Source: Spirochaetae bacterium HGW-Spirochaetae-4 (GTDB taxonomy: Bacteria > Spirochaetota > Spirochaetia > Sphaerochaetales > Sphaerochaetaceae). Taken from it: a stretch of DNA of 52,736 nt. Each line of letters begins with the position of its first letter. The first letter of the stretch is position 1. This document shows, piece after piece, positions 1 to 52,736 of the stretch. A model generated the notes under the pieces. The model made no database searches. It saw only the letters and a list, made by a program, of their open reading frames with translations, and was not told the DNA's origin. The translations under genes and the position numbers were made by a program. The stretch lies in NCBI GenBank assembly GCA_002839335.1, contig PGXU01000021.1:1-52736 (forward strand), in the 5' to 3' direction.

Positions 1-1031
1 TGGGGTACTACTCTCAACGACCAGAAGGAGCCTTTATCCCGCTAGATGACTACATCGAAGGGTATGTGCTTTCCGATGGAACTCGTCTGGAAGAAGATAT
101 CCTGCTCATCGATTCAGTCAAAGTGGATGGCAATGTTGTTGCATTACCGTATATCATGTTCAGTGCACCCATGACAGCCTATAGAAAATCCATATTGGAA
201 GCTGCTGGAGTCGATCCTGAAGAACTTCTCACTTGGAGCGGCTATTATAGAGCGGCAAGGAAACTCACCCAAGACATCAACGGCGATGGTAAAATTGATA
301 TCTATGGTTTCGGACATCCTGCATTCGCGGAAACCATCAGTAGATGGTGGCATATGCATTGGCTTTGGACCGCAGGAGGAGGTATTTTCCCCAAAGAAAC
401 ACCACCTTTCACCGCTGACAACCTGATCTTCGATAGTAAGGAAAACATCGCGGCAATCTCGTTCCTTAAAAAGATGCTTCAAGAGACAGCACCGTCAGGA
501 CAGAAGACTGTTAGTGAATTGCATTCTATGTTCGCCAACGGAGCACTAGCCACTGTACAAATTGCGACATGGACGCTGGGAAATTTTGAAGCCATGATGA
601 GCGAATCCGATTATATGAACGATATTGGTATGGTTCCATTCCCAACATACGACCTCGATGACCAAGAGCGAGCTCCGGTTTATGTTTCCTGGGGAAATCC
701 GTTAGCTATCTCCAGCAACTCCGAACACCCAAAGGAAGCATTCGATTTCATCGCCTTTATGCACACCAAGGAAGCCCAGAAACTTGCGATGAGAAGAGCT
801 TCCCCAACAAATAAACTCGTGTATGATGAATTTGCAAAGATAAAGCCGAAGCAAGCTGAGTTCGTACAGAAAGCCCAAGATTTTGAACAACGTATCGTTC
901 CCGATATCATACAATGGAATCAGTTCGATAGGATTGTGCAGGAATCGATAAAATCCGCCTTATTGGGTACAACTAGTGTTGAACAGGCACTACAGCAGGC
1001 ACAAGTGGAGATGGAAAAAGTATTGAAATAG
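1..1031 (+). CDS. ABC sugar-binding protein, 5' truncated
   Basis: This is the C-terminal part of a family 1 (maltose/MsmE-type) extracellular sugar-binding protein. The reading frame is open from base 3 to the stop at 1031 with no convincing start inside the window, so the signal peptide and N-terminal lobe lie upstream. A GTG at 66 is in frame but mid-domain. Family features include the DINGDGKID segment typical of these proteins, the late segment WGNPLAISSNSEHPKEAFDF, and a helical C-terminus ending QAQVEMEKVLK. It should deliver an oligosaccharide to the two permeases that follow at once (1130 and 2026). No ATPase gene is nearby. The substrate is unknown; the GH172 gene downstream suggests a fructose- or arabinose-containing oligosaccharide, which is inference. 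Confidence 0.9.
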   Translation, partial: GYYSQRPEGAFIPLDDYIEGYVLSDGTRLEEDILLIDSVKVDGNVVALPYIMFSAPMTAYRKSILEAAGVDPEELLTWSGYYRAARKLTQDINGDGKIDIYGFGHPAFAETISRWWHMHWLWTAGGGIFPKETPPFTADNLIFDSKENIAAISFLKKMLQETAPSGQKTVSELHSMFANGALATVQIATWTLGNFEAMMSESDYMNDIGMVPFPTYDLDDQERAPVYVSWGNPLAISSNSEHPKEAFDFIAFMHTKEAQKLAMRRASPTNKLVYDEFAKIKPKQAEFVQKAQDFEQRIVPDIIQWNQFDRIVQESIKSALLGTTSVEQALQQAQVEMEKVLK

Positions 1032-1129
1032 ATGAGTCAATGAAAAGTTTTTCAATCGGATTTCCTGATTGTAATTGCGGGAAATCCGAAGTTCTACAGT
1101 GTGATTTGGGAGAAGCAGGAGTGATTGCC

Positions 1130-2029
1130 ATGGTAGAAATTTCAAGAAGGAACCGGGAACGGATTGTAATACTCCAATTTATTGTTCCCTCATTGATGAT
1201 TATTGGAATATTCATTCTGTTTCCCATTACGAAGGCCATTACCATGGCATTTCAGGAGTGGATACTCACCTCCTCTTCGCCCGACCATCCGTTCGTTGGC
1301 ATGAACAATTTTAGGGAAGTGTTTTCAATCACCCATTTTCCGAAGATGATCACAAATACATTAGTCTACACCGCCGGTAGTGTAGGGGGTAAGATGATCG
1401 TGGGACTCGGAGTTGCTCTCCTACTCAACAGAAAATTCATAGGAAGAGGGATTGTGCGGGGTCTGATGCTCATTCCCTGGGCAATGCCAATGGTGGTGGT
1501 CACCAATGTCTTTCGTATTGCATTGGATCCCAGTTATGGACTCTTCAACGCATTGTTGAGCTCGCTTCCTTTTGTAGATGGTCCGATCCAATTTTTTTCC
1601 AACGGACCCTTGGCACTCGGGACATTGGTAGGCATAGGCATATGGAAAAACTTCCCCTTTGTCTCGCTTATGCTCCTAGCGGCATTGCAGAGCGTTCCTC
1701 AAGACTACTACGATGCAGCTTCTATCGATGGAGCGGGAACATTGGCACAATTCAGAAAGATCACTTGGCCACTAATCAAGCCGATTTGGAATACTCTCAT
1801 GATTCTGCAAATACTGTGGACTGTGAAGGAATTCGAGTTAATTTACCTGATAACACAAGGTGGACCGAACAACGGAACCAATATAATTGGAATCGACATA
1901 TACTTGAACGCGTTCAGATTCTACAAAATCGGGGCGGCAAACGCCGAAGGAATCCTGTTGCTCCTATTCTGTCTCGTTTTTGCAATTGTTTACTTCAGAA
2001 GTATGCATAAGAAGGGTGATTTTGTATGA
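1130..2029 (+). CDS. ABC sugar permease, MalF/UgpA type
   Basis: Inner-membrane permease subunit of a carbohydrate ABC importer, with about six predicted membrane segments. The EAA loop that contacts the ATPase is visible as YYDAASIDGAGTLAQFRKIT. The frame is open from an ATG at 1040, but I chose the ATG at 1130. It has an AGGAG ribosome site 8 nt upstream, and the protein then starts MVEISRRNRER just before the first hydrophobic segment, as is usual for this family. Its stop overlaps the start of the next permease by 4 bp (ATGA). Partner genes are the truncated binding protein upstream and the MalG-type permease downstream. It lacks the large periplasmic insert of Escherichia coli MalF. Confidence 0.92.
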   Translation: MVEISRRNRERIVILQFIVPSLMIIGIFILFPITKAITMAFQEWILTSSSPDHPFVGMNNFREVFSITHFPKMITNTLVYTAGSVGGKMIVGLGVALLLNRKFIGRGIVRGLMLIPWAMPMVVVTNVFRIALDPSYGLFNALLSSLPFVDGPIQFFSNGPLALGTLVGIGIWKNFPFVSLMLLAALQSVPQDYYDAASIDGAGTLAQFRKITWPLIKPIWNTLMILQILWTVKEFELIYLITQGGPNNGTNIIGIDIYLNAFRFYKIGAANAEGILLLLFCLVFAIVYFRSMHKKGDFV

Positions 2030-2871
2030 GAGTGAAATATTATGCAAACAGAACATTGTTGTACACAACAGTCCTATTAGTGAGTATTCTCATTGCTATC
2101 CCATTCGTAATAATGCTTTCATACTCCTTCAGAGCTTCGCACGACATCTTCTCTTTGGAAATCGGTTTGTTCCCCAAAAAGCCCACCCTGGCTGCGTACA
2201 AGAACGCATTGTTTAATTATAGGTTCGGGGGACAAGGGTTTGCCCGTTGGAGCTTGAACAGCCTCCTTACCTGTGGGCTTGCCACTTTTTTTGCAATATT
2301 CAGTGCCGCCATGACGGGGTATGCTATCAGCAGATTTCGGTTCACCGGAAAAAAGGTACTTTGGTTTCTCATTGCCCTGACACAAACTATACCCTGGATC
2401 ATCATTCTTATCCCGTATTACATCACCATTTCACGGATGGGACTTGCCAATAACCTTTATATCCTTGGTATGACCTATATGGCAGTCTTCTTGCCTACAA
2501 GTGCCTGGTTGTTTGTGGGTTTCTTCAACAACATTCCGTATGAAATGGAGGAAGCCGCTAAAATTGACGGATGTTCTCCTTGGGGAATTTTCTTTCGAAT
2601 AATAATTCCTCTGTCTGTCACGTCAATTTCGGCTATCGCGCTTGTCGCTTTTGTCACCGGATGGGGAGACTTTCTGTTCGCCTCTGTCTTCCTGAAAAAA
2701 GCCTCATTATGGACACTACCCCTCGGCTTGACCAGTTTCAGGGGAGAGCACCAGATCCAGTGGTCCGAGATCATGGCAATGTCTGCAATCGTAACGGTAC
2801 CTATCGTAATTCTCTTCATCTACCTCCAGAAATACCTTGTGGATTTGATGGCAGGCGGAGTGAAACAATAA
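2026..2871 (+). CDS. ABC sugar permease, MalG/UgpE type
   Basis: Second permease subunit of the same importer, 281 residues with about six membrane segments. The EAA motif MEEAAKIDGCSPWGIFFRII is the expected contact site for the cytoplasmic ATPase. The gene starts within the stop codon of the previous permease, so the two are probably translationally coupled. The C-terminus, YLVDLMAGGVKQ, is a typical MalG-family ending. No ATPase follows, and the next gene is a glycosidase. A shared MsmK-type ATPase encoded elsewhere probably energises this system, which is inference from absence within this window only. Confidence 0.93.
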   Translation: MRVKYYANRTLLYTTVLLVSILIAIPFVIMLSYSFRASHDIFSLEIGLFPKKPTLAAYKNALFNYRFGGQGFARWSLNSLLTCGLATFFAIFSAAMTGYAISRFRFTGKKVLWFLIALTQTIPWIIILIPYYITISRMGLANNLYILGMTYMAVFLPTSAWLFVGFFNNIPYEMEEAAKIDGCSPWGIFFRIIIPLSVTSISAIALVAFVTGWGDFLFASVFLKKASLWTLPLGLTSFRGEHQIQWSEIMAMSAIVTVPIVILFIYLQKYLVDLMAGGVKQ

Positions 2872-2911
2872 ATATGGCATACTTGCAAAGTTTGTGCAGA
2901 AGGAGTGGTTA

Positions 2912-4021
2912 ATGAGCAACACTTGGTTACATGGTTTGGAATCCATTGCGATTTTGGACGATTCGCGTTCACGTTCCATCAATCCAGAGAATCCCACTGG
3001 AGCAGTCGGTGAGGGAGGGAAAGCTGGTGGGGTTCTTGGATTGGGTCGTAAAGGTCGAGCTTTTCTTGACCTTCCACAAGGTAAAGAGACCACACTAGCG
3101 CACATTGAAGGTCCTGGTGTTATCAATCATATCTGGTGTACTGTACAAGATAGGACCAAGTTCGGCGAATTCGTTTTGCGCGATGTTATTCTTCGTATGT
3201 ACTGGGACGATGAAGAGTATCCCTCTGTAGAGGTTCCCATCGGTGATTTTTTCTGTAATGGTTTCGGCACAAAATGTCAAATCAACTCCATGCCAATTGT
3301 GGTAGCGCCATATGGTGGTTTCAATAGCTTCTTTCCAATGCCTTTTAAAAAAAATGCACGTATCACCGTAGTGAACGAACATCCTAGTGAAATCCATGCT
3401 TTCTTCTACACAATCAATTATATGTTGAGGGATCAGATGGGAGATGATGTAGCGTATTTTCATGCCCAATGGCGAAGAACAGCCTATGCCAAATTGGGTG
3501 AAGATCACATAATCTTGGATGATGTGGCAGGTCGGGGTCACTACGTCGGCACCTATCTCGCATGGACGGCTTTGGAACGATACTGGTGGGGCGAGGGGGA
3601 AATCAAATTCTATCTCGACGGTGATACCGATTTTCCCACTATCTGCGGTACGGGGGTAGAAGATTACGTTGGTGGTGCATGGGGTTTTTATGAGCGGAAT
3701 GAAAAGGGACTTGTCCAGAAGAATGAGACAACCTATTGCACTCCATTCATGGGTTATCCTTTCTATTCTGCTATAGATGGAACTAAAACAGATATCTATG
3801 GTTATGATGCAGCTCCCATGCACGGAATGTATCGTTGGCACATCATGGATGCCATCAGATTTCGCGAGACCTTACGCGTAACCATACAACAAATCGGGCA
3901 TGATGGTTCCCGGCTATTCGAACGCGCCGACGATGTCGCTTCAACCGCATACTGGTACCAGATGGAACCGCATGTAAAGTTCCCAACTTTGTTGGATCGG
4001 GAAGGACGTCGGCCAAGATAA
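2912..4021 (+). CDS. GH172 (DUF2961) glycoside hydrolase
   Basis: Cytoplasmic member of the DUF2961 family, now glycoside hydrolase family 172, which includes difructose-dianhydride-I synthase/hydrolase and D-arabinofuranosidases. No signal peptide is visible. I chose the ATG at 2912 because AAGGAG lies 6 nt upstream; a GTG at 2894 is in frame but overlaps that site. The conserved acidic motifs GEGE (about residues 227-230) and GTGVEDY (about 246-252) lie about 20 residues apart, close to the spacing of the two catalytic glutamates described for the family. The C-terminal segment DIYGYDAAPMHGMYRWH is also typical. It follows the MalG-type permease by 40 bp and probably hydrolyses the imported oligosaccharide. 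The substrate cannot be read from sequence. Confidence 0.85.
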   Translation: MSNTWLHGLESIAILDDSRSRSINPENPTGAVGEGGKAGGVLGLGRKGRAFLDLPQGKETTLAHIEGPGVINHIWCTVQDRTKFGEFVLRDVILRMYWDDEEYPSVEVPIGDFFCNGFGTKCQINSMPIVVAPYGGFNSFFPMPFKKNARITVVNEHPSEIHAFFYTINYMLRDQMGDDVAYFHAQWRRTAYAKLGEDHIILDDVAGRGHYVGTYLAWTALERYWWGEGEIKFYLDGDTDFPTICGTGVEDYVGGAWGFYERNEKGLVQKNETTYCTPFMGYPFYSAIDGTKTDIYGYDAAPMHGMYRWHIMDAIRFRETLRVTIQQIGHDGSRLFERADDVASTAYWYQMEPHVKFPTLLDREGRRPR

Positions 4022-4051
4022 CATAATTATCCACTCATCAAAATCAAAAAC

Positions 4052-4095
4052 ATACTCACCCTCTGGAATTTTGACACTCCGGGGGGTGAGGGTAT
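4052..4095 (+). terminator. Hairpin after the GH172 gene
   Basis: The arms 4052-4066 and 4079-4095 form an imperfect GC-rich stem (ACTCACCC against GGGTGAGGGT, with one bulge) around a 12-nt loop. A T-rich tract follows at 4103-4108, a few bases further away than in a canonical intrinsic terminator. It lies between the convergent GH172 gene and the GH1 gene ending at 4213 and probably ends the first operon. The rest of 4022-4212 holds no gene. It contains an isolated palindrome GTGCCTGGCAC at 4171-4181. Confidence 0.45.
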
Positions 4096-4212
4096 CAGGC
4101 TCATTTTTTGTATTCCAATTGCATCAAGTCAAACTGTTTATGTCCTAAGAGAATCCACACTATTTTACAAGTGCCTGGCACCAATCGGATAGATTTCTCC
4201 ACCCCAGCATGG

Positions 4213-5556
4213 TCAGGACAGCCCCCGTCGTTCGATCACATCCCGATACCAGTAGGCACTTTTTTTCCAAGAACGGATGAACGTGGTGTGGTCGGTGTGG
4301 ATCAACCCGTACCTAGGGATATAGCCGTCCGCCCACTCGAAGTTGTCCAGCAATGACCAGATGAAATATCCTGACACAAGAATACCCTTGGCAATCGCCC
4401 GAAGGCAAACCTCCAGGTGCGCCGCAATGTAATCGATCCTGTAATCATCCTCAATCTGGCCGTGCACATGGGGTTGCTCCTGGTGTGCAATGCCGTTTTC
4501 GGTAATAAGTATTTTCGGAACGCGATAGGAGTGGTGGACCCGTTCCAATATCTCAAGCAACCCCTCGGGATATGGGCGCCACCCGCAGATGGTTACTTGA
4601 TCACCGGTCGGTTTTACTTCGCTGAATCCCAATGGCGCCGCATCGTCATGCTGGACTATGAAACGGAAATAGTAGTTGATTCCCAAGAAATCCACCGGGT
4701 TGTCTTTCAATAGGGAAAGATCGCCTTCAAGGACTTCCGGCATACAACCCTTTTCCTCGTATAAACGCATCATATCCTCGGGATACTCACCCTTGAACAC
4801 CGGATCGAGGAACCAGCGGTTGAGGAATCCATCGTGATATGTGGCGGCCAGTTGGTCCTTTTCCGATTCCGAGGCACTATGGCAAGGATGCAGGTTCAAT
4901 ACGATACCAATCTCGCCTTGAGGAGACGGACTGTCCCTATATGCGGAGACAGCCATCGCGTGGCCGAGCAACATGTTGTGGGCACTTTGGAATGCGTATG
5001 ACAGGTCCTGTATGCCGGGGGCATGGATTCCTTCGATACATCCGTAGGTGGTCGCGACCCATGGTTCGTTGAAGGTTACCCAGTGACGTATCCGATCTCC
5101 ATAGAGAGTGAAGGCCTTCGCGGCATAATCGGCGAAATATCGGGCAGTATCCCGGTTGGCCCACCCCCCCTTGTCCTGCAGCGCTTGCGGCAGATCCCAG
5201 TGGTATAGAGTTACATACGGGACAATCCCTTGTTCAAGGAGTAGATCGATCAGTCGATCGTAGAAATCGATACCTGCTTGGTTTGAGAATCCCGTTCCAT
5301 CGGGTAGGATACGGGGCCATGACAAGGAGAAACGGTATCCCCCCAGCCCGATCCCTGCCATGTGGTGCACATCCTCCCTATACCGATGGTAGTGGTCGCA
5401 AGCCGAATCCCCGGTTGTCCCGTCCTTTATGGTTCCTCCCCGGTGGGTGAATGTGTCCCATATCGACGGTCCTCTAAGGGAGAGGTCGGAAGCACCCTCT
5501 ATCTGGTAGGCTGCCGTTGCGGCCCCAAATACGAAATTCTTGGGAAACTGGTTCAT
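4213..5556 (-). CDS. Beta-glucosidase, GH1
   Basis: Cytoplasmic family 1 glycosidase of 447 residues, the normal length. The N-terminal signature FVFGAATAAYQIEGA is present. The acid/base glutamate is in TFNEPW (E164) and the nucleophile in ITENG (E353); YHWDLP and the late WSLLDNFEWADGY are also intact. It hydrolyses beta-linked glucosides or related beta-glycosides by a retaining mechanism, and specificity is not readable. It is the last gene of a minus-strand operon. Its ATG at 5556 overlaps the stop of the ThuA-like gene by 4 bp, so translation is probably coupled. Confidence 0.96.
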   Translation of the reverse strand: MNQFPKNFVFGAATAAYQIEGASDLSLRGPSIWDTFTHRGGTIKDGTTGDSACDHYHRYREDVHHMAGIGLGGYRFSLSWPRILPDGTGFSNQAGIDFYDRLIDLLLEQGIVPYVTLYHWDLPQALQDKGGWANRDTARYFADYAAKAFTLYGDRIRHWVTFNEPWVATTYGCIEGIHAPGIQDLSYAFQSAHNMLLGHAMAVSAYRDSPSPQGEIGIVLNLHPCHSASESEKDQLAATYHDGFLNRWFLDPVFKGEYPEDMMRLYEEKGCMPEVLEGDLSLLKDNPVDFLGINYYFRFIVQHDDAAPLGFSEVKPTGDQVTICGWRPYPEGLLEILERVHHSYRVPKILITENGIAHQEQPHVHGQIEDDYRIDYIAAHLEVCLRAIAKGILVSGYFIWSLLDNFEWADGYIPRYGLIHTDHTTFIRSWKKSAYWYRDVIERRGLS

Positions 5557-6251
5557 AGTACCTCCTGACTCTCCTGGAATCCTTGCTGATCGATCCGTTG
5601 TGCGCTGAATTCACTCCACGTGCGTATTGTGTTGTGCAACACATTCCTATAGCCGGCATGGACGAATGAGCGGGTGTCGTGGCCTGGCATCAAATAGACC
5701 AAATCGCCTTTCCCGTACCGCTTGCTCCATCCGGCGGGATGCCGGTTGCCGTCAGATTCGAACCAGAGGAATATCTGTTTGTCGTCATCGAACAACTCGA
5801 ACCGATAGGGTTCCTCATACAAGGAGAAACCCTTCTGCTCCTTGCACAATGGATGCGAGGTATCCCACGTGAACGAAAGGGTCTGCATGTCCGGGTGCGA
5901 GATGAATCTGGCTCCCACCATACGGGCAAAGGCATCGGTGGTTTGGTATGACAAGCCATGATGCAATACGAGGAACAGATTCCCTTCTTGCATGAAGTGC
6001 TTGATATTCTCCAAGCCTGCTTGCGACAACTCCGACTTCCAGCGGTCGACAAATGAAACACAGATGTCGGTTGATGTCGGGTCGAGATAGTCGAATGCCT
6101 GTTCATCAGTGGTGAAGGTGACAAAACCAAGTGGTGCGAACAGACGTGCCAGGACACTCCTCATCGCTTCGTCAAGCGGATGGTAAGGAGCGTCCTCTTT
6201 GGTGTCTCCAACTATCAGGATCTGTTTGGTATGTCCATATTGTCTTACCAA
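5553..6251 (-). CDS. ThuA-like domain protein
   Basis: A 232-residue protein resembling the ThuA (trehalose-utilisation) class-I glutamine-amidotransferase-like fold. It begins with ILIVGDTKEDAPYHP and has the segment GNLFLVLHHGLSY, then DTSHPLC and a late GKGDLVYLMPGHDTRSF. Family members lie in sugar-catabolic operons, and their biochemical role is mostly unproven. The start is TTG at 6251, supported by a strong GGGAGG ribosome site about 7 nt upstream and by the lack of an in-frame ATG near the domain start. It overlaps the dehydrogenase gene upstream by 7 bp and the GH1 gene downstream by 4 bp. It may process a glycoside-derived intermediate together with those two. Confidence 0.75.
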   Translation of the reverse strand: MVRQYGHTKQILIVGDTKEDAPYHPLDEAMRSVLARLFAPLGFVTFTTDEQAFDYLDPTSTDICVSFVDRWKSELSQAGLENIKHFMQEGNLFLVLHHGLSYQTTDAFARMVGARFISHPDMQTLSFTWDTSHPLCKEQKGFSLYEEPYRFELFDDDKQIFLWFESDGNRHPAGWSKRYGKGDLVYLMPGHDTRSFVHAGYRNVLHNTIRTWSEFSAQRIDQQGFQESQEVL

Positions 6252-6979
6252 GGTATGACCTCCCCTGTGTAGTCGATGAATTTCATTTCTGCCTCTTTCC
6301 GAACCGTACCGGTAGCGAACCTGTCTTCGATGATGGTATAGATTCCGATTGCCGATTCCTGGGGCGTGATCTCTCCCGGTGGATCATGTGGCCGTCGCAT
6401 AGGACTTTGCATCCCCCCGGGATGGATCGCAACTATATCACCGGTGAATTCCTTGAGGCGATGGTGCAGTATCATGGTGGCCATGTTCAATGCAGCCTTC
6501 GCCATGCCATACCCGAACCATGCCGAGCGGTCGCATGTGGAAATGCTACCGGCTTCGGATGAGATGTTAACGATCAGGAAACCGTTGGTGCCCGTCAGCA
6601 GGGGAAACAGTTCGTTCGTCACGCGCAAGGCCCCGACTGCATCGACATTGAATACATCGATAACATCCTGATAATCGAAGACTCCCGGAAGGCTCTGGTC
6701 TACATTACCCAAAATTCCGGCGTTGTTGATGACGATATCGATCTCCGATACAACGGATTCGCAGAAATTCGCTGCGTGTCCAACCGATCTGGTGTCCGAG
6801 ACATCCAAGGGGAGAGTCCATAATTGTCCAGGATATGATTTCGAGACTGAGGTAAAGAACGATTGATTATCATGGTAGTACCCTGCCACCACAACATGTC
6901 CTTTCTGTATAAACAATTCTGTTAGTGCAGCGCCAAGTCCCCGCTCGGCTCCCGATATGAAAATAGTTTTTTCTTGCAT
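6245..6979 (-). CDS. SDR-family oxidoreductase
   Basis: Short-chain dehydrogenase/reductase of 244 residues, cytoplasmic and NAD(P)-dependent. The cofactor motif reads SGAERGLG (residues 9-16, a variant of TGxxxGxG). NNAG is at 85-88, the catalytic serine is in NISSEAG (about 140), and the YxxxK motif is YGMAK (Y157, K161). I chose the ATG at 6979 because the Rossmann strand begins at once; an in-frame extension to 7051 adds a hydrophobic stretch unlike the family. It is the first gene of the minus-strand trio with the ThuA-like and GH1 genes. It probably oxidises or reduces a sugar or glycoside intermediate. Substrate unknown. Confidence 0.92.
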   Translation of the reverse strand: MQEKTIFISGAERGLGAALTELFIQKGHVVVAGYYHDNQSFFTSVSKSYPGQLWTLPLDVSDTRSVGHAANFCESVVSEIDIVINNAGILGNVDQSLPGVFDYQDVIDVFNVDAVGALRVTNELFPLLTGTNGFLIVNISSEAGSISTCDRSAWFGYGMAKAALNMATMILHHRLKEFTGDIVAIHPGGMQSPMRRPHDPPGEITPQESAIGIYTIIEDRFATGTVRKEAEMKFIDYTGEVIPW

Positions 6980-7322
6980 CAACTTCCCAGCCTGTATGAT
7001 GGATTTTGGAACAATTCTCTCAAATAATACCACAAAGTTACAAATAGTCAAAATAAAATGAGTAAAAATTATCTGAGTTGATTGCTATATTTCATTGAAA
7101 TTGTAACCTGAGCAGAAGACAAGACATAAGAAATCTATAATATTTCCATATTATAAAATAAATTAATAATAAATCACCTGGGCAGAATATTTTTATAAAT
7201 TTTTGTTGCACTATGATAGTTATCGAATTAAACTACCATAAAACGAAAAAAAATACCAAAAACGAACGCATGGTTCGTATTCGGTAGGAATGCAAGGTTG
7301 TATCGAAAAAAAAGGAGACGTT
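6980..7322. promoter_or_regulatory. Divergent AT-rich promoter region with dyads
   Basis: This 343-bp gene-free stretch separates the minus-strand SDR operon from the plus-strand transporter operon. A plausible promoter for the plus-strand gene is TTGCAC (7206-7211), 17 nt, TAAACT (7229-7234). An inverted repeat overlaps its spacer and -10: 7212-7221 and 7231-7240, matching at 9 of 10 positions. Downstream, ACGAAC-gcatg-GTTCGT (7262-7278) is a perfect dyad with 6-nt arms. Both could be operators, with the DeoR-type protein encoded at 10945 a candidate ligand. The 5' leader also holds GCAAGGTTGTATC (7292-7304), whose exact complement recurs after the first gene. An AAAGGAG site precedes the ATG at 7323. 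Confidence 0.5.
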
Positions 7323-8306
7323 ATGAAAAGACTTATTACTGTACTGATTGTCACACTGGTCCTCGGTATCGCGGCCGGATCGCTGTTCGCAGCGGGACAG
7401 GTGGACTCCAAGGCATCCGATTATGATTATGTGGTCGGATTCAACAACATGTGGACCGATCTTGAGTTCTTCCAAGTGGTCGAAGAAGGATTGCGCAAGG
7501 CAGCCGAGGAAAACAATATCAAATTGTTGGTCGGTTACGGTGAGCGCGATGGTCAGAAGATGATGAGCAATGTCGATACCTTTGTTCTGCAGGGAGCCGA
7601 TCTCATTCTCGACTTCAATGTTTTGTCAGAAGTCGGAAACACCATGACAAAGGAATTGGCTAAAAAGGATATCCCGTTGATTGCTATCGATGGCGTGTAT
7701 GAGGGTGCATATTTCTATGGTGTGAACAACGAACATGTCGGTCGTACGGCAGGGACAGCCGCCGCCGAATATATCAAGGATACATGGAACGGACAAATCG
7801 ATTACGTGGTACACATATACTCGGAATCGGCCGGACCGGCCGTCCGCAAGCGCAACTCCGGGGCATCCGACGTTATCATCGAAACATTCCCAAATTTCAA
7901 TAAGAACAATGTCGTGTGGATCGATGCCGGATCACACATGGATCCCATAAACGGACGGTCGCTCGCCACCGATTTCTTGACCGCACATCCGGAGGCAAAA
8001 CATGTCTACTTCCAGGTGCTCACCGATCTTCCCGCTTCCGGAGTCTTGTTGGCTGTAGAGGAATCGGGACGCAGCAACGAAGCCATCATCCTTTCCTGTG
8101 ATGCCAGCGGACCAGCATTGGACAACTTGCGCAAGGGTAAGGCGAACAGTTGGCTCGGTTCGGTGGCAGCATTTCCGGAGCTCTATGGTGAGAACATCAT
8201 CGCATATGCGCTCGATATCCTTGGGGGCAAGAATCCTCCGAAGGAACGGTTCACCAACAACGTAGTCATAACACACGAGAATATCGACGAATATTATCCC
8301 AAGTAA
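7323..8306 (+). CDS. Sugar-binding protein, RbsB type
   Basis: Periplasmic type-1 substrate-binding protein of an RbsABC-like importer, 327 residues. An N-terminal secretion signal is visible (MKRLITVLIVTLVLG) ending in LFAAGQVDSK, a pattern common in spirochaete binding proteins. Two Rossmann-like lobes follow: VVGFNNMWTDLEFFQVV begins lobe 1, and the family-typical ILDFNVLSE and LIAIDGVYEG are visible. I chose the ATG at 7323 (AAAGGAG just upstream) over an in-frame ATG at 7290, which would precede the signal peptide with charged residues. It is followed by an ATPase (8367) and a permease (9860), a complete importer. The ligand is probably a monosaccharide or polyol, not determinable here. 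Confidence 0.93.
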   Translation: MKRLITVLIVTLVLGIAAGSLFAAGQVDSKASDYDYVVGFNNMWTDLEFFQVVEEGLRKAAEENNIKLLVGYGERDGQKMMSNVDTFVLQGADLILDFNVLSEVGNTMTKELAKKDIPLIAIDGVYEGAYFYGVNNEHVGRTAGTAAAEYIKDTWNGQIDYVVHIYSESAGPAVRKRNSGASDVIIETFPNFNKNNVVWIDAGSHMDPINGRSLATDFLTAHPEAKHVYFQVLTDLPASGVLLAVEESGRSNEAIILSCDASGPALDNLRKGKANSWLGSVAAFPELYGENIIAYALDILGGKNPPKERFTNNVVITHENIDEYYPK

Positions 8307-8314
8307 CAGAAAAA

Positions 8315-8347
8315 GTACGATACGATGATACAACCTTGCGTTCGTAC
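8315..8347 (+). repeat. Inverted repeats between binding protein and ATPase genes
   Basis: In the 60-bp gap after the binding-protein gene, GTACGA (8315-8320) and TCGTAC (8342-8347) can form a 6-bp stem with a 21-nt loop. Inside that loop, GATACAACCTTGC (8327-8339) is the exact reverse complement of 7292-7304 in the leader of the same transcript. The RNA could therefore form either a local hairpin or a long-range pairing enclosing the binding-protein coding sequence. Base pairing is visible in the sequence; any function is inference. Confidence 0.45.
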
Positions 8348-8366
8348 CAGATAGAGGATACCAGAA

Positions 8367-9860
8367 GTGGAACACATATTGCAGATGCACGATATCGTAA
8401 AGAACTACCCGGGAGTCACGGCACTGGACCATGTCGACCTGGAGCTCAAACCTGGCGAGGTCTTGGCTTTGGTCGGCGAGAATGGTGCGGGGAAATCGAC
8501 CTTGATGAAAATCCTCGGCGGCGCGGAAACAGCCGACTCCGGATTGATTGTCATCAAGGAGAATTCCTATACGCAGTATTCACCCAAATCCGCCATCGAC
8601 TATGGGGTGGGTGTGATTTACCAGGAATTGAATTACCTCAACGATTTGACCATTGCGGAGAATATCTTCTTGGGTCGGTTGCCAAGGAAACGGTTGATAC
8701 GTACCGTCGACTACAAGGAACTCAACCGATGCAGCAAGGTATTGCAGCAAAAAGTGGGCATTCACAAGGAGCCTACCACTGAAGTAAGGGCACTCTCGGT
8801 AGGGGAAAAGCAGTTGGTGGAGATAGCCAGGATATTTTCGCAGGATATCAGCATCCTGATCTTCGATGAGCCGACCAGTGCCCTTACCGATACGGAGACG
8901 GAAAACCTGTTCAAACTGATACGGGAGTGTAAGGCCGAAGGGAAATCGGTCATCTATATTTCCCATCGGTTGGAGGAAGTCTTCGAAATCTCCGATCGTG
9001 TGCAGGTATTGCGGGATGGTAAGAGTGTTGCGGTGCTCCAGACCGCATCGACTGACAAGAAGGAAATTGTCCACCACATGGTAGGACGCGAAATCAAGGA
9101 TTTGTACCCGATCTCCAGCCGACCGACCGGGGACATATACCTGGAAGTCAGGAACCTGACAGCCGAAAAAGCTCGCAATGTTACCTTCGACTTGCACAAA
9201 GGGGAGATAGTCGGTCTCTTCGGATTGATGGGTTCCGGACGGACAAGTATCGTGAAAGCCCTTTTCGGTGCCATCAAGGCAACCTCGGGCGAAATCCTGA
9301 TCGAAGGGAAGCCGGTACAGATCACCAGTCCGGAAAGTGCCTTGCGCAACGGAATCGTCTACATCCCTTCGGAACGGAAAACCGAGGGGTTGGTGCTCAG
9401 CCATACCGTCAAGGAAAACATCACCTTGGCCTCACTTGACCGGATCAAGAAAGGCCTGTTCCTCAACCGCCGCAAGGAATCTGAATTGGTCAACTTGTGG
9501 GTAGACAAGCTGAATATCAGAACACCGAGCATCGACAAGGAGGTCAAGGAACTCAGTGGAGGTAACCAGCAGAAGGTGGTGCTCTCCAAATACCTCACCT
9601 TGAACCCGCGTGTGATTATCATGAACGAACCGACCCGCGGTATAGATGTCGGTGCAAAGGTGGAGATATACAAGATCATCGAGCAATTGTGCGACCAGGG
9701 GATTTGTGTCCTCATCATCTCATCCGAGCTGCCTGAGGTGATGGCGCTCTCGGACAGGATTGTCGTCATCAGTAATGGAGAGGTGAGCGGTATCTGCGAA
9801 CGCGCCGATGGGTACACGCAAGAAACTCTACTCGAATACGCTATAGCGAGGATGGAATAA
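8367..9860 (+). CDS. Sugar ABC ATPase, RbsA/MglA type
   Basis: Double-domain ATPase of 497 residues that powers the RbsB/RbsC-type importer from the cytoplasmic face. Domain 1 has an intact Walker A (GENGAGKST, residues 37-45) and Walker B (ILIFDEPTSALT). Domain 2 has the degenerate P-loop typical of the family (GLMGSGRTS), signature LSGGNQQKV, and a Walker B reading IIMNEPTRGID, where asparagine replaces the usual aspartate. The start is GTG at 8367 with AGAGGATA upstream; an ATG at 8385 would remove the first beta strand. Its stop overlaps the permease start by 1 bp (TAATG). Confidence 0.95.
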   Translation: MEHILQMHDIVKNYPGVTALDHVDLELKPGEVLALVGENGAGKSTLMKILGGAETADSGLIVIKENSYTQYSPKSAIDYGVGVIYQELNYLNDLTIAENIFLGRLPRKRLIRTVDYKELNRCSKVLQQKVGIHKEPTTEVRALSVGEKQLVEIARIFSQDISILIFDEPTSALTDTETENLFKLIRECKAEGKSVIYISHRLEEVFEISDRVQVLRDGKSVAVLQTASTDKKEIVHHMVGREIKDLYPISSRPTGDIYLEVRNLTAEKARNVTFDLHKGEIVGLFGLMGSGRTSIVKALFGAIKATSGEILIEGKPVQITSPESALRNGIVYIPSERKTEGLVLSHTVKENITLASLDRIKKGLFLNRRKESELVNLWVDKLNIRTPSIDKEVKELSGGNQQKVVLSKYLTLNPRVIIMNEPTRGIDVGAKVEIYKIIEQLCDQGICVLIISSELPEVMALSDRIVVISNGEVSGICERADGYTQETLLEYAIARME

Positions 9861-10849
9861 TGAAAGATAAAGCGATGCAGGTAGGAAGAATGTCGTTGGA
9901 CAGTGTCAAGAAATTCCGGTTTTCAGTGGTCAATACCCAGGTTACGCTGGTATTGGCCCTGGTAATCCTCGGTGTGGTATTCTCGACACTATCTCCAGTG
10001 TTTTTCAGTGTGCGCAATTTCCTGAACGTAGGAATCTCCAGTTCTATCCTGGGGATCATGGCAACCGGACTCACCGTGGCGATGCTGCTTGGCGGATTGG
10101 ACATATCGCAATATTCTGTCGCTGCTTTCGCAGGTCTGCTCACTGCCGTGCTGCTAAAGGCCGGTTCATCGATTCCTGTGGCACTTCTAGCCGTTTTGGC
10201 TTGCGGTGTGGTCCTGGGAGGGATAAATGGATTGATCATCACCAGGATGAGAATCAATCCCATCATCACTACGCTGGGCACTTCACTCATTTTCCGCTCT
10301 CTTGCCTTCATCATGACATCGGGACGATACATCGCGATCGACAATGAAGTGATGAATTATATCGGCCGTGGCTATTTCCTTGGTGTCCCAAATGCCATCT
10401 GGTTCATGATTTTCGTGTATGCGATCTTCTATTACATGCTCAAGTATACGGCATTCGGTCGCAAGATCTATGCCGTTGGAGGCAATGCCGATGCCAGTTT
10501 CCTTTCAGGCATCAATGTCAAGAAGATACGTTTCCAAGCATTCATGATAAGTGGTATAATGGCGGCACTGGCGGGGCTGATGATGTCCGCCCAGGTAAGC
10601 GCGGGAATGCCCACTGCCGGAGAAGGTGCCGAACTGGATGTAATAGTCGCGGTCATTCTCGGTGGTATAAGCCTCAGTGGCGGAAAAGGCAAGATTCTCG
10701 GAACGCTCCTGGGTGTGCTGATTCTGGCTGTTCTTAAGAATGGATTGACACTTTTGAGCGTACAGGCTTTTTATCAGATGCTCATCCGCGGTCTCGTACT
10801 CATCCTGGCTGTATTTCTTGACACCTTGCGTGGTGGTGGCTACCGGTGA
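9860..10849 (+). CDS. Sugar ABC permease, RbsC type
   Basis: Inner-membrane permease of 329 residues with roughly eight to ten hydrophobic segments. Family motifs include the central GGINGLIITRMRINPIITTL and the C-terminal stretch GAELDVIVAVILGGISLSGG. It should form the translocation pore for the sugar bound by the 7323 protein, driven by the 8367 ATPase and possibly the additional ATPase at 11732. It is translationally coupled to the ATPase upstream. About 95 bp separate it from the DeoR-type gene, and no clear terminator lies between them. Confidence 0.95.
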   Translation: MKDKAMQVGRMSLDSVKKFRFSVVNTQVTLVLALVILGVVFSTLSPVFFSVRNFLNVGISSSILGIMATGLTVAMLLGGLDISQYSVAAFAGLLTAVLLKAGSSIPVALLAVLACGVVLGGINGLIITRMRINPIITTLGTSLIFRSLAFIMTSGRYIAIDNEVMNYIGRGYFLGVPNAIWFMIFVYAIFYYMLKYTAFGRKIYAVGGNADASFLSGINVKKIRFQAFMISGIMAALAGLMMSAQVSAGMPTAGEGAELDVIVAVILGGISLSGGKGKILGTLLGVLILAVLKNGLTLLSVQAFYQMLIRGLVLILAVFLDTLRGGGYR

Positions 10850-10944
10850 TATGTATCTGTAGAGGCTTTTCGAGATTGGTGTATTCCTGTCGGATTTCGA
10901 TACTATGAAGGAGAATGTGGGTTTCATGTGAAATTCCACCATGT

Positions 10945-11721
10945 ATGTTTGCAGAGAATAGAATAAAGAAAATAAAAGAAATCCTCCTGGAGTATAGGCA
11001 TATCGATTGTCAGACTTTGAGCTCCCTGCTATCGGTTTCAATGAATACCGTCCGCAGGGATCTTGATAAATTGGAAAACGAGAATTTTCTCAAGAAAACA
11101 CACGGCGGCGCGGTTTTGGTGGAGGAGAATTTCGAGGTCCAACTCAATGATATTGAAGATCCGTTCAAGGAGGAGAAACGCCAGATTGCTGAGATCGCCG
11201 CAGGTATGGTGGAGGATCACGACATTATATATCTGGGACAAGGTTTTATTTGCCTCGAGATCGCCAAACGTATCAAGGAGCGCTCGGCACTTACCGTCGT
11301 AACCAATAATATCAATGCGCTCGTCGAATTGGCCGGAAATTCCCAGATACGGGTCATCGTCCCTGGGGGAGAACTTCAGGCAGAGGGAAATGTTCTGGAA
11401 CTCAAAGGGCGATATTCACTGAACAATCTCAAGAAGATGTTGATTCGCAAGGTGTTTGTTCCGGTATCGGGTGTAACGGTCGATCTCGGATATACCTGCG
11501 ATACCGAAGAGGAAGTCGAACTGTACCAGGAGTTGTGTGGAAAAGCCGAGGAGATTGTGTTTCTTGCCGACTATACGCGATTTGGTGAACGGAGCCTTTG
11601 TCACCTCGGACCTGTAGCTATGGCGGACAAGGTGATTACCAACGCGCAGGTTCCAAATACCTTCAAGGAATTCTTCGATACCTCCGGTGTCACCTTGTTC
11701 ACGGCATTTCCGGAGACATAG
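10945..11721 (+). CDS. DeoR-family transcription regulator
   Basis: Cytoplasmic DNA-binding regulator of the DeoR/GlpR family, about 258 residues. The N-terminal winged helix-turn-helix reads CQTLSSLLSVSMNTVRRDLD, followed by the family hallmark KKTHGGAVLVEE. The C-terminal DeoRC sensor domain includes VVTNNINALVEL and VFLADYTRFGE; such domains bind sugar phosphates. The start is uncertain: the ATG at 10945 gives MFAENRIKKI, the normal family start, whereas the ATG at 10915 has AAGGAG only 1 nt upstream. Its position between two parts of a sugar operon suggests local control, probably through the dyads upstream of 7323. Confidence 0.92.
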   Translation: MFAENRIKKIKEILLEYRHIDCQTLSSLLSVSMNTVRRDLDKLENENFLKKTHGGAVLVEENFEVQLNDIEDPFKEEKRQIAEIAAGMVEDHDIIYLGQGFICLEIAKRIKERSALTVVTNNINALVELAGNSQIRVIVPGGELQAEGNVLELKGRYSLNNLKKMLIRKVFVPVSGVTVDLGYTCDTEEEVELYQELCGKAEEIVFLADYTRFGERSLCHLGPVAMADKVITNAQVPNTFKEFFDTSGVTLFTAFPET

Positions 11722-11731
11722 GAAAGGCTGT

Positions 11732-13273
11732 ATGGATGGCAAAGCGCTGTTGAGCGTCAAACGACTACAAAAACGGTTCGGTGAGTTCTTCTCACTGGAG
11801 GTGGACGACTTCTCGGTCTTCCCCGGGAAGATCCACGGACTTGTCGGAGTCAACGGTGCGGGCAAGTCGTTGTTGCTGAATATCCTTTCCGGCCTGGTCA
11901 GTCCCGATGATGGTGAAATCACTGTCAATGGGGAGCCGCAACAGTTCTCCACACCCTTGGATGCCCAATCGAAAGGAATCGTTTGTATCCATCAGAACAT
12001 CAACTTGGTCGAAGACCTGACCGTTGCGGAGAATATCTATCTGGGTAATCTTCCCGAGGGCTTCTTGGGAAAAATTGACTGGAAATTTATAAACGAGAGT
12101 GCCCAGACCCTTTTGGATACCCTTAAATTTCCAATTAGCGCCACTGCCAAGGTTGCCAAGCTCAATTTGGCAAGTCGGCGCATGGTGGAGATTGCGCGGG
12201 CCTTCAGAAAAGAACCGAAAGTCCTGCTAATGGATGAGCCCCTGGCGCTTCTATCCATCTCCGATGCACAGATGTTCTTTCCGGCACTCAGCTGGCTATG
12301 TGAGCACGGCGTTGGTATCGTCTATGTCTCGCATAATCTGGAGAGCGTGATAGAATGGTGCGACGCGATCACTGTCTTGTGCAAGGGCAAGATTTCAAAC
12401 AGGGTCGATGTATCTACCAATACCGATATCCGTTCTCTGGTGATGATGATGTCCGGTGTAAACTACAAGCACAACTATCCCAAGTTGCCGAGCACCCTAG
12501 GACGTACGCTGCTGGAGGTGAAGGGGATCTGTTCTCGTCGAAGCCTCGACAATGTCTCCTTTCATGTCCGAAAAGGTGAGATTCTGGGGATTGCCGGTAT
12601 GTTGAACTCGGGAAGGACTGCAATTGCCCGTGCCCTTTTCGGCTTGGATCGTATTACCGATGGACAGATATCCATGAACGATACCCGTTTAGATCTGAAG
12701 AATCCTGACGATGCCATCGCTGCCGGTATCGGCTATCTTCCCGAAAACCGGATGGATCGGGGCTTGATTGGGAATCTTTCCGTTCCGCCGAATATCACCA
12801 TTACCAGTTTGGAGGACGTGCGGAATCTCACCGGACTCGATCTTCGTAGGGAAGAAGTGTATGCACGTAACTATGTCAAGAAATTGGTGATCGATACGCC
12901 GTTTTTGCATGCGAACGTGGGGGTGTTGAGCGCCGGTAACCAACAGAAGATCCATCTGGCCAAATGGCTGTTCGCTGGTTGCAACGTCCTGATATTGGAG
13001 GAACCCACGCAATCGATCGATCTGGCATCGAAAAACGATATCTACAATTATATGGGTTCCTTCGTGCAAAGCGGTGCTTCCATTATCCTCATATCATCCG
13101 ACTTGCAGGAATTGATGGGACTATCGGATAGGATACTCACCCTTTGTCGCGGGAAGGTGACCAAGGAATTCCATAGGGGTGAATTCAATGCCGAGGATAT
13201 CATGTGGCATGCTACGCTCAATAATGAGAATCGGGAGGGCAAGGATGAAGGAAAAGAGGGAACGACTATCTGA
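11732..13273 (+). CDS. Second RbsA-type ABC ATPase, no own permease
   Basis: Double-domain sugar ABC ATPase of 513 residues. Domain 1 has Walker A GVNGAGKS (39-46), but its signature region is LNLASRRMVEIARAF and Walker B is LLMDEPLALLS. Domain 2 has the degenerate loop AGMLNSGRT, signature LSAGNQQKI and Walker B LILEEPTQSID, with glutamate for aspartate. I chose the ATG at 11732 (AGGAAAGG upstream) over an in-frame ATG at 11687 inside the DeoR gene. The nearest binding protein and permease (7323, 9860) already have an ATPase. It may form a mixed ATPase pair with that protein, serve a distant transporter or be regulatory. The GH127-like gene overlaps its 3' end by 29 bp. Confidence 0.9.
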   Translation: MDGKALLSVKRLQKRFGEFFSLEVDDFSVFPGKIHGLVGVNGAGKSLLLNILSGLVSPDDGEITVNGEPQQFSTPLDAQSKGIVCIHQNINLVEDLTVAENIYLGNLPEGFLGKIDWKFINESAQTLLDTLKFPISATAKVAKLNLASRRMVEIARAFRKEPKVLLMDEPLALLSISDAQMFFPALSWLCEHGVGIVYVSHNLESVIEWCDAITVLCKGKISNRVDVSTNTDIRSLVMMMSGVNYKHNYPKLPSTLGRTLLEVKGICSRRSLDNVSFHVRKGEILGIAGMLNSGRTAIARALFGLDRITDGQISMNDTRLDLKNPDDAIAAGIGYLPENRMDRGLIGNLSVPPNITITSLEDVRNLTGLDLRREEVYARNYVKKLVIDTPFLHANVGVLSAGNQQKIHLAKWLFAGCNVLILEEPTQSIDLASKNDIYNYMGSFVQSGASIILISSDLQELMGLSDRILTLCRGKVTKEFHRGEFNAEDIMWHATLNNENREGKDEGKEGTTI

Positions 13274-14840
13274 TTGGATGCAATGGTCCGACCCGATCGA
13301 TGTGCGCCGGCGTTCGGCACTCGCAATGCGCAACGTATTCGAGATGGCTGATCCGAGGTTCAACCATGTCACCTATATTGGCGCCTCCCTCTCTGAGAAT
13401 CCTCCCCATTTCGTTCATCATCGCCTCGGATGGACCGAAGCATTGCCCTATTCGGTGGTTGGAGCCGTCATTGGACGTAAGATTACCCAAGAAGTTGGCG
13501 ACGAAAAGGTTGTAGCCGGACAGCGGAGCCTGCTTCTCAGTCACTTTACCGGAATGGATGGATTCGTCCATTCGCCCGCTTCTCCATGGAGTGCACCATA
13601 TCCCATGGATATATGGGAACAAGCCCGAACGTTGTATGCTCTCATCTATTGGTTTGGTGAAACTGGTGAGGAACGTCTGCTAGACTATGCCGAAGCCATG
13701 GTGGATGGTCTGTTCAAGCTCTCGGTTCCAAGGGGTAGTGAACGCGTGTTTCCTGCAAATTCCTTCGCACGCTGCTCGATGGGGCCGTATGGGGTGGGCG
13801 CAATCATTGATCCTCTCCTTTGGTATTATCAAATGAGCGGGAACCATAAGGCGCTCATGGTGGGAATTGGTACGGCTGAATTCTTTATGGATCCTGCCAA
13901 TGGATTTTTCGACGAGCAGTGGGGGGCCAAGGGATTCTTCCGTTCTGTTGTCGCCTGCCTCAACGGTTTCTCCAAAGCCGCGGCGGTCACGGGGGATCCA
14001 AGGATTCTTTCGCGGGCAAAGTGTCTGCATGATGCCGCGGTTTCCCGATGCACCGCATACGGAAGTACTCCTTGCGGTGAGCCCGCGTGTAGTGATTTTG
14101 AACTCAATGGCAGCGCACTGTCTTTGGTTCAAGCGGGATATCCCGAGTATTGGGATCAAATTGACCGGTTTATCCGCAACCAGACCGCCAGGTCACAGTT
14201 TATTGATCCAAACGAGTATGACAGTGAGAAAGCCAGCAAGAAACGGGTCAACCTCTACAATATCTACGATGGGTATCCCGATGATCTACAGGTGCTTCCC
14301 TTCGATGATTATCGTGATGTCGTTAATCGTTCGGTCGGTGGTGCCATGTGGTGTTCACCCTCCGGGCATTCCTTTTTTCCTGCATCCCTGATGATTTGCT
14401 GTACTAGTCATGTATTGCGTTCATTCGAGATTGCGTGGGACCATTCGCTCTATGAAACCAACACCGGCTTGGTGTCCGATTTGCAATTCTCTGTCGACAA
14501 TGCGCTTGGCACCATTGTTTCACACGAGCCAAAGGAAGGACGGGCGGTTTTCACATTTGCAAAGGATACGGAGAGTCTCCGCATACGAATCCCGTCGTTC
14601 GCGGACGTCGGGAAAGTTGCCCTTTCAAAAAATGGCGAGTCGGTTCCGACTCGAATCGAACGTGGCTATCTGGTGGCCGATCGGCTATCGAAGGGATGCG
14701 CCTATGATTTCACGTTCCCGCTTGCCGAGCGTGAGTCTGTTGAATGGCAGCAACTGTTCGAGTTTCCCGATTACGATCATCCTGCGGCAACCGGCGAGTA
14801 TCGTGTCCAATGGCGGGGTAACAGTTGCGTTCTTCTTTGA
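13245..14840 (+). CDS. GH127-like (six-hairpin) glycosidase
   Basis: A protein of 531 residues without a signal peptide that resembles the (alpha/alpha)6-barrel GH127/DUF1680 glycosidases, typified by beta-L-arabinofuranosidase. Visible features are helical-hairpin repeats (GFSKAAAVTGDPRILSRAK), a paired cysteine in SLMICCTSHVLRSFE recalling the zinc-binding Cys-Cys of GH127, and a C-terminal beta domain with LRIRIPSF. Another cysteine pair is in GEPACSDFELNG. I chose the ATG at 13245 (GGAGGGCAAGG just upstream), which overlaps the ATPase gene by 29 bp. It is probably the intracellular hydrolase for the sugar imported by this operon. Exact family assignment needs a profile search. Confidence 0.65.
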   Translation: MKEKRERLSDWMQWSDPIDVRRRSALAMRNVFEMADPRFNHVTYIGASLSENPPHFVHHRLGWTEALPYSVVGAVIGRKITQEVGDEKVVAGQRSLLLSHFTGMDGFVHSPASPWSAPYPMDIWEQARTLYALIYWFGETGEERLLDYAEAMVDGLFKLSVPRGSERVFPANSFARCSMGPYGVGAIIDPLLWYYQMSGNHKALMVGIGTAEFFMDPANGFFDEQWGAKGFFRSVVACLNGFSKAAAVTGDPRILSRAKCLHDAAVSRCTAYGSTPCGEPACSDFELNGSALSLVQAGYPEYWDQIDRFIRNQTARSQFIDPNEYDSEKASKKRVNLYNIYDGYPDDLQVLPFDDYRDVVNRSVGGAMWCSPSGHSFFPASLMICCTSHVLRSFEIAWDHSLYETNTGLVSDLQFSVDNALGTIVSHEPKEGRAVFTFAKDTESLRIRIPSFADVGKVALSKNGESVPTRIERGYLVADRLSKGCAYDFTFPLAERESVEWQQLFEFPDYDHPAATGEYRVQWRGNSCVLL

Positions 14841-14842
14841 AC

Positions 14843-14898
14843 GTGCCTGGCACGCGTTTTCGTTTTTGTATACAAAATTCTTCGAACGAACCTGGTAC
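14843..14898. repeat. Composite palindromic intergenic element, most complete copy
   Basis: Just after the stop of the GH127-like gene lie three palindromes at regular spacing: GTGCCTGGCAC (14843-14853), 9 nt, TTTTTGTATACAAAAT (14863-14878), 9 nt, and GAACCTGGTAC (14888-14898). Centre-to-centre distances are 22.5 bp on both sides, about two helical turns. The same parts at the same spacing recur at 40554 and 52471, and in mirror orientation at 52587-52620. The central GTATAC in T/A tracts resembles GntR-type operators, but its position downstream of genes also fits a repeated extragenic or RNA element. Function unknown. Confidence 0.75.
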
Positions 14899-15077
14899 CG
14901 GTATGGTGAGAACGTGAAACCATGTATATGGTTATATGTCGGGAACAACAGTATTATCAAACAAAAGAACTTCTATGTGAAAGCATAAAGCTTGAAAATA
15001 GGGTTCTGGAAGTTATCAAGCTGCTCGAATGGAAAAATTCAGATTCAGCAAGTCTGTTCGTATGGTATACTTGAGAT

Positions 15078-15950
15078 ATGATCGAACAGCAAAGCATCCA
15101 ACGGGACATAGAAAAACTTTTTGACGGTTTGAGCACGGCGGAGCGTAAAGTGGCAAGGGTAATGCTCTCGAATTATCCACTTTCCGGGATGCAGACTATT
15201 GCATCCATTTCAAAGCAGGCCCATGTAAGTGATCCGACCGTACTCAGATTTATTAAAAAACTTGGATATAATAAATATGCCTCCTTTCAAATGCGTCTAA
15301 AGGAAGAATTGGACCAACGGATGCAAGGTCCGTTGAGTATTCGCAACGAGCATGGGAATCCAAATTCAGATTTGACTGTGTATCTTGACGGGTTCGCAAA
15401 ATCGCTCACAGAGAATATCGATGAAACATTCAAGAACCTTCCGGAGGCAGAGGTGGAAGGAATACTGAAAGAGCTGAGTGACAATCGGAAGCACCTGTAT
15501 CTTTTAGGAGGTGAATTTACTGAATCGATCGCACGCTATACCTATTTCCATCTCAGGAAGATGCGACCAGGAGTCCATCTGATCCAAGGACAGGTTCCCT
15601 CAAGAATTGACCATCTACTCGATTTGGGTAAGAAGGATGTGCTAATACTATTTGATGTAAGACGATACCAGCAGGATATCGTGGAATTTGCTGCCCGTGC
15701 CTCGCAACGGGTGAGTTCAATCATACTGATTACCGATCAGTGGTTATCGCCCGCAGCGGAGTATGCTTCGTATGTACTGCCGTGCAAGATCGCATCAAAA
15801 AGCCGTTGGGACAGCTTGGTAGGCGTGACTGGTGTCGTCGAGGCGTTGATGTCCTGTATGGCAGAACTGGAGTGGACAAAAATCAAACCCCGCCTGGAGT
15901 CCCTCGAGAATATTCGGGAAGAGATCAGATCGAGCCAGTATGCGGAATAG
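15078..15950 (+). CDS. RpiR-family regulator (HTH plus SIS)
   Basis: Regulator of 290 residues with an N-terminal RpiR helix-turn-helix (LSTAERKVARVMLSNY, then SDPTVLRFIKKLGY) and a C-terminal SIS domain (KHLYLLGGEFTESIARYTYF, later VLILFDVRRYQQDIV) of the type that senses phosphosugars. It lies alone between the GH127-like gene and the convergent N-formylglutamate amidohydrolase gene, so its targets may be either neighbour. No good ribosome site precedes the ATG. A TATACT hexamer sits only 7 bp upstream (15066-15071), so the transcript could be leaderless, a weak suggestion. The gap 15951-16049 shows no obvious terminator. Confidence 0.92.
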   Translation: MIEQQSIQRDIEKLFDGLSTAERKVARVMLSNYPLSGMQTIASISKQAHVSDPTVLRFIKKLGYNKYASFQMRLKEELDQRMQGPLSIRNEHGNPNSDLTVYLDGFAKSLTENIDETFKNLPEAEVEGILKELSDNRKHLYLLGGEFTESIARYTYFHLRKMRPGVHLIQGQVPSRIDHLLDLGKKDVLILFDVRRYQQDIVEFAARASQRVSSIILITDQWLSPAAEYASYVLPCKIASKSRWDSLVGVTGVVEALMSCMAELEWTKIKPRLESLENIREEIRSSQYAE

Positions 15951-16049
15951 CAGATTCCTATAAGCTTAGAGCCTTGTTATGTATACCACTCTTCCTTTAC
16001 CTCTTCCGCTTCCATTAGAAGACAACTGACAAGTAATAGAGTCTATGGA

Positions 16050-16820
16050 TTATCGTTTGGAATTGATTTTATCAAACTTTTCCAAGATATCGGAAAGCAA
16101 TTCAACAATATACAGTTTGCTTTTCGGGTTCTGGAGAAAATCCTGCCGTATTTCCATGAGTACCGCATCGATAGCATTTTTCTTTCCGTGCGCATACATA
16201 CCATAATCTCCCTCGGGAGTAATCGGGTATGGTTCGTTTTCTCCAATAGGATGTAACTTGCTCTTCTTAAGCTCTTTTATGAGGTATGAGCTGAAAGGTG
16301 AAGGAGTCTCATAGGTTATGCCTATTGGCCACGGACGGAACTTTCCATCAAGTTCTGGAGTGTAGCTGTGAATCGAGAGCAGGACAACGTTACGTTTAAT
16401 GGTAATATGCGTAGCGAGTGCATCGTCGATTGTCTTGTGGTACGGGTTGAATATTTCTTCGATTCGTTGCGCAATTTGTATGTTGGAGAGACTGTTGTTA
16501 CCAGGGATTTGCAGGCCATGAATTGTATCAGGAATCGAACCCTTCCCTTGGGGGGGGCGGTTGCAATCGATAACCAGTCGCGAATATCTTGAAGCGACCA
16601 ACGGGGCATCGAGCCGATCTGATAGAACACGTGCCACATCGAATGCTCCAATATCCCATCCGATATGGGTTGATCTGTCAATAAGAGGTAACCCGAGATT
16701 CTCCAAACGTTCAGGGATTCGTAAGGATGCGTGATCGCAAGTTAGAAATAACGAGGAACTGCCAGATATATGGAACTGTTCATACGCTGGAATTTCGTTG
16801 GTATTGAGTATGTGATCCAT
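16050..16820 (-). CDS. N-formylglutamate amidohydrolase family protein
   Basis: Cytoplasmic zinc-type amidohydrolase of 256 residues in the N-formylglutamate amidohydrolase (HutG/FGase) family. Visible signatures are LFLTCDHASLRIPE near the N-terminus, HIGWDIGAFDVARVLSDRL, the SRLVIDCNR motif, and VVLLSIHSYTP. The family removes N-formyl or related acyl groups from amino acids, classically the last step of histidine breakdown, though many members act on other N-acyl amino acids. No hut genes are nearby. It is divergent from the glutamine-synthetase-like gene (17030) and shares a regulatory gap holding an 18-bp palindrome, suggesting co-control in a gamma-glutamyl or amide compound pathway. 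Confidence 0.88.
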   Translation of the reverse strand: MDHILNTNEIPAYEQFHISGSSSLFLTCDHASLRIPERLENLGLPLIDRSTHIGWDIGAFDVARVLSDRLDAPLVASRYSRLVIDCNRPPQGKGSIPDTIHGLQIPGNNSLSNIQIAQRIEEIFNPYHKTIDDALATHITIKRNVVLLSIHSYTPELDGKFRPWPIGITYETPSPFSSYLIKELKKSKLHPIGENEPYPITPEGDYGMYAHGKKNAIDAVLMEIRQDFLQNPKSKLYIVELLSDILEKFDKINSKR

Positions 16821-16854
16821 TAGACATCCCTCATATGCAAAGAGTATCGAGCAG

Positions 16855-16872
16855 ATGTAATAATTATTACAT
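16855..16872. promoter_or_regulatory. 18-bp perfect palindrome in divergent promoter
   Basis: ATGTAATAATTATTACAT (16855-16872) is a perfect 18-bp palindrome in the 209-bp gap between the divergent amidohydrolase (start 16820) and glutamine-synthetase-like (start 17030) genes. A second dyad, GTAAAT-N7-ATTTAC (16887-16905), overlaps a TTGACA hexamer at 16906. No well-spaced -10 follows that hexamer. Both dyads are candidate operators; the RpiR protein encoded at 15078 is the nearest regulator. Confidence 0.5.
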
Positions 16873-17029
16873 AATAAAAAATATTTGTAAATCAGTAATA
16901 TTTACTTGACAGGAGGTTGTTGTTGCTGCACTGTTATATTAGTTCGAACCTGATGCGATCATTTTTACGTATCTAGTGACATTGTATGCATCTGTATTAT
17001 CTGATGCTTTTTATAGGGAGGGGAGGAAC

Positions 17030-18373
17030 ATGTCAAGGACTGAAAAGATTGACCAGATGGTGAAGGATCAAAAAATCGAACTCACTCGGTTTCTCTACAC
17101 TGACAACGATGGATTGACCCGCGGATACTCGACGACGACCGATTCACTTTCCGGCGACCTTGAGAGCGGCCATACCTATGCTATCGCAATGCCGATGTTC
17201 AGTGCCCACGACGACGTGGTCCCCGATAGTATCTTTGGACCGGTGGGGGAAGTTGTTGCTATCCCAGACCTGGAAACCTTCACACCTATTCCATATGCCG
17301 AGGCCTCCGCTGCTGTGCTATGTGATTTTCACAATGTGGAAACATATGAACCTAGCCCTGTCTGTCCACGATCTACCTTGAAGAAAACATTGGCGAACTA
17401 CCCGTACGAAGTGGCCGCGGCATTTGAGAATGAATTCTACTTCGTGTTGAAGGATGCAGATGGAATGTTGCAAACCTGTGAGGATAGCCTCTGTTTCGAT
17501 ACCGCCGGTATGAATGCAATGAATGCGGTGGTCCTCGAGATTGTCAGGGATTTGCAAGTCCAGGGGATACAGGTGGAAAAACATTATCCCGAGTACGGAC
17601 CAGGGCAACATGAAATCGTCATGAAGTATTCTGAAGGACTTCGTGCAGCCGATAACCAGGTATTGTTCAAGGAGACAGTGAAGGCTGTGGCAAGAAAACA
17701 TGGATTGTACGCTTCATTCATGCCAAAACCGTTTCAAGACAAGTCTGGTAGTGGCGCACATATCCATATAAGCCTTTGGCAAAATGGCGAGAATATCTTC
17801 TACGATGCAAGTCAACAGCGTGGATACAGTGATATTGCCCGGTACTTTATTGGTGGGATCCTACAGCATATCGAGGCAATCTTGGCATTCACTTCTCCTA
17901 TCGTGACTTCCTACAAACGTCTGCTTCCCCACAATTGGGCAAGTGCCTATGCCGCCTACGGCAATGCCAACAAAGAAGCTGCGGTACGTCTTATAAAGGG
18001 GTTGCGGGGGAAAGAAAGTAAAGGGTTCAATATCGAATTCAAGCCAGCCGACGGAACAGCCAATCCCTATTTGGCCTTGAACGCATTGTTGATCACGGGT
18101 TTGGAAGGAATTGAGAAACAGATTGACCCGGGTGAGGAACTCGCGTGCGACCCTGCGAGCCTCTCAGCTGAAGAACTTGGTGCACGGAATATCAGAGAAT
18201 TGCCCAGCAGTCTAGGCGAAGTGATAATCGCTTTGGAAAGCGACGAACTGTTTGCAAGAAAATTGGATCCCGTATTCAGGTCGGAATATGTAAAGTTGAA
18301 AACGTACAATTGGAAAAAATATTTGCATCAAGTCTCCAAGTGGGAAATCGATCAATTTGGTACAATTTTCTAG
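17030..18373 (+). CDS. Glutamine synthetase family ligase
   Basis: Type-I-like glutamine synthetase superfamily protein of 447 residues, probably a gamma-glutamyl-amine or related amide ligase rather than the housekeeping enzyme. The ATP-grasp-like core motifs are present: AAFENEFYFVL, YGPGQHEIVMKY, SGSGAHIHISLW, NKEAAVRLIKG and FKPADGTANPYLALNAL. I chose the ATG at 17030, preceded by GGGAGGGGAGGAAC; an in-frame ATG at 16976 would add an atypical extension. Immediately downstream is an amidohydrolase of the kind fused to a glutamine-synthetase domain in FluG proteins, and then an APC permease. This suggests uptake, gamma-glutamylation and hydrolysis of an amine or amino acid. Confidence 0.9.
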   Translation: MSRTEKIDQMVKDQKIELTRFLYTDNDGLTRGYSTTTDSLSGDLESGHTYAIAMPMFSAHDDVVPDSIFGPVGEVVAIPDLETFTPIPYAEASAAVLCDFHNVETYEPSPVCPRSTLKKTLANYPYEVAAAFENEFYFVLKDADGMLQTCEDSLCFDTAGMNAMNAVVLEIVRDLQVQGIQVEKHYPEYGPGQHEIVMKYSEGLRAADNQVLFKETVKAVARKHGLYASFMPKPFQDKSGSGAHIHISLWQNGENIFYDASQQRGYSDIARYFIGGILQHIEAILAFTSPIVTSYKRLLPHNWASAYAAYGNANKEAAVRLIKGLRGKESKGFNIEFKPADGTANPYLALNALLITGLEGIEKQIDPGEELACDPASLSAEELGARNIRELPSSLGEVIIALESDELFARKLDPVFRSEYVKLKTYNWKKYLHQVSKWEIDQFGTIF

Positions 18374-18418
18374 AAGTGTGGAGTATTTGCATGAGAGAAG
18401 TCCAGGGAGGTGATTTCA

Positions 18419-19528
18419 ATGGATTTGTCGAACATCCCCGTTCTTGATAACCACTGTCACTTTTTTGGTCTGGAGGTCCCGGAGCAACCGCTGCATAGGA
18501 TGTTGACACTCTCGTTGAATAACATGCCGGATGACCAGTTGCGTCATTCGATGGTGTACCGGATGATGTTGGCAGAATTGTCCGAAGTGCTGAAATGTTC
18601 CGCCGATGAACAACACGTTCTCGCGACTCGACGCGAACTGTCGCAACGTGATTACCCTGCATATGTGAAATTGCTCTTGGATGATACTTTGATCAAAGGC
18701 CTGGTGGTTGATATTGGATTGCAAAAATCTTTGGTCGACAATACACAATTCGAAACAATGGTGGCGCGAAAAGTCTGGTATGTATTCCGAACCGAGACGA
18801 TAGTGGACAGACTCTGGAGAGAGCAAGTCGAACCTGGAGTTGGTCTGGACCAATTCAAAGCGGAAATCGGTAATGCTGTGCGTACATTGCCGGCAATAGC
18901 ACTGAAGAGTATCGTCGGCTACCGTACCGGGTTGCGAATAGATCCAAGCATGACAGTGGCAAAAGCATCCAAAGCTGGAAACGAGGCTTCGTATCGCAAT
19001 CTCTTTTTTCTTGAATCGGCCCGTATTTGTCGAGAGATGGGGATTCCTTTACATGTCCATGTTGCATTTGGGGAATCGAATCTCGACTTGCGGGAGAATA
19101 ATCCATTGCATCTCAAACCGTTCTTGGACTCGCCTCTTGGAAGAGAGGTTGACTTGGTGTTGATTCATGCAGGCTATCCCTTTGCGTTTGAAGCCGGCTA
19201 TCTCGCCGCCATGCATCCTCGCGTGTACGTTGATATCTCCGAATTGGTACCGTTCGCTACTTTTGGTATGAAACGGGGTGTCGAGGATGTGATGAGCATG
19301 TGCCCATGGAACAAGATCATGTATGGTTCCGATGGTTTTGATATCCCTGAGACCCATTGGTTGGGAGCACGGATGGGCAAGCGGGTGATCGCTTCAATTC
19401 TAGATGATTTGATCCATGCAGGAACGATTGATAGTGTGTATGGGGAAGAAATTGCCCGTATGATTTTTTGCGACAACTCTCTTGCCTTGCATAAGAACCG
19501 ACCTCAGGGTGAAGAATCGTTCTTCTGA
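18419..19528 (+). CDS. Amidohydrolase-2 family, FluG N-domain-like
   Basis: Metal-dependent TIM-barrel hydrolase of 369 residues. It starts with a metal site variant LDNHCHFFG and later shows GIPLHVHVAFGESNLDLREN, LVLIHAGYPFAFEAGYLA, MHPRVYVDISEL and KIMYGSDGFDIPE, which supply the usual histidines and aspartate. The pattern matches the amidohydrolase half of FluG-like proteins. The ATG at 18419 has GGGAGGTG 6-8 nt upstream; an in-frame GTG at 18410 overlaps that site. It lies 45 bp after the glutamine-synthetase-like gene, and the two together reproduce a split FluG. The reaction is unproven, probably hydrolysis of an amide or a decarboxylation. Confidence 0.87.
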   Translation: MDLSNIPVLDNHCHFFGLEVPEQPLHRMLTLSLNNMPDDQLRHSMVYRMMLAELSEVLKCSADEQHVLATRRELSQRDYPAYVKLLLDDTLIKGLVVDIGLQKSLVDNTQFETMVARKVWYVFRTETIVDRLWREQVEPGVGLDQFKAEIGNAVRTLPAIALKSIVGYRTGLRIDPSMTVAKASKAGNEASYRNLFFLESARICREMGIPLHVHVAFGESNLDLRENNPLHLKPFLDSPLGREVDLVLIHAGYPFAFEAGYLAAMHPRVYVDISELVPFATFGMKRGVEDVMSMCPWNKIMYGSDGFDIPETHWLGARMGKRVIASILDDLIHAGTIDSVYGEEIARMIFCDNSLALHKNRPQGEESFF

Positions 19529-19591
19529 CCCTGTCCGCATCGAGATTGGGATAGTCCGATTAGGATCTGTCAAAAAAAATAGGGGGAAAAC

Positions 19592-20968
19592 ATGGAAGAA
19601 TCGGGATTGATGAAAAAGATGACTTTTTGGCATGTATGGGCTATAGGAGTCGGGGCCGTTGTCGGTGATGGTATCTTCTACCTTGTGGGGGTTGGAGCAT
19701 CGACTGCGGGACCTGTTTCTTCCTTATCCTACATGTTGGCCGGCGTAGTGATGATGGTTATCATGCTTGCCATGTGCGAGATGCCTATGGGTATGCCCTC
19801 TGCCGGTTCTATCCATTTATGGAGTCGACGCATTCAAGGGCCAGGGTATGGTACTGTCGCAGGCCTGTCCTATACGCTCATGAATATTACGTTCCTCGGT
19901 TCGGTTTCAATCGCAAATGGCATCGTGAGCAACTACTTTTTCCAATGGACAGACAATGCAGCACTTTCTGCCGCTATCTGGGCAGTGCTGTTGCTTCTGG
20001 TAGTTGCTGGTGTCAGTTTGGCTGGAGCTGCAATCGCAGGAAAGGCCCAATTCATTCTAGTTGCCATACTCACATCCGTCATGTTGATTTTCGCTATCTC
20101 TGGTGTGGTCAGCGGCAGGATTGATCCCGCAAACTATACTCCTTTTGCTCCTTTTGGGCTTACTGGTTTTATGGCAGCCACCGGGCTAGGTCTCTATGCC
20201 TATATGGGTCCGTTGGCTCTATTGACCACCGGCGGAGAAGTCAAGGATGTTCGGGTTCTTCCGAAAGCGATGTTCTGGGCATTCATTACATTCCTGGTCC
20301 TGTATACCGGTTCGATGATTGTGATGCTTGGACTCGTGAATTTCAGTGAGTTTGGTGCTCTCGAGTCGCCCTTCACGTATGCCGCCGCACAGGTTTGGGG
20401 TGGTTATGCAGGTCTAATCATGAATTTTGCGGCATGGATAGCTGCGTTTACCTGCTTGGTGGGAGAAATGTTCGCTTCATCAAGATTGTTGTACGGTATG
20501 GCGGTTGAAGGGGCTTTGCCACAATCCTTCACGAAGCTTACCGCAAAATCAAAGGTCCCCTGGGTTACTATTCTGATTTCCCTCGGAATCGCAATTCTTT
20601 TGGTTGTCATGGCAAACCTGGGTGCACTTTCAAGTGCCTATGTAACCATCGGAATGACCGGCGTAGGCATGGGTATCGTGTGTTGGCTCATCACTCTTAT
20701 ATCGGCAATCAAATACAAATCGAAATTTCCGCGTGAGTGGAGTGGCCTTGCATGGAAGTTGCCTTCAAGAATCAGAAAACCCATCTTCATTGTTGCTTTC
20801 ATAGGAATTTTCGCTACGTTCTTCATGGTGTTCTCATCTGATCCTATTTCCATTTTGTATGTGGCGATTTGTACAGCGATTATGTTGGTATTCTATTTCT
20901 TGTATTCCAAATCGAGGATGAAGGTAGGAATGGAGTTCGAAGAGTTGGTTGAGATTCATTCGAACTGA
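19592..20968 (+). CDS. APC-superfamily amino acid/amine permease
   Basis: Integral membrane transporter of 458 residues with about twelve hydrophobic segments. The first segment has the APC signature WAIGVGAVVGDGIFYLVGVG; the conserved AGVVMMVIMLAMCEM and a later GLYAYMGPLALLTTGGEVKD also fit the family. It is a proton- or sodium-coupled carrier, or an exchanger, for an amino acid or polyamine. AGGGGGA precedes the ATG at 19592; an ATG at 19610 is an alternative. It follows the FluG-like pair and presumably imports their substrate. A hairpin at 20998-21035 marks the probable end of this operon. Confidence 0.9.
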   Translation: MEESGLMKKMTFWHVWAIGVGAVVGDGIFYLVGVGASTAGPVSSLSYMLAGVVMMVIMLAMCEMPMGMPSAGSIHLWSRRIQGPGYGTVAGLSYTLMNITFLGSVSIANGIVSNYFFQWTDNAALSAAIWAVLLLLVVAGVSLAGAAIAGKAQFILVAILTSVMLIFAISGVVSGRIDPANYTPFAPFGLTGFMAATGLGLYAYMGPLALLTTGGEVKDVRVLPKAMFWAFITFLVLYTGSMIVMLGLVNFSEFGALESPFTYAAAQVWGGYAGLIMNFAAWIAAFTCLVGEMFASSRLLYGMAVEGALPQSFTKLTAKSKVPWVTILISLGIAILLVVMANLGALSSAYVTIGMTGVGMGIVCWLITLISAIKYKSKFPREWSGLAWKLPSRIRKPIFIVAFIGIFATFFMVFSSDPISILYVAICTAIMLVFYFLYSKSRMKVGMEFEELVEIHSN

Positions 20969-20997
20969 ATATAATTCACCAGCTTATTTGTACTTGA

Positions 20998-21035
20998 GCG
21001 AATGCGATGATTGTGAAGACAGTTGTCGCATTCGC
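20998..21035 (+). terminator. Hairpin after the APC permease gene
   Basis: GCGAATGCGA (20998-21007) and TCGCATTCGC (21026-21035) form a perfect 10-bp stem with an 18-nt loop, followed by ATGTTTTA. The T-tract is short, so termination may be partial. Confidence 0.6.
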
Positions 21036-21508
21036 ATGTTTTACTATTCACTTGCCAACAATATGCAAACATCCTTGAAAGGGTAGCCACGCATCGGCTA
21101 GCTTTTCAGAGTGGGCAGAATGGGATATGGATGAGAAGAACCGATTCCCAAATGGAGCGGGCGGAAAGGTACCAGCTTGCTGCTTGTTCTCCCGAGCGAG
21201 TGCAAGGAACGTAAGGTCTCATGCACGCCCCTTGGACGATAACAGAGGCGAAGCCTGCTGTATCAACGGCTTGCCCTGGGGTTGAAATTTAGAACCCTTT
21301 CATTGGTAGATCTTCGAATCACAAGCCTTCAGGTGCCTGGGGAAAGGGTTCCCTTATATAATGGCATGGACAATCTGTATGAATCCATCATCCGGGACCA
21401 CACGATGGTCAAAATTAATTGATTCTACCCAGATTGTTTTTTCCAAGGTCTGTGTCAAAATCAAAAACAATATTCATGTAATTTTACGTTGTCAAATTAG
21501 TCGAAAGA
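21036..21508. other. Gene-free region, possible degraded rRNA-like or structured RNA
   Basis: No convincing coding gene lies between the APC permease and the promoter of the next operon. The segment of about 21150-21262 has an order of words recalling the V1-V2 part of bacterial 16S rRNA: AGCTTGCTG, CGAGCGAGTG, AGGAACGT, CATGCAC, CCCCTTGGACGATAACAGAG and GCCTGCT. Intervening bases differ, as expected for a decayed fragment, but the match is by eye only. Downstream, GAACCCTTTC (21292-21301) pairs perfectly with GAAAGGGTTC (21342-21351) around a 40-nt loop, so a structured RNA is an alternative. The rest shows nothing I can name. Confidence 0.25.
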
Positions 21509-21541
21509 AATTGTTGACAAACAGTCAGAGTGTGATATTTT
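21509..21541 (+). promoter_or_regulatory. Promoter with shared 15-bp operator-like motif
   Basis: TTGACA (21514-21519), 16 nt, TATTTT (21536-21541) is a good vegetative promoter for the operon starting at 21623. The -35 lies within AATTGTTGACAAACA (21509-21523), which is identical to 29912-29926 at the promoter of the next plus-strand operon. TTGT-TG-ACAA has the dyad form of FadR/GntR operators. An upstream TTGTCAA (about 21490) is the inverted partner of the TTGACAA here. The GntR-type gene at 28518 lies between the two operons and is the obvious candidate ligand, by inference. Confidence 0.6.
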
Positions 21542-21622
21542 TAATTGAAGGATATGGGTTATGGGACAAGTAACAAGTAGGGTGATAATACTCCTGCTTG
21601 TGGAAAAAGGAAGAAAATTTGT

Positions 21623-23140
21623 ATGCCTAAATTGCTTGAGTTGCAGTCAATAGGAAAAACATTCCCAGGTGTAGTTGCGTTGGACGATGTAAGCATCGAC
21701 CTGTTGGTCGGGGAAGTTCACGTGCTTATTGGAGAAAACGGGGCTGGCAAATCAACTCTGATGAAAATATTGTCAGGGGCTTATCAAAGCGATTCAGGTT
21801 CCTTGTCTATCGAAGGAATCGAGGTTCTCAAGAATGATCCAAAAAAAGCCGAGCAGCTTGGTATACGTATGATCTATCAGGAGCTAAACCTGATTCCTGA
21901 ACTATCCGTCATGGAAAACATATTCTTGGGACATGAACTCAAACTTAAAGGACAACTATTCCTCAATAAAAGATCCATGTACGAGAAGGCAAAAGAAATC
22001 TTGGGTAAACTCAATATTCCCATCGACCCTAAAATACAAGTGAAGCACTTGACTATCGCTGCCCGGCAAATGGTCGAAATTGCAAAAGCCTTGTCTTCCA
22101 AGGCGAAGATATTGGTATTCGATGAACCTACAAGTTCATTGACCAGCTCGGAGATCAAAGACCTTTTCGCAATCATTACCAGCTTGAAAGCCACCGATGT
22201 AGGCATGTTCTACATCTCCCATCGACTTGAGGAACTTTTCATGATTGGAGACAGGGTGACCGTGCTCCGGGATGGAAAAAAGATAGCGACCAAGAATATC
22301 AAGGATATTACCATTGATGAATTGATTGAAAAGATTGCTGGAAGAGAAATAACTGAAATTTATCCCCATAAGAAACAGACTGCCGGGGAGGTGTTGTTGG
22401 ACATCAATGGACTGACATCGGAGAAATTCAAAAACATTACGATGGATTTGAGAAGTGGTGAAATCGTCGGTCTTTCCGGATTGGTTGGAGCCGGCCGGAG
22501 TGAAATGGCACGAGCTGTCTTCGGTATTGATAATTACAAATCCGGCAGCGTAACCATCTGTGGTGAAAAACTGGTAAAGAAAAATCCGAAGATCGCAGGC
22601 CAGAAGGGACTGAGCTATTTGCCAGAAGACCGGAAGGAACAAGGCCTGGCACTGCCTTTGAATGTGAGGGAGAATATCGTAATTGCAGGTATTGACCAAC
22701 TGTTCCCGAACCACATCATCAATACGCAAAAAGAAACACAGGTGGCGGCTTCCTACGTTGAAGAATTGAATATTGCCACCCCTACCACAGAAAAGCTTAC
22801 GAGATTTCTGAGCGGTGGAAATCAACAAAAGGTTGTTATAGCCAAATGGTTGCTGACAAAAGCCAAAGTCTTCATATTCGACGAACCCACTCGCGGAATC
22901 GATGTGGCGGCAAAGTCGGGTATCTATGGTTTGATGGATCAACTCGCCAAGGAAGGCGCGGCAATTCTGATGATTTCCTCTGATTTGCCCGAAATCATAG
23001 GTATGAGCGACCGAGTCTACGTTATGTCCAACGGTATTCTCGCAGGAGAAGTACGAGGCGCGGATATTACCCAGGAAAAAATCCTTGAATTGGCCTTCTC
23101 GCATGTAAAAGGGGAGTTAATTACAGATGAAACAGCATAA
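21623..23140 (+). CDS. Sugar ABC ATPase, RbsA/MglA type
   Basis: Double-domain ATPase of 505 residues for a CUT2-type (ribose-like) importer. Domain 1 has Walker A GENGAGKST (37-45), a signature region typical of the family (LTIAARQMVEIAKAL) and Walker B ILVFDEPTSSLT. Domain 2 has GLVGAGRSE, signature LSGGNQQKV and Walker B VFIFDEPTRGIDVAAK, all normal. It is the first gene of a six-gene operon with two permeases, a Tm-1-like pair and a binding protein. The permease gene overlaps it by 14 bp. The imported compound is unknown. Confidence 0.95.
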   Translation: MPKLLELQSIGKTFPGVVALDDVSIDLLVGEVHVLIGENGAGKSTLMKILSGAYQSDSGSLSIEGIEVLKNDPKKAEQLGIRMIYQELNLIPELSVMENIFLGHELKLKGQLFLNKRSMYEKAKEILGKLNIPIDPKIQVKHLTIAARQMVEIAKALSSKAKILVFDEPTSSLTSSEIKDLFAIITSLKATDVGMFYISHRLEELFMIGDRVTVLRDGKKIATKNIKDITIDELIEKIAGREITEIYPHKKQTAGEVLLDINGLTSEKFKNITMDLRSGEIVGLSGLVGAGRSEMARAVFGIDNYKSGSVTICGEKLVKKNPKIAGQKGLSYLPEDRKEQGLALPLNVRENIVIAGIDQLFPNHIINTQKETQVAASYVEELNIATPTTEKLTRFLSGGNQQKVVIAKWLLTKAKVFIFDEPTRGIDVAAKSGIYGLMDQLAKEGAAILMISSDLPEIIGMSDRVYVMSNGILAGEVRGADITQEKILELAFSHVKGELITDETA

Positions 23141-24176
23141 GAAGCCGTTCCGACTAAGCAATCTGCCAAATTCACTGTACGTACTGTTTGTCGTGTTCAT
23201 TGCAGCATCTCTGGCCGTACCGAAATTCTTGACGCCAGGGAATCTGTCGAATTTGATTCTTCAGTCATCAATTCTGTTGTTGTTGAGTTTTGGTATGTCA
23301 CTGGTACTTATGACAGGGTGTATTGATCTTTCAGTCGGTGGAATATTGTCGATGACCGGAGTAGTGATGGCAACAATGTTGCGAATGAACGTACCGGCAA
23401 TCTGGGCAATAGCGATCGGTCTTCTAACCGGCGTTCTATTTGGTACTATGAATGGTCTGTTGATCACCAAATTGCGGCTTCCCTCATTTATTACGACCTT
23501 CGCCACCATGGGAATTGCCCAGAGTATCGCAAATGTGGTCTCTGAAAAACGAACCGTGTATTGGGATCCTAAGCCTTCAAATAGTTTGATTGACACGTTG
23601 GGAAAGGATTTTATCCGGATTGAATTTGGACAAACAGCCAAAGAAGTCCTGACAATCTCATATCTTGTCCTAATAACTGCAGTGGTTATCACTGTTGTTA
23701 TGCTCCTATTCAACAAGACAACTCTCAAGAGCCGAGTATTTGCTATTGGCGAGAATGAAGAAATCGCGCGGCTTGCCGGTATAAAAACTCATTTTTGGCA
23801 GATTGGTATTTATGCAGCTTCCGGTTTATTGGCTGCCATGGCATCCCTGCTAGTCTTGATTAGGACGAATAGCTTGCAACCGACCACCGGGGAAGGACTT
23901 GAATTCCAGGCCGTGGTTGCGGCAGTGCTGGGAGGCAATACGTTGAAGGGGGGGAAGGGCTCTCTGACAGGTACCATACTCGGGGCTTTGGCACTGTACT
24001 CGGTTAGAAGTGCATTGAGTTTGGCTGGGATTGATACTTCAGTTGTCATGATAGTCATTGGAGCCGTGCTCATACTTGGGATGTGGTTGAATGAAACGAT
24101 ACAGATGTATGAAGAAAGAATCGTCGGAATGTTGAGAAGTATTCTAATGGGGAGAAATCATGGACACAATGCCTAG
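23127..24176 (+). CDS. Sugar ABC permease 1, RbsC type
   Basis: Integral membrane permease of 349 residues with multiple hydrophobic segments. Family motifs include MTGCIDLSVGGILSMTGVV, the central GTMNGLLITKLRLPSFITTF and the C-terminal GLEFQAVVAAVLGGNTLKGG. It pairs with the similar permease encoded next (17-bp overlap), so the membrane part is probably a heterodimer, unlike the RbsC homodimer. It is preceded by GGGGAG inside the ATPase gene, and overlapping starts suggest translational coupling. Confidence 0.93.
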   Translation: MKQHKKPFRLSNLPNSLYVLFVVFIAASLAVPKFLTPGNLSNLILQSSILLLLSFGMSLVLMTGCIDLSVGGILSMTGVVMATMLRMNVPAIWAIAIGLLTGVLFGTMNGLLITKLRLPSFITTFATMGIAQSIANVVSEKRTVYWDPKPSNSLIDTLGKDFIRIEFGQTAKEVLTISYLVLITAVVITVVMLLFNKTTLKSRVFAIGENEEIARLAGIKTHFWQIGIYAASGLLAAMASLLVLIRTNSLQPTTGEGLEFQAVVAAVLGGNTLKGGKGSLTGTILGALALYSVRSALSLAGIDTSVVMIVIGAVLILGMWLNETIQMYEERIVGMLRSILMGRNHGHNA

Positions 24177-25230
24177 ACTTCATAGAATATTGGATATACA
24201 TACATTGAAACGAGGATTGTACAGCTCCTCCATATTCATCATGCTGTTCCTTGTTTTTGGGGTATTCACCATCTACAACCGGGTCGCCTTCGATACCAAT
24301 TACCTCAAGGCGGCGAACATTTCGGTTATCGTCAATCAAGCAAGTTTTCTGATGGTTGTCGGAGTTGCACAAGCTATTGCATTGCTCACAGGGGATGTGA
24401 ATCTATCAATTGGATCGGTAATGGCAGTCACCACCGTTCTTTTCGGGCGAATGCTTCAACAATCCTCAGACATTCCGCTGTTTATTCCAATCATGCTGAT
24501 CCTTTTTTTAGGAGCCTGTATTGGATTTCTGAATGGGATACTCATAACGAAATTGAAAATACCTGCGTTCATTGCATCCTTCGCAACCATGTATATCTGC
24601 AGGGGATTCGCTTGGGTTTTCTTGGGGAAGACGGTCATTTACCGATTGGATGAAGGTTTCAGGACAATTTCCATGGGAAAAGTATATACCATCGGTGAAT
24701 TCACAATAACTGTGCCTATGCTTATTGCATTGGCTCTCATACTCGTTGTCAATTTCATGCTTACACGATCAACTTTTGGACGGAAGATATACTTTGTCGG
24801 ATCAAATGTTGTCGCTGCACAAGCCTCAGGCATACCTACTGACAGGGTAAGAATTACCAATCAGGTGATCAGCTCATTTTTGGCGGCATTCGCTGGTTTG
24901 TTATATGTGGCTCGTCTTAATGCCTGTGAGCCAGGCATGGCAATCAAAACTCACTTCGAAGCAATTACTGTAGCCCTGCTTGGAGGATTTGTCATGACAG
25001 GTGGGTATGGGAATGTATGGGGTGTTGTTGGAGGTGCAATCATTATGACAGCCATTCAAAATGGCATGAACAGTATTCAACTGCCTTCCGAACTCCAGAC
25101 TTTGGTGATGGGTTTGATCATTATCCTAACAGTCTTCATGAATACATTCCTTCTGGAAAAGAAGATGCTGGTAGCCGATAAGAATATTGAAACAAAGAAA
25201 GCAATAATTTCCAGAGGAGCACAGATTTGA
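24160..25230 (+). CDS. Sugar ABC permease 2, RbsC type
   Basis: Second CUT2 permease, 356 residues. It has the family segments LTGDVNLSIGSVMAVTTVLF, IGFLNGILITKLKIPAFIAS and HFEAITVALLGGFVMTGGYG. It differs clearly from permease 1, which argues for a heterodimeric channel rather than a recent duplication. GGGGAG lies just upstream of the ATG at 24160. Its TGA stop overlaps the TTG start of the Tm-1-like gene (TTGA), linking transport directly to the enzymes. Confidence 0.93.
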   Translation: MDTMPRLHRILDIHTLKRGLYSSSIFIMLFLVFGVFTIYNRVAFDTNYLKAANISVIVNQASFLMVVGVAQAIALLTGDVNLSIGSVMAVTTVLFGRMLQQSSDIPLFIPIMLILFLGACIGFLNGILITKLKIPAFIASFATMYICRGFAWVFLGKTVIYRLDEGFRTISMGKVYTIGEFTITVPMLIALALILVVNFMLTRSTFGRKIYFVGSNVVAAQASGIPTDRVRITNQVISSFLAAFAGLLYVARLNACEPGMAIKTHFEAITVALLGGFVMTGGYGNVWGVVGGAIIMTAIQNGMNSIQLPSELQTLVMGLIIILTVFMNTFLLEKKMLVADKNIETKKAIISRGAQI

Positions 25231-26471
25231 AACCAACAATCCTTTTAACGGCAACATACGATACAAAGGGCAGGGAGACTGAATTTATTAAGAACGAGAT
25301 TCTTAGCCAAGGTGTAGACTGCATCACAATCAATGTAGGTGTTGGTGAACAACCAGTAGAGGAAGCGGATGTTTCCTTGTATGACCTTTGTAAGAATACA
25401 CAGTACGAAGGGCAGGAATTGATGAGCCTTCCACGAGGCCAGGCGGTTGCAATTGTATCGGAGGTTCTTGAGCGATATGTCTCGTTGGAACTGGAACAAG
25501 AGAAATTCCATGCAATTCTTGGTCTTGGCGGAGCTGGCGGAACCCAGATAATCACTCAAGCGATGCGTGCGTTACCTTATGGTATTCCTAAAATTATGCT
25601 TACGACACTGGCTTCAGGGAATACCAGATGGTATGTCCAAGATAGTGATATCGTAATGTTTCCTTCCATTACCGATATTGCTGGACTAAACAGTTTTTCA
25701 CGAATGATCTATTCGAAATTTGCTCATGCCGGTGTATCTGGCGCAACCTGGTATGCTAGAAGATATAAGCTGTTTGAACAGGATTTCATGTCGAACGTGC
25801 CTGGAAAAATCGGTTTGACCATGTATGGAACCACAACCAAATGTGTTGAACGATCGAAACGACGGCTTGAAGAACTGCACTTTGAACCTATGGTCTTCCA
25901 TGCCTCAGGGGCTGGTGGTAGGGCAATGGAGAAGATGATTAGTTCTGGTATCATCACCGCCTGCCTGGACATGACCATCGCAGAAATCGGTGCGCACATT
26001 GTCGGAGGTTTGCATGATGCGGGCCCAGATCGTCTTGAAGCAGCTGTTTACAAGAAAATTCCATTGGTATTGGTCCCTGGTGCTGCCGATACGATCGTGC
26101 TTCCTCCGATGCATGACGTACCAGAAAAATTCAAGACTGGAAGAGTTCTGAACATTCATAACCCGACCATGACAACCATGCGGACAAATGTCGAAGAGAA
26201 TATCCAGATCGGGCAATTCATATGCGCGAAATTAAAAAATGCCGGACCCCAAGTGAAACTATTCATTCCAAAGGGAGGTCTTTCTTCGATTGACCAACCC
26301 GGAGGAGTATTCTTTAACCCTGAAGCAAACGAAGCATTGTTTGAAACAATAAAACATGGATTAAAAGATTCTTCAGTGGAAATTATTGAAGATCCACGGC
26401 ATCTCTATGACCCCGGATTCGGTGAGGCTGCTGTGGATATCCTTATCGATCTTATGAAGCAATATTACTAA
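25227..26471 (+). CDS. Tm-1-like UPF0261 protein
   Basis: A 414-residue protein of the UPF0261 / Tm-1-like ATP-binding domain family. It begins ILLTATYDTKGRETEFIKNE, has a glycine-rich HAILGLGGAGGTQI and the segment MLTTLASGNTRWYVQDSDIV. The family's namesake is the N-terminal part of tomato Tm-1, an inhibitor of tobamovirus RNA replication. The bacterial role is uncharacterised but probably enzymatic. The start is TTG at 25227 with AGAGGAG 9-13 nt upstream; it overlaps the permease stop by 4 bp. The next gene encodes the TIM-barrel partner that is fused to this domain in plant Tm-1. Confidence 0.88.
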   Translation: MKPTILLTATYDTKGRETEFIKNEILSQGVDCITINVGVGEQPVEEADVSLYDLCKNTQYEGQELMSLPRGQAVAIVSEVLERYVSLELEQEKFHAILGLGGAGGTQIITQAMRALPYGIPKIMLTTLASGNTRWYVQDSDIVMFPSITDIAGLNSFSRMIYSKFAHAGVSGATWYARRYKLFEQDFMSNVPGKIGLTMYGTTTKCVERSKRRLEELHFEPMVFHASGAGGRAMEKMISSGIITACLDMTIAEIGAHIVGGLHDAGPDRLEAAVYKKIPLVLVPGAADTIVLPPMHDVPEKFKTGRVLNIHNPTMTTMRTNVEENIQIGQFICAKLKNAGPQVKLFIPKGGLSSIDQPGGVFFNPEANEALFETIKHGLKDSSVEIIEDPRHLYDPGFGEAAVDILIDLMKQYY

Positions 26472-26496
26472 TGATTGAAATATTACAGGAGGATGT

Positions 26497-27324
26497 ATGA
26501 AGCGGTACACAAGAGAAGAGTTGGTAAATCAACTGAAGGCAATTAGAAACAAAGGCGAGTATATCATTGTTGCCGGCGCCGGTTCGGGCATATCAGCCAA
26601 GGCATTGGAAAATGGTGGTGCCGATATGCTCATGGTTTTTAATTCGGGTTATTATCGGATGCATGGAATCGGATCACTAAGCGGTTGGTTTGCTTTTGGC
26701 AATGCAAACGATGTCTCAATGGATCTCGGAGAACACCATGTATTGCCGATAGTGAAAAAAGTTCCAGTAATCTGTTCTGTTTTTGCCCAGGATGTCACCA
26801 AATGCATCGATTACCACCTTGACGAATTGGTGCGGAAAGGCTTTGCCGGAATAAACAACTTCCCCACGATGGGCATGATCGATGGCGAATTCCGTGAACA
26901 GTTGGAGTTGACTGGATTTGGATTCGACAAGGAAGTCGAAATGGTCAAAATTGCAAAGGAAAAAAATATATTCACCATTGTTTACGTATTCAATTCTGAA
27001 GAGTCCAGGAAAATGGCCGAGGCCGGAGCAGACTGTATTGTCTCCCATGTTGGCTTGACAACAGGCGGTACTATCGGAACGACGAAAGCTCTTACCATTG
27101 AAGATTCTGCGAAACTGACAAGAAGGATAATGGATGCGGGAAAGAAAGTGAGTGGTGACATTATATGGCTTACCCACGGGGGTCCTCTTGCAACTCCTGA
27201 GGACTTCAGGAAATTCCTCACATTTCTGCCTGAAATTGATGGGTTTGTCGGTGCCTCAAGTATGGAAAGAATACCTACTGAAATCGCAATACGCGATGCA
27301 GTAGCAGAGTTCAAAAACAAGTAA
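26497..27324 (+). CDS. TIM-barrel PEP-hydrolase-like protein, Tm-1 partner
   Basis: A 275-residue predicted TIM-barrel protein of the phosphoenolpyruvate-hydrolase-like / TIM-barrel signal-transduction family. Visible segments are YIIVAGAGSGISAKALENGG, GADMLMVFNSGYYRMHG, NFPTMGMIDGEFREQLE, a DCIVSHVGLTTGG stretch and IDGFVGASSMERIP near the end. A strong CAGGAGG site precedes the ATG. It directly follows the UPF0261 gene, and the two correspond to the two halves of plant Tm-1. The reaction is unknown; the setting with a CUT2 importer points to sugar or sugar-acid breakdown, possibly by C-C bond cleavage. That is inference. Confidence 0.87.
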   Translation: MKRYTREELVNQLKAIRNKGEYIIVAGAGSGISAKALENGGADMLMVFNSGYYRMHGIGSLSGWFAFGNANDVSMDLGEHHVLPIVKKVPVICSVFAQDVTKCIDYHLDELVRKGFAGINNFPTMGMIDGEFREQLELTGFGFDKEVEMVKIAKEKNIFTIVYVFNSEESRKMAEAGADCIVSHVGLTTGGTIGTTKALTIEDSAKLTRRIMDAGKKVSGDIIWLTHGGPLATPEDFRKFLTFLPEIDGFVGASSMERIPTEIAIRDAVAEFKNK

Positions 27325-27338
27325 AAGGAGAAAGTGTT

Positions 27339-28289
27339 ATGAAAAAAGGATTGTTTCTGGTTCTCATTCTGGTCTCTGCTTTATTGTTACAGAGTTGTGC
27401 CAAAGCTCCAACAGAAGTTGCGGGTTCCGCCCCGGAGAAAACCTATGAATTTGTGTTTATCGTGAAGAGCATGCAGTTTCCGTTCTTCCTCAGCATGATT
27501 GAAGGGGCTGAAGCTGCCGCAGCTACACTACCCAATGTCAATATCAAATGTATTGGTCCCGAGACGCCATATAGCGTTGAGGAACAGATCCAATTGGTGG
27601 AACAAGCGATAATCGATGGTGTCGATGCTATAATGATTGCTCCAGCGGATTCAAAAGCAATTGTTCCTGCAATCGAGAAAGCTAATAAAGCTGGAATTCT
27701 CGTAGCCACTCCAAATACCAAAGCTTATGGTGGGGATGTCCTTACCTGGGTAGGAGTTGACAATTATCAGGTTGGATATGAACTTGGAAAGACTCTGGCC
27801 GAAAATATCAATTTTGCCGGAAATGTTCTTCTCATTGAAGGAACTCCCGGAAACTCTACATCAGAAGAGCGTGTCGAAGGCTATTTGGATGCGTTTGCAG
27901 AGTATCCCGGTATCAATCTGCTCGATTCACAGCCAGCCGATTTTAACCGTGAAAAGGGTATGAAACTCATGGAAAACTGGTTGCAGAAATATGACCGGAT
28001 AGATGCTGTCGGTTCTATCAATAAGGATATGACGATGGGTGCGGTTGAAGCGGCAAAAGCTGTCGGAAGGGACAAGGATTTCATCCATGTGACATTCGAT
28101 GTCGATAATGATGGTTTGGATGCGCTTGAGGCTGGAGAGATATTGGTAACCGGTGCTCAGAATGAAAAGAGCCAGGCGGCGATTGCCTTGTATTCCTGTT
28201 ACCTCGCATTGCAAGGATACAAAGTCCCGCCAATGCAGTATTTACCATTGTCGCTTGTGTATAAGGATGACGTTCCCCTGTATAGATAA
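27339..28289 (+). CDS. Sugar-binding lipoprotein, RbsB type
   Basis: Type-1 substrate-binding lipoprotein of 316 residues and last gene of the operon. The N-terminus MKKGLFLVLILVSALLLQSC is a lipoprotein signal with the lipidated cysteine at about position 20. The mature part starts with YEFVFIVKSMQFPFFLSMIE, contains GVDAIMIAPADSKAIVPAIE and GILVATPNTKAYGGD, and ends with a typical hinge segment. AAAAGGAG precedes the ATG. It supplies ligand to the 23127/24160 permeases. Placing the binding protein after the enzymes, rather than first, is unusual for this class. Confidence 0.94.
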   Translation: MKKGLFLVLILVSALLLQSCAKAPTEVAGSAPEKTYEFVFIVKSMQFPFFLSMIEGAEAAAATLPNVNIKCIGPETPYSVEEQIQLVEQAIIDGVDAIMIAPADSKAIVPAIEKANKAGILVATPNTKAYGGDVLTWVGVDNYQVGYELGKTLAENINFAGNVLLIEGTPGNSTSEERVEGYLDAFAEYPGINLLDSQPADFNREKGMKLMENWLQKYDRIDAVGSINKDMTMGAVEAAKAVGRDKDFIHVTFDVDNDGLDALEAGEILVTGAQNEKSQAAIALYSCYLALQGYKVPPMQYLPLSLVYKDDVPLYR

Positions 28290-28339
28290 TATGTGACCCG
28301 TGCATTATGTTCTTGCAGAGCGAGCGTATAGGTACGAGA

Positions 28340-28371
28340 TGGTGTCTTTCCAGGATGCTGGAAAGACACCA
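28340..28371 (+). terminator. Long perfect stem-loop after binding-protein gene
   Basis: TGGTGTCTTTCCAG (28340-28353), loop GATG, CTGGAAAGACACCA (28358-28371) forms a perfect 14-bp stem. No T-tract follows, so it may act as an mRNA 3'-end stabiliser or a factor-assisted terminator rather than a classical intrinsic terminator. The rest of the 228-bp gap is AT-rich and presumably holds the promoter of the GntR gene. Confidence 0.65.
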
Positions 28372-28517
28372 GTCAATAGTGGAAGCTGCAGTAGATGCTC
28401 ATACGAATTTCCTGCTATAATCCATTTCCGAACAATTCCTTATCTTTCTGCAGTTTAATACAAGTAATGGACATTTCTTCACTTTTGTTATTATCATATT
28501 TGCGAGGTGTGTCATAA

Positions 28518-29231
28518 ATGAAACCACTAGTGAGAAGCAATCTCTGTGATGAAGCTTATAATAGTATAATCGGGTATATTACATCCTCGGGTCTTGTTTC
28601 AGGAGACAAAATTCCGTCTGAGAGTCAGTTGATGGATATGCTCAATGTAGGGAGAAATACCATTAGAGCTGCCTTAAACAGATTGACTGCGATTGGCTTG
28701 ATTGAATCACGACAGGGTGAGGGCTATTTCTTGCGGGATGTTAACGTCAGTATTTTTTTAAACTCGCTCATACCCGTTTTGCTTTTCTCTTCTGGAGATC
28801 TGATCGCACTAACGGAATTTAGGATTGGAGTTGAATCTCAAGCAGCTTATCTTGCTGCAAAGAATGCGGATGAAGTTGATCTCAAGGAGATGAATAAGTA
28901 TTTGAAACTAGCATTCGAAAACATCGACAACGAATCGATGTTCGCAAAATGTGATATGGATTTTCACTTGGCTGTAGCAAAAGCCTCCAAAAACAAGATT
29001 CTTTATCAACTGTTTGAAATCATCAAGACTTTGTATACTGTATGGTTAGTGGATTTTGTAGCCAACCACGGAAAAGAGAAAAGTGATCATTTTCATAATA
29101 AGGTATATCAAGCGATCGTTGACCGGGATGCAGAAAAAGCAAGTGATTATATGAAGAATCACTTGTATGACGTCTTGCATAAAGTGGAAATGGACGTCCG
29201 TCATGAGCGTTCGGATGCTCCAACCCTTTAA
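28518..29231 (+). CDS. GntR regulator, FadR subfamily (FCD)
   Basis: Regulator of 237 residues. The N-terminal winged helix-turn-helix reads SGDKIPSESQLMDMLNVGRN then TIRAALNRLTAIGLIESRQG. The C-terminal part is an all-helical FCD ligand-binding domain (DLIALTEFRIGVESQAAYLA; metal-type residues in DMDFHLAVAKAS and a late DHFHNKVYQAIV). GCGAGGTG precedes the ATG at 28518. It lies between two operons whose promoters share an identical 15-bp motif with a TTGT-TG-ACAA dyad, so it probably represses one or both in response to an organic acid or sugar acid. That link is inferred. Confidence 0.93.
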   Translation: MKPLVRSNLCDEAYNSIIGYITSSGLVSGDKIPSESQLMDMLNVGRNTIRAALNRLTAIGLIESRQGEGYFLRDVNVSIFLNSLIPVLLFSSGDLIALTEFRIGVESQAAYLAAKNADEVDLKEMNKYLKLAFENIDNESMFAKCDMDFHLAVAKASKNKILYQLFEIIKTLYTVWLVDFVANHGKEKSDHFHNKVYQAIVDRDAEKASDYMKNHLYDVLHKVEMDVRHERSDAPTL

Positions 29232-29911
29232 TGAACAAACAATAGATCCAATTTTAAAATACAACCATTAGATACTCCATTGATTCATTGGGACCTCTGG
29301 GGATGAACGTTTTGGTTATCGTAACTTTTCGGATTTATCTGCCGACCCATTCTGTGAAACAGACTGAACAAAGGGGTCTCTATACGTAGTATCGTCACAC
29401 ATGTCGCCACACACATGACGATAATTGCATCAACAGTGATCCGTATCTCATAATTGAAAGTTGGTTCATGCAACCGTTACTGCTTTCTGTATATGACAAA
29501 TCCCTCGACACCATCCACGACAGCCTGATGTAACCATTCTATAGATTCCTGCGAAAGCTTGGTCCAATGTGATACGAGGGCAATGAAATACATGGATTCT
29601 TATATGGTATCTCAAAGGATGCTACTCGATTCTCATATCATGTTCAGCCCAGTACCTTCTTGGTTCCATCTTGGTGAACTGGATGCAGAACTCATTGAGC
29701 TGCAGGTTTTCGAGCGAAAACTACCAATCTAATCATCTATACCATCCGTTATCATGCCTACTGTGGGGAATAAGGTATTTGTCTCTGCTGGCAATAAAAG
29801 AAAGACATGCCAATACAGAGATTAACAAATATATTGGGTGAAAGATACATTCCTATTCTAATCAATCATCTCTTTAATGTATTTCATGTAAGTAAATAAA
29901 AAAGCATATTT
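29232..29911. other. Gene-free region between operons
   Basis: About 680 bp with no supportable gene. Short open stretches on the minus strand (for example 29285-29473) lack ribosome sites and recognisable domains. No rRNA, tRNA or transposase end is evident. Base composition is similar to the coding regions up to about 29760 and then turns AT-rich, which would fit a decayed gene, but I could not identify a parent family. Confidence 0.4.
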
Positions 29912-29945
29912 AATTGTTGACAAACATATTATAAGTATTATAATA
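29912..29945 (+). promoter_or_regulatory. Consensus promoter with overlapping operators
   Basis: TTGACA (29917-29922), 16 nt, TATAAT (29939-29944) is a perfect sigma-70 consensus pair upstream of the gene at 29979. The -35 lies inside AATTGTTGACAAACA (29912-29926), identical to 21509-21523. A second perfect palindrome, ATTATAA-gta-TTATAAT (29928-29944), covers the -10. Such a strong promoter covered by two dyads suggests tight repression, with the FadR-type protein (28518) and the ROK protein (39383) as candidate regulators. Confidence 0.7.
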
Positions 29946-29978
29946 AGTGTAATAATAAGAAACACAAGGAGCCAATTC

Positions 29979-31109
29979 ATGCTTAAAGTAGGTTTTGCTT
30001 TCAACTTCAACATCCAGCGTTGTGAAATAGAAGTCGGTGATGAAATGGATATCATCAAAAAAGGGTACGAACCGTTGCTCAAGCTCTTCGTCAAACACGC
30101 AATGAAAGCCGACTGCTTCATTTCGGGATTTTCCTCCGAACAGCTACAGCAGCTCGACCCGACCGTACTGCGCTATCTGCACGACCACTTGGACACGAAC
30201 TTCAAACTCGGCACCTATACCTATACGCACCCGATCCCCCAGTTGCTCAACGATCGGGAATTCGCCATGCAGATGGCGAAGGGTATGGAATTGGATCAAG
30301 TGGTCCATAAACGTAGGACCACCGGATTTCTCCCGCCTGAATTCGCCTATACCAACGAGATGGGAACAATCCTGCACCAGCAAGGCATCAAGTGGTTCAT
30401 CGCCCTCGCTTCGCAAATCCAGAAGGGACTCGAACATGCCGGTATAGAGCAGGACCCCTATTTCCCTTGCAACGTCGACATCGGAGGTGGACGGACCCTC
30501 ATCGCTGTTCCAGCGGCCTATCAGTTGCCTGATACCCCGGCACGGTTCTTCAAGCTCATGATGAAGGGAAAACTCCCGGTCGATACCGTGGTCGAAGGAG
30601 TTCGGAAATTCGCAAAAGCGCATCCCGACGGACTGTTGCTCTTCAAACGTGACGCCGAGACCATCTTCATCGACTATGTGAACAGCGGTTTTACCCAGAC
30701 TGCGGAGGTCATGGACGAGTTCCTAACCAAGTTGAGCGCTTTGGACATGGTCGAACCTGTATGGATACAGGAAGTCATCGATACCCAGAAGACACTCGCC
30801 ACCATCACCTTGCCCGACTATTTGGGTAACACGAAGCTGGAAACCTTCACCGAAGGCGCAGCCCAGGATCTCTGGGACCTGACAGTGCATGTTCGCGACA
30901 AGATCATGGCTGCCGAACAACGACAGGTCGATGCCGGGATACTGGACCAAGCGTGGAACCACCTGTTGCTGTCGCACAATTCCGACGGACGTATCGGGTA
31001 CTGGTTCTCCGAGTGGAATCCGGGGGAACACACCGTTGCACCGTCGCGAAGGAAGTTTATCGAAGACAACCTCAAGCAAGCATTGCAGGTGTTGGACGGG
31101 GAGCGTTGA
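29979..31109 (+). CDS. GH57-like polysaccharide/oligosaccharide-active protein
   Basis: A cytoplasmic 376-residue protein resembling glycoside hydrolase family 57 and related seven-stranded-barrel enzymes. Features are MLKVGFAFNFNIQ at the N-terminus, GTYTYTHPIPQLL (H84, matching the GH57 HPI-PLL motif), TTGFLPPEFAYTNEM (E121, in the position of a GH57 acidic motif) and a late NHLLLSHNSDGRIGYW. GH57 members act on alpha-glucans and alpha-galactosides. AAGGAG sits 6 nt before the ATG. It is the first gene of a nine-gene operon. The phosphohexomutase gene follows after 2 bp, so the two probably act in sequence. Confidence 0.72.
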   Translation: MLKVGFAFNFNIQRCEIEVGDEMDIIKKGYEPLLKLFVKHAMKADCFISGFSSEQLQQLDPTVLRYLHDHLDTNFKLGTYTYTHPIPQLLNDREFAMQMAKGMELDQVVHKRRTTGFLPPEFAYTNEMGTILHQQGIKWFIALASQIQKGLEHAGIEQDPYFPCNVDIGGGRTLIAVPAAYQLPDTPARFFKLMMKGKLPVDTVVEGVRKFAKAHPDGLLLFKRDAETIFIDYVNSGFTQTAEVMDEFLTKLSALDMVEPVWIQEVIDTQKTLATITLPDYLGNTKLETFTEGAAQDLWDLTVHVRDKIMAAEQRQVDAGILDQAWNHLLLSHNSDGRIGYWFSEWNPGEHTVAPSRRKFIEDNLKQALQVLDGER

Positions 31110-31111
31110 TT

Positions 31112-32938
31112 GTGTCCATTTACCTGTTGGGCATACGGACCGGATTGCTCGATATTGACCAGTGGCACCTGCTTGCCAAGCAAGCGGAATTACCTCCCGA
31201 AACAGCGGAAGCCGTGGTCCGGCATGTGCGGGACACCTCTACGAAAAGTCCTGGTGCTCCAAAGAGCATTGTCGATGCGCAACGGCTCCTTTTCCTGTTG
31301 GGAGAGGGAATTGCAGTTGAGGCCGCCATATCGGGTGCCCGGTGGAAAATCCAGGGGACCGACGGTATACGGGGTCATGTAATCTCCACCTACCAATCGG
31401 ATCGGCAAGCGTTCATACGCTTTACCAACAACAATGAGTTGTCACCATGCTTATGCCAACTGTACTGCGATGCATTCGTGTCCACGATCGAAGCTGCTTC
31501 CGGTTCTCCGGTTCCAGCCATCGCGATCGGAGAAGACGGACGTGATCATCATGCCTGTACACATATCGTCGGAGCCCTTGTAGCCTCACTAACCTGCAGG
31601 GGTATCCTGGTAGAAGACCTGGGGACCGTACCGACACCATTGCTGGCTCTCTACAGCAAGTGGAACCATATGCCCGGTATCATGGTCACCGCTTCACACA
31701 ATCCGGCACAGTACAACGGGATCAAGCTCTTCCTACAGGGGCAAAAACTCTATCCCGAAGGTCCACTGGGCGAATATGAAGTGACTTGGCATATGGTCGA
31801 CCGAATCTTTGCCGGTTCAATTCCGACATATCATCGCCTTCCGTCCGCGCAGGTCGATGATTTTATCCGAGAGCAGATTGCTTTGGTAGCCGAAACCTAT
31901 CGTATCGCTTGTGACTTTGGGAGAATCCCCCTGTTGTTGGACACCGCCAATGGGGCATATAGCACTATAGGGGCAACGGTGTTCGAACGTTTCGGCTTCC
32001 ATGTACATACGTTCGCTGCCGAACCGGACGGTACCAATATCAACGCCGGTTGCGGGGTGGGTGTCTTGGAGGAGGGGAATGGTATCTACCAGTTGTGCGA
32101 CACCGATCTTCCCCAAACCGTTCGCGAACTCGTTTCCTTCGGGGATTCCCTTACCGCTTCCACCATCTATGGTGTGGTTCTCGATGGTGACGGTGATAGG
32201 GCTTTTGTACTCATCTACGACAAAGCGGCCGCATCGGTTACGGTATGCAACGGCGACCAGATGGCCTTTCTTGCGGCACATGTGATCGCCGATGCTTGGA
32301 AACACGGCGATATAGGCAATTCCATCGCTACCCCGGTATTCAGAACCACCGTCGAAAGCGATTTCACACTGGTTCCGCTTGTACAAGAGACGTTCGGGTG
32401 GGCAGGAGAAACCGTGGTGGTTGGAGACCGTTGGTTGCCTTATGAGGTACTCCAGAACAGCCTGGTTGTCCTGGGCAATGAACGGTCGGGCCATCTGGTG
32501 TTTCCGCTTCCCGTTGGCGATGGAACTGTCTATGTGGGAAACGGAATAAGCAGCGCTCTGCTGGTTTTGGAGGCGTTGGTCAACCGGCATGCGAGTATCT
32601 ACCAACCGGGACCTATGGTCCGCTATGCCTTCAGGACACAAGCGAAAGATGCTTTGTTCCGCGGTTCCCTGCTCTGGAATACTATTTCAAGGCAGGTAGT
32701 CGCAACTATGCCCGACTCAGTGCGGGAGGTGAGGTTCACCGAAGAACCGGACATGCTTTGTTACAATCTACACGACAGCACGGACCGCCATGTTGGCCGG
32801 TGGTATATACGGAAATCTGGCACAGAACCGAAAATCTCCATGAGTATGTCGGTGATCCCCGACAGTTTCCTGGATGTTGAGAGTATCATGCGGATTTTGC
32901 GTCAGGCCATCACACCGGTGCTGAACGGGAAGGAGTGA
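31112..32938 (+). CDS. Phosphohexomutase with N-terminal extension
   Basis: Alpha-D-phosphohexomutase (phosphoglucomutase/phosphomannomutase superfamily) of 608 residues. All four active-site loops are visible: GTDGIRG (82-88), the phosphoserine loop TASHNP (S195), the metal loop LDGDGDRAF, the sugar loop GNERSGH and the phosphate loop RKSGTEPKI. Bacterial relatives are usually about 450-580 residues and start near GTDGIRG; here about 80 residues precede it and are of unknown role. The start is GTG at 31112 with GGGGAG about 8 nt upstream; TTG at 31106 is an alternative. It probably interconverts a hexose-1- and hexose-6-phosphate produced by this operon. Confidence 0.9.
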   Translation: MSIYLLGIRTGLLDIDQWHLLAKQAELPPETAEAVVRHVRDTSTKSPGAPKSIVDAQRLLFLLGEGIAVEAAISGARWKIQGTDGIRGHVISTYQSDRQAFIRFTNNNELSPCLCQLYCDAFVSTIEAASGSPVPAIAIGEDGRDHHACTHIVGALVASLTCRGILVEDLGTVPTPLLALYSKWNHMPGIMVTASHNPAQYNGIKLFLQGQKLYPEGPLGEYEVTWHMVDRIFAGSIPTYHRLPSAQVDDFIREQIALVAETYRIACDFGRIPLLLDTANGAYSTIGATVFERFGFHVHTFAAEPDGTNINAGCGVGVLEEGNGIYQLCDTDLPQTVRELVSFGDSLTASTIYGVVLDGDGDRAFVLIYDKAAASVTVCNGDQMAFLAAHVIADAWKHGDIGNSIATPVFRTTVESDFTLVPLVQETFGWAGETVVVGDRWLPYEVLQNSLVVLGNERSGHLVFPLPVGDGTVYVGNGISSALLVLEALVNRHASIYQPGPMVRYAFRTQAKDALFRGSLLWNTISRQVVATMPDSVREVRFTEEPDMLCYNLHDSTDRHVGRWYIRKSGTEPKISMSMSVIPDSFLDVESIMRILRQAITPVLNGKE

Positions 32939-32981
32939 CATCCCTATGGGATTTCATGATACATTTTTCAAGGAGGAACAT

Positions 32982-34280
32982 ATGAAGAAAAAGGGTTTCG
33001 CGACTATTGTATTGCTGGTGCTGCTGATGGCAGGCAATGCATTCCTTTTCGCTGGAGGACAGCAGGATGTCAAAAGTACCGCCGGCGATGGAGAAGTGAC
33101 GGAGATTGTCTATTGGCAATACTACTATGAAACCAAAAAGGATCTGGTCGACACGTTGATCGGAATGTTCGAAGCAGAAAACCCGGATATCAAGGTCGTC
33201 CACCAAACATTCCCGTATGAGCAATACAACACCAAGGTGGCGTCATCCGTTCCATCGGGGACAGGCCCGAATGTAATCAACCTGTTCTACGGATGGTTGC
33301 CGACCTATATCGACTCGGGATACCTGCAGCCGCTTCCACAACAGACCTTCAGCAACGAACGGATCGAGAGCGAATTCTTTCCATTGGTAAGCGCAGCCAA
33401 ATTCGAAGGTTCCTACTACGCGCTTCCCACTGCAGTACGCTCTCTTGCGCTGTTCTGGAACAAGGACCTGTTCAAGGAAGCTGGGCTCGATCCGGAACAA
33501 CCACCGAGGACCGTGGCTGAGATGATTGGCTTTGCCAAGAAGTTGACCAAGACCGACCGGACCGGAAATTATTTGCAAGTGGGTATGACATTGGAATTGC
33601 GAGCGCAGATGCACCAATGGTTGCGGGAAGTCCTTTTGCGTCAGATGGGGGGTGCTCCCTACTCGGATGACAACAGGACGGTTACCTATGCGAACAAGGC
33701 TGGTTACGATGCCTTCAGGTTCTTTACCAACCTGCATCTGGTCGAAAAGATCGGTATGCCCAACTTCATGACAGACGACGTCACAGCCTTCAAGTCGGGC
33801 ACCATGGGCATGACAGTCGATGGCTCGTTCCGGCTCGGAACCCTCGATGCGGTATCCACACTCAACTACGGAGTGGCCGAATTGCCTGAAATGAATGGAG
33901 TAAAATCAAATTTTGCATCTTTCTGGGCAAATGGAATCACAAGCTACACCACAGGCAAGCAACTCGAGGCTTCGGTAAAGTTCCTTGAGTTTCTCACCTC
34001 CGACACGGCCATGGCCATGTGGCTGAAGCAGGTTGGGGAACTTCCGGCAAAGAAGGACCTGGCCATGAAGGACGAGTATCGCAACGATCCGAAGTATGGT
34101 CCGTTCATAAGAGGACTTGAATATGCCGTTGCCACCAAGTTCATCGACGAGAACGTCCAGCGTAAAGTCTGGATCGATGCATGGGACGAAGTTGTCCTGA
34201 ACGGCGTCTCGGTGGAAGCCGCGGTAAACCAGGCAGCCAAGACAGAACAACAGCTGCTCGACAATTATTACAACAAGTAG
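32982..34280 (+). CDS. ABC sugar-binding protein, MalE/family 1 type
   Basis: Extracellular family 1 substrate-binding protein of 432 residues. The secretion signal ends in AFLFAGGQQD, a spirochaete-style processing region. The mature part has the typical IVYWQYYYETKKDLVDTLIG, FEAENPDIKVVHQTFPYEQY, the segment RSLALFWNKDLFKEAGLDPE and GTMGMTVDGSFRLG. A strong AAGGAGGA site precedes the ATG at 32982; an in-frame ATG at 32946 lies upstream of the signal peptide. It works with the permeases at 34355 and 35250. No ATPase gene is in the operon. Confidence 0.95.
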   Translation: MKKKGFATIVLLVLLMAGNAFLFAGGQQDVKSTAGDGEVTEIVYWQYYYETKKDLVDTLIGMFEAENPDIKVVHQTFPYEQYNTKVASSVPSGTGPNVINLFYGWLPTYIDSGYLQPLPQQTFSNERIESEFFPLVSAAKFEGSYYALPTAVRSLALFWNKDLFKEAGLDPEQPPRTVAEMIGFAKKLTKTDRTGNYLQVGMTLELRAQMHQWLREVLLRQMGGAPYSDDNRTVTYANKAGYDAFRFFTNLHLVEKIGMPNFMTDDVTAFKSGTMGMTVDGSFRLGTLDAVSTLNYGVAELPEMNGVKSNFASFWANGITSYTTGKQLEASVKFLEFLTSDTAMAMWLKQVGELPAKKDLAMKDEYRNDPKYGPFIRGLEYAVATKFIDENVQRKVWIDAWDEVVLNGVSVEAAVNQAAKTEQQLLDNYYNK

Positions 34281-34291
34281 GTACATCAGAC

Positions 34292-34326
34292 CCTGGTGCC
34301 ACCGTGTATATGCGTGTGGCATCAGG
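34292..34326 (+). repeat. Stem-loop between binding-protein and permease genes
   Basis: CCTGGTGCCAC (34292-34302) and GTGGCATCAGG (34316-34326) form an 11-bp stem with one G-U pair and a 13-nt loop. No T-tract follows. Such structures after binding-protein genes commonly lower expression of the permeases and stabilise the upstream message. Confidence 0.65.
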
Positions 34327-34354
34327 ATTGTAAAATCCCGCATGGAAGGTGAGT

Positions 34355-35260
34355 ATGATTCGACAGAAGACAGCATCCCATTCATTGGAACTGACAAAGC
34401 GGCGGTGGGCCTATACATTTCTGGTGGTCCCCATCCTGTTCTACGTGGTAATCCGATTCTACCCGACATTCTATGCTTTTTTCCTCTCCACGACCGATTG
34501 GGATATCGTATCGAAGAACAAGGATTTCATCGGACTGGAAAACTACCGGAACCTGTTCTCCGACGCCCTGTTCTGGAAGACTTTGGGCAATACGGGCAAA
34601 TATGTCGCATATGGTCTTCCAGTCAGCCTTTTCCTCGGCTTTGTGATTGCTTACAACATCGACCGTATCCGCCTCGGTGAAGGCTTTTTCAAAGCCGTCT
34701 ACTTCATTCCCTACATCACCTCCATGGTTGCTGTGGCTTGGGTCTGGCGTTGGCTCTACCAACCCGCTCCCATCGGCGTATTCAACAAGATTCTGATGGA
34801 GTTGGAGTTACCCCAACAGAAATTCCTTTTTTCCCAAACCCAGGCGATCTTTTCAATCCTCGCCACTACCATTTGGGCAGACATCGGTTTTCAGATGATA
34901 ATATTCCTAGCGGGCATAAAAGGCATCTCGACACAATATTATGAGGCTGCCGAGATCGATGGCGCGGGGAACTGGGACCAATTGCGCTATGTGACCTTGC
35001 CCTTGCTCAAACCGACCATCGTATTCTTGATCGTCACCGGTACCATCCGCTATCTCAGGATATTCACGCAAGTGCTCAACATGTCCTACCAAGGCGAGGG
35101 AGGACCATTGAACTCTACCAAACCGCTGGTACTCTATATCTACGATACGGCCTTCAGGAGTTTCGATATGGGGTATGCCTCGGCGATGACTGTAGTACTA
35201 TTCCTGATAATCCTGACCATTACTTTGATCCAACTGAGGGTTATGAAAAGTGAAGAATAA
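34355..35260 (+). CDS. ABC sugar permease, MalF/LacF type
   Basis: Integral membrane permease of 301 residues with about six membrane segments. The EAA loop is YYEAAEIDGAGNWDQLRYVT. The ATG at 34355 has GGAAGGTG a few bases upstream; an in-frame GTG at 34349 overlaps it. The next permease gene overlaps its 3' end by 11 bp. It follows the stem-loop at 34292-34326 and is expected to be expressed below the binding protein. It transports the sugar bound by the 32982 protein. Confidence 0.94.
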   Translation: MIRQKTASHSLELTKRRWAYTFLVVPILFYVVIRFYPTFYAFFLSTTDWDIVSKNKDFIGLENYRNLFSDALFWKTLGNTGKYVAYGLPVSLFLGFVIAYNIDRIRLGEGFFKAVYFIPYITSMVAVAWVWRWLYQPAPIGVFNKILMELELPQQKFLFSQTQAIFSILATTIWADIGFQMIIFLAGIKGISTQYYEAAEIDGAGNWDQLRYVTLPLLKPTIVFLIVTGTIRYLRIFTQVLNMSYQGEGGPLNSTKPLVLYIYDTAFRSFDMGYASAMTVVLFLIILTITLIQLRVMKSEE

Positions 35261-36071
35261 TCGAACCGCCATACACTACGTCAGACCACTGGTCCTCACG
35301 CTCTTCGGCATGGCCATGTTGTTCCCCTTCATCTGGATGTTCGCCACCAGTTTCAAACAGGGTGCGGATGTTTTCAACCTCTCGTTGATGCCTAAGCATC
35401 CCACCGTGCTGAATTATGCCAAATTGCTGCGCAACAGCAACTTCCCCTGGTGGTTCGCCAATTCCATGATTGTCGGTTTGGCTGTCACCTTCTCCGTATT
35501 GTTCTTCGACTCGCTCGTCGGTTTCACCTTGAGCAAATACCGGTTCCCCGGCAAACGACTCATATTTCTCCTTATCCTTTCCACCATGATGATTCCTACC
35601 GAGATGCTTGTGATTCCCTGGTATATCATGTCCAACGAATTGGGATGGGTGGATACTTACTGGGGGGTCATGTTTCCCGGTCTCATGTCGGGTTTCGGTA
35701 CCTTCCTGATGAGACAGTTCTTCTGTCAAGTTCCCGACGACCTGCTCGATGCGGGACGCATCGATGGCCTCAACGAATTCTATATCTGGTCACGCATTGC
35801 CATGCCTCTGGTACTTCCCGCGCTTTCCGCATTGGTGATTTTTTCGTTCATCGGCAACTGGAATGCCTTCATGTGGCCATTGATCGTATCGAATAAAGTC
35901 ACGATGTACACATTGCCGGTGGGATTGTCTTTCTTCAATGGAGAGTTCCAATCGCAGTGGGAAATGGTCATGACCGGTGCTTCGGTCGCAACCATCCCGG
36001 TGTTCATCATGTTCATCATTTTCCAAAAACAAATCATCCAAGGAATCGCTTTGACCGGCGTGAAAGGGTGA
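35250..36071 (+). CDS. ABC sugar permease, MalG/LacG type
   Basis: Second permease of this importer, 273 residues, about six membrane segments. Its EAA loop is slightly divergent: LLDAGRIDGLNEFYIWSRIA, with glycine where the second alanine is usual. Typical family stretches are VLNYAKLLRNSNFPWWFANS and the C-terminal QGIALTGVKG. The start is GTG at 35250 within the previous gene. As with the first importer in the window, no ATPase gene follows, so an unlinked shared ATPase is expected. Confidence 0.94.
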   Translation: MKNNRTAIHYVRPLVLTLFGMAMLFPFIWMFATSFKQGADVFNLSLMPKHPTVLNYAKLLRNSNFPWWFANSMIVGLAVTFSVLFFDSLVGFTLSKYRFPGKRLIFLLILSTMMIPTEMLVIPWYIMSNELGWVDTYWGVMFPGLMSGFGTFLMRQFFCQVPDDLLDAGRIDGLNEFYIWSRIAMPLVLPALSALVIFSFIGNWNAFMWPLIVSNKVTMYTLPVGLSFFNGEFQSQWEMVMTGASVATIPVFIMFIIFQKQIIQGIALTGVKG

Positions 36072-36094
36072 TGCTTACACAAGGAGACCAAACG

Positions 36095-37012
36095 ATGATC
36101 CAAGATTTGCCTATTGTGGACTTCCATTGCCATTTTCCGGTACAAGGCGACTGGTTCCCCGACTACGACATGCCGGAGAAGGTCGAATTCGATACTTCCG
36201 GCAGCCGTGACCACGGTGCCATCTGGCAAAAAGCCTTCAATTTTCCGTCACCACAAAAACCCGGGACCGATAACGAGATGGCCGATGCCTGGGCGGCGGA
36301 CATGGAGCTCAAGGGGGTGGAGAAGGTCGTGTTCGTCTCTGGTGGTGGAAACGAACGGTTAGCCAAGATCGTCGCACGGTATCCCCGGCAGTTTGTGGGA
36401 TTCGCCCACCATCACCCAGATACTCCCGGTTCCGCCGACGAATTGGAACATGCCTGCAGGGACCTGGGGATGAAGGGATACAAGGTACTGGGACCGTTGG
36501 TATACAAAGCTTTGTCCGACCCGTCCTATTACCCGTTGTGGGAGGTTGCCCAAACCTACAAGATTCCGGTTTTGATTCACTTCGGATTGCTCGGAGCAGC
36601 CGGGGGTACCCCCGACGGAGTGAATATCAGCCCCATGTCGATCGCTAGGATCTCGCGCGATTTCCCGGGGGTCAACTTCGTGGTCCCGCATTTCGGTTGC
36701 ACCCACATGGCCGACCTGCTGCAACTGTGTTGGACCCGTCCGAATGTCTTTGTCGACACCTCGGGTTCTAACCAATGGATCCGTTGGATGCCGTTCCCGT
36801 TGACCTTGGAGGATGTGGTGCGCAAGTTCGTGGAGACTGTCGGGCCGGGCAGGATCCTGTTCGCAACCGATTCCAGTTGGATGCCGCGTGGATTTGCCTC
36901 AATTTACCTGGAGGAGCAGCACAAGTTGTTCAGGTTCCAGGGATTGACCGACGACCAGTTGCATTCGGTCTTCCATGGCAATGCCGAATACCTGCTGGGA
37001 ACTACCACATGA
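36095..37012 (+). CDS. Amidohydrolase-2 family hydrolase
   Basis: Metal-dependent TIM-barrel hydrolase of 305 residues. It starts PIVDFHCHFPVQGD, which carries the HxH metal site. Later segments are VGFAHHHPDTPG, YKIPVLIHFGLLGAAGG, VVPHFGCTHMADLLQL, VFVDTSGSNQWIRW and RILFATDSSWMP, giving the remaining histidines and the conserved aspartate. AAGGAGA lies 7 nt before the ATG at 36095. Relatives include lactonases, decarboxylases and hydratases of the ACMSD/LigI group; a lactonase role in sugar breakdown is plausible but unproven. The next gene overlaps its stop by 4 bp. Confidence 0.86.
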   Translation: MIQDLPIVDFHCHFPVQGDWFPDYDMPEKVEFDTSGSRDHGAIWQKAFNFPSPQKPGTDNEMADAWAADMELKGVEKVVFVSGGGNERLAKIVARYPRQFVGFAHHHPDTPGSADELEHACRDLGMKGYKVLGPLVYKALSDPSYYPLWEVAQTYKIPVLIHFGLLGAAGGTPDGVNISPMSIARISRDFPGVNFVVPHFGCTHMADLLQLCWTRPNVFVDTSGSNQWIRWMPFPLTLEDVVRKFVETVGPGRILFATDSSWMPRGFASIYLEEQHKLFRFQGLTDDQLHSVFHGNAEYLLGTTT

Positions 37013-38400
37013 TACAGTCACCGGATGTTTCCTTCCTCCGCCGTATGATCCGCGATGCACTTGTTGCGACCGTGGGATGTACCGACCCCAGTGCCATCGC
37101 ATTGTCTGCAGCCCACGCGGGTAGTGCCGTGTTCGATGCCTATGCACCACGGGAGGATGCACAGACGATGCTAGACCTGATTGCGCGTATTGATGTGCGC
37201 ATCGATCCCAAACTGTTCAAGAACGCCCAGTATGCCCGTATTCCCAACACCCAGGGGCTATATGGTGTCGATTTGGCCATTCTGCTCGGCCTCCTGATCG
37301 GTTCGACCGACTTCGGCTTGCAGTTGTTCCAACTGGTAAGACCAAATCTGCTGGCTTGTGCCGGGCGACAGGAAAATCGCGCCCTGGTGCATATCCGCAT
37401 GGCCGAACCGGAAATCGGCCTCTATTGTGAGACCCGCATTACATTGCAGGATGGAAAGTCGGGCGCCGCGTGCATCCGGGGCCATCACAATACCATTGCT
37501 TGGGTGGAAGAAGACGGCAAGCGAACCGTGCACAACCATGCGTGTTCCGGTTTCCCCGATCAATTACCGGTCCGGGAGGACTATCCAGCAGACACCGAAC
37601 GCCTCTCCATGGGCACTTTGGAAGAACTGGCGATGCAAGTCATGGCGCTCTCAGATGTGGACCTTCCCGAGATCCATGCTGCTTTCGCCATGAACCGAAA
37701 AGTGTGGATGGACGGCGAGGTGGGTTCCGGCGCTACCTATGGTTTGTCCCGGTTTCCCGATTCGAACAACCTGGTGACTATTCCATTGATATCGCGTCAA
37801 GCGGTTGCGTTGGCCACCTACCGGCGTATGGCCGGAGAACCGGTGGAGGTTATGGCGTGCGGTGGTTCGGGAAACCATGGCCTCACCTTCTTCCTTACCG
37901 TGATGCATGGGTGGGCCCTGCCTGGTATCGTGGCAGAGCGATCCCTATTCCACGGTGCTGCTTTTGGAGTAGCATTGATTGCGATTATGAAGGAGAGGAC
38001 GGGAATCATCACATCCTTGTGTGGATGTTCGCTCACCTCGGCCCTTGCCGCGTCTGCATCTTTGGCGTGGGGAATGGGGGGGGCTGAACGGGATATGTTG
38101 CGTGCGATGAATATCGTGTTGCTGTCGCTGGGAGGGATCGTATGCGATGGAGCCAAACCCGCTTGCGCATACAAGACTGGTCTCGGCTCGCAAGTAGCGA
38201 TCGAAGCTGCTTGTATGGCAAGGCAAGCCTCCGGGATGGATTCTGGGGAAGGTTTGGGTTTCCGTTCCTTCACCGGGTTGCTCCATGTGTTGGAGGAGTT
38301 GCATACCCATGGCATGACATCCTTCGAACACACGATGGGCACCCTTCTAATGGAGAAGGTCCATGCCGGTTCACCTCAAGGGATTGGTTCCACACCATGA
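37009..38400 (+). CDS. UPF0597 / L-cysteine desulfidase-like protein
   Basis: A 463-residue protein of the UPF0597 (serine dehydratase alpha-like, CyuA/YhaM) family. The iron-sulphur-type signatures are present: VGCTDPSAIALSAAHAG near the N-terminus, EVMACGGSGNHGLTFFLTVM, SLCGCSLTSALAASASLAWG and GGIVCDGAKPACAYKTG. Known members cleave L-cysteine, giving pyruvate, ammonia and sulphide with a [4Fe-4S] cluster; others in sugar operons may dehydrate a hydroxy acid. The ATG at 37009 overlaps the stop of the amidohydrolase gene (ATGA). In this operon a dehydratase for a sugar-derived acid is as likely as cysteine breakdown. Confidence 0.85.
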   Translation: MIQSPDVSFLRRMIRDALVATVGCTDPSAIALSAAHAGSAVFDAYAPREDAQTMLDLIARIDVRIDPKLFKNAQYARIPNTQGLYGVDLAILLGLLIGSTDFGLQLFQLVRPNLLACAGRQENRALVHIRMAEPEIGLYCETRITLQDGKSGAACIRGHHNTIAWVEEDGKRTVHNHACSGFPDQLPVREDYPADTERLSMGTLEELAMQVMALSDVDLPEIHAAFAMNRKVWMDGEVGSGATYGLSRFPDSNNLVTIPLISRQAVALATYRRMAGEPVEVMACGGSGNHGLTFFLTVMHGWALPGIVAERSLFHGAAFGVALIAIMKERTGIITSLCGCSLTSALAASASLAWGMGGAERDMLRAMNIVLLSLGGIVCDGAKPACAYKTGLGSQVAIEAACMARQASGMDSGEGLGFRSFTGLLHVLEELHTHGMTSFEHTMGTLLMEKVHAGSPQGIGSTP

Positions 38401-39386
38401 GCAATCCCAGTTTGAAGACAAACGCCATCCACCTCTCGGCGATGACAGCTTCAGTGTTGTGGGCTTCCGCTTTCCTTGGCGGCAAATACGCCCTGTCCTA
38501 TCTGTACCCGCTGCGATTGGCCGGTATTCGGTTGCTGCTTGCGACTCTCATCGTTCTGATCTACATGCGTAGGAATCCGTTCGAGGGCTTGCGAGGCCAT
38601 TACAAAAGCATCATCAGACTCAGCATATTCCAGACCATTATCGTTTTCAGCGCATTCAATCTCGGTTTAAACCTGGTGCCCGGATCTTTCGGGGCTGTTA
38701 TCATCGGCTCATCACCGGCGGTCTCGTCCTTCGTTGCGGTACTCATGCTTCCCGAGGAACGGCTGAATTTCCGAAAGTTGTCTGGGCTTGCCATAGGATT
38801 GGCTGGTATCGCACTACTGACTGTAGTGGACGAACCATGGAAAGGTCCCGGCTCGCTTCATATACTCGGAGCCTTGTTGCTGATGTCATGCAACTTCTCG
38901 ACGGCCTACGGTAGCATCATCATCAAGAAACATCTGTCGCACGTCCCCTCGTTGTCGGTAAATTTCGTGCAATCGCTGTTCGGTGGAATCGTGGTCCTAT
39001 TGCTTTCATACATCTTCGAGCCGATACATCAAGCTCCATTTTCTTTTCCCCTCGCGGGGAGCGTGCTCTTCTTGGCTTTCATCACAGCAACAGCCGTCTC
39101 ATTGTGGTTGCGTATCGTGGCCGATGCGAATGCTAGGATTTCAGTGATTTCCCTGTGGAAATTCCTCATACCCTCGTTGGGAGCGGTACTCAGTTGGCTA
39201 TTCATGCCGGATGACAAACCTTCGCTTGCCACGTTGTTCGGTATCTTCGCAATTGTCCTCTCCATCGGGTTGACGGTGGCTGCGCCTGCTTCAGTACGCG
39301 CAAAGGCTTCGTCGATACGTGACAATCGCATGCATGAAGAGGATAATCATGATATGCTATCTACAACCGGAGAGCAACAGATATGA
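38397..39386 (+). CDS. EamA/DMT-family transporter
   Basis: Integral membrane protein of 329 residues with ten predicted membrane segments in two EamA repeats. Repeat 1 begins ASVLWASAFLGGKYALSYLY and includes PLRLAGIRLLLATLIVL; repeat 2 begins around LLLMSCNFSTAYGSIIIKK. Members export or import amino acids and metabolites. It starts in the stop codon of the UPF0597 gene and itself overlaps the ROK gene by 4 bp. It probably exports an end product of the pathway, for example an amino acid. Confidence 0.9.
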   Translation: MSNPSLKTNAIHLSAMTASVLWASAFLGGKYALSYLYPLRLAGIRLLLATLIVLIYMRRNPFEGLRGHYKSIIRLSIFQTIIVFSAFNLGLNLVPGSFGAVIIGSSPAVSSFVAVLMLPEERLNFRKLSGLAIGLAGIALLTVVDEPWKGPGSLHILGALLLMSCNFSTAYGSIIIKKHLSHVPSLSVNFVQSLFGGIVVLLLSYIFEPIHQAPFSFPLAGSVLFLAFITATAVSLWLRIVADANARISVISLWKFLIPSLGAVLSWLFMPDDKPSLATLFGIFAIVLSIGLTVAAPASVRAKASSIRDNRMHEEDNHDMLSTTGEQQI

Positions 39387-40591
39387 AGAGTGTGTCGAAT
39401 AATCTTGATGTGAAGATTGCCAATGCGGAAAAGATCTATACCATGCTGCGGGGGAACGGGGGGATGACGAAGTCGCAACTGGTCACCCAAGTGGGGTTGA
39501 GTTTCGCATCGGTATCGAATATCTGCACATCGCTGGCCGATGCCGGTCTGGTCATGGTCACCGAGAGTGCCAGGTCGACAGGTGGAAGAAAAGCCGCGAG
39601 GGTCGCCTTTGTCAGCGACAACCGCTACACTTTGGTAATCGATCTGCACCATACGCAGCATGTGTATCTCGGCATGGTTGATCTGGAGAACACGATCCGC
39701 AACCACACCCGTTTCGAAGTTGCTTCCGACGATTCGCTGGAAACAATCCTCACCCATATCCAGCAAGCCTACATGGACTTGGACAGTCAGGGCGATTATC
39801 CCCTGCTGGGTGTTTGTGTCGGTATCTCAGCTGTTTACGACCCGCATGCCGGAGTGGTCCTCCGGAGCTCGAATCCGGTTTTTGAAGGGGTTCATCTTCA
39901 TCGGCATATCGCCGAATTGTTTCCTGATCATATGGTGATTGTAGACAACGATGCGAATCTGGCCGGATTGTCCCAAATGATGCAGTCGCAGCGGAACCAA
40001 AAGAATCTGCTGTTCATCTTCCTTACCCAGGGAGTCGGACTCGGGATCATGATCAACGGGATGTTGTATCGTGGTACGAACGGGTATGCGGGCGAGTTGG
40101 GACATATCAAGGTATCAGAGGTCAATACACGGTGCAAGTGTGGCGGGGTGGGCTGTCTGCGGACCGTGGCTACACTTGAGTCGATCGCGCATGATCTCGG
40201 AGAATTCGATCAACTGCACGCCAAATCGACTTCGACCGAATATGCCGCCGTCCTTGCCCGGCGCTACAAGCTCCAGGAGACTATTGTCGTGGATCGTGTC
40301 GACCTCTGCGCCCGCAAGCTTGGTGAGGTCGTGGCGGAGTTGTTCGATCTATTCAATCCACAAGAGATTGTGTTCGGGGGGAATCTGGGCGATCTGTTCC
40401 CATTGGTTCGCAACACGTTGCGCCAGCAGGCGATGGAGCTCTCGAACCTTGCCCGTGCGGTTGACCTGCCGATCCGCTATATAACACGTCCGACGTATGA
40501 GTTGGTCCTTTCGGGAGGAGGGGAGCGGATGTTCCATTGGTGGATGCAACATGGTGCCTGGTACCAACTTGGAGATTTGAATACAAAATAA
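39383..40591 (+). CDS. ROK-family transcriptional regulator
   Basis: NagC/XylR-type regulator of 402 residues. The N-terminal helix-turn-helix reads MTKSQLVTQVGLSFASVSNI; the C-terminal ROK sugar-sensing domain contains DNDANLAGLSQM, GLGIMINGMLYRG, GYAGELGHIKV and the zinc motif CKCGGVGCLRT. GGAGAG lies 7 nt upstream of the ATG, which overlaps the transporter stop by 4 bp. It is the last gene of the 29979 operon and probably its repressor. Its last codons and stop lie inside a copy of the composite palindromic repeat (40554-40589), so the C-terminal WYQLGDLNTK is encoded by the repeat. Confidence 0.93.
   Translation: MKSVSNNLDVKIANAEKIYTMLRGNGGMTKSQLVTQVGLSFASVSNICTSLADAGLVMVTESARSTGGRKAARVAFVSDNRYTLVIDLHHTQHVYLGMVDLENTIRNHTRFEVASDDSLETILTHIQQAYMDLDSQGDYPLLGVCVGISAVYDPHAGVVLRSSNPVFEGVHLHRHIAELFPDHMVIVDNDANLAGLSQMMQSQRNQKNLLFIFLTQGVGLGIMINGMLYRGTNGYAGELGHIKVSEVNTRCKCGGVGCLRTVATLESIAHDLGEFDQLHAKSTSTEYAAVLARRYKLQETIVVDRVDLCARKLGEVVAELFDLFNPQEIVFGGNLGDLFPLVRNTLRQQAMELSNLARAVDLPIRYITRPTYELVLSGGGERMFHWWMQHGAWYQLGDLNTK
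40554..40589. repeat. Composite palindromic element, copy within ROK 3' end
   Basis: GTGCCTGGTAC (40554-40564), 9 nt, then a GTATAC-type core with one change (TTTGAATACAAAAT, 40576-40589). The centre spacing of 22.5 bp equals that of the copies at 14843 and 52471. The mirrored outer palindrome expected at 40599-40609 is badly decayed (GTCACAGGGTT). The element overlaps the last codons of the ROK gene. Confidence 0.65.
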
Positions 40592-40647
40592 TCACAGTGT
40601 CACAGGGTTGAAACGGATAGATAGCCAACTTTCCCGTTTTCTTCTGA

Positions 40648-41493
40648 TCATACCACCAGAGGTCGGAAGCACGGGTAGGCTGAAACCATCGCCCGCAAGG
40701 CTTCCATTTCCCCATTGGATGGCGACTGGTAACCGGCCGCTACTCCCCTTACCCCGAATCTTCGGAATCTTATGAGCTTGTAGGGAATCACCATGCCTCT
40801 GGGGAGCCATTGCGCCACCAATTCTGCCGTACGTGAAACAGTATCTTCGTTCGGAAGCTCATTGGGTACCACCACGGTCCGGATCTCGGCCAGTTTTCCC
40901 ATCTTTGCGAGATAGATGGCATTCGCTATGACCTGTTTGTTGCTCTGTCCGGTCAATTCGAAGTGTTTTGTCTCATCGTAACACTTCATATCCAACAGGA
41001 CGCCGTCGCATGCGGCGAGCAGGCGCGGGTATAGCGAAAAGTCGATGCTGCCATTGCTATCCAGCATTACCGAGCCAACACTCTTGGACAACCGTTCGCA
41101 CAATTCCACCAGTGCTCCGGCCTGGAGCATGCATTCACCACCTGAGAAAGTCACTCCCCGTATAAACGGCAGGTTCGCTTCCACCAAGTCGGCTATCTGG
41201 TCGGAGCCAATCACTTGCACTTTGGGTGATGCCTTGTGGGGACACAGGGTAATGCACGTGTCGCAACCGTTGCACACCGCACGGTTCCAACGGACCTCGC
41301 CGTACTGCATCCGGAGAGCTCCTGTGGGGCAGTGACTTATACACTCACCACAAGAATCGCACCGGTTGATCGTCTCAGGATTATGGCAGTAGGTACAATT
41401 GAAATTGCACCCTTGGAAAAAGACGACGCTCCGGTTCCCCGGTCCATCCACACAACTGGAATCGACGATCTTGTTCACTGGCAATAGGATCAT
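40648..41493 (-). CDS. yjjW: Glycyl-radical enzyme activase, YjjW type
   Basis: Radical-SAM activating enzyme of 281 residues that installs the glycyl radical on its partner. The CX3CX2C cluster motif is C29-C33-C36 (FFQGCNFNCTYCHNPET). Two extra [4Fe-4S] ferredoxin-type motifs follow (CDSCGECISHCP and CNGCDTCITLCP), as in YjjW and other glycyl-radical activases. GVTFSGGECMLQAGAL contains the family GGE motif. Its ATG overlaps the stop of the yjjI-like gene by 4 bp, so the enzyme and its activase are made together. It is anaerobic by nature. Confidence 0.93.
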   Translation of the reverse strand: MILLPVNKIVDSSCVDGPGNRSVVFFQGCNFNCTYCHNPETINRCDSCGECISHCPTGALRMQYGEVRWNRAVCNGCDTCITLCPHKASPKVQVIGSDQIADLVEANLPFIRGVTFSGGECMLQAGALVELCERLSKSVGSVMLDSNGSIDFSLYPRLLAACDGVLLDMKCYDETKHFELTGQSNKQVIANAIYLAKMGKLAEIRTVVVPNELPNEDTVSRTAELVAQWLPRGMVIPYKLIRFRRFGVRGVAAGYQSPSNGEMEALRAMVSAYPCFRPLVV

Positions 41494-43001
41494 CTACGGA
41501 CCTTCCGTTCCAGGACGCGGCCGTTGTGAACTTCGCCCAAGGCCCAGATCACATTGTTCTGCCGCACCACTTCGCCCCTGTCCAGCGCTTCCATATCGGA
41601 ACGCTTTGCCAGGTAGCCGGTTATCCTGATGACATCGCTGTCTCTGCCATAGGTGGAGACATACCGCATGCCCGATGCGAATCCACCTTGGATAATATCG
41701 AGCACACTGGAAGGATTGCGCAGGTATGTGGAATCGAATGGGAAAATATCGCCGGTGCCGGAAGGAAAGTAGGGGTGGAATTCTCCTGAATGCTTAAGAT
41801 GGGTGTAGAGCGGAAGCTCTTCCCCAATTGCGATGCGTGCCCCTGGGCTGATGCCGATATCGGAATCGATACCCACTTGTGCATGCAGCACAAAATGGCT
41901 GTCCGAAATCTGGCAATACGGATTTTCGTGCTTTTTTACAAGTCTCTCAAGTGTTTGCATGATCGTATGTCCCAATTCGTTTGCGTTCTTGTCCACTCCG
42001 TATCTGCCTGGTATTCCCTCCTTCTCCAGGAGGATGTTGACTGCCTCATGCAAACCTACCACGCCAAACATTCCGGTGAAATTTTCCTGGGCAAGGAATC
42101 CCTCTTCCACCAGGAAGTTGGATTTGAAGAAATGGCTCTCCTCGACGAGGAACTTGATCTTTGCGTCCATGAAGCGGGTCAACGTATCGACAGCCCTGGG
42201 TATCACTTCGTTGAGAAACTGGTCCACGTTGGAGGCACGGTCCGCCGCGCGTTTCAAGACGATTCGGGAAAGGGTGTAGGCACCTCCCCCGATAGCCAAG
42301 GCATTGTAACAGCTGGCAATACCATACCCGTTCGGACTGTTGCCATGCTGCTTGGCATAGGCCGCATGGTTGGCGAAACTCGGTTTTGCGCACGTAAGGG
42401 CACACATTGCGCATGCTTCGGCGAATTTCGGCGGAGTGATATCCTTGTCGTAGAGCAATGTGATTCCGGGAACAGCTTGTTGCCGCCTGGTCTCGATTTC
42501 TATGATCATGCGTCCCGCCACCGTCTCTTCCGGTCCGATATTCGCATGGCAGAATGAATTTGGAATCGCTTTCTCGATGAAATCCAAAAACCTTCCGATT
42601 TTCATTCTCGTCGCGTCGTTGTCGGTGACGAAGGGATCCAACAATGTGTCGATATTGCCGAGGTAGACCGGCATATGGGTAACCGACGGAACTTGGAGAT
42701 AGAACAATTGCAGCAGGTGGATCGCCTCGTCAAGGGTCTGGGGCGGCCCCAGGCGCAAGAATCTGCTTCCTTCACGCAGCAACTTTCCATAGTCGGGGAG
42801 TGTATAACGGGGAGCATACGGAACCTTGGGTTCGCTCATATCGCATATGATCCCAAGTCGATGAAGGGTATCGAATTCGGTTGTAGTTTCCGAAATTCCC
42901 TCTTGGGATACCGCCAGATCGGCCAGGGTCATCATTGCCTGCTGGTGTGTCAATGTCGTATCCTTGACTATCTTCAAAACCGCTTCTTTCAGGGCATCCA
43001 T
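41490..43001 (-). CDS. yjjI: YjjI-family glycyl radical enzyme
   Basis: Glycyl radical enzyme of 503 residues in the YjjI (DUF3029) family, function unknown. The C-terminal radical loop reads VIRITGYLAKRSD (glycine at about 462), close to the RxxGY form of the superfamily. A candidate active-site cysteine is in GIASCYNALAIGGGAYT. YjjI proteins are shorter than pyruvate formate lyase. The ATG at 43001 has AAGGAG 9 nt upstream; an ATG at 43007 (spacing 3) and a longer frame to 43064 are less likely. It is divergent from a Crp-like regulator and next to nucleoside salvage genes. In E. coli yjjI-yjjW adjoins the deo operon, suggesting a role in deoxynucleoside or deoxyribose metabolism. Confidence 0.9.
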   Translation of the reverse strand: MDALKEAVLKIVKDTTLTHQQAMMTLADLAVSQEGISETTTEFDTLHRLGIICDMSEPKVPYAPRYTLPDYGKLLREGSRFLRLGPPQTLDEAIHLLQLFYLQVPSVTHMPVYLGNIDTLLDPFVTDNDATRMKIGRFLDFIEKAIPNSFCHANIGPEETVAGRMIIEIETRRQQAVPGITLLYDKDITPPKFAEACAMCALTCAKPSFANHAAYAKQHGNSPNGYGIASCYNALAIGGGAYTLSRIVLKRAADRASNVDQFLNEVIPRAVDTLTRFMDAKIKFLVEESHFFKSNFLVEEGFLAQENFTGMFGVVGLHEAVNILLEKEGIPGRYGVDKNANELGHTIMQTLERLVKKHENPYCQISDSHFVLHAQVGIDSDIGISPGARIAIGEELPLYTHLKHSGEFHPYFPSGTGDIFPFDSTYLRNPSSVLDIIQGGFASGMRYVSTYGRDSDVIRITGYLAKRSDMEALDRGEVVRQNNVIWALGEVHNGRVLERKVRR

Positions 43002-43068
43002 ATACATTCTCTCCTTTCGATTGGCAACGGTACTGTTCCATGGTAGTATGGTGCCGGAGGACAATACA

Positions 43069-43080
43069 TGACAATTGTCA
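43069..43080. promoter_or_regulatory. Palindromic operator between yjjI and Crp-like gene
   Basis: TGACAATTGTCA (43069-43080) is a perfect 12-bp palindrome in the 102-bp gap between the divergent yjjI-like gene and the Crp-like regulator gene. Its size and position fit a Crp/Fnr-type operator controlling both directions, but it is not the classical Crp or Fnr consensus. Confidence 0.5.
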
Positions 43081-43103
43081 GTTATTTCTGGAAAAATTAA
43101 TGT

Positions 43104-43805
43104 ATGATTGATGAAAAACTTGCAGCCGCTTTACGAACGGCGATGGGACCGCGTTTACAACCGAATCGCATACGGGAAATCTATTCCCAGTTCGAAGGCA
43201 CCGGCAAGCGTCTGGTCGCGTTCGAAAAAGGGAAGGTCCTAGCTAGGCGGGAAGATGAGATCGAGAGGATCTTGGTACTGGTGAAGGGAACATGCAGGGT
43301 GCTGAACCACGGGAGTGACGGAAGAGTAGTCATGGCTGGAGAAGTTGAGGCTCCCCAGATCTTTGGACTGTACGAAATCCTCAACGGCATGGACCACCAT
43401 ACCGCCGATGTGGAGACCGAGACCGAGTGCATCTGCTTTTCGGTTGCACCACGATTGTATAGGGAACAGTATGAGACCAGCATGGAGGTCCTGAAGTTTT
43501 CATCGCACTTCCTGGCAACATTCATTGATCGGCTATTGGCCAGGAGCGATAGGATGACCCTTAACACCGATCGGCAGAATCTGCTATTGTACTGTCTCGA
43601 CGCTTGTAAGTATGAACGGTTCCCCACGGTCATTGCTGTTCGTAAAGAAACAATGGCTGCGGAATTGAATATGAATCTGCGCACCCTGTACCGGAAGATC
43701 AGCCAGTTGCGTGACGAGGGATTGATCGGAAACCACAGGGGAAAAATTCGGATAGATCGCGAGCAGTACGATAGAATGAAGCGGGAAACCTACGAAAATA
43801 TATAA
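43104..43805 (+). CDS. Crp/Fnr-family regulator
   Basis: Cytoplasmic regulator of 233 residues with an N-terminal cyclic-nucleotide-binding-like barrel (ILVLVKGTCRVLNHGSDGRV, then EVEAPQIFGLYEILNGMDHH) and a C-terminal Crp-type helix-turn-helix (VRKETMAAELNMNLRTLYRK). The N-terminus lacks the cysteine cluster of Fnr, so it probably senses a ligand rather than oxygen through an iron-sulphur centre. It is divergent from the yjjI-yjjW pair and likely controls it through the palindrome at 43069-43080. The ribosome site is weak. A GntR gene follows 20 bp downstream. Confidence 0.9.
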   Translation: MIDEKLAAALRTAMGPRLQPNRIREIYSQFEGTGKRLVAFEKGKVLARREDEIERILVLVKGTCRVLNHGSDGRVVMAGEVEAPQIFGLYEILNGMDHHTADVETETECICFSVAPRLYREQYETSMEVLKFSSHFLATFIDRLLARSDRMTLNTDRQNLLLYCLDACKYERFPTVIAVRKETMAAELNMNLRTLYRKISQLRDEGLIGNHRGKIRIDREQYDRMKRETYENI

Positions 43806-43825
43806 GAAAGGACAATGGTGATAGC

Positions 43826-44578
43826 ATGACGGATGTAGATATTTCCAATGGGACGACACTGAAAAAATACCTCCACGTCGAGGTCTATGAGAAGTTGTAC
43901 CATAAGATCAAGAGTGAGCGGTACAAGGAGGGGGACCAGCTCCCCGGCGAGAACCAATTGGCGGCTGAATTCGGTGTAAGCCGCATGACCTTGCGCCAAT
44001 CGCTTATGCTGTTGAGCGAGGACGGAATCATCCGTCGCGTCCACGGCAAAGGGAATTTCATCACCAGTCTCAAACCCCGCTCCTCGATCGGAGCAGAAGG
44101 GATCGCCAATCCTGTCCACAGTTTCGCTCGGGTCCCTATCGACGATATACAGATCGATATCCGGTTTGAAGTCGCCAGCGATTATGTGATGCAACTGTTC
44201 GGCTATACCCAGAGTATGGTCATGATGGCTTCCGACCGTTGGTACCGTTCATCATCCCGATTGATAGCCTTCGGCTTTTCCTTCACAGACCTGGCCAAAT
44301 TGAGCGAGCAAGGCATCGATATCAAGGATGGACAGGCGGTCAAGGAGTTCATGGACACCACCGTATATTCCCTCTGTCCACACAGCACCACCCATATTAC
44401 GCTTTCGACCCGCAAGGAGTTCTCATTGACTCCAGAACAGATGGCGGCACCCTCCCTCATATTGTTGAGCGAGACATTGTTCACCCCGGACGGCAAGCCG
44501 ATTGCCCAGAACAAGTACTATTTGGATCCGGCATATTTTGACTTTATGCTGAATGCGCGGCGGGTATTCGGGCTATAG
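43826..44578 (+). CDS. GntR regulator, HutC subfamily
   Basis: Regulator of 250 residues. The winged helix-turn-helix reads GDQLPGENQLAAEFGVSRMT then LRQSLMLLSEDGIIRRVHGK, the classical GntR pattern. The C-terminal UTRA-type effector domain has YTQSMVMMASDRWYRSSSRL and a late HITLSTRKEFSLTPEQ. It lies directly upstream of the nucleoside-importer operon, whose promoter carries the dyad ACTTGT-aca-ACAAGT, so it is probably that operon's repressor with a nucleoside-derived effector. The start is ATG at 43826, with a weak GGTGAT a few bases upstream. Confidence 0.92.
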   Translation: MTDVDISNGTTLKKYLHVEVYEKLYHKIKSERYKEGDQLPGENQLAAEFGVSRMTLRQSLMLLSEDGIIRRVHGKGNFITSLKPRSSIGAEGIANPVHSFARVPIDDIQIDIRFEVASDYVMQLFGYTQSMVMMASDRWYRSSSRLIAFGFSFTDLAKLSEQGIDIKDGQAVKEFMDTTVYSLCPHSTTHITLSTRKEFSLTPEQMAAPSLILLSETLFTPDGKPIAQNKYYLDPAYFDFMLNARRVFGL

Positions 44579-44640
44579 CAATTAGTAATTCCTTATAATT
44601 GAAATATATATTTATATATGACTTTCCATCCTTTTTTTTA

Positions 44641-44691
44641 TTGACAGATAAGGCTGATGTGATATTATGTATCTTAACTTGTACAACAAGT
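44641..44691 (+). promoter_or_regulatory. Promoter and operator of the nucleoside operon
   Basis: TTGACA (44641-44646), 16 nt, TATTAT (44663-44668) is a strong promoter. It is followed by ACTTGT-aca-ACAAGT (44677-44691), a perfect 6-3-6 dyad at the predicted start of transcription. The dyad has the size expected for a HutC-type GntR operator, and such a gene (43826) lies just upstream. AAGGAGAG precedes the ATG at 44730. Confidence 0.7.
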
Positions 44692-44729
44692 ATAAGGTTT
44701 AGGCATACAAGTAGGAAGGAGAGAAACAG

Positions 44730-45791
44730 ATGAAGAGAAGCATGTTCTTGTTCGTTGGTGTGTTGTTGGTTGTCGGCACACTCCTGTTCGCAGGTGGGGC
44801 CAAGGAAACATCCACCACATCCTCCGATGTGAAGATCGGAATGATCCTGGGGGTCGGAGGTCTCGGAGACCTTTCGTACAACGACCTTGTCTATGCGGGG
44901 CTCGATAGGGCGCAGAAGGAACTGGGAATCGATTTCGACTATGTCGAACCCCAATCCATAGCCGATTTCGAGACATTCCTCCAGCAGATGGCATCCACAA
45001 GAATGTACGATGTGATCATCTCGGTGGGATATGACCAGGTTGAGCCGTTGAAGAAAGTCGCCCCACAATTTCCTAACCAGAAGTTCGCCATCATCGATGA
45101 GAATGTCGCGCTGCCCAATGTCGCCAGCTTCGTATCCAAGGAGGAGGAGGGCTCGTTCCTCGTCGGAGCCTTGGCGGGTATGGTGAAGAAGACCGACCTG
45201 GTGAAGGCCAACAACACCATCGGATTCATCTCGGCACTCGATATTCCCCTCCTTGACCGTTTCTATGCAGGGTACGAGGCCGGTGCCAGGTATGTGAACC
45301 CGGATATCAAGGTTATCGCGAACTATGTGGGAGGAAACGCTCCGTTCAGCGATATCACCACCGCCAAGGAGATCGCGTTGAAGCAGTTCTCCCAGGGTGC
45401 CGATATCATCTACCATGCAGCCGGAGGCTCGGGTCTCGGTCTGTTCCAAGCCGCCAAGGAGAAGGGGTTCTACGCCATCGGTGTCAATTCCAACCAGAAT
45501 GTGATAGATCCCGACCACATTGTCGCGAGTATGCTCAAGCGTGTCGACAATGCAGCCTACGTTATCGCGGAGAGCCTGGTGAACGGCAATCTGGCCACCG
45601 GTGGTCTTTCCGTTCTCGGTTTGGCCAGTGACGGTATCGGATACACGGTTGCCGAAAGCAATGTGGCTGTCGGTCCCGAAATACTGGCAGTGGTCGAGAA
45701 AATCAAGGAAGCGATCGTCTCGGGTGAACTTGTCGTTCCCGACGCCCATAAGGATGTGGCATCCTTCCTGGCATCCAACTCCTTCCGATAG
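44730..45791 (+). CDS. BMP/PnrA-family nucleoside-binding protein
   Basis: Substrate-binding protein of 353 residues in the Bmp/PnrA/TmpC family, whose studied members bind purine nucleosides in spirochaetes. The signal ends LLFAGGAKETSTTSS. Family motifs are GMILGVGGLGDLSYNDLVYA, PNQKFAIIDENVALPNVASF, the segment EEEGSFLVGALAGMVKKT, and YHAAGGSGLGLFQAAKE. It is followed by an ATPase, two permeases, a deaminase and a phosphorylase, a complete nucleoside uptake and breakdown pathway. A stem-loop follows the gene (45819-45854). Confidence 0.94.
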   Translation: MKRSMFLFVGVLLVVGTLLFAGGAKETSTTSSDVKIGMILGVGGLGDLSYNDLVYAGLDRAQKELGIDFDYVEPQSIADFETFLQQMASTRMYDVIISVGYDQVEPLKKVAPQFPNQKFAIIDENVALPNVASFVSKEEEGSFLVGALAGMVKKTDLVKANNTIGFISALDIPLLDRFYAGYEAGARYVNPDIKVIANYVGGNAPFSDITTAKEIALKQFSQGADIIYHAAGGSGLGLFQAAKEKGFYAIGVNSNQNVIDPDHIVASMLKRVDNAAYVIAESLVNGNLATGGLSVLGLASDGIGYTVAESNVAVGPEILAVVEKIKEAIVSGELVVPDAHKDVASFLASNSFR

Positions 45792-45818
45792 GAAAGTCGA
45801 AGAATAATTCACGCATTG

Positions 45819-45854
45819 CATCCCGTAGAACGGAACAATCCGTCCTGCGGGATG
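45819..45854 (+). repeat. Stem-loop between nucleoside-binding and ATPase genes
   Basis: CATCCCG (45819-45825) pairs with CGGGATG (45848-45854), and the inner ACGGA and TCCGT form a second 5-bp stem around ACAA. No T-tract follows. It is the fourth stem-loop in the window placed directly after a binding-protein gene. Confidence 0.6.
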
Positions 45855-45874
45855 TCCAAGAGGTGGGAAGAGCC

Positions 45875-47368
45875 ATGGATGCGATACGTATGAACAACAT
45901 CACCAAGACGTTCGGGACAACTGTCGCTTTGGCAGGAGTAGACCTGCGAATCCGTGTGGGAGAGGTTCATTGTCTGCTTGGAGAGAACGGCGCCGGAAAA
46001 TCCACGCTCATGAACATACTCTATGGCTTGTATCGCGCCGACAGTGGAGATATCGCCATCAACGAGGTCCCTGTCGAAATCAACAGCCCGAAAATGGCCC
46101 AATCCTTGCACATCGGCATGGTTCATCAACATTTTATGCTTGTAGAGTCCATGACCGTGCTGCAAAACATCATCTTGGGAAACGAAGAGGGCACATTCGC
46201 AATCGATTATAAGAAATGCCGTGAGCGGATCGAAGTCCTGGAACACCTCTATCACTTCGATTTCGACTTGGATGCGAAGGTCTCCGAGCTGAGTGTGGGA
46301 GAAATGCAGAGGGTCGAGATATTCAAGGCGGTCTATCGCGGTGCCGATATCATTATTCTCGACGAGCCGACGGCTGTCCTCACGCCGCAAGAGGTTTCGG
46401 TTCTCTTTCGCATCTTGGATGATATGCGAAATCAGGGGAAAACCATTGTCTTCATCACCCATAAGCTCCAGGAAACAATGCGCCTGTCGGACCGTGTCAC
46501 GGTGCTCCGCAACGGAAAGTTTGTGCAGACTGTGGAGACGAAGGATATGGATCCCGAGACCTTGGCAACTATGATGGTCGGTCACGCTGTGGAACTCGTG
46601 ACACACAAGGGGGCATGTTGCCCTGGAGACCCGGTGCTCGAAATCCGGGGACTGAAAATCTTCTCCACGTCGGAAAACACCATAAACCTGACCGTACGTG
46701 CCGGTGAGATCTATGGTATCGCAGGGGTCGATGGAAACGGACAACAGGAACTCGAACGGTTCATCGTCGGAACAGAACGCCCCAAGATTGGCGAAGTCTG
46801 GTTGAACGGATCCGACATCTCGGCATGCACGGTCGCCAAGCGGAAAAAGCTCGGGTTGGGGGTGATTCCCTCGGATCGGCACAGGAATGCGATACTTCCC
46901 GGCATGTCCATCGTAGACAACTTCCTGTTGGGGCTGCAGAGGAATTCCCGCTTCTCCAGCATGGGACTGGTCCGCCATAAGGCACTCGAGGCCTATGCCG
47001 AATCGATGATAACCGCCTATGCCATCAAAGTATCTTCGGAACGCCAACATATCTCGGAACTCTCGGGAGGGAATCAGCAGAAGCTGGTGTTCAGCCGCGA
47101 AGTCGGTTTGGATCCTGTCCTGCTTGTCGCGGCCCAACCGGTCAGAGGGTTGGATATCGGAGCCATCGACTATATCCACAACCAACTGCTGGAATTGCGT
47201 GATCGGGGTCAAGCCATATTGCTCATTTCAACCGAGCTGTCGGAAATCATGGAAATGAGCGATAGGATTGGTGTCTTGTATAAAGGGGGACTCATTGTCG
47301 AACGGGATGCCGATGATTTCACCGTTGAGGAACTGGGCTTGTATATGGCGGGGGGGAAAGGAGCATGA
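45875..47368 (+). CDS. Nucleoside ABC ATPase, NupO/YufO type
   Basis: Double-domain ATPase of 497 residues for a BMP-type nucleoside importer. Domain 1 has Walker A GENGAGKST (36-44), HQHFMLVESMTVLQNIILGN typical of the nucleoside subfamily, signature LSVGEMQRVEI and Walker B IIILDEPTAVLTP. Domain 2 has GVDGNGQQELE, signature LSGGNQQKLVFSRE and LLVAAQPVRGLDIGAIDYIH, where the Walker B carboxylates are replaced, as usual in this subfamily. I chose the ATG at 45875 (GAGGTGGGA upstream) over the GTG at 45863. The permease start overlaps its stop by 4 bp. Confidence 0.95.
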   Translation: MDAIRMNNITKTFGTTVALAGVDLRIRVGEVHCLLGENGAGKSTLMNILYGLYRADSGDIAINEVPVEINSPKMAQSLHIGMVHQHFMLVESMTVLQNIILGNEEGTFAIDYKKCRERIEVLEHLYHFDFDLDAKVSELSVGEMQRVEIFKAVYRGADIIILDEPTAVLTPQEVSVLFRILDDMRNQGKTIVFITHKLQETMRLSDRVTVLRNGKFVQTVETKDMDPETLATMMVGHAVELVTHKGACCPGDPVLEIRGLKIFSTSENTINLTVRAGEIYGIAGVDGNGQQELERFIVGTERPKIGEVWLNGSDISACTVAKRKKLGLGVIPSDRHRNAILPGMSIVDNFLLGLQRNSRFSSMGLVRHKALEAYAESMITAYAIKVSSERQHISELSGGNQQKLVFSREVGLDPVLLVAAQPVRGLDIGAIDYIHNQLLELRDRGQAILLISTELSEIMEMSDRIGVLYKGGLIVERDADDFTVEELGLYMAGGKGA

Positions 47369-48429
47369 AACCAAAGGGCACGTTCAACTTGTTCGCACGG
47401 CGGAAGGATTGGGAAAGCCTCTGGTATTCCTTGCTGGCTATCGTATTCTCATTCCTCCTGGTCGCACTCATCATGCTTGCGATGGGGTACAACCCCATCA
47501 ACGCCTATGCCGCGCTGTTCAGGGGCTCGTTCGGCTCCGTATACGCGATCTCCCTCACCCTGTGCAGAAGTGTTCCGCTCATCTTCGTCGGTCTGGCGGT
47601 AGGTTTCGCGTTGAAGGGTGGCATGTTCAATATCGGGGGTGAAGGCCAACTGTACATGGGTGGATTCACTTCCGCGGTCACGGCTCTCATCCTCCCTCAG
47701 GGGATGCCGGTCTTCATCTCATTGCCGCTCGCAATTCTTGCGGGTATGGTTGCTGGGATGGTATGGGGCGGTGCCATTGGACTGATCAAAGCTAAATTGC
47801 AGATCAACGAAGTCATTGTCGCAATCATGCTCAATTATATCGCCCAACTGCTCACATCTTTCTTCGTAAACAAGTATTTCATGGCAAAGGGGAGTATGAC
47901 ACCACAAACCGAGATACTCCCTGCCGGCATGCAATTGCCAAATATCGTTGCGAACAGCCAGTTGACGACCAGTTTGTACATCGCATTGTTCATGGGTGTC
48001 GTCTATTGGTTTGTGTTTCGACACACAGTCTTCGGTTACGAAGTCAACGCGTTGGGGAACAATCCAAGCGCTGCGGGAACCGGGGGGGTCCATACGGTGC
48101 GGACAACAGTATTGGTGATGGCATTCTCAGGAGCCTTGGCATCCATGGCCGGTATCTTCGAAGTCTTTGGAACCTACGGTCGGTTCATAGATGGATTCTC
48201 ACCCGGTATCGGATTCACCGGTATCGCAATTGCCTTTATCGGTCAAGGGAAACCCCTCGGCATCATATTGGCGGCCATCCTCTTCGGAAGCCTGCAGGCC
48301 GGAGCCATGCAGATGAGTCTCATGGAAGGCGTATCCGCCCATATCGACAAGGTTATCCAAGGGTTGGTGATTGTGTTCATCGCAACACCCAACTTCATCC
48401 GATACCTGTTGAATCGCAAGACGAGGTGA
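47365..48429 (+). CDS. Nucleoside ABC permease, NupP/YufP type
   Basis: Membrane permease of 354 residues, about ten hydrophobic segments. Family stretches are VPLIFVGLAVGFALKGGMFN, GEGQLYMGGFTSAVTALILP, INEVIVAIMLNYIAQLLTSF and GFTGIAIAFIGQGKPLGIIL. It forms a heterodimeric channel with the permease encoded next. AAAGGAG lies just before the ATG, which overlaps the ATPase stop. Confidence 0.95.
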   Translation: MKPKGTFNLFARRKDWESLWYSLLAIVFSFLLVALIMLAMGYNPINAYAALFRGSFGSVYAISLTLCRSVPLIFVGLAVGFALKGGMFNIGGEGQLYMGGFTSAVTALILPQGMPVFISLPLAILAGMVAGMVWGGAIGLIKAKLQINEVIVAIMLNYIAQLLTSFFVNKYFMAKGSMTPQTEILPAGMQLPNIVANSQLTTSLYIALFMGVVYWFVFRHTVFGYEVNALGNNPSAAGTGGVHTVRTTVLVMAFSGALASMAGIFEVFGTYGRFIDGFSPGIGFTGIAIAFIGQGKPLGIILAAILFGSLQAGAMQMSLMEGVSAHIDKVIQGLVIVFIATPNFIRYLLNRKTR

Positions 48430-48434
48430 GTGAT

Positions 48435-49343
48435 ATGGAGATACTGACAACAATGGTAAATCTACTGATGATGACTTTCCGGTTGAGCATCCCCATAGCG
48501 CTTGCAGCCATTGGCGTCACCATCAGCGAACGGTCCGGTGTGATCAATCTGGGAATCGAGGGAATCATGCTGTTGGGAGCAATGGGGGCAGTGGTCGGTT
48601 CCCATATTGCAGGTAGCGCTTGGATCGGTCTCTTTGTCGCATTGGCCACCGGAGTGGTCGTGGGCGGTTTGTATGCACTTTTTGTATTGGGATTCAAGGC
48701 CAACCAATCGGTCATCGGAATCGGATTGAACTCCTTGGCAAGCGGCCTGACCGTGGTGACCGTCAAGTCGATTTGGAACAAGGAGGGAATTTCGGGAACA
48801 GTGGACCAGTTGGAGACTTTTACCGTACCTCTTTTGCACAAGATCCCTACCATCGGAACCATGATGACCGACCAGTCTCCCCTTATCCCCATCACCCTGT
48901 TCGTTTCCTTGTTCGCCGCCTATGTCCTGGGTAGGACAAAAGTCGGTTTGCGATTGACGTCGATCGGAGAACATCCGTTGGCTGCGGCGACAGCTGGAAT
49001 TCCAGTGATGCGGTACCGGACCCTCGCAATCATTGTCGGCAGTGCACTGGCCGCATTGGGCGGTGCCTATCTTTCGGTGGTCCACAGCAACCTGTTTGTA
49101 AACAACATGGTTGCCGGAAGGGGCTTCATGGCAATAGCGGCCAACATCCTGGGAGGGTGGAATCCTATCGGAGCACTGCTGGCAAGCCTTCTGTTCGCTT
49201 TTACACAAGCCCTACGTTTCCAGTTCTCCTATATTCAGATGCCGGAACAGATTAGCCAACTGATTCCATACGTCATCACATTGCTGGTCCTGGTCGGAGT
49301 CGGACGCAAGGCAAAATCTCCCGCAAAACTTGGAGTACTCTAA
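48435..49343 (+). CDS. Nucleoside ABC permease, NupQ/YufQ type
   Basis: Second membrane permease, 302 residues. The family signature ERSGVINLGIEGIMLLGAMG is intact, as are ANQSVIGIGLNSLASGLTVV and MVAGRGFMAIAANILGGWNP. I chose the ATG at 48435 (GAGGTGA upstream); the frame is open much further upstream inside the previous gene, but that part is not family-like. Its stop overlaps the deaminase start by 1 bp (TAATG). Confidence 0.94.
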   Translation: MEILTTMVNLLMMTFRLSIPIALAAIGVTISERSGVINLGIEGIMLLGAMGAVVGSHIAGSAWIGLFVALATGVVVGGLYALFVLGFKANQSVIGIGLNSLASGLTVVTVKSIWNKEGISGTVDQLETFTVPLLHKIPTIGTMMTDQSPLIPITLFVSLFAAYVLGRTKVGLRLTSIGEHPLAAATAGIPVMRYRTLAIIVGSALAALGGAYLSVVHSNLFVNNMVAGRGFMAIAANILGGWNPIGALLASLLFAFTQALRFQFSYIQMPEQISQLIPYVITLLVLVGVGRKAKSPAKLGVL

Positions 49344-50665
49344 TGGAAAGAATCGTATTGCAGCATGCATGCATCATCACCATGGATGGTTCCGACAGGT
49401 TCTACCCCGATGGAAGCATCGTCATTGAGGATGGTGCCATCGTACAGATCGGATCTTCCGACGACATACCTGTCCGTGCATCGGAGGGACTTGATTTCAG
49501 CGGGAAAGTAGTCATGCCTGGACTGGTCAACACACATATCCACACCCATTCCCCCCTATTCAGGAATATGGGGGAAGATGTCGATTTGCACACATGGTTG
49601 GAGGATATCATGTGGCCCGCAGAATCTTGCCTTACCGCTGAGAGGGCTTATTGGGGAAGCAAATTGGCGTGCCTTGAGAGCATTGTTGGCGGAGTAACGA
49701 CTTTCGCGGACCAGTTCTATTACGCGCAGACCACCGCCGAAGCTGTCGAACAGAGTGGGTTACGGGCATTCGTATGCTCGACCATTTTCGAACATGGTGA
49801 TAGTGCGAAAGGCCAAACCTTGCAGACAGCCGCCGATTTTCTCAAGCGGTGGGAGTCGCGCAACAACCTGATTACCCCGGGACTGGGTCCCCATGCACCC
49901 TATAGCGTTTCCGCAGGTCAATGGAAGGATGTCGTGGATTTGTCCGCCCGATCCGGTGCGATAGTCCATACCCATATTTCCGAAACCAGAAAGGAGAACG
50001 AAGGGATTGTCCAAAAATACGGCAAGACACCGAGCAGATGGCTGGCGGAACTGGGAGTGCTCGATAGACATGTGCTTGCAGCCCATTGTGTCCATCTATC
50101 TGACGATGATATCGCGATTTTGAAAGAGCATGATGTGCATGTCTCCTACAATCCTGTAAGCAACCTCAAACTGGTCTCCGGAATCATGCCTTACCAGAAA
50201 TTGAAGTCGGCGGGGGTCCAAATATCGATCGGTACCGACGGAGCGCAGAGCAACAATACGCTCGATCTGCTACAAGACCTCAAGATCGGTGTGTTGATCC
50301 AGAAGCAGGCGGCAAACGATCCGAAGATGTTCGATGTGCGCGAAGCGGTGCGGTTGGTAACCATCGAAGGGGCGAAAGCCCTGGGGATGGAGGGTCAGAT
50401 CGGCAGTCTCGAAGTTGGCAAGCAGGCCGATTTGATTGCCATCGACCTGAGGGCACCCCATGTTTCCCCACTGGTCAAGGAATCCGCGAGAGACCTCTAC
50501 ACGACGCTCGTGTATTGCGCAACTGGACGGGACGTCACCGATACCATGGTCTCGGGAACTTGGTTGATGCGGGACCGGAACGTGGTGTCCATGGACCCAA
50601 CCGAAATCATGAAAGAATGCGAAAAAGTTAGGAAAGACATCCTACGATATATACACAAGGAGTAA
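49343..50665 (+). CDS. Amidohydrolase: nucleoside/nucleobase deaminase (MtaD/SAH type)
   Basis: Metal-dependent deaminase of 440 residues in the TRZ/ATZ and MtaD/SAH-deaminase group. Catalytic segments are NTHIHTHSPLFRNM (HxH), GPHAPYSVSAGQW, IVHTHISETRKENE, LAAHCVHLSDDDIA and SIGTDGAQSNNTLDLLQDLK, which give the metal histidines and the catalytic aspartate. The C-terminal GQIGSLEVGKQADLIAIDLR is typical. Likely substrates are adenosine, methylthioadenosine, S-adenosylhomocysteine or guanine; its place in a nucleoside importer operon favours a nucleoside. It is coupled to the permease upstream and 3 bp from the phosphorylase gene. Confidence 0.88.
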   Translation: MERIVLQHACIITMDGSDRFYPDGSIVIEDGAIVQIGSSDDIPVRASEGLDFSGKVVMPGLVNTHIHTHSPLFRNMGEDVDLHTWLEDIMWPAESCLTAERAYWGSKLACLESIVGGVTTFADQFYYAQTTAEAVEQSGLRAFVCSTIFEHGDSAKGQTLQTAADFLKRWESRNNLITPGLGPHAPYSVSAGQWKDVVDLSARSGAIVHTHISETRKENEGIVQKYGKTPSRWLAELGVLDRHVLAAHCVHLSDDDIAILKEHDVHVSYNPVSNLKLVSGIMPYQKLKSAGVQISIGTDGAQSNNTLDLLQDLKIGVLIQKQAANDPKMFDVREAVRLVTIEGAKALGMEGQIGSLEVGKQADLIAIDLRAPHVSPLVKESARDLYTTLVYCATGRDVTDTMVSGTWLMRDRNVVSMDPTEIMKECEKVRKDILRYIHKE

Positions 50666-50668
50666 CAC

Positions 50669-51442
50669 ATGGCGTTGGACAAGAGTGCGATTACGAAGAA
50701 CACCAAACAGTACCATATCGAACTGAACGTTGGAGACATAGGCGAATACGTCCTTCTTCCCGGAGATCCGGCAAGAAGTGACCGGGTAGCGAACTATTTG
50801 GACGATGCGAAGCTCATGGCCAACCATCGGGAACACAGGACCTTCACCGGTTATTACAAGGGAATCAAGATCAGCGTGACCTCGACAGGTATGGGATGTC
50901 CCTCCACGGCGATCGCCGCCGAAGAATTGATCAATATCGGGGCAAAGACACTCGTCCGGATCGGAAGCTCCGCAGCCCTCGATCCCGCCATAAAGATAGG
51001 CGATTTGATGATCAGCACCGGATCGATGAAAAACGAGGGGACATCGAAATTCTACGTTCCCGATAATTTCCCGGCCATACCTGATTTTGCGTTTACCAAT
51101 CTCCTTGTCGCTACAGCCAAGCAGATGGCTGCGGAGAAAGGAATCGGTGTGTATGCCGGAATCACCAGCACCGACGATGCCTTCTATGGTGAATCGCCCG
51201 AATTCATCAAGAAACTCCAAGATTTGAAAATCCAGAACATTGAAATGGAAGCTTCGGCATTATTCACCATTGGACACATCAGGGACATCGTTACTGCTTG
51301 TATTTGTGGAACTTCAGGGAACCTCACCACTGGAGAAGTCATCTATACCACCGAGAACGTCAAGTTGATCGAGGCATGGGATTTGGAAATAAAAGTGGTG
51401 CTCGAAACGATATACAGGTACCACACGCAACAGTCGAACTGA
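50669..51442 (+). CDS. udp: Uridine phosphorylase-type nucleoside phosphorylase
   Basis: Nucleoside phosphorylase of the NP-I (Udp/DeoD) family, 257 residues, cytoplasmic. Motifs are LLPGDPARSDRVA (phosphate binding), STGMGCPSTAIAAEELI, LVRIGSSAALDPAIKIGDLM and IQNIEMEASALFTIG (ribose-binding Met-Glu). Overall it is closest in pattern to uridine phosphorylase, but purine activity is not excluded. It releases the base and ribose-1-phosphate from imported nucleosides. AAGGAG precedes the ATG. A strong terminator lies 25 bp after its stop. Confidence 0.9.
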   Translation: MALDKSAITKNTKQYHIELNVGDIGEYVLLPGDPARSDRVANYLDDAKLMANHREHRTFTGYYKGIKISVTSTGMGCPSTAIAAEELINIGAKTLVRIGSSAALDPAIKIGDLMISTGSMKNEGTSKFYVPDNFPAIPDFAFTNLLVATAKQMAAEKGIGVYAGITSTDDAFYGESPEFIKKLQDLKIQNIEMEASALFTIGHIRDIVTACICGTSGNLTTGEVIYTTENVKLIEAWDLEIKVVLETIYRYHTQQSN

Positions 51443-51466
51443 GTGCCGACTACCCCGAACCCGGAA

Positions 51467-51505
51467 GCTGCCGGATCGTTTCCATCGATCCGGTGGCATT
51501 TTTTT
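51467..51505 (+). terminator. Intrinsic terminator after the nucleoside operon
   Basis: GCTGCCGGATCG (51467-51478) and CGATCCGGTGGC (51486-51497) form a 12-bp stem with two G-U pairs and a 7-nt loop, followed directly by ATTTTTTT. This is a classical Rho-independent terminator on the plus strand. It separates the importer operon from the nucleoside hydrolase gene, which would then depend on read-through or a nearby promoter. Confidence 0.9.
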
Positions 51506-51532
51506 CCCTGGACTTGTAAGGAATGACAATCG

Positions 51533-52459
51533 ATGCATAGAAAGAAGATCATACTTGATTTGGATACGGGAATCGATGATTCGATCGCCCTTGCCTTCGC
51601 CGCTCTCAGTTCCGAGGTGGAATTGTTGGGAGTGACCGGGACATTTGGCAATGTGGACACCATGACCGGGGTGCGCAACGCATTGGATGTGCTCGCCCTG
51701 GTGGGCCGTACCGATGTGCCGGTCTTAGCCGGCAAGACATGTTCCCTTGCCCAAGAACAATTCTGTCGACATGCGGAAAGTGCCCGCATCCATGGCGAGA
51801 ATGGAGTCGGGCAGGCAAATCTCCCCCGATCTCCACGGGTGGTGGAGAAGGAACCGGCGGTCGATTTCCTGATCCGTATGATGAACGAGTATCGGGACGG
51901 ATTGACGATCGTCACTACCGGTCCACTGACGAATCTTGCGACAGTGTTGTTGAGGGACCCCCTGTTGCATACTTGGCGTGGCCAGGTTGTGATGATGGGT
52001 GGAGCTTTGACGGTCCGTGGCAATGTAACCCATTTTGCGGAAGCCAATATCGCACAGGATCCCGAAGCCGCAAAAATTGTCATGGAAAGTGGTTTGTCTG
52101 TGACGATGGTTCCTCTCGATGTGACCATGCGCTCGCGATTGAGATCCTCTGACGCCGAACGATGGCGATCTTCCGGATCCGATGTGGGACGATTGTTCGG
52201 GTGTATGTTGGATTACTATATCGCGAATACCCTTGGTGCCGACGAAACGTATATCCACGATCCATCGGCAATCGTCTGTGCCTTGCATCCCGAGTATTTC
52301 ACGATCCTTCCATTCCATATGACGGTTGAGACCGAAGGTGTAGATCGGGGACGGACCGTGGTGGACCATCGACGGTTGCGCGACAGGAATCCGGCGACCA
52401 AGGTGTGCCTGGATGTGGATGCAGGGCAGGTTGAGCGAAACCTGGCAAACATTTGGTGA
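51533..52459 (+). CDS. Nucleoside hydrolase, IunH/Rih type
   Basis: Inosine-uridine-preferring nucleoside hydrolase family protein of 308 residues. The calcium site is ILDLDTGIDDSIALAFA, a variant of the DTDPGxDD motif. Other conserved parts are GVTGTFGNVDT, GLTIVTTGPLTNLATVLL and VVMMGGALTVRGNVTHFAEA. It cleaves the N-glycosidic bond of ribonucleosides, giving base and ribose, an alternative to the phosphorylase upstream. It starts 28 bp after the terminator. The composite repeat pair begins 12 bp after its stop. Confidence 0.93.
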   Translation: MHRKKIILDLDTGIDDSIALAFAALSSEVELLGVTGTFGNVDTMTGVRNALDVLALVGRTDVPVLAGKTCSLAQEQFCRHAESARIHGENGVGQANLPRSPRVVEKEPAVDFLIRMMNEYRDGLTIVTTGPLTNLATVLLRDPLLHTWRGQVVMMGGALTVRGNVTHFAEANIAQDPEAAKIVMESGLSVTMVPLDVTMRSRLRSSDAERWRSSGSDVGRLFGCMLDYYIANTLGADETYIHDPSAIVCALHPEYFTILPFHMTVETEGVDRGRTVVDHRRLRDRNPATKVCLDVDAGQVERNLANIW

Positions 52460-52470
52460 ATGCTTCGCAC

Positions 52471-52519
52471 GTACCAGGTACCGATTATGGTTTTTGTATA
52501 CAAAATCGATGAATCGTAC
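52471..52519. repeat. Composite palindromic element, copy 3
   Basis: GTACCAGGTAC (52471-52481), 9 nt, TTTTTGTATACAAAAT (52491-52506), 9 nt, then a half-site GTAC (52516-52519) where the mirrored outer palindrome is expected. Spacing is identical to the copy at 14843. Together with the mirror copy at 52587-52620 it forms an inverted pair around about 80 bp. Confidence 0.7.
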
Positions 52520-52586
52520 AAACAATCTCATGCGGGTATGCTCTAAGGGGTGTTCATGACGTGAAAAGAGATACTACGTCCATGGA

Positions 52587-52620
52587 TTTGTATACAAAAA
52601 CAAACTTTCGTACCAGGTAC
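52587..52620. repeat. Composite palindromic element, copy 4 in mirror orientation
   Basis: TTTGTATACAAAAA (52587-52600), 9 nt, GTACCAGGTAC (52610-52620): the same parts and spacing as copy 3 but in the opposite order. The remainder, 52621-52736, shows no gene. It contains the palindrome GGATTCGAATCC near 52710, which resembles a tRNA T-loop only superficially. Confidence 0.7.
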
Positions 52621-52736
52621 CTTGCTTGCAAACTTCTCTCCGTAATGCCTCATTAGAAAATCTAACTTTAGGGAAGTTTCCTCAGAATCAAAAAACCTAA
52701 CCCAAAGGGATTCGAATCCTTCATGCTGAGAGTGTG

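Follow-up and report, generated by a model that had tools for sequence, protein, structure and literature searches.

What is the palindromic repeat at positions 14843-14898 of this DNA, and what accounts for its exact spacing? The window, i.e., the whole stretch analysed, comprises 52,736 nucleotides of Spirochaetae bacterium HGW-Spirochaetae-4. A preliminary description had made out an 11-bp palindrome, GTRCCWGGYAC (hereafter P), a 9-nt spacer and a central palindrome, the core, followed in complete copies by a second spacer and a second P. Read directly, the sequence is GTGCCTGGCAC-N9-TTTTTGTATACAAAAT-N9-GAACCTGGTAC, exactly as described. The features of the window are as follows:

14843..14898, + strand: complete 56-bp element, i.e., P, 9 nt, palindromic core, 9 nt, P (sequence and pattern search)
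14843..14853, no strand: left outer palindrome P, GTGCCTGGCAC (sequence)
14863..14878, no strand: core, TTTTTGTATACAAAAT (sequence)
14888..14898, no strand: right outer palindrome P, GAACCTGGTAC, which differs from the consensus at one position (sequence)
40554..40588, + strand: truncated half element, i.e., P, 9 nt, ATTTGAATACAAAA (pattern search and comparison with the congener G001)
52471..52620, + strand: 150-bp long form, with inverted P-9-core ends flanking a unique middle (pattern search and parsing)
52471..52506, + strand: left end of the long form, P, N9, core (pattern search)
52585..52620, - strand: right end of the long form, P, N9, core, inverted (pattern search)
4171..4181, no strand: isolated P palindrome, GTGCCTGGCAC (sequence search)

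The half-pattern P-N9-core matched the window five times at up to three mismatches, and never in 100 shuffles. A one-mismatch match at 45283, inside a long open reading frame, is probably due to chance. The four copies counted previously are three elements, one of 56 bp, one of 150 bp and one truncated half, because the sequences at 52471-52506 and 52585-52620 are the inverted ends of a single 150-bp element. The isolated palindrome reported at 4171-4181 is indeed present and is possibly a singlet remnant. In the truncated half the core has changed to ATTTGAATACAAAA, and this half supplies the final codons of a ROK-family gene (39383-40591). A search of the window against Rfam gave no match.

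The enrichment extends to the whole genome. In the 3.6 Mb of the window's own genome (G000) we found 47 half-pattern matches per strand and none with the reversed-pattern control, which establishes a real, modular family with conserved spacing. Neither outcome named beforehand as refuting, a lack of enrichment over the genome or a lack of conservation in relatives, was thus observed. Parsing of the fetched contigs plus one 3-kb locus gave 57 elements (31 of 56 bp, eight of 129 bp, two of 150 bp, and 16 halves). The family is also conserved in a congener, G001 (PGXW01), with 50 elements in about 316 kb. This is the only one of 149 relatives searched beside G000 to have the element: a third congener, 99% complete, had neither elements nor a Y1 gene, and the other 147 sampled relatives had no elements. 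An exact-pattern scan of GTDB r220, which may omit records near the window's own genome, returned solely PGXW01, Spirochaetae bacterium HGW-Spirochaetae-2. The many copies are dispersed over each genome and at the same time strongly clustered, e.g., contig C38 of G000 has 14 for 0.95 expected. Regional clusters were seen on contigs C38, C82, and C103 of G000, and its contig with dnaA was absent from the matches of the pattern search. When positions 13900-16100 of the window were compared with G001, they matched only elements, and no orthologous locus was found.

Each element is made of two inverted REP-like ends, P with a T-rich tail, joined at a common 14-bp palindrome. The core is TTTTGTATACAAAA, with TTTTGCATACAAAA as its main variant. 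Long forms have the same ends as the 56-bp form and a unique middle. Positions 1, 4, 5, 7, and 8 of P are nearly fixed. The 9-nt spacers had been described as unrelated in sequence; we find instead a loose pattern, roughly S-R-W-W-T-T-T-N-N reading inwards, with T at the sixth position in 107 of 120. The two P sites of a 56-bp element in G000 usually share one central W letter on one strand (25 of 31), so that this form has a polarity. Two half elements near contig ends (L035:14529-14672 and L043:1-144) continue into similar sequence (GGGG/GGGC-TC..CCGCA...GTGGTCAAG), perhaps a still longer form at which the assembly was interrupted.

The inverted doublets fold as single-stranded DNA, the predicted structure being one long hairpin in which the core forms a hairpin of its own. 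Ten of the 12 strands tested were far below their shuffles (z -3.7 to -6.9); the 56-bp elements outside the window gave z of about -3.8 to -4.5, the long forms -3.7 to -6.9. The copy at 14843-14898 is weak in this respect: with z of -1.1 and -0.7 it did not surpass its shuffles. Covariation of the arms, proposed earlier as a check, was tabulated for G001: positions 3 and 9 of P varied almost independently (A-T 25, G-C 19, A-C 19, G-T 11), and covariation thus neither proves nor excludes the hairpin.

With gene calls from a simple script, the elements avoid genes and crowd behind stop codons. Of the 40 complete elements of G000 just one lay wholly within a called gene, where random placement would put 79.5%, and 36 of the 51 distances to stop codons nearby did not exceed 16 bp. 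Oriented by the centre of P, the elements showed a bias of 21 to 5 with respect to the gene upstream, which is only suggestive since orthologues are counted twice. The exception to the extragenic location is the element at C38:36131-36186 of G000 (L032:16131-16186), which is enclosed by a gene that matches NrdG2 at 174 bits (cut-off 131). In this NrdG2-type radical SAM gene the element stands in frame directly after CHNR(T/S)M.

The two carrier genomes also share a gene for a Y1 transposase of the RAYT kind. The orthologous genes, on C124 of G000 and C86 of G001, are 88% identical and pass the PF01797 cut-off; with the model for REP tyrosine transposases (NF047646) they score 67.3 and 73.8 bits (E-values of 1e-18 to 1e-20, cut-off 80). 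Copies of the element flank the gene. Both genomes have one 57 bp ahead of the ATG, and in G000 a second starts directly at the stop codon, so that the gene sits between terminal inverted arms of 40 nt with 80% complementarity; in G001 the 5' copy alone adjoins it. The neighbours differ between the genomes, a Fic-family gene in G001 and in G000 a gene that we take from its translation to be galactokinase-like. The G000 gene has a premature TAG (L043:904-906), after which the frame is open to the original end. The protein, 271 aa long in G001, has the HUH motif as HYH and the Y---NP motif as YIAWNP, 59 residues apart, in agreement with 16 homologues, and the Y1 fold: the best match of its AlphaFold2 model (mean pLDDT 82) among all solved structures was 4ER8, the structure of a RAYT with its REP hairpin bound. 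Its relatives gave a weak C-terminal HTH match. The flanks of its closest homologues (33-36% identity, same family) held no comparable repeats.

The outer palindrome occurs beside RAYTs in distant spirochaetes too. Paired GTGCCWGGCAC was present in three of the 393 sampled genomes of the phylum. In G308 one RAYT has two exact copies of P on each side, and two other Y1 loci are without P. G482 has only 58 exact P in its 5.3 Mb, yet at five of its nine RAYT loci one lies no more than about 300 bp away; two more Y1 loci are accompanied by one-mismatch copies. G238 has 48 P and the Y1 search gave no match there, so that P can exist without a detected RAYT.

Comparison of G000 with G001 shows how the elements change. 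Orthologous 56-bp elements diverged by 4% in the core, 8.7% in the flanks, 11% in P, and 22% in the spacers, figures that are somewhat inflated by a few aligned pairs that are cross-matches of neighbouring copies. The divergence of P was concentrated at positions 3 and 9, where a genome-wide shift is apparent: these positions are A/T in 69 of 82 ends in G000 versus 25 of 74 in G001. The higher divergence of the spacers suggests turnover by exchange between copies. Individual sites were rearranged. The in-frame element of G000 (L032:16131) matches G001 (L081:11161) best as its reverse complement; it thus appears to have been inverted in place, and the NrdG2 reading frame is open in both genomes despite this inversion. 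One site holds 56 bp in G000 (L039:3619) and 129 bp in G001 (L083:16412), and at one orthologous site a 45-bp unit was gained or lost. At the truncated half of the window (40554) the 97% identity to G001 stops about 4 bp past the core, and G001 has the complete element there, right half included; the half element is a rearrangement scar. The single filled/empty pair had poorly aligned junctions and no target-site duplication, and the comparison turned up no empty site that was clean and showed target features. The sequence beside the elements hints at a weak target preference, A at -2 and not T at -1. At the majority of orthologous sites both genomes carry an element, so that the comparison gives no demonstration of recent hopping. 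Genome G002 proved too diverged for a DNA search for empty sites.

A repeat with this structure, copy number, extragenic position, linkage of element or P to RAYTs and record of rearrangement at orthologous sites, all of them observed, is in our judgement very probably a non-autonomous miniature mobile element of the REPIN or RAYT-linked terminal-inverted-repeat kind, mobilised by the RAYT on single-strand hairpins. It would be an unusual relative of known repeats. REPINs share with it two inverted palindromic ends and a spacer whose length is fixed while its sequence varies, and likewise are extragenic, occur in many copies and tandem clusters with a RAYT alongside, and fold into hairpins or clovers (Bertels and Rainey 2011, PMC3116915). 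Its fixed length fits them as well, since length and hairpin ability matter more in REPINs than spacer sequence (PMC3116915). In contrast to REPINs (PMC3116915), it is shorter (56 bp) and strongly clustered, its ends share the central palindrome, and the GT[AG]G guide tetranucleotide is absent from the hairpin foot, where the ends are GTAC/GTGC. For want of this guide we do not file the element as a canonical GTAG-REP. In the Escherichia coli enzyme W94 and Q95 are tied to the region reading GTAG guides (PMC6006769). The stretch that by eye would be its equivalent reads TGTIYDGRY here, in agreement with the missing GTAG.

The transposase itself resembles those of TIRYTs or TIRtrons (PMC3733652) and of TnpA-Y1 subclass 2.1 (PMC6006769), to which we would assign it by this resemblance. 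They too are longer Y1 proteins with a C-terminal extension, encoded between terminal inverted repeats as the gene is in G000, and double-palindromic, repeated TIR families have been described among them (PMC3733652, PMC6006769). Subclass 2.1 was reported without adjacent REP-like sequences (PMC6006769), whereas there are tens of copies here, and the GGGGWSAS motif of the majority of TIRYTs or TIRtrons is absent from our repeats. Like Rickettsia palindromic elements (PMC3733652), the element is tolerated in frame in a protein gene, in this case NrdG2; unlike them it is mostly extragenic, not CGTC-tagged and RAYT-linked. The inverted arms had also prompted an integron attC reading, which was considered and dropped without a dedicated test. 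A literature search for these palindromes returned papers that, judged by title, were all unrelated. The statement that no described repeat family has this architecture appears to hold for the palindromes themselves, and the family is apparently undescribed; it does not hold for the kind, as REPINs and RAYT-linked TIRs are described.

Could the element instead be a binding site? One or two dimeric proteins, an operator protein or a nucleoid protein, might read the duplex palindromes at a fixed helical phase, possibly marking a chromosomal domain in view of the strong clustering (14 copies on C38). The exact spacing, the slower divergence of the core than of the flanks and the lack of elements on the dnaA contig in the pattern search speak for such a site, and TTGTATACAA resembles GntR-type operators. 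We nevertheless regard it as very unlikely: the nearly complete congener and the 147 other relatives lack the element, copies stand behind stop codons and not upstream of starts, distant lineages have P by itself next to RAYTs, and copies have been inverted, replaced, and tandemly gained and lost. The earlier suggestions of two sites read on one face of the duplex, or of a folded RNA, are less well supported by our results than the RAYT-linked single-strand hairpin doublet.

The placement 0-16 bp behind stop codons suits another reading, that of a bidirectional transcription terminator or mRNA-3'-end element, non-mobile and kept by host selection. P with its T-rich tail was called terminator-like at 14842-14854, and the orientation bias of 21 to 5 points the same way. 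As a full account it is highly improbable, for it leaves the RAYT linkage, the absence from the congener, the long forms and the in-frame NrdG2 element unexplained. Terminator and mobile-element roles are compatible, however. Least credible of all is a MITE dependent on an unlinked DDE transposase. As in such elements, a variable middle is bounded by terminal inverted repeats of about 35 bp, but the sole filled/empty pair, whose junctions align poorly, has no target-site duplication, and the gene that recurs beside the element, and beside P elsewhere, encodes a Y1 enzyme.

Under the preferred reading, a RAYT-mobilised hairpin element, the single-stranded element would fold as one long hairpin or a three-hairpin clover, probably in the single-stranded DNA of the lagging strand. 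The RAYT of the same genome, an HUH/Y1 single-strand nuclease, would recognise the P hairpin and cut and rejoin the strand there, thereby moving, replacing, inverting or recombining elements, and the family would have spread by transposition. The 56-bp form may arise from the long forms by slippage between their two cores. As the core is self-palindromic, the two cores are also direct repeats, and slippage would yield exactly 56 bp; the core-to-core distances match the size differences exactly (129-56=73 and 150-56=94). Copies just behind stop codons may have acquired a secondary role as terminators or mRNA ends.

RAYTs are widespread, yet their action on repeats is little understood, and what is known comes largely from GTAG-type REPs. 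In the present genomes a repeat family accompanies a RAYT that resembles a type reported without REPs, and the outer palindrome of this family recurs beside divergent RAYTs of the phylum. We put forward, tentatively and as less probable than its alternatives, that several divergent spirochaete RAYTs use GTRCCWGGYAC as their substrate hairpin, which would make it a REP superfamily beyond the GTAG class, and that in this genus it forms a composite element edited in place by the transposase. Copies would be inverted, swapped, and resized while their sites stay fixed, and all copies within a genome would change in concert. Two congeners with about 91% identical flanks keep orthologous copies in such altered states (inverted, swapped, resized), which makes in-place editing versus transposition a testable matter, with close-strain sequencing and one purified protein.
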